Below, one piece after another: positions 1-20,137 of a stretch of 20,137 bases of DNA. The notes under the pieces were generated by a model, which saw only the letters and a program-made list of their open reading frames with translations, was not told the origin of the DNA and did no database searches. The position numbers and the translations under genes were made by a program. Numbering within the stretch: the stretch's first letter is position 1; each line of letters starts with the position of its first letter. The DNA is from Flavobacteriaceae bacterium (lineage in GTDB: Bacteria; Bacteroidota; Bacteroidia; Flavobacteriales; Flavobacteriaceae): the NCBI GenBank assembly GCA_002709185.1, contig PAQB01000046.1, positions 1 to 20,137 on the forward strand, written 5' to 3'.

Positions 1-76
1 ATTTAATTACAGAGCCGACCGCGATTGGTGGCTTAGAAAGGTGCTGAAAGAGAAAAATATTAAAAAGAATAAATAA
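1..76 (+). CDS. C-terminal end of an unidentified upstream gene (partial)
   Basis: The frame beginning at base 2 is open from the window edge to a TAA at 74-76 and encodes about 24 residues, ending in a basic tail (…WWLRKVLKEKNIKKNK). The stop lies one base before the susC ATG, so the two genes are almost certainly co-transcribed and the PUL extends upstream of the window. The fragment is too short to assign to a family. A sulfatase or glycoside hydrolase would fit the context, but nothing in the 24 residues proves it. Confidence 0.6.
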   Translation, partial: FNYRADRDWWLRKVLKEKNIKKNK

Positions 77-77
77 A

Positions 78-3000
78 ATGAGGTATAATTATTCAAAGAA
101 GCTTTTGATATTGATCGTTTCAATATTTACAATGACTTTGTCAGCTCAAGATTTTGAAGTGTTGGGGAAAGTCGTTGAAAAAGAAACCAATATTCCGCTG
201 GCAGGCGCCACCATCATTATCAAGGACACCAGCACAGGTGTCAGCTCGGATTTTGATGGGAATTTTAAAATCACTACCCAAAAGGGGCAAATTTTAATCG
301 TTTCTTATGTGGGCTTTAAAACTATTGAAATCGAAGTTCAGCAATCAGATGTTATCGCTTCAATGGAACCAAGCCTTGATGCATTGGACGAAGTAACGAT
401 AAGTGTGGGTTATTTTGATGTCAGTAAAAAAGATCTTTCAGGCGCTATCACCCAGATCAAAACCGAACAATTAGAGCAAAACAGAGCCGCGACCTTAGAA
501 AGTTTATTGCAAGGTCAAGTGGCAGGAGTCGTGGTCACTGAAAGTGCAGAGCCAGGTGGTGGAATCGGGATTTCTATTCGTGGTACAAATTCCATGCTTG
601 GTGGGACCCAACCTTTATATGTGCTTGATGGAATTCCAATTAATCCAGTTGCCGACGCCGAAGGCAATGGGAATTCAGGAGGTACACAGAGCTCCTTAAG
701 CTTTATCAATCCTAACGACATTGAAAAAATGGAGATTTTAAAAGATGCGGCTGCCACTGCCGTTTATGGTGCAAGGGGAGCCAATGGCGTGGTATTGATC
801 ACGACCAAGTCTGCCAATAAAAACAAAGGGAAAGATAAAATATCCTTTACATTTGACAGCTATCTCACCACGGTAAGAGAAAAATTAAATGTGTTAGATG
901 GCCCAGGCTTTGAATCATATATGAATCAACGTTCTTTAAATCAAATCTACCAAGAAATAACAAACCCTGATCGGTCTGGTGGTGCCTTTGATGGTTCACA
1001 AACTTTAAACCTTGATAATTATCCCGAAATTGAAGATTATGCAGTTCCATATCCTGAGTCAACTGGAGTGAGTACCGACTGGCAAGATGAAACTTATCAA
1101 TTGGCTCATACAAATTCTTATAATTTAAGTTACAGGGGTGGAGACTTCAAGAAAAATTACGCACTCAGTTTGGGGATATTTGATCAAGAAGGTGTAATTT
1201 TAAATACCACAAACAAACGTGTTTTTTTAAACTCAAGTGTAAAAAGAAAAGCATTCAACGACAAAATTGATATTTATGCCAGAACCAATGTTTCAAACAA
1301 GAAAGGTAATGCCTCTTCTGTGGGTAATGGACAGATATTTATGCAAAAAAGTGTAGTGTCTCAGCTGTTACAGTTTCAGCCGATTTATTCTTTGCTGGAA
1401 ACGGGTGAAAACGATGATATTTATTCTGCTTTAAACGAGGGGGATTTAATTTCAAACCCCTACACTTTAGCAAAATATGTTGTTGATGAAAAAAAATCAT
1501 TCACCTTTCGACAAGCCCTATCTCTGGTTGGTAAAATTACTCCAAAATTGACGGCAACTCTAAGAGGTGCTTTTGATTATCAGAAGAACACCCGTGACAA
1601 TTATTACCCCACCAATACAACCAGGGGCTATGTAAATAATGGGGAGGCTTCTCAGTCTTATTCAGAAAACAGGAAAATTTATGCTGAAGGGAATCTTCGT
1701 TACAGAAATCGATTCAATGCGCACAGAATTGATGCGACCTTGGTGACAACATACGAGCAAAACGCGATTCGTTCTTTGTTTAATAAAGCGACAGGATTTG
1801 CCAATGACAACACCACTTTCTATAATTTTAATGCAGCAGATGAGATTTTTGTCCCCATATCTCAATATAGAGAAATTGGGTTGTTGTCTGCTCTAACTAG
1901 GGTTGGGTATAATTACAATAGGAAATACTTTATTGATATCAATGCACGTATTGATGCCTCTTCCAAGTTTGCTGAAAATAAAAAAAGTGCTGTATTTCCC
2001 TCTGTCGCCATCTCTTGGGCACTATCAAAAGAACGCTTCATAAGAAGAATTAAGAAAATCAATAATTTAAAACTTCGTTTATCTTATGGTAAAACAGGGA
2101 GTAATCCAATTTCTCCATACCAGTCCTTGGCACTGATGAGCCCGATTCGCTATAATTTTGACGATGAATTGGTAATTGGATTTTATGAACAGAATCTTGA
2201 AAATGATAATTTAACTTGGGAAACGACCGATCAATTTAATGTTGGGTTAGATATTGGGATGTTTGATTCAAGGCTCAATATTACGCTGGATGCCTATCAC
2301 AAATTAACCTATGATTTACTTCAAAATGTAAATTTACCAGCTTCAAATGGCTATGCTACCCGTGTTGATAATTTTGGCGAAATAGAAAACAAAGGATACG
2401 AAATTGGTTTGCAAGCTGAAATGGTTAGGAATGATAATTTTAGTTGGGACCTGAATTCAACTTTTAGTCTCAACAGAAACAAACTTGTTAAACTCAACTC
2501 TAATTTGGAATATCAATTAGGTCCTTCTATTGGATTTTCTGATGCACGCCCCATCATGTTTATGGTTGGTCAACCTTTGGGGATTTTTTGGGGTGCTGAG
2601 ACTGATGGTATTTTTGAAAATTGGGAGCAGGCCAATGCCAGCGGTATTCCCAATGCCGCACCTGGTGAGATTAATTATGTGAACCACCATGTTGATTACG
2701 ATGCCTCTGGTAATCCTTCTGAGAATCAAGTCATTGATTTTGAAGATTACGTTAAACTTGGAGATCCAAATCCAGATTTTAATTTTTCTATCGGAAGTGA
2801 ATTTAAATACAAAAATTGGGACCTTAATCTTTTATTTACAGGTCAACAAGGGGGTGACTTATTCTGGGTAGATTCTTGGCAATTAAGTGGTCTTTTTAGA
2901 ACCCGAAATCATTTGACAGACTCATTTGAAAATTCTTGGAAGGCTCCATTAACGTATTCCAGCGGAACTTTAGTTTATGATCCCGCTGTCGGAAATACAA

Positions 3001-3305
3001 CTGGCGCAGCCCATCCGGCGGCTATTGTCAACAATGGAAACCGCAACACCCCCTCTGACAGACAGGTATTCGATGCTTCATTTTTTAGACTCAAAAACAT
3101 TAATCTTGGCTATAATTTTAATTTTAAAAATGGAAAATCGCTTCGACTTTATTTGTCTGGGCAGAATCTCGTGACTTGGACCCAATACCCTGGATATGAC
3201 CCAGAGGTTCAGACTTACACAAAAAACCCTCAAAGAAGAGGTGTGGACTTTGGAACCTATCCTGGAACAAAGTCTTATATTTTTGGATTAAGACTTAACT
3301 ATTAA
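78..3305 (+). CDS. susC: SusC/RagA-family TonB-linked outer-membrane receptor
   Basis: This protein imports oligosaccharides across the outer membrane, driven by TonB, and normally forms a complex with the SusD lipoprotein encoded next. The 1075 aa are usual for the family. Residues 1-24 are a signal peptide ending LSAQ. Residues 26-108 are a carboxypeptidase-regulatory-like domain with the typical GATIIIKDT and SYVGFK motifs. A Ton-box-like stretch (DEVTISVGY) lies at 104-112. The plug domain covers about 115-245 and shows SIRGTNS, YVLDGIPI and ILKDAAATAVYGARGANG. The rest is a TonB-dependent beta-barrel ending in the expected aromatic residue (FGLRLNY). The ATG at 78 gives a clean signal peptide and follows the previous stop by one base. 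The first gene position in a SusC-SusD-sulfatase string indicates uptake of a sulfated glycan. No anti-sigma or hybrid two-component regulator is visible in the window. Family assignment is certain; the substrate is not. Confidence 0.97.
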   Translation: MRYNYSKKLLILIVSIFTMTLSAQDFEVLGKVVEKETNIPLAGATIIIKDTSTGVSSDFDGNFKITTQKGQILIVSYVGFKTIEIEVQQSDVIASMEPSLDALDEVTISVGYFDVSKKDLSGAITQIKTEQLEQNRAATLESLLQGQVAGVVVTESAEPGGGIGISIRGTNSMLGGTQPLYVLDGIPINPVADAEGNGNSGGTQSSLSFINPNDIEKMEILKDAAATAVYGARGANGVVLITTKSANKNKGKDKISFTFDSYLTTVREKLNVLDGPGFESYMNQRSLNQIYQEITNPDRSGGAFDGSQTLNLDNYPEIEDYAVPYPESTGVSTDWQDETYQLAHTNSYNLSYRGGDFKKNYALSLGIFDQEGVILNTTNKRVFLNSSVKRKAFNDKIDIYARTNVSNKKGNASSVGNGQIFMQKSVVSQLLQFQPIYSLLETGENDDIYSALNEGDLISNPYTLAKYVVDEKKSFTFRQALSLVGKITPKLTATLRGAFDYQKNTRDNYYPTNTTRGYVNNGEASQSYSENRKIYAEGNLRYRNRFNAHRIDATLVTTYEQNAIRSLFNKATGFANDNTTFYNFNAADEIFVPISQYREIGLLSALTRVGYNYNRKYFIDINARIDASSKFAENKKSAVFPSVAISWALSKERFIRRIKKINNLKLRLSYGKTGSNPISPYQSLALMSPIRYNFDDELVIGFYEQNLENDNLTWETTDQFNVGLDIGMFDSRLNITLDAYHKLTYDLLQNVNLPASNGYATRVDNFGEIENKGYEIGLQAEMVRNDNFSWDLNSTFSLNRNKLVKLNSNLEYQLGPSIGFSDARPIMFMVGQPLGIFWGAETDGIFENWEQANASGIPNAAPGEINYVNHHVDYDASGNPSENQVIDFEDYVKLGDPNPDFNFSIGSEFKYKNWDLNLLFTGQQGGDLFWVDSWQLSGLFRTRNHLTDSFENSWKAPLTYSSGTLVYDPAVGNTTGAAHPAAIVNNGNRNTPSDRQVFDASFFRLKNINLGYNFNFKNGKSLRLYLSGQNLVTWTQYPGYDPEVQTYTKNPQRRGVDFGTYPGTKSYIFGLRLNY

Positions 3306-3316
3306 CACAATAAATT

Positions 3317-4912
3317 ATGAAAACTAAAACGTTGTTTAAAATCCATCTCTTGATTCTTTGTGTATTTGTTAGTTCATGCGAAGTGCTTGATGAAACCCCT
3401 TTCGTTCAAACTGATACAGCTAATTATTACCAAAACGCAGAAGATGCCCTTGACGGTTTAACTAGCGCCTACGCGCGTTTAAAAAGTGGTAATGGCTACT
3501 ATAAACAAAAGTATTTATCTACACTTTTTGCAGCCTCGGATCAAGGATTATCAACATTTTTATTGAATAATTTTAAAAATGGTACAGTGACTTCAACAGA
3601 TCCTAATACTGAGGGCATTTGGAAAGATATTTATGTTGCCATTCGGGATGCCAACAATGTGATTGCTAGGGTTCCTTCAATTGATATGGACGAGACTTTA
3701 AAACTAAGAATTTTAGGGGAGGCCAAATTTTTAAGAGCACTGCATTATTTTAATCTTGTACGTTGTTTTGGAGAAGTTCCTCTTAGGCTTGTTCCCGTGG
3801 AGTCAGGAGATGACGAAGGGCTTCCTGTTTCTCCGATTTCTGAAATATATGATGCTATTATCAGTGATTTAGTTGCAGCCAGCAGCGATTGTTGGAACAG
3901 AAATGAAATGGTAGGTACAGAAATAAACAATATCGGTCGTGTTACCAAAGCCGCTGCCAATGCGTTGTTGGCTAAAGTTTATTTACGGATGGCTTCTTGT
4001 AAGCGGACCGCCTTAGACGGAATACAAGGCAATGATAAATATCTTGAGTTCTCTGAAACTCCCTCAGCCTATTACCAATTGGCTGCTGATCATTGTAATG
4101 CTGCTCTATTAGACAGCGGGTTTATTCTCAGTGGAAATTTGGACCAATATAATTCTATATTTGACGCCGATAATGGCAATAATCCTGAAATGTTATTTGA
4201 TGTTCAGGGATCTGATGAAATTGGCCAAGGCACCGCTGTTTCAAATCTTTTCACACCAAGGAACTCAGGGCTGAGCGGCACAGGATTTGGTGGCAGTAAT
4301 AAATTAAAACCAAGATTTATCAACTTTCATATAAATAAAAATGACCCAAGGTTTCAAAATACAATTCTTAAAGAATACCAAAATACAGTTCGTTTGTTTC
4401 AAATTAATAATGGCAGTACCGGCTATATTGGCACCCCATTAGACCCAACTTTAAATCCTTTCACCTTATGGCAGGTATGGACAGCAAAATATATTGATAC
4501 AGGTGCTACTACTCCCTATACCAGCCGTCAAAATTGGCATATCATTAGGCTTGCAGATGTGTATTTAATGCGTGCGGAAGCTTTGGCGGAATTGAATCAA
4601 AATCCAGCTTTAGCTTATCAAGATATTAATGCATTAAGATCTCGTGTTGGTATGGCTAATTTTGATGGTGCGTCCTTGTCAATGGACGCTTTTAGAACGG
4701 CGCTTTTAAAAGAAAGGGGCGTAGAGTTATATATGGAAGGGCATCGGTTTTTCGATCTCACACGCTTTGGAGTATATGATGAGTACTGTTCAAATATTTT
4801 GGGTGCCACATCAAGTCAGTTTGTTCAAGGTGCCATTGGACAACGTCAACCAGAAGACTATACATGGCCGATTCCTATTTTTGAAACCGCGGCGAATTCA
4901 AATATAAATTGA
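3317..4912 (+). CDS. susD: SusD/RagB-family surface glycan-binding lipoprotein
   Basis: This is the surface lipoprotein that captures the glycan and caps the SusC channel. The 531 aa are typical. The signal peptide ends in a lipobox (VFVSSC) with Cys21 as the lipidated residue. SusD hallmarks are the N-terminal TPR-like region (about 37-150, with EAKFLRALHYFNLVR at 135-149 and a FGEVPL turn), the IIRLADVYLMRAEALAELN helix at 409-427, and the C-terminal ERGVELYMEGHRFFDLTRFG motif at 466-485. It starts 11 bases after the susC stop and is followed 20 bases later by a sulfatase, so it is in the same operon. Ligand-contacting residues cannot be predicted from sequence alone. Confidence 0.97.
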   Translation: MKTKTLFKIHLLILCVFVSSCEVLDETPFVQTDTANYYQNAEDALDGLTSAYARLKSGNGYYKQKYLSTLFAASDQGLSTFLLNNFKNGTVTSTDPNTEGIWKDIYVAIRDANNVIARVPSIDMDETLKLRILGEAKFLRALHYFNLVRCFGEVPLRLVPVESGDDEGLPVSPISEIYDAIISDLVAASSDCWNRNEMVGTEINNIGRVTKAAANALLAKVYLRMASCKRTALDGIQGNDKYLEFSETPSAYYQLAADHCNAALLDSGFILSGNLDQYNSIFDADNGNNPEMLFDVQGSDEIGQGTAVSNLFTPRNSGLSGTGFGGSNKLKPRFINFHINKNDPRFQNTILKEYQNTVRLFQINNGSTGYIGTPLDPTLNPFTLWQVWTAKYIDTGATTPYTSRQNWHIIRLADVYLMRAEALAELNQNPALAYQDINALRSRVGMANFDGASLSMDAFRTALLKERGVELYMEGHRFFDLTRFGVYDEYCSNILGATSSQFVQGAIGQRQPEDYTWPIPIFETAANSNIN

Positions 4913-4932
4913 TACCATAAGCTATTCATAAT

Positions 4933-6354
4933 ATGAGATTTATTATCATTTCCTTTTGTTTCATCTTTAGCTTAAATTTTAGTTGTTCTTCTGCTAAAGA
5001 GAAGGCTTTAATTACGCCTCCTAATTTTATTCTGATATTAGCTGACGATCAAGGATGGAATGGAACTTCTGTGCAAATGATAGACAACTACCCTCAATCT
5101 AAAAGTGATTACCATGAGACCCCTAACTTAGAGTTACTAGCTGAGCGCGGCATGCGGTTCTCTTCGGCATACGCCAGTGCTCCGGTCTGTTCCCCTTCGC
5201 GTTATAGCATTCAATTTGGCCAAACACCGGCCCGTTTAAAAATGATTCGTGTAGGGATGAATACCAAACACATCCATCATGAAACTCCATATACCATTCC
5301 CAAGCTTTTAAAATCAATCAACCCTAATTATCGGGCTGCACATTTTGGTAAATGGGGTATAGATGCGCATCCCTCTGTCCTTGGATACGATGAAAGCGAT
5401 GGAATCACTGGTAATAAAGACGGAGGTTTTAACCACAAAGCCAATAAAAAACAGTGGCAAAATAACATCAGTGAAGATCCAAAAAAGATATTCAGTACAA
5501 CGGAAAGAGCACTTAATTTTTTAGAGCGCCAAGCCAGTTCAAAGCAACCGTTTTTTTTACAAGTATCTCATTATGCTGTACACTCTGATCTTATGATGCG
5601 TCAAGAAACTTTAAATAAATACAAATCTAAGCCCAAGGGTAAACACCAAAAACACGCTGGTTTTGCAGCCATGACGGAAGATTTAGATGCTGGTGTCGGA
5701 ATGTTGTTAGAACGTTTAAAAGCCTTGGAGTTGGAAGGAAATACTTATGTGATTTACACCTCAGACAATGGGGCCGTTCCTGTCATGCCACCAAGGCCAA
5801 AGTATAAAACAGGCACAAACTACCCTCTAAGTCGCGGCAAGTGGGATGCCATGGAAGGGGGCATTAGGGTTCCTTTTGTAATCGCTGGTCCATTAATTAA
5901 ACCTGGATCAGAATCCAAAACATCCATTACATTTTCAGATCTAATGCCTACAGTTATCGATTTGGCCGACGGTTCATTGCCAACTTACGAAGTATTGGAT
6001 GGCGGGAGTTTTAAAAATATTCTTCTTCGTAAAGGAACCAATGTTAAGCGACCCTTTGATGGACTTGTTTTTCACGTACCCTACGAAAATGGCATTGCAT
6101 TAAAACGCGCTCATTCTTCGATTATAATGGACCATTTAAAATTGATTAAATTTTATGACAATAATGAGCTTCTTCTTTTCAATTTAGAAAATGATATCGA
6201 AGAGAAAAACAATCTCGCAATGACACAACCTAAAAAGTGTGAGTTTTTGGAAACCGCACTAGATACTTATTTACAAAATGTCAAGGCTCCTAAATGGAAA
6301 ACTGGCCTTACATGGAAATCTGGTACAGTTGAAAAAATTAACTCATTTCATTAA
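4933..6354 (+). CDS. S1-family (formylglycine-dependent) sulfatase, first of three
   Basis: Predicted to hydrolyse a sulfate ester on the PUL's target glycan. The 473-aa protein has the S1 sulfatase active-site signature C-x-P-x-R as CSPSR at residues 86-90. Cys86 is the residue converted to formylglycine by a maturase encoded elsewhere. Metal-binding acidic residues sit in ILADDQG (Asp38-Asp39) and YTSDNG (Asp278-Asn279), and the active-site Lys is in FGKWG (Lys140). The N-terminus is a hydrophobic export signal; LNFSC with Cys18 is a weak lipobox, so it may be periplasmic or a lipoprotein. The overall look (LADDQGWNG near the start, HFGKWG) recalls the S1_16 subfamily, which contains galactose/GalNAc 4-O-sulfatases, but this subfamily call is from memory and weak. 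The gene lies 20 bases after susD and is in the same operon. Confidence 0.93.
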   Translation: MRFIIISFCFIFSLNFSCSSAKEKALITPPNFILILADDQGWNGTSVQMIDNYPQSKSDYHETPNLELLAERGMRFSSAYASAPVCSPSRYSIQFGQTPARLKMIRVGMNTKHIHHETPYTIPKLLKSINPNYRAAHFGKWGIDAHPSVLGYDESDGITGNKDGGFNHKANKKQWQNNISEDPKKIFSTTERALNFLERQASSKQPFFLQVSHYAVHSDLMMRQETLNKYKSKPKGKHQKHAGFAAMTEDLDAGVGMLLERLKALELEGNTYVIYTSDNGAVPVMPPRPKYKTGTNYPLSRGKWDAMEGGIRVPFVIAGPLIKPGSESKTSITFSDLMPTVIDLADGSLPTYEVLDGGSFKNILLRKGTNVKRPFDGLVFHVPYENGIALKRAHSSIIMDHLKLIKFYDNNELLLFNLENDIEEKNNLAMTQPKKCEFLETALDTYLQNVKAPKWKTGLTWKSGTVEKINSFH

Positions 6355-6415
6355 CAAAATAAATCGCAATAATTTCTTAACTTACAAACAACTAATTAAC
6401 ATTAAAATTTACAAC
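6355..6415 (+). other. AT-rich leader before the small secreted protein gene
   Basis: This 61-base gap is the longest one inside the first operon. It is about 80 percent A+T, has no stable hairpin, and shows no clear match to the Bacteroidota promoter consensus (TTTG … TAnnTTTG). AT-rich leaders without Shine-Dalgarno sites often precede well-translated Bacteroidota genes, so it may simply be a strong translation initiation region for the next gene. Confidence 0.3.
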
Positions 6416-6748
6416 ATGATAAAAAAAATATTTTTAATTACAGTCCTTATTTGTTTTTCTTTTAAAGGCCTCTCTCAGAATAATCCTGAGCAAAAGGCAA
6501 AAGCGTTTTTAGCTGAAATGGCAAAGGTTCTTAATCTCGACAAAGTAGAAAAACAAGAAGTCTATACAGTACAATTGGATCGGTTTACACAAGCCGCTGA
6601 AATTCGTCAAAATCACAAAGCGGAACCTCAAATAAAAAAGGCGAAGTTAAAAAAAGTATACAATAAATTATACGGAAAAATGAATGCCATTATTGGAAAA
6701 GAAAGAATGCAAAAATGGTCGGAATATAAAAAACAATCAAAAAATTAA
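6416..6748 (+). CDS. Small secreted helical protein of unknown function
   Basis: A 110-aa protein with a cleavable signal peptide (residues 1-21, ending GLSQ) and a short, highly charged, probably all-alpha mature part rich in Lys, Glu and Gln. It contains LNLDKVEKQEVYTVQLDRF and ends in KERMQKWSEYKK. I chose the ATG at 6416; the open frame reaches back to 6278, but that extension overlaps the sulfatase gene and would bury the signal peptide. The layout loosely resembles periplasmic Spy/LTXXQ-type helical proteins, though the LTxxQ motif itself is not present. I believe similar short proteins occur near flavobacterial PULs but cannot check this. It lies between a sulfatase and a T9SS-exported binding-type protein, five bases before the latter, so the two are co-translated. 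Possible roles are a periplasmic chaperone or a stress-sensing protein; no function can be assigned. Confidence 0.85.
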   Translation: MIKKIFLITVLICFSFKGLSQNNPEQKAKAFLAEMAKVLNLDKVEKQEVYTVQLDRFTQAAEIRQNHKAEPQIKKAKLKKVYNKLYGKMNAIIGKERMQKWSEYKKQSKN

Positions 6749-6753
6749 TAATT

Positions 6754-7740
6754 ATGGTCAAGAAAATTACTCTATTAATTTTAACAACAATTACAAGCGT
6801 ATTATATGCTCAGACTACGATTGGAGAATCATCTCTTTTCGCTACAACAACCAATCCAACTTGGACACATGTATTTACAGCCGCTACAACAGCTGACGGT
6901 GTTGCAGTCAGTGGACCAGCTCAAACAGTTGTAATTAATATTACAAGTTTGCCTGATGGTTCAACTTATAGAATATATAAAACAACCTCATCGGGTGCAG
7001 CAGATTTTAGTCAACAAGGAGATTTAGCAATGGGAGAAAATACAATTACGGTTGCCGCAGCTAATTTTAATCGTGCAGTTAAATTTCAGTTTTCAGGGGA
7101 AGGCTTGATTGAATTTGATTCATTCTCACATAATGGAGTAGTTCTATACCCTGTTGAAGAATGTGGACCTGACGATAATATCATTGGTACATCAAATTTA
7201 TTTGTTTCTCAAGAAGGTCAATGGCCTTATTCTTTAACACTTGCTTCAATTGATGATGGTAATATGGGCGAAGTACACTCATTTACGATGGATGTTACTT
7301 GTTTACCAGCTGGTGGTGCGCAGTATAGAATTTTAAAGACGGGTCCAAATGGTGATATTACATGTTGTAATGTAGATCTTTCTTTAGGGCTCAATACTAA
7401 AAATGTTGCTGCCAATGGAGGTTGGACAAGAAATGTTAGATTTTGGTTCAGTAGCGGAGATATTGGATTTTCTTCCATAACTTCAAACGGTTCTGCATTA
7501 GGTTTACAGGAGATTAATTATGCATTAGTAAAGATTCATCCGAATCCCGCAACAAATTTTCTCACGATTTCAGGGGTAAATAATATCGACTCTGTAAAAG
7601 TGTACTCTGTTTTGGGTCGTTTAGAAAAAGAAGTTTTTAATACCCACCAAATTGATATTTCCCATTTAGCGTCGGGTGTGTATATGGTTAAAGTGAGTGA
7701 TGGAAGTAATGTGATTTCTAAAAAATTCATTAAACAGTAA
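6754..7740 (+). CDS. T9SS-exported protein with two copies of an unnamed beta-rich domain, putative surface glycan-binding protein
   Basis: The 328-aa protein has a signal peptide (1-20, ending LYAQ), domain copy A (about 21-132), domain copy B (about 142-249) and a type A T9SS C-terminal sorting domain (about 255-328). The sorting domain shows IHPNPATNFLTIS, VKVYSVLGR, HLASGVYMVKV and the final KKFIKQ. Nothing else is left over, so the protein consists of the paired domain plus its export tag. No catalytic motif is visible. The two copies are related to each other and to a third copy in the GH128-like enzyme at 9412-11670 (for example LPxGxxYRIxKT and RxVxFxFSxGxIxF). Its place in the PUL, the beta-strand pattern and the coupling to a glycosidase suggest carbohydrate binding at the cell surface; this is inference. 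It is the last gene of the first operon, ending 15 bases before a strong terminator. The sequence is A/T-biased, with simple codons, as in highly expressed genes. Confidence 0.88.
   Translation: MVKKITLLILTTITSVLYAQTTIGESSLFATTTNPTWTHVFTAATTADGVAVSGPAQTVVINITSLPDGSTYRIYKTTSSGAADFSQQGDLAMGENTITVAAANFNRAVKFQFSGEGLIEFDSFSHNGVVLYPVEECGPDDNIIGTSNLFVSQEGQWPYSLTLASIDDGNMGEVHSFTMDVTCLPAGGAQYRILKTGPNGDITCCNVDLSLGLNTKNVAANGGWTRNVRFWFSSGDIGFSSITSNGSALGLQEINYALVKIHPNPATNFLTISGVNNIDSVKVYSVLGRLEKEVFNTHQIDISHLASGVYMVKVSDGSNVISKKFIKQ
6814..7149 (+). repeat. Unnamed beta-domain, copy A
   Basis: Protein-level repeat, residues about 21-132 of the 328-aa protein. Key matches to the other copies are the N-terminal GESSLF, INITSLPDGSTYRIYKT in the middle, LAMGENTITVAA, and NRAVKFQFSGEGLIEF followed by HNG at the end. 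It is the most divergent copy: the WPY and DDGNxG motifs of copies B and C are replaced by WTH and TADG. Confidence 0.7.
7177..7500 (+). repeat. Unnamed beta-domain, copy B
   Basis: Protein-level repeat, residues about 142-249 of the 328-aa protein. It contains GTSNLF, WPYSLTLASIDDGNMG, LPAGGAQYRILKT, LSLGLNTKNVAA and RNVRFWFSSGDIGF…SNG. It aligns nearly without gaps to copy C in the neighbouring glycosidase. It carries three Cys (183, 204, 205), not present in copies A or C. Confidence 0.75.
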
Positions 7741-7755
7741 ATAAAATTCATTAAC

Positions 7756-7802
7756 AAAACTGATAAGTTCGAAACCATACTTTTGAGTTTATCAGTTTTT
7801 TT
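7756..7802 (+). terminator. Strong hairpin terminator at the end of the first PUL operon
   Basis: AAAACTGATAA at 7756-7766 is perfectly complementary to TTATCAGTTTT at 7789-7799. The stem continues inward with A-U, C-G and G-U pairs to a CCATAC loop (7775-7780), giving about 19 paired positions. The 3' arm runs straight into a T tract (7796-7802). It could act in both directions because the 5' arm starts with an A run. It lies 15 bases after the 328-aa gene and only 12 bases before the next start codon. Confidence 0.85.
7778..7785 (+). promoter_or_regulatory. Possible Bacteroidota -7 box inside the terminator hairpin
   Basis: TACTTTTG matches the -7 consensus TAnnTTTG. There is no convincing TTTG -33 element 17-23 bases upstream, and the motif lies in the 3' half of a hairpin, so this may be chance. 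If real, it would start a very short leader (about 20 bases) for the TTG-started sulfatase gene. Confidence 0.22.
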
Positions 7803-7814
7803 AAACCATTTATT

Positions 7815-9392
7815 TTGAAGACAAAAGCCTTCATATTATTTTTTTGTGTAATAAATTTATTTTGCAATGCCCAGATGCTCTCTAAAAATAAAAAATCACC
7901 TAATATTGTTTTTATTTTTTCAGATGACCATGCCACCAATGCCATTTCAGCTTATGGTGGACTTTTTAGAGACATTGCACCAACCCCCAATATAGATCGC
8001 ATTGCTTCGGAAGGCACTTTACTAAAAAATGTGCTTTGTACCAATGCCATATGTGGCCCCAGCAGAGCTTCCATTCTCACGGGAAAATACAGCCATGTAA
8101 ATGGATATTATAAAAATTATAAAGGCGGTGTTTTTAATAATGAACAGTGGACTTTTCCTCAGGCTTTAAAATCTGCTGGATTTCAAACAGCTTTGGTTGG
8201 AAAATGGCATTTGGCTTCTGAGCCTGTTGGTTTTGACTACTATAAATACCACATTTCTAAAGGACAGCAAGGCTTTTATTGGGATCCAGTTTACAACGAT
8301 AATGGTCAAGAAAAGGCTGAAAATGGTTATGCCACAAACTTGACTACTGATTTTGCTTTGGATTGGCTTAAACACAGGGATACCAGCAAACCATTTTGTC
8401 TGATGTTGCAATACAAGGCACCCCACCGCGAATGGGCTCCAGACCGCAAATACGAAACGCTTTGGGACTCCATCCAAATGCCTTATCCAGAAACGTTTGA
8501 TGACGATTATAAAGGCAGAGAATTAACTGCCGGTAACACGGAAATGACCATGGACTATTTCAGTAGACAGGACATGAAAATGAGCCCTCCTAAAGGACTA
8601 TCTAAACAGAAAAGACGCAAATGGTTGCATTATGGATTTAAACCTGGGCAAACAGTCTCTCCTTCGAAAGACCTAAGTGCTCAACAAGTTCGTCAATGGA
8701 AATATCAACGGTATATTAAAGATTATTTAGCCACTATCAAATCTGTAGATGACAATATCGGAAGGGTTTTAGATTATTTAAAAGCCCATGGGCTTGAAGA
8801 AAATACCATCGTAATTTACAGTTCCGATCAAGGTTTTTTCTTGGGAGAACACGGGTTTTTTGACAAACGGTTTATGTATGAAGAGGCATTACACATGCCT
8901 TTTGTCGTACGTTATCCAAAGGTCATTGAACCCGGGACTGTTTTAGAGGATATTGTAACCAATATAGATTTTGCACCCACGCTATTAGATATGGCTGGTA
9001 TTGAAATTCCTGAAGCAGTACAAGGGAAAAGTTTTTTTTCTAATTTAAAAGGGAAAACTCCGAGGAACTGGCAAAAATCAATGTATTATCACTATTATGA
9101 ATACCCTTTTTATCACCGGGTCCAACCGCATTATGGAATTCGAAATCAAAGGTATAAGTTGATTCATTTTTATTATGATATGGATGTTTGGGAATTTTAT
9201 GATATTAAAAAAGACCCAATGGAATTGAATAATTTAATCCATTCAGCGGCTTACAAAGGGCGCATAAAAAAACTAAAGGCAGAATTGTATCAATTGAAGC
9301 AAGACTATGGGAATCAATTGTCTTTAGAAGAACTGAGACACATCACAGATACTGATTTTGGAGGGTTGGAATCCAAAAAGAAAAAGTTTTAG
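7815..9392 (+). CDS. S1-family sulfatase, second of three (GlcNAc-6-sulfatase-like)
   Basis: A 525-aa formylglycine-dependent sulfatase. The active-site signature is CGPSR at residues 80-84 (Cys80 modified). Acidic metal ligands are in IFSDDHA (Asp37-Asp38) and YSSDQG (Asp338-Gln339), and the active-site Lys is in VGKWHL (Lys130). The APHREWAPDRKYETLW and SSDQGFFLGEHG stretches resemble the S1_11 subfamily, known for N-acetylglucosamine-6-O-sulfatases; the exact substrate is uncertain. The start codon is TTG at 7815: an in-frame stop (TAA, 7764-7766) and the absence of any ATG exclude an earlier Met, and the first internal Met (residue 21) would delete the whole signal peptide (residues 1-20, ending CNAQ). 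A TTG start next to a terminator suggests deliberately low expression. A 270-285 region rich in Lys/Arg (KQKRRKW) sits in a long insertion before the C-terminal metal site. Confidence 0.92.
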   Translation: MKTKAFILFFCVINLFCNAQMLSKNKKSPNIVFIFSDDHATNAISAYGGLFRDIAPTPNIDRIASEGTLLKNVLCTNAICGPSRASILTGKYSHVNGYYKNYKGGVFNNEQWTFPQALKSAGFQTALVGKWHLASEPVGFDYYKYHISKGQQGFYWDPVYNDNGQEKAENGYATNLTTDFALDWLKHRDTSKPFCLMLQYKAPHREWAPDRKYETLWDSIQMPYPETFDDDYKGRELTAGNTEMTMDYFSRQDMKMSPPKGLSKQKRRKWLHYGFKPGQTVSPSKDLSAQQVRQWKYQRYIKDYLATIKSVDDNIGRVLDYLKAHGLEENTIVIYSSDQGFFLGEHGFFDKRFMYEEALHMPFVVRYPKVIEPGTVLEDIVTNIDFAPTLLDMAGIEIPEAVQGKSFFSNLKGKTPRNWQKSMYYHYYEYPFYHRVQPHYGIRNQRYKLIHFYYDMDVWEFYDIKKDPMELNNLIHSAAYKGRIKKLKAELYQLKQDYGNQLSLEELRHITDTDFGGLESKKKKF

Positions 9393-9411
9393 AAACCTTG
9401 TTTGATAAAGT

Positions 9412-11670
9412 GTGAAGCGAATTATCATTTTCTCATTACTACTTTTGTCTTTAAAGTCTTTTGCGCAAGGCTATGTATGGACAGGCAGTGGGGGAGATGC
9501 TAACTTTTTTAATGAACTCAATTGGATCGATATCCAATCTGGTCAGGCGCCACAGACAGGCAGTATTGACCCAAACCAATCCATTGATTTTGATATGTTT
9601 TTAAGTTGTGACGTCAAAGCAAAGACTGAAAACTTTCAAGGCGCTAGTATCGCTTCTGAAGCCCCTAATATTTTTAGTACTGGCCCTAGCGATGCCTGGC
9701 CTTACATTTATGCGGTTGCGGCATTTGATGATGGCAATAATGGTAGGCAACACGATTTTCAAATTAACATTACGGATTTACCCACAGAAGGTGCCAGCTA
9801 TCGCATTGTGAGAACTCTGTCCTCTGAAAATTGGTACAACCAACCCGCCAGGTCGCTCAGTATAGGTCTAAACACAATAACTGTCAATCGTGTAGACTAT
9901 GACCGCGCTGTAAAAATTCAGTTTAGCAGTGGTGCCATCCGCTTTGATGAAGTTTCATTAAACGGGATCCCTTCGTATTCCCCTTCATTAGAACCCATTG
10001 TTATGGGCCCTTCCAACATATTGCACATTTCAAATGGAAGTCTTAAGGCTTTGAATATTTCTGGAGGTCGCCTTATTTTGGAAGATAATGCTTATGTACA
10101 TTTGACAGATTCTGCACCACTATTAAACGGTGTTGAGTTTGATATTAATGCTGGACTCAGTTGGTTATGCTTAGAAAATACTCCACCAGCTCAAGTCTAT
10201 GATTCTTTTTTGTCACAAATTTCTGTTAGTGATGTTGTTGCTCAATACCCTACAAACATTCGTCTTGATAACTATTATGAACATGGAACCATTGTTCGAG
10301 CTAATGGTTTAGATGCCTCTCCATTGACATTATATTCAGGAGAAAATTTGAGTGGCTCAGAAGCTACAATTGGTATTAATGACGTCTACAGTGGCGCTTC
10401 AATTCCCAATCAAATGAATAACAGCATCGGCTCTTTTGTACTGCGAAAAGGCCATATGCTAACAGTGGCAGTCAATCCCGACGGGACAGGGAAAAGTCAA
10501 GTTTTTATTGCTTCTGAATCCGATATTGAAATTCATTCTTTGCCTATTTCACTACAATCTAATGTTTCATTTATAAGAGTTTTACCATGGAATTGGGTGT
10601 CTAAAAAAGGTACTGCTGGTGATGTACTAGACATGAACAATACATGGTTCTACAGATGGAACAACCAGGGAATCTCAGATTTTCAACGAGAATATTCACC
10701 CATGGCTTGGGGTTATGGGGGTGCCAATGATGCCAATGATATCCTTCTTTATCAATCCAAATATAAATCAACCCATATTTTAGGATTTAATGAACCAGAC
10801 GATTGTAATGGTCAGTCTGGGCAATACAATAATATGTGCGATGAGGCCACCGCAGTGGCTATTTACGAAAATTTAATGAAAACAGGATTACGCATGGTGT
10901 CTCCAGCCTGTCGCCAAGGAGCCGTATTCAATTGGCTAGACAATTTCAATCAATTGGCAATACAAAACAACATACGTATGGATGTGATTGCATTGCATTG
11001 GTATGATTGGAACGGCAGCCCTCAAAGTTCGCCCAATGCCAATCCTCAAAATATATTTAACAGATTTAAAAATTATTTAAATGATGTTTATAGCTTATAT
11101 GGTCTCCCAATTTGGATTACTGAATTTAATGCCAACAAGTACAGATCTGTTGAAGTGAACCGTCAGTTTATGGAACTGGCCATTCCCTACCTTGAAAGTT
11201 TACATTTTGTGGAACGCTATGCTTGGTTTGAACCCAACCCAGTCGCTCCTGCTAATATTGGAAATGGCCAGTATTTCGATTCCGATAATAACCTTACGGA
11301 TATCGGTGCATTTTATAAGAATTACCCATCCAATCCCGCAATTCCGCAAGTTTTTTATATGGGGTCTAATAATTTGATGGATGAGACTTCATTAAATCAA
11401 TTTTCACTTTCTTGCAACCCAGACAATGTGCTTTCAAATGGCCCAACATTTAGTCTTGAAAATAAAACACTTAAAGTCTTCCCAAATCCAGCGACTAAAA
11501 GTGTAAAAGTCATTTTCCCATTTCCGATTAGAGATTTTAAAATGTACAATATCAGTGGGCTATTGATTCATAAAAAACTGGTACAAGGGTCTGTTGATGT
11601 ATCCGATTTACCGGCAGGAATGTATATGATTGTAGTGGATCATCAACATTGTAAATTTTTAAAAAAATAA
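9412..11670 (+). CDS. Multidomain T9SS-exported GH128-like glycosidase
   Basis: A 752-aa secreted enzyme. Order: signal peptide (1-19, ending SFAQ); a WTGSGGDANFFNELNW segment (about 22-70) common at the start of Bacteroidota secreted modules; unnamed beta-domain copy C (about 74-189); a beta-rich linker region (about 195-380); a Glyco_hydro_cc/GH128-type (beta/alpha)8 catalytic domain (about 385-640); T9SS sorting domain (about 685-752, with VFPNPATKSVKV and LPAGMYMIVV). Catalytic acid/base is Glu461 in LGFNEPD; nucleophile is Glu571 in IWITEFN; LHWYD at 528-532 is the usual companion motif. Characterised GH128 enzymes cut beta-1,3-glucans, so an endo-acting role on the cell surface is likely, although the sulfatase-rich PUL argues for a different or modified substrate. 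The start is GTG at 9412; TAA lies two codons upstream in frame, and the first internal Met is at residue 62, beyond the signal peptide. It follows the sulfatase stop by 19 bases. Confidence 0.88.
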   Translation: MKRIIIFSLLLLSLKSFAQGYVWTGSGGDANFFNELNWIDIQSGQAPQTGSIDPNQSIDFDMFLSCDVKAKTENFQGASIASEAPNIFSTGPSDAWPYIYAVAAFDDGNNGRQHDFQINITDLPTEGASYRIVRTLSSENWYNQPARSLSIGLNTITVNRVDYDRAVKIQFSSGAIRFDEVSLNGIPSYSPSLEPIVMGPSNILHISNGSLKALNISGGRLILEDNAYVHLTDSAPLLNGVEFDINAGLSWLCLENTPPAQVYDSFLSQISVSDVVAQYPTNIRLDNYYEHGTIVRANGLDASPLTLYSGENLSGSEATIGINDVYSGASIPNQMNNSIGSFVLRKGHMLTVAVNPDGTGKSQVFIASESDIEIHSLPISLQSNVSFIRVLPWNWVSKKGTAGDVLDMNNTWFYRWNNQGISDFQREYSPMAWGYGGANDANDILLYQSKYKSTHILGFNEPDDCNGQSGQYNNMCDEATAVAIYENLMKTGLRMVSPACRQGAVFNWLDNFNQLAIQNNIRMDVIALHWYDWNGSPQSSPNANPQNIFNRFKNYLNDVYSLYGLPIWITEFNANKYRSVEVNRQFMELAIPYLESLHFVERYAWFEPNPVAPANIGNGQYFDSDNNLTDIGAFYKNYPSNPAIPQVFYMGSNNLMDETSLNQFSLSCNPDNVLSNGPTFSLENKTLKVFPNPATKSVKVIFPFPIRDFKMYNISGLLIHKKLVQGSVDVSDLPAGMYMIVVDHQHCKFLKK
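9631..9978 (+). repeat. Unnamed beta-domain, copy C
   Basis: Protein-level repeat, residues about 74-189 of the GH128-like enzyme. It shows WPYIYAVAAFDDGNNG, INITDLPTEGASYRIVRT, LSIGLNTITV, and RAVKIQFSSGAIRF followed by LNG. It is closest to copy B and shares GLNTITV/GENTITV and RAVKxQFS with copy A. Being attached to a catalytic domain, it fits the role of a carbohydrate-binding module. Confidence 0.75.
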
Positions 11671-11728
11671 AGTCTGAGATATTGAATTAGTTTTTCTATC
11701 TTGAAATGAATTATTTAACTTGATTAAA

Positions 11729-13237
11729 ATGCGATTTATAAAGTTTGGATGTTTGGTTATACTGGCCCTTTCAGTCACAGGATCAAAACCGTCTAAATCC
11801 AGTTCAAAACTAAATGTATTATTTATTGTCGCAGATGATCTTAATTGTGCATTGGGAGCTTACGGCGACCCGCTGGCCATTACGCCTAATCTGGATAAAT
11901 TAGCCCAAAAAGGTCTTGTATTTAACAATGCCCATGTTCAGTATCCGCTTTGTGGTCCTTCTAGAGTTTCTTTTATGACTGGAATGTACCCCGACCAAAC
12001 AAAATCCAAGGTTTTGAGGTTATATGTACGTCAGACCATTCCCGATGTTGTGACCTTGGGGCAAAAATTTAGAATGGAAAATTACCATTCCGTAAGAGTG
12101 GGTAAAATTTACCATTACCACAATCCTAGAGACATTGGAACCGCTGGCCATGATGATTCTTTTACTTGGGATCAGACGGTCAATCCTTATGGACGTGATA
12201 AAGTTGAAGAATATAAACTTAACAAAGTAAAGCCAAATTTTGATGGGGCAACTTTAAGTTGGCTGGAATCTGAGGGTGCAGATGAAGAACAAACAGACGG
12301 TATCGGAGCTTCCGCAACCATCGATTTTTTAGATACTTTTGCAAAAAGTGAAGAAAATTTCTTTTTGGCCTTTGGATTGTACCGTCCGCATGTGCCATTT
12401 GTAGCCCCTAAAAAGTATTTTGATCTTTACGATATCAATGATTTTAGTGTTCCAGAAACATCAGACGACTACCTTAAAACGATTCCCAAGCCTGCCGCAG
12501 TTTCACTCAGAGCCAGAAAAGAACAAATAGACTTAGACCCCGCTCTATCAGCGACAATTAAACATGCCTATTATGCTACAACCAGTTTTATGGATGCACA
12601 AATCGGACGGGTTTTAGATAAACTTAAGGAAACAGGACTAGACAAAAACACCATTATTGTATTTACATCCGATCACGGCTATCATTTAGGTGAGCATGGG
12701 CATTGGCAAAAACAAACCCTCTTTCAGGATGCTACTCGAGTTCCTTTGATATTTGCTGGACCTGGCGTTAAAAAAACAAAAAAATATGTTGATGCACCAG
12801 TTGAGCTTGTGGATCTTTATCCAACGCTTATGGATATGGTTGGGATGAAAACACCATCATTTGTCAGTGGTAAAAGTTTAACGCCATTTTTTGATAATCC
12901 AAACACCGCCATTCGCTCATCTGCTTTTACTGAGCTACAAGTAAATAGAGGACAAATTAAAGCCCAAGGCTATGGGATTCAAACGACTCGTTATCGCCTC
13001 AACCAATGGCAATTTAATGGACGTACTGAGTATGAATTGTACGATCATAAAAACGATCTTGAGGAATTAAAAAATTTAGCTAATTTAAGTTCTTACAATG
13101 CCATTAAAGACTCTCTTTCCATTATTTTGAACCAAAGAATTGTAGCCGCTAAAACACGTCCTAAAGGTTTAGGCCGACAAATTGACAATGCACGCCCGTG
13201 GAATGAGCCCAAAAGATTTTTCCCCAATCCCAAATAA
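11729..13237 (+). CDS. S1-family sulfatase, third of three (iduronate-2-sulfatase-like, S1_7 type)
   Basis: A 502-aa formylglycine-dependent sulfatase. Signature CGPSR is at residues 75-79 (Cys75). Metal ligands are in IVADDLN and TSDHGYHLGEHGHW, and the active-site Lys is in VGKIYHYH (Lys126). The YRPHVPFVAPKKYFDLY, SFMDAQIGRVLD and PVELVDLYPTLMDM motifs follow human iduronate-2-sulfatase closely in order and wording, placing it in the S1_7 group. That group also includes sulfatases acting on carrageenan and ulvan, so 2-O-sulfated uronic acid is only one option. The open frame also has a TTG nine bases earlier (11720), but the ATG at 11729 puts a normal hydrophobic export signal (RFIKFGCLVILALSV) at the N-terminus, so I prefer it. 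There is no lipobox Cys. A 58-base gap separates it from the GH128-like gene, with no clear promoter or terminator. Confidence 0.93.
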   Translation: MRFIKFGCLVILALSVTGSKPSKSSSKLNVLFIVADDLNCALGAYGDPLAITPNLDKLAQKGLVFNNAHVQYPLCGPSRVSFMTGMYPDQTKSKVLRLYVRQTIPDVVTLGQKFRMENYHSVRVGKIYHYHNPRDIGTAGHDDSFTWDQTVNPYGRDKVEEYKLNKVKPNFDGATLSWLESEGADEEQTDGIGASATIDFLDTFAKSEENFFLAFGLYRPHVPFVAPKKYFDLYDINDFSVPETSDDYLKTIPKPAAVSLRARKEQIDLDPALSATIKHAYYATTSFMDAQIGRVLDKLKETGLDKNTIIVFTSDHGYHLGEHGHWQKQTLFQDATRVPLIFAGPGVKKTKKYVDAPVELVDLYPTLMDMVGMKTPSFVSGKSLTPFFDNPNTAIRSSAFTELQVNRGQIKAQGYGIQTTRYRLNQWQFNGRTEYELYDHKNDLEELKNLANLSSYNAIKDSLSIILNQRIVAAKTRPKGLGRQIDNARPWNEPKRFFPNPK

Positions 13238-13259
13238 AGGTATAACTAAAATAATATAA

Positions 13260-14684
13260 ATGAGATTTAAAATACTTTTTATACTGTGTCTTTTCATATT
13301 GTCATGTAACAATGAAGAAATTGGACTGGCTTCAACATCCGTTAATAACCCAGGTAACGGCGATGATGATAATAACAATGATGATCCAGATTTTCCAGAT
13401 TGGTCCTCATATACCCACGGCAACGATACCCCACCAAATTACACGGAGGTTTTTAGTGATGAAAACGCCATACGACGTATTGATATCGTTTTTGAGCCTG
13501 AAAATTGGGCATTGATACTTGAAGATATGAACTCCTTGTACGGCGCGTTTGGTCAGGGTAGTGGGGGAGGTCCTGGCGGCGGCGGTCCTGGAGGATTTGC
13601 AGAAGAAAACCCAATTTTCACAACCGCTGAGGTTTATTATGATGGTTTACAGTGGTATCATGTGGGTGTGCGATTTAAAGGTAACTCAAGTCTTTCTTTT
13701 TCATGGCGGAATGGCGTCTGGAAAATGTCATTTAAGCTAGATTTTGATGAATTTGAGGATGAATTTCCAGAAATTTCAAATCAAAGATTTTATGGATTTA
13801 AACAGTTGAACCTGAAAAATAATTTTGATGACGAATCTCAATTACGAGAAAAAATAGCATCTGATATTTTTAAAGAATCTGGTTTGCCCTCCCCAAGAAC
13901 TCAATTTTATGAGGTTTATGTAGACCACGGTTCTGGTCCCATTTATTTTGGATTGTACACCATGGTAGAAGAACCCGACAATACCTTATTAGCGTCTCAA
14001 TTTAATAATGACAATGGAAATTTATATAAACCCGATGGAAATGGTGCCCGTTTTACCCAGGGGTCTTTTAGCCCAGAATATTTTATAAAGCAGTCAAATG
14101 AACTGGAGTCTGATTGGAGTGATGTTGAGGCTGTTTTTTCAGCATTACACGACAACAACAGGACTTCAAATCCATCCGTTTGGCGTAGTGGACTCGAAGC
14201 TGTTTTTGATGTCGATGGATTTTTAAATTATTTAGCCGTAAATACCGTTATTCAAAATTGGGATACTTATGGACGAATGACTCACAATTACTACCTCTAT
14301 GGCGATCCAGAAAACAACAATGCATTGACATGGATTCCATGGGACAATAATGAAAGTTTACAATTTGGAAAAATGGGTGGCTCATTACCATTAGACTTTA
14401 GCGGGGTGGGGAATAATTGGCCCTTGATACGCTATTTGTATGATGACCCAGTGTATCAATCCATTTATGATAATTATGTAAGTAATGTCATAAATAATGC
14501 CTTTGAGACTGGCTATATCCAATCGGTATATTCCTCTTATGCCTCCCAAATTGAGGCTTCAGTAGTAAATGAGCAGCCAGGTTATACGTTTTTAGAATCT
14601 CATGCAGATTTTCAAATCGCTGTTTCTGAGTTGATTAATCACGCCAGCGCGCGCGCTAGTGCAGTCAGTCAATATTTAGATTAA
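13260..14684 (+). CDS. CotH-kinase-like lipoprotein
   Basis: A 474-aa lipoprotein: residues 1-16 are a signal peptide with lipobox LFILSC (Cys16), followed by an acidic Asp/Asn-rich tether (about 30-48) that may place it on the cell surface. The CotH domain runs from about 72 to 470, with IDIVFEPENWALI, VRFKGNSS (137-144), FKQLNLKNNFDDESQLREKIASDIF split over 180-204, YTMVEEPD (233-240), NWDTYG…HNYYLY (333-347) and WIPWDNN (358-364). Bacillus CotH is a protein kinase of spore-coat proteins; the Asp residues in NWD and PWDNN are the likely metal/ATP contacts. A Gly-rich insertion (about 97-112) interrupts the N-terminal part. Its substrate in a non-spore-forming flavobacterium is unknown. It lies between a sulfatase (22 bases) and GH10 (39 bases), so it belongs to the PUL operon. 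Structural glycan-binding without kinase activity is also possible. Confidence 0.85.
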   Translation: MRFKILFILCLFILSCNNEEIGLASTSVNNPGNGDDDNNNDDPDFPDWSSYTHGNDTPPNYTEVFSDENAIRRIDIVFEPENWALILEDMNSLYGAFGQGSGGGPGGGGPGGFAEENPIFTTAEVYYDGLQWYHVGVRFKGNSSLSFSWRNGVWKMSFKLDFDEFEDEFPEISNQRFYGFKQLNLKNNFDDESQLREKIASDIFKESGLPSPRTQFYEVYVDHGSGPIYFGLYTMVEEPDNTLLASQFNNDNGNLYKPDGNGARFTQGSFSPEYFIKQSNELESDWSDVEAVFSALHDNNRTSNPSVWRSGLEAVFDVDGFLNYLAVNTVIQNWDTYGRMTHNYYLYGDPENNNALTWIPWDNNESLQFGKMGGSLPLDFSGVGNNWPLIRYLYDDPVYQSIYDNYVSNVINNAFETGYIQSVYSSYASQIEASVVNEQPGYTFLESHADFQIAVSELINHASARASAVSQYLD

Positions 14685-14723
14685 AAACCTTTAAAACATA
14701 TCTACAAATTTATTCAATCAATT

Positions 14724-15881
14724 ATGCATAAACTCATACCAATATTTTTTCTGTCTATTTTAATTTCTGTCCATGGTCAAGACAACAATAAGAAAGGCTT
14801 GTCCGATGTTTATAAAGATCATTTTATGATTGGTACAATTTACCATGGCGCTGTGTTGGGGAATGATAATCAGAATCCAAACCAAAAAAAGGAGTTTGAA
14901 ATTACAAATCGAGAATTTAATGCCATCACTGCTGAAAATTGTATGAAACCCATGTATTTAATTGATGAAAATGGGGCATATGATTTTAAGGAGTCTGATG
15001 CCTTTGTTGCATATGCACAAGCTAATGGACTGAGCATTATTGGCCATACATTGGTTTGGAAAAACAGTGCCCCAGATTGGTTTTTTAAAGGCGATTATGG
15101 AACAGTGGTTTCTAGAGATGTTTTGATTCAACGTTTGGAAGCCTATATCGAAACGGTTGTAACTCGTTATAAAGGCAAGATTGCCTATTGGGATGTCGTC
15201 AACGAAGCTGTAGATGTTTTTAGAACTAATGATGGCCAGAAATATGCCAAACTCAAACCTACACCCTGGCATGACATTATTGGAGATGATTACATTAAAA
15301 TAGCCTATGAAGCAGCCCATAGGGCCGATCCTGACTGTAAATTATTGTACAATGATTTTAATATGTACCAAAAAGAAAAGACTGATTTCATCATTGATAT
15401 GGTTAAAAACTTAAGAGCGCAAGGAGTTCCAATTCATGGTATTGGCTCTCAAGGTCATATGTTTATGCAACATCCACTTTTAGAGGACGTCGAGTACTGG
15501 CTTAAAGCGTTTTCTAAAGCCAATATTCCACTTCACATCACAGAGATGGACATCAGCGTATTGCCAAATGCATGGAAACACAAAGGGGCAAGTGTTGAAG
15601 ATCGATTTGATTTAGCAGCAGAGTTTAACCCTTATTCCAAAGGCGTTCCCGAGCGGGTTTTGAAACAGCAAGCCAGACGCTACAAAGCGCTTTTTAAATT
15701 GTTTTTAAAATACAGTGCCAATATAGAGCGTGTGACGTTCTGGGGGGTGTGGGATGGCAACTCTTGGCGCAATTACCTTCCAATGCGGGGACGTACAGAT
15801 TATCCTTTACTATTTGATAGAAATTTCAAAAAAAAACCAGCTTATCATGCCTTGAAAGCATTGGTAAATAAAGAGGATTAA
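14724..15881 (+). CDS. GH10 glycoside hydrolase (endo-xylanase family)
   Basis: A 385-aa secreted single-domain enzyme; signal peptide about 1-18. It has the family's (beta/alpha)8 landmarks: AENCMKP (70-76), GHTLVW (107-112), WDVVNEA with acid/base Glu161, GIGSQGH (239-245), HITEMDIS with nucleophile Glu274, and FWGVWDGNSW near the C-terminus, ending with KKPAYHAL. Most GH10 enzymes cut beta-1,4-xylan by retention. The stretch after GHTLVW reads KNSAPDW, where canonical enzymes have HSQxPDW; Lys113 and Ser115 replace His and Gln, and the Gln normally lines the -2 subsite. This suggests a substrate other than plain xylan, for example a sulfated or mixed-linkage one. There is no carbohydrate-binding module, lipobox or T9SS tail, so it is likely periplasmic. 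It is the last gene of the + strand operon; only 25 bases separate it from the convergent symporter gene. Confidence 0.93.
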   Translation: MHKLIPIFFLSILISVHGQDNNKKGLSDVYKDHFMIGTIYHGAVLGNDNQNPNQKKEFEITNREFNAITAENCMKPMYLIDENGAYDFKESDAFVAYAQANGLSIIGHTLVWKNSAPDWFFKGDYGTVVSRDVLIQRLEAYIETVVTRYKGKIAYWDVVNEAVDVFRTNDGQKYAKLKPTPWHDIIGDDYIKIAYEAAHRADPDCKLLYNDFNMYQKEKTDFIIDMVKNLRAQGVPIHGIGSQGHMFMQHPLLEDVEYWLKAFSKANIPLHITEMDISVLPNAWKHKGASVEDRFDLAAEFNPYSKGVPERVLKQQARRYKALFKLFLKYSANIERVTFWGVWDGNSWRNYLPMRGRTDYPLLFDRNFKKKPAYHALKALVNKED

Positions 15882-15906
15882 AATTTTATCAATACACTAA
15901 GTGTTG

Positions 15907-17568
15907 TTATGGCAATCGTATTTTTTCAACAAGTTGTTGAATATTTTCAGGCGTTTGTTTTGTGAAGTTACAAACAACAATCGCGACTCCAAAATTAAGA
16001 AGCATGGCAAAGGTGCCAAATCCTTCAGGAGAGATTCCAAACCACCAATCTGATTGGGTTCCACCACCAAACCAACCAAATTTGAACTTTGTCATATAAA
16101 ACAGCATGAGCGTAACGCCTACAATCATTCCAGAAATGGCGCCCTCTTTGTTCATTTTTTTATAGAAAATTCCCATTAAAATAGCTGGAAAAAAAGACGC
16201 TGCGGCCAAACCAAATGCCAAAGCCACAGTGGCCGCTACAAATCCTGGAGGATTAATCCCGAAATAGCCAGCCAAACAAACTGCCAATGTTGCGGCAATG
16301 CGCGCTGAAATAAGTTCCCCTTTTTCAGAAATACTAGGTAAGATCATTTTCTTTAACAAGTCGTGAGAAACAGCAGATGAAATTACCAATAAAAGGCCTG
16401 CTGCCGTAGATAATGCCGCAGCCAATGCTCCAGCTGCAAGAAGGGCAATGACCCAATTGGGTAAATCTGCAATTTCTGGGTTAGCCAATACCATGATATC
16501 CGCATCTACATTCAGTTCATTTACCTCTGTATCTGCGACATACTGAATCAGTCCATCTCTATTTTTATCTTCAAATTTTAACAAGCCCGTATCTTCCCAT
16601 TTACTAAACCACTCAGGCATATCGACATAGGGTTGATTACTCACGGTTTCAATGAGGTTCGTTCTAGAAAAAACAGCAATTGCTGGGGCTGTGGTGTACA
16701 GTACAGCAATGAATAGCAAAGCCCAACCTGCAGATTTTCTGGCATCGCTTACTTTTTTTACAGTGAAAAATCGAACAATCACATGGGGTAATCCAGCAGT
16801 TCCTACCATGAGTGCCATGGTTATGAAAAATACATCAACAGTTGATTTACTTCCGGTAGTATATTCGTGAAAACCCAATTCTTTATGCAATCCGTCGAGT
16901 TTGTCCAACAAAAACACACCGTCACTGCCAGAATCTCCAAATCCGATTTGTGGAATGGCATTTCCTGTAGCAATTATAGAGATATAAATCGCTGGTACCA
17001 TAAATGCAAAAATAAGCACACAGTATTGCGCTACCTGAGTGTAGGTTATGCCTTTCATGCCTCCCAAAACAGCGTAGAACAAGACAATGCCCATTCCAAT
17101 TAAAACACCAGATGTAATATCGACTTCTAAATACCTAGAAAAAACAACACCAACGCCGCGCATTTGACCAGCTATATAGGTGAATGAAACAATCAAAGCA
17201 CAAAAAACGGCAACCCCTCTAGCCGTGTTTGAATAGTATCGGTCACCAATAAAATCGGGGACTGTAAATTTCCCAAATTTGCGCAGGTAAGGCGCCAGTA
17301 GTAGTGCCAGTAATACATAACCTCCCGTCCAACCCATGAGGTAAACAGAGCCATCGTAACCTGTAAATGAAATGATACCAGCCATGGAAATAAACGAAGC
17401 TGCAGACATCCAATCTGCTGCAGTTGCCATACCATTTGCTATGGGGTGTACACCTCCACCTGCAACATAAAATTCGCTTGTTGATGACGCTCTAGACCAA
17501 AGGGCAATGCCAATATAAAGTGTGAAGCTGAGTCCTACAGCTATCCAAATCCAATATTGAAGCGCCAT
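15907..17568 (-). CDS. Sodium:solute symporter large subunit (VC_2705/ActP-like)
   Basis: A 553-aa polytopic inner-membrane protein of the sodium:solute symporter family. SSS-family motifs are visible: SEFYVAGGGVHPIANGMATAADWMSAASF (split over 31-59), GYDGSVYLMGWTGGY, GGMKGITYTQVAQ (169-181), LPHVIVRFFTV (260-270) and a GALAAALSTAAGLLLVISS helix (380-398). The paired small subunit directly upstream identifies the two-component VC_2705 subfamily, related to acetate permeases. Likely substrate is acetate or another short carboxylate. An extramembrane loop (about 302-370) is unusually long for the general family and includes an EF-hand-like DKNRDGLIQ at 334-342. The start ATG shares one base with the small subunit stop (TAATG), indicating translational coupling. 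It converges on the PUL and is probably independent of it. Confidence 0.92.
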   Translation of the reverse strand: MALQYWIWIAVGLSFTLYIGIALWSRASSTSEFYVAGGGVHPIANGMATAADWMSAASFISMAGIISFTGYDGSVYLMGWTGGYVLLALLLAPYLRKFGKFTVPDFIGDRYYSNTARGVAVFCALIVSFTYIAGQMRGVGVVFSRYLEVDITSGVLIGMGIVLFYAVLGGMKGITYTQVAQYCVLIFAFMVPAIYISIIATGNAIPQIGFGDSGSDGVFLLDKLDGLHKELGFHEYTTGSKSTVDVFFITMALMVGTAGLPHVIVRFFTVKKVSDARKSAGWALLFIAVLYTTAPAIAVFSRTNLIETVSNQPYVDMPEWFSKWEDTGLLKFEDKNRDGLIQYVADTEVNELNVDADIMVLANPEIADLPNWVIALLAAGALAAALSTAAGLLLVISSAVSHDLLKKMILPSISEKGELISARIAATLAVCLAGYFGINPPGFVAATVALAFGLAAASFFPAILMGIFYKKMNKEGAISGMIVGVTLMLFYMTKFKFGWFGGGTQSDWWFGISPEGFGTFAMLLNFGVAIVVCNFTKQTPENIQQLVEKIRLP

Positions 17569-17822
17569 TAGTTTTGCTTTTTAACAAATTGATTGTCTAG
17601 CTTATTCATCAAATAAATATAAACAAAAATTAAAATTACAAAGGTGTATATTGCTCCTTGCTGTGCAAACCAAAACCCAAGCTTGAAGCCTCCAAGTTTT
17701 ATGGAATTTAAGTTGTCAACGAATAGGATTCCAGCGCCAAAGGAAACTGCAAACCACAATAGAAGCAAGATTGATAAATAAAAGAGGTTTTTTTTCCAGT
17801 AAGATTGTTTCTCAGAAACCAT
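17568..17822 (-). CDS. Symporter small subunit, DUF4212-type
   Basis: An 84-aa membrane protein with two predicted transmembrane helices (about 13-34 and 53-72), each flanked by charged residues. FGAGILFVDNLNSIKLGGFKLGFWFAQQGAIYTFV, read in pieces, is typical of DUF4212 proteins: the helices flank a short conserved loop with FGFWxAQQG-like sequence. These proteins are always paired with a VC_2705-type symporter, which follows here with a one-base overlap. The start at 17822 gives a short charged N-terminus (VSEKQSYWKKN). Confidence 0.9.
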   Translation of the reverse strand: MVSEKQSYWKKNLFYLSILLLLWFAVSFGAGILFVDNLNSIKLGGFKLGFWFAQQGAIYTFVILIFVYIYLMNKLDNQFVKKQN

Positions 17823-17886
17823 TTTAATAAATGTATAAACAGTTTATGAATTTACATTTTTTATTTAACAGTTTGTTGTTTTTGTG

Positions 17887-17913
17887 CAAAAACTATTTAC
17901 TATGCTTAGACAA
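17887..17913 (-). promoter_or_regulatory. Possible promoter of the symporter operon
   Basis: On the minus strand TTG (17913-17911) is followed 15 bases later by TAGTTTTTG (17895-17887), close to the Bacteroidota consensus TTTG … TAnnTTTG but with one extra base inside the -7 box. It would start transcription some 55-60 bases before the small subunit ATG. It is suggestive only. Confidence 0.28.
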
Positions 17914-17914
17914 T

Positions 17915-17947
17915 AAAAAAACCAGACCGTTGAAAGAGGAGTTTTTT
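17915..17947 (-). terminator. Possible weak terminator after the lamin-tail/micro-protein operon
   Basis: On the minus strand an A run followed by CTCC (17947-17938) can pair with GGTCTGG plus T7 (17928-17915) with bulges and mismatches, about 8 pairs. The A-run/T-run layout and its position 12 bases after the 49-codon gene fit a terminator, but the stem is poor. It also has A/T runs suitable for the opposite direction. Confidence 0.35.
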
Positions 17948-17958
17948 ATAATTTATTA

Positions 17959-18108
17959 TTAAAATCCAAAACCGGGTTGTTGTGGAGATTGTGCTTGTGC
18001 TTTTTTGGGACTTAATATCATGAAAGTACCTAAGGCCGTAAGCCCCGCATAACGCCCTAATTTTTTTAGTGCTTGTTGTCTGGTGATGTTGTCTTTTTCC
18101 TTTCTCAT
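17959..18108 (-). CDS. 49-aa micro-protein with a Tat-like leader lacking the twin arginine
   Basis: An ATG-started frame of 49 codons, too short for usual gene finders. It reads: charged start (MRKEKDNITRQQALKKLGR), hydrophobic stretch (YAGLTALGTFMILS), a PKKAQA cleavage-like site, then only about 10 residues (QSPQQPGFGF). The pattern is that of a Tat leader (ITRRxALKK) in which the second Arg is Gln. It starts 10 bases after the stop of the large lamin-tail protein, so the two are probably co-transcribed. The ordered composition (charged, hydrophobic, AQA site, Pro/Gly tail) argues against a chance frame. I have a vague memory of similar short flavobacterial proteins but cannot check it. 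Function is unknown; it could be a membrane-anchored peptide or a precursor of a short secreted peptide. Confidence 0.7.
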   Translation of the reverse strand: MRKEKDNITRQQALKKLGRYAGLTALGTFMILSPKKAQAQSPQQPGFGF

Positions 18109-18118
18109 GAATTAAATA

Positions 18119-20137
18119 TTAGTTTAGGATAATTTTTTTTGTAATAATTTTATTTGTGGTTTCTAGTTTAGCAATATAAACACCTTGAGATAATTCTGGT
18201 AATTCAATATCATTGACCGCTGATCCCATAAAGGAAGCCTCTAGTACCTGTTTTCCTATTATATTGTATAAGTAAATATTGGCCATCCCGCTTTGTACAC
18301 CAACAATTCGCAAGTTTTTCTCAGACGATTTGTACACGCTGATATTATTGTTTGACGCTACACTAGCGGCATGTAAACTCTGTGATGTAGTATGCAAATA
18401 ATAACGACCAATTCCTTGGGCATCACTCTCAAGTGTGGTGCTATAGTTTGATTCTTCATCTAACAATGTAAAGCTATCATCTGTCTTGTCTTCTAAAAAG
18501 AGACTAATCCCTGCTGGTAGGTTACTTCCCAAAGCACTGATAGTAATATCTGTGCCAGAGACGGCATTAACCCCCACAGGAATGACCATGTTTTCATAGT
18601 TATTGGGTGGTAAAGATTGTACCTGATAATTCTTTCCTTCACCATCAGAAACTAAATGCGTGAAGATCGCCAGTGGATTAGAAACCCCATTAAATAATTC
18701 CCCATCATAGCCTACATCAAAACCAGTAGTCATATTTTCTATGTAGTAGATTTTTGCTATTCTTGTATCTGTTTGATCATGTATTGTTAGATGTATTTCT
18801 GGTCTAGTTCCTGGTCTTTGAAAAGTACCTCCACTGCTAGCTTGGTTAGATTCATCAAAGTTGAAGGTGCCTCCAGCGGCATTTGCTTTAACAAAAAAGC
18901 CTTGAGCAGGTGCTATAATCATAGCATCGGCTATTGTTTTTACTTCATAAGCACTTGTTGATTGATCCCAAACCCAGAGTGTAGATGTCTCTGAAATCGC
19001 ACCTTCATTAGTTAAAAAAGTAGCACTAGAGATGTGAGAAGTGTAAGGATTTCCTAAGAGATTAAAACGATTTCCAGCGTTAGAGAGAGCAACATCAATA
19101 CCAGCATCATCTGTATTTATTGTTCCCGTAAAAGAGATGGCTCCAGCTGAACTTCTTTTAGTAGCATAACCTGTTCCGGCAGAATAGGTTGCACTTTCAC
19201 CTGCCTGCATGTAATCCCAAGTATCATCACTGGGAATGTGGAGAGCAATAGCTCTGTTGTTTCCGGTTCCTGAAGCTATACTGTTGGCAGTTACATAGGC
19301 ATCATCATAAGTTTCTCCAACAACAGGAGAAGAAACCAAATACCAGTTGGTAGTTGCAAGATCTCTGGTATAGGTAACACTTCCAGAAAATGTAGATTGT
19401 GCAATTAGAGAGCCCCCTGAATTTATAGTTACTGAATTAACAGTAACGGCTCCTGATGCTGATGGATAGTTGCTTAGTCCTGAAGAAATCCAGACGTTGT
19501 CTGAAGCTGATGAAGGGGTGCTATTGGTATCCCAATTTGATGAATTTGTCCAATCACTATCGGAAGATCCGGTCCAAGATTTTGAAAAAGGAATATTATC
19601 AGCATTTCTTCTTCCTGGAGAAAAAAGAGCAGAATTCCCGGCAATCGTTGAGTGTTTAACAAAACTTCCCGAAAGATCTGTTCCTCTAGCTACTGATTGA
19701 TTATCGCTACCTTCTGCTCCGTAAGTATACGAAGTAATTGTTGTAGATGAATCATCTTTTATAAAAATTGTATCACCGCCATTATTTAAACCTAAATAGC
19801 CAACTGTGGCAACTTGGGTTAAACAAGGAATATTAGTTGGAGTTCCACCACCAAAAACAACTATAACAGCACCAGCAGGAATTACCGTTCCTGCGGCAAA
19901 AGTATGCCTTAAACCACTGTTGTCGTTTATGGTATAGTTTGAAATATCTAATACCCCACCTGATGCATTGTAAATTTCAATAAACTCGTCATCTGTTGTA
20001 CTTGATGTTCCGTCTCCATTGGCATCTCCATTTGAAGCATGTGGATCAGCTTGAAACTCATTAATGACCAAATTTGGTAATTCGTCATCTGTTATTGTAA
20101 CAGTATGTTGGCTGGTTCCCAAATCTGCAGTTCCTGA
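18119..20137 (-). CDS. T9SS-exported lamin-tail-domain protein (5' part beyond the window)
   Basis: The last 672 residues of a larger secreted protein; the frame is open to the window edge. The codon at 20122 is TTG read as Leu inside the sequence SGTADLGTSQHTVTITDDE, the end of a Calx-beta-type repeat, so the real start lies outside. Following it: a lamin-tail domain (about residues 20-165 of the visible part, with LVINEFQADP, DEFIEIYNAS, LDISNYTINDN and SFVKHSTI…FSPGRRN), a WTGSSDSDWTNSSNW segment, a long beta-rich region (GWxLVSSPV- and FNLLGNPYTS-like motifs, about 250-400, frequent in T9SS cargo), and a sorting domain at the C-terminus (SVYKSSEKNLRIVG, YLYNIIGKQVL, ELSQGVYIAKLET, KKIILN). 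Lamin-tail domains occur in secreted nucleases and adhesins; no nuclease motif is visible. It lies 10 bases upstream of the micro-protein gene in the same orientation. Confidence 0.9.
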   Translation of the reverse strand, partial: SGTADLGTSQHTVTITDDELPNLVINEFQADPHASNGDANGDGTSSTTDDEFIEIYNASGGVLDISNYTINDNSGLRHTFAAGTVIPAGAVIVVFGGGTPTNIPCLTQVATVGYLGLNNGGDTIFIKDDSSTTITSYTYGAEGSDNQSVARGTDLSGSFVKHSTIAGNSALFSPGRRNADNIPFSKSWTGSSDSDWTNSSNWDTNSTPSSASDNVWISSGLSNYPSASGAVTVNSVTINSGGSLIAQSTFSGSVTYTRDLATTNWYLVSSPVVGETYDDAYVTANSIASGTGNNRAIALHIPSDDTWDYMQAGESATYSAGTGYATKRSSAGAISFTGTINTDDAGIDVALSNAGNRFNLLGNPYTSHISSATFLTNEGAISETSTLWVWDQSTSAYEVKTIADAMIIAPAQGFFVKANAAGGTFNFDESNQASSGGTFQRPGTRPEIHLTIHDQTDTRIAKIYYIENMTTGFDVGYDGELFNGVSNPLAIFTHLVSDGEGKNYQVQSLPPNNYENMVIPVGVNAVSGTDITISALGSNLPAGISLFLEDKTDDSFTLLDEESNYSTTLESDAQGIGRYYLHTTSQSLHAASVASNNNISVYKSSEKNLRIVGVQSGMANIYLYNIIGKQVLEASFMGSAVNDIELPELSQGVYIAKLETTNKIITKKIILN

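Follow-up and report, generated by a model that had tools for sequence, protein, structure and literature searches.

The window (20,137 nucleotides; contig PAQB01000046.1, positions 1 to 20,137, of the Flavobacteriaceae assembly GCA_002709185.1) contains a locus with a SusC/SusD pair, three sulfatases, a GH10 xylanase-like enzyme, and two genes that share an unnamed module of about 105 residues, present in three copies (A, B and C). The features are as follows.

78..4912, + strand: SusC/SusD pair that opens the locus, recognised by eye from the sequence (genes at 78-3305 and 3317-4912)
4933..6354, + strand: sulfatase 1; top relative of solved structure the kappa-carrageenan sulfatase S1_16 (9fo1, E 3.6e-58)
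6754..7740, + strand: tandem-module gene, 328 aa; begins with a signal peptide at the N-terminus (by eye), followed by copies A and B and a T9SS type A tail
6826..7140, + strand: copy A, residues 25-129 of the 328-aa protein (iterated HMM, Smith-Waterman)
7189..7494, + strand: copy B, residues 146-247 of the 328-aa protein (iterated HMM, Smith-Waterman)
7534..7737, + strand: T9SS type A C-terminal sorting domain of the tandem protein, residues 261-328 (Pfam E 9.7e-14, to residue 326; TIGR04183 E 2.9e-15)
7815..9392, + strand: sulfatase 2, separating the module genes; top relative of solved structure an N-acetylglucosamine-6-sulfatase (5g2v, E 5.5e-145)
9412..11670, + strand: GH128 protein, 752 aa, with copy C and T9SS tail
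9667..9966, + strand: copy C, residues 86-185 of the GH128 protein (iterated HMM, Smith-Waterman)
10630..11316, + strand: GH128 catalytic core, residues 407-635 (PF11790, E 3.5e-37)
11476..11667, + strand: T9SS type A tail of the GH128 protein, residues 689-752
11720..13237, + strand: sulfatase 3; top relative of solved structure 6hhm ('arylsulfatase', E 1.3e-70), followed by iduronate-2-sulfatases
14724..15881, + strand: GH10 xylanase-like enzyme

Both module proteins are type A cargo of the T9SS by their TIGR04183 scores (56.0 and 26.2 bits; cut-off 23). The signal peptide of the tandem protein, as judged by eye, ends in AQ and has no lipobox cysteine. The GH128 assignment is firm (PF11790, 128.7 bits; cut-off 21), and the FNEP and WITEF motifs, which we take to be the catalytic sites, align with the solved enzymes 6uaq and 6ufl, the latter with Q at the second site. 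A designation as a 'sulfated xylan' locus, from the GH10 enzyme and the sulfatases, was not adopted, because the gene set differs from both conserved patterns given in PMC6794258.

A preliminary description of this DNA had claimed one domain in three copies, two in tandem in a T9SS-exported protein of 328 aa and a third ahead of a GH128-like domain two genes on, and the analysis bore this out: the 328-aa and 752-aa reading frames are present with one sulfatase gene between them, the iterated HMM places all three copies, and these align as one domain, with Smith-Waterman scores of 117 (A-B), 161 (A-C) and 152 (B-C) against 48, 52 and 49, respectively, for the best of 1000 shuffles per pair. The shared motifs listed there were also found, the LPxxG motif of copy A being one residue shorter (LPDGSTYRI), and no family with a non-carbohydrate role was assigned to the copies.

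The homolog set comprised 128 proteins fetched by homology and the two window proteins; the HMM marks 294 copies in these 130 proteins (130/130), with one to seven copies per protein, and large multi-repeat proteins are among the carriers. All 74 genome loci (74/74) stem from MAG, uncultured or single-cell-style records, which may be why the module has no name. A wider genome search recovered the module in 22 of 395 genomes of the order of G001, in 2 of 188 of the class of G012, and in 1 of 293 of the order of G016.

No CBM family appears among the Pfam matches to the two window proteins, listed up to E 10. The precomputed Pfam label PF27334.1 is borne by one (P0088) of the 120 proteins listed. 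Big_13 was matched in one of ten homologs scanned (P0089, 32.8 bits, cut-off 27, over 43 residues only) and is not listed by Pfam for either window protein; an assignment to Big_13 or Glucodextran_B was not adopted, the matches being scattered, shorter than the domain and confined to some homologs. AlphaFold predicts a discrete, independent fold for copy C alone (mean pLDDT 95.5, pTM 0.88), as is generally expected of a carbohydrate-binding module (CBM). The single-module model weakly resembles CBM4, CBM16, CBM22 and CBM35 entries, and the structural neighbours, by our own classification, are mostly jelly-rolls and not Ig domains. With the tandem model, Foldseek returned the tandem CBM22 of Xyn10C on top (E 3e-5), yet with a TM-score of only 0.19, and in the VIA comparison of this model the T9SS tail dominates, leaving little information on the module. 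A 25-copy profile gave one match to PDB sequences, at chance level (E 0.48). Assignment to CBM22 was rejected, as there is no sequence match and unrelated jelly-rolls score similarly weakly; in comparison with the xylan-binding CBM22 domains (e.g. CBM22-1/CBM22-2 of Xyn10C, PDB 4xup/4xuo) the module is about 40 residues shorter at 6% identity, and differs by its nearly invariant basic residues and its sulfatase neighbours. These basic residues lie at positions 54, 57, 88 and 91 of the copy C model and are conserved in 95-100% of 76 copies; R88 is invariant and position 91 is always K or R (76/76 each).

For the gene neighbourhood, tandem-type genes were defined as those with two or more copies in a reading frame under 520 aa (n=29). 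A sulfatase lies within 2 kb of 21 of these, and of 16 of the 18 that are flanked by 2 kb of sequence in each direction; for 15 of the 16, it is on the same strand within 150 bp. The number expected of 18 is 0.38 when based on 15 sulfatase-poor flavobacterial genomes, 0.81 when all 26 genomes are counted, and 3.7 for the sulfatase-richest genome. Most cases with a neighbouring sulfatase are from Flavobacteriales; isolated ones come from Verrucomicrobiota (L065, L072) and from Gammaproteobacteria (L040, at a distance of 1.2 kb). L036, L038, L053, L056 and L070 have SusC/SusD homologs in matching order; there and in the window, the tandem protein is encoded together with a SusC/SusD pair, as are Sus-type surface glycan-binding proteins; a SusC/SusD match is absent from most other module loci, on the sequence examined.

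The module is mobile between unrelated proteins. It is joined contiguously, as a non-catalytic CBM would be, to GH128 enzymes in two architectures, being N-terminal in flavobacterial GH128 and C-terminal, in two to four copies, in gammaproteobacterial GH128; furthermore, a sulfatase of family S1 from an Opitutaceae MAG contains it internally, and P0228 combines it with a BD-FAE-type esterase domain. The orthologous GH128 of L070 lacks the module, with a clean gap at the position of copy C. The gammaproteobacterial GH128 cores share 25-29% identity with the window core (BLASTP) and were not recovered by phmmer with the window GH128 as query. On the module tree, two changes are required to account for the GH128 label, and the starred branches force two; the GH128 fusions have two apparent origins.

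These fusions would also be in line with a module that binds neutral beta-1,3-glucan (laminarin) as a relative of CBM102 or CBM103, and GH128 is listed as a laminarinase in PMC11573768. The tandem genes adjoin sulfatases also in loci with no detected GH128 (e.g. L068 has kept the tandem gene, and GH128 is absent between its sulfatases), whereas laminarin is unsulfated. CBM102 and CBM103 are reportedly laminarin modules of marine Bacteroidota (Zuhlke and co-workers, 2024), the former arranged in tandem within a surface protein and the latter on a GH16, from a cultured Christiangramia. By this description, the design is alike in that tandem modules form a surface protein and a single module sits on a glycosidase of a marine locus; it is unlike in that laminarin loci are said to lack sulfatases and the source is a cultured flavobacterium, whereas the window locus has a T9SS tail and the sulfatase link, and all module loci are of the uncultured type. 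We regard laminarin binding as improbable; the similar design makes the earlier suggestion, that such surface glycan-binding proteins are of a 'new type', overstated. SusE/F-type surface glycan-binding proteins resemble the tandem protein in being non-catalytic, multi-module proteins of SusCD loci, but have a lipoprotein anchor where the tandem protein has a T9SS tail; with no lipobox cysteine seen by eye, the latter is no outer-membrane lipoprotein of the Sus type.

Alternatively, the module might play an Ig-like role, as a structural spacer or adhesin repeat by which proteins extend from the surface, and require no sugar ligand. Arrays of up to seven tandem copies, the large multi-repeat proteins, the phage tail protein described below (Ig-like spacers are common in such proteins) and the weak similarity to Big_13 and Glucodextran_B are compatible with this role; single copies within a sulfatase and GH128 enzymes, the conserved polar and basic positions, the adjoining sulfatases and the predominance of jelly-rolls among structural neighbours make it unlikely. 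Very unlikely, in our estimate, is a protein-protein docking unit that would gather the sulfatases and glycosidases of a locus into a complex: the same module does recur within loci, on tandem proteins as well as on others, and the gammaproteobacterial arrays appear, by reading, to have dockerin-type EF-hand repeats, but no conserved partner domain was noticed in an unsystematic look, and the module is also present in a phage tail protein.

In phages, the module is found in three different gene contexts, among them as an insertion in a tail protein, a homolog of tail tubular protein B; no copy was detectable with two phage-borne queries in 50,697 annotated phage records. Tentatively, consumers of sulfated marine polysaccharides and phages may have one glycan-binding module in common, the phages using the bacterial module to hold the same polysaccharide or cells coated with it. 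Carbohydrate-interacting domains of the Ig-like or BACON type in phage proteins are described in PMC6949934, PMC9853417 and PMC13370021; these proteins are alike in bearing an extra binding-type domain, and the present module differs as another family, shared with bacterial polysaccharide-degradation genes and found as an insertion in the homolog of tail tubular protein B.

The reading that we favour, and consider likely, is that the repeat is a small CBM of an unnamed family that acts within the locus in capture, sulfatase stripping and SusCD import. A glycan-binding role had been proposed beforehand, and architecture, neighbours and predicted fold support it; the widest association, however, is with sulfatases and not with a glycosidase, and the occurrence in phages is a further addition. 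The module probably grips a sulfated sugar chain, since it recurs beside sulfatases in bacteria that are uncultured and apparently marine, and within a tail protein of a phage; the sulfatase linkage together with the nearly invariant basic residues likewise points to a sulfated ligand. Literature searches found no report of carbohydrate binding by the module. The T9SS would export the two-copy protein to the cell surface or medium, where it would capture the sulfated polysaccharide; copy C would hold the secreted GH128 enzyme to that polymer, which the sulfatases would strip, and the SusCD pair would import the products.

Sulfated algal polysaccharides are a large, poorly understood pool of ocean carbon, and the module would offer a sequence marker for a substrate that the enzymes by themselves do not reveal; as a small, confidently predicted domain, it can be made in E. 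coli for a glycan array. The ~757-aa partner protein could be read as a right-handed beta-helix from two sequences, a reading that was not adopted; the one scanned (L003) gave no Pfam match at E 0.01 or better.

The window is a flavobacterial polysaccharide-utilization locus, in which a SusC/SusD pair is followed by a sulfatase, a small ORF, the tandem protein, a second sulfatase, the GH128 protein, a third sulfatase, a CotH protein, a GH10 and a symporter; the SusC/SusD pair and the symporter were identified by reading. The closest matches of the three sulfatases are a kappa-carrageenan S1_16 sulfatase, an N-acetylglucosamine-6-sulfatase and the arylsulfatase/iduronate-2-sulfatase group, and the nearest relatives of the GH10 are xylanases. 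The module copies (delimited with an iterated profile) and the symporter are as follows.

6826-7140: module copy A, tandem protein
7189-7494: module copy B, tandem protein
9667-9966: module copy C, GH128 protein
after the GH10 gene, reverse strand: symporter-like gene, by reading

The three copies proposed in the preliminary description are real, with pairwise scores far above those of shuffled sequences (1000 shuffles each): 117 for A-B, 161 for A-C and 152 for B-C, versus shuffle maxima of 48, 52 and 49. Its GH128-like catalytic domain was likewise recovered as a GH128 core; the FNEP and WITEF motifs of this core line up with those of solved enzymes. A family-profile scan found T9SS type A tails on both the 328-aa tandem protein and the GH128 protein. 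In the latter, copy C interrupts an N-terminal region (9475-9630 and 9985-10581; residues about 22-73 and 192-390) that has no Pfam match and is unbroken in L070, another locus. The small ORF directly before the tandem gene (6278-6748) likely has an internal true start, giving about 107 aa with a signal peptide by eye; a homolog occupies the same place in L036, L038, L053, L056, L068 and L070.

No established family had been recognised for the module, and this holds: its stretch in both window proteins has no match near the cut-off in Pfam or NCBIfam, and a profile of 25 copies, run against the full set of PDB sequences, found no genuine match (best E 0.48). The Pfam cut-off of Big_13 was passed by one of ten homologs scanned, over 43 residues. 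No description of the module, which has no name to search by, was found in the mostly open-access literature searched. Homologs were collected with the tandem protein (147 proteins matched, best 120 of 147 used), copy C (8 matched) and gammaproteobacterial copies (154 matched, best 120 of 154 used); the 239 proteins fetched contain 706 copies by the iterated profile.

Across 74 genome loci, 175 copies lie on 98 ORFs, as stand-alone tandem proteins, a protein of about 757 aa, GH128 fusions, large proteins and Verrucomicrobiota arrays. GH128 carries a single N-terminal copy in five flavobacterial loci and the window, two C-terminal copies in L055, L067 and L069 (Cellvibrionales, Porticoccaceae MAGs; cores 25-29% identical to that of the window), and four C-terminal copies on the larger proteins P0140 and P0144. 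In a tree of 97 copies, built on few columns, with 43 of 94 inner branches open and the bootstrap not settled, the GH128 label requires two changes, and two are forced by the starred branches. The orthologous GH128 of L070 aligns over the displayed part of the alignment and has neither the module nor the linkers around it. Paired acidic repeats (DxDxDGxxDALTDGLLLLR type) in P0129, P0132, P0140 and P0144 read like dockerin-type EF-hands.

The protein of about 757 aa, with one copy, occurs in ten loci (L003, L006, L008, L012, L017, L025, L035, L047, L048, on the minus strand in these nine, and L066), with a multi-copy module gene nearby in nine of the ten. Outside the module, the other nine are 75-80% identical to that of L003 across about 505 residues, and the L003 protein has no Pfam match; we read the protein as a right-handed beta-helix. 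In L072 (Opitutaceae MAG; 1763-4441, minus strand) a module match at residues 184-261 is flanked by two stretches matching the window's sulfatases (S1 sulfatase); the N-terminal motif apparently comes after the match instead of before it, as a circular permutation would give. Genome G511 has a comparable partial match (positions 27-102).

Scanning 2.9 million viral contigs yielded 12 module loci, in which uncultured phages carry the module in three different gene contexts; five further scans (two phage copies, three family alignments) gave no further contigs. In L135-L139 it lies at about residues 116-212 of a tail tubular protein B homolog of 1063-1079 aa (the L135 ORF reaches the contig end) matching the phrog_457 tail protein (E 3.9e-191 in L138, 9.1e-191 in L136); in L138 this gene follows genes for a head-tail adaptor, head assembly, major head and tail protein phrog_446. 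Alignment with the tail tubular protein B of phage RHEph01 places the module region between two matching stretches; with HTVC041P the alignment is unclean, and one local piece extends into the module region. A relative of this tail protein is present in 2527 annotated phage records, none of which covers 80% of it in one place, and two queries did not detect the module among 50,697 phage records. In L129-L134 the module is carried by a protein of 275-276 aa, which had no PHROG match in L134, the one scanned; the contigs of L130, L131 and L134 show portal or virion-protein matches. In L128 (5809-6537) a 243-aa protein carries it; the contig is 119 kb long and also has a phage-type DNA polymerase gene, and neither this protein nor three neighbours had a PHROG match.

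With the three window sulfatases as seeds, an expanded profile detected 71 sulfatase ORFs, of which 66 show a C/S-x-P-S-R type motif. A sulfatase lies within 2 kb of 21 of the 29 tandem-type genes (at least two copies, ORF <520 aa). Among the 18 flanked by 2 kb or more of sequence in both directions, 16 have one, although these are not independent events because the loci are partly orthologous; in 15 of the 16 it is at most 150 bp away on the same strand, and the two exceptions (L007, L024) share one contig. The background gives 0.38 expected of 18 from 15 sulfatase-poor flavobacterial genomes (81 sulfatases in 25.0 Mb), 0.81 from all 26 genomes counted (300 in 43.8 Mb) and 3.7 from the sulfatase-richest genome (56 in 1.8 Mb). 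With the window-like loci L036, L038, L053, L056 and L070 removed from these 18, 11 of 13 tandem-type genes have a sulfatase within 2 kb. Counts over all module genes speak against a general link: 41 of the 98, and only one of the 19 of at least 1000 aa, have a sulfatase within 2 kb.

The neighbouring sulfatases are relatives of the window's own (about 48-60% identity), and the same is true of loci whose available sequence shows no SusC/SusD match (e.g. L003, L005, L006, L015, L044); in L005 an FGE-type sulfatase-modifying gene is directly upstream. L068 (1629-4827) is a close relative of the window locus, with a CotH protein 97% identical to that of the window; it retains the tandem gene and sulfatases, with no GH128 in the interval between sulfatases 2 and 3. 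A conserved run of genes of about 631, 583, 349 and 391 aa, 68-79% identical between loci, accompanies sulfatases and tandem genes in L005 (5548-11436), L006 (832-6075), L015 (14068-19930) and L025 (13705-19564), and probably represents a sulfated-polysaccharide locus without SusC/SusD. Its 391-aa member is CBM30-like (followed in L006 by a GH2-like barrel); the 634-, 587- and 349-aa members that were scanned have no Pfam family.

In alignment A5 (76 copies, copy C numbering) R88 is invariant, position 91 is K/R in all rows, position 57 is K/R in 97% and position 54 is R in 95%; all four basic positions are kept in the three window copies and in phage loci L134 and L128, and two in L138. Such nearly fixed basic positions would fit an anionic ligand. 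As a discrete unit that travels among GH128 proteins of two distant branches, a sulfatase and a phage tail protein, and whose stand-alone tandem form adjoins sulfatases, the module is most simply a putative carbohydrate-binding module for a sulfated polysaccharide, and the tandem protein would act as a secreted or surface-held capture protein. Families CBM102 and CBM103 were reportedly founded by Zuhlke et al. 2024. The new family CBM113 is reported in PMC13235733, which cites that work for laminarin modules. Phage-borne carbohydrate-interacting domains are a known theme (PMC6949934, PMC9853417, PMC13370021). North Sea Flavobacteriia are reported to have sulfated xylan loci that contain GH10 and sulfatases (PMC6298971, PMC6794258); the locus patterns given in the latter differ from the window gene set.

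The genome loci belong to Flavobacteriales (including Crocinitomicaceae and Cryomorphaceae), Verrucomicrobiota and Gammaproteobacteria; L058 and L074, filed under a Euryarchaeota MAG, are probably misbinned. Record titles name a MAG or uncultured source for 72 of the 74, and the codes of the other two (L047, L065) we take to be single-cell-style. In wider searches, starting genomes included for the last two, the module was found in 22 of 395 genomes of the order of G001 (all 22 of 0.8-2.9 Mb), two of 188 in the class of G012 and one of 293 in the order of G016. On our reading of the record titles, the hosts are marine.
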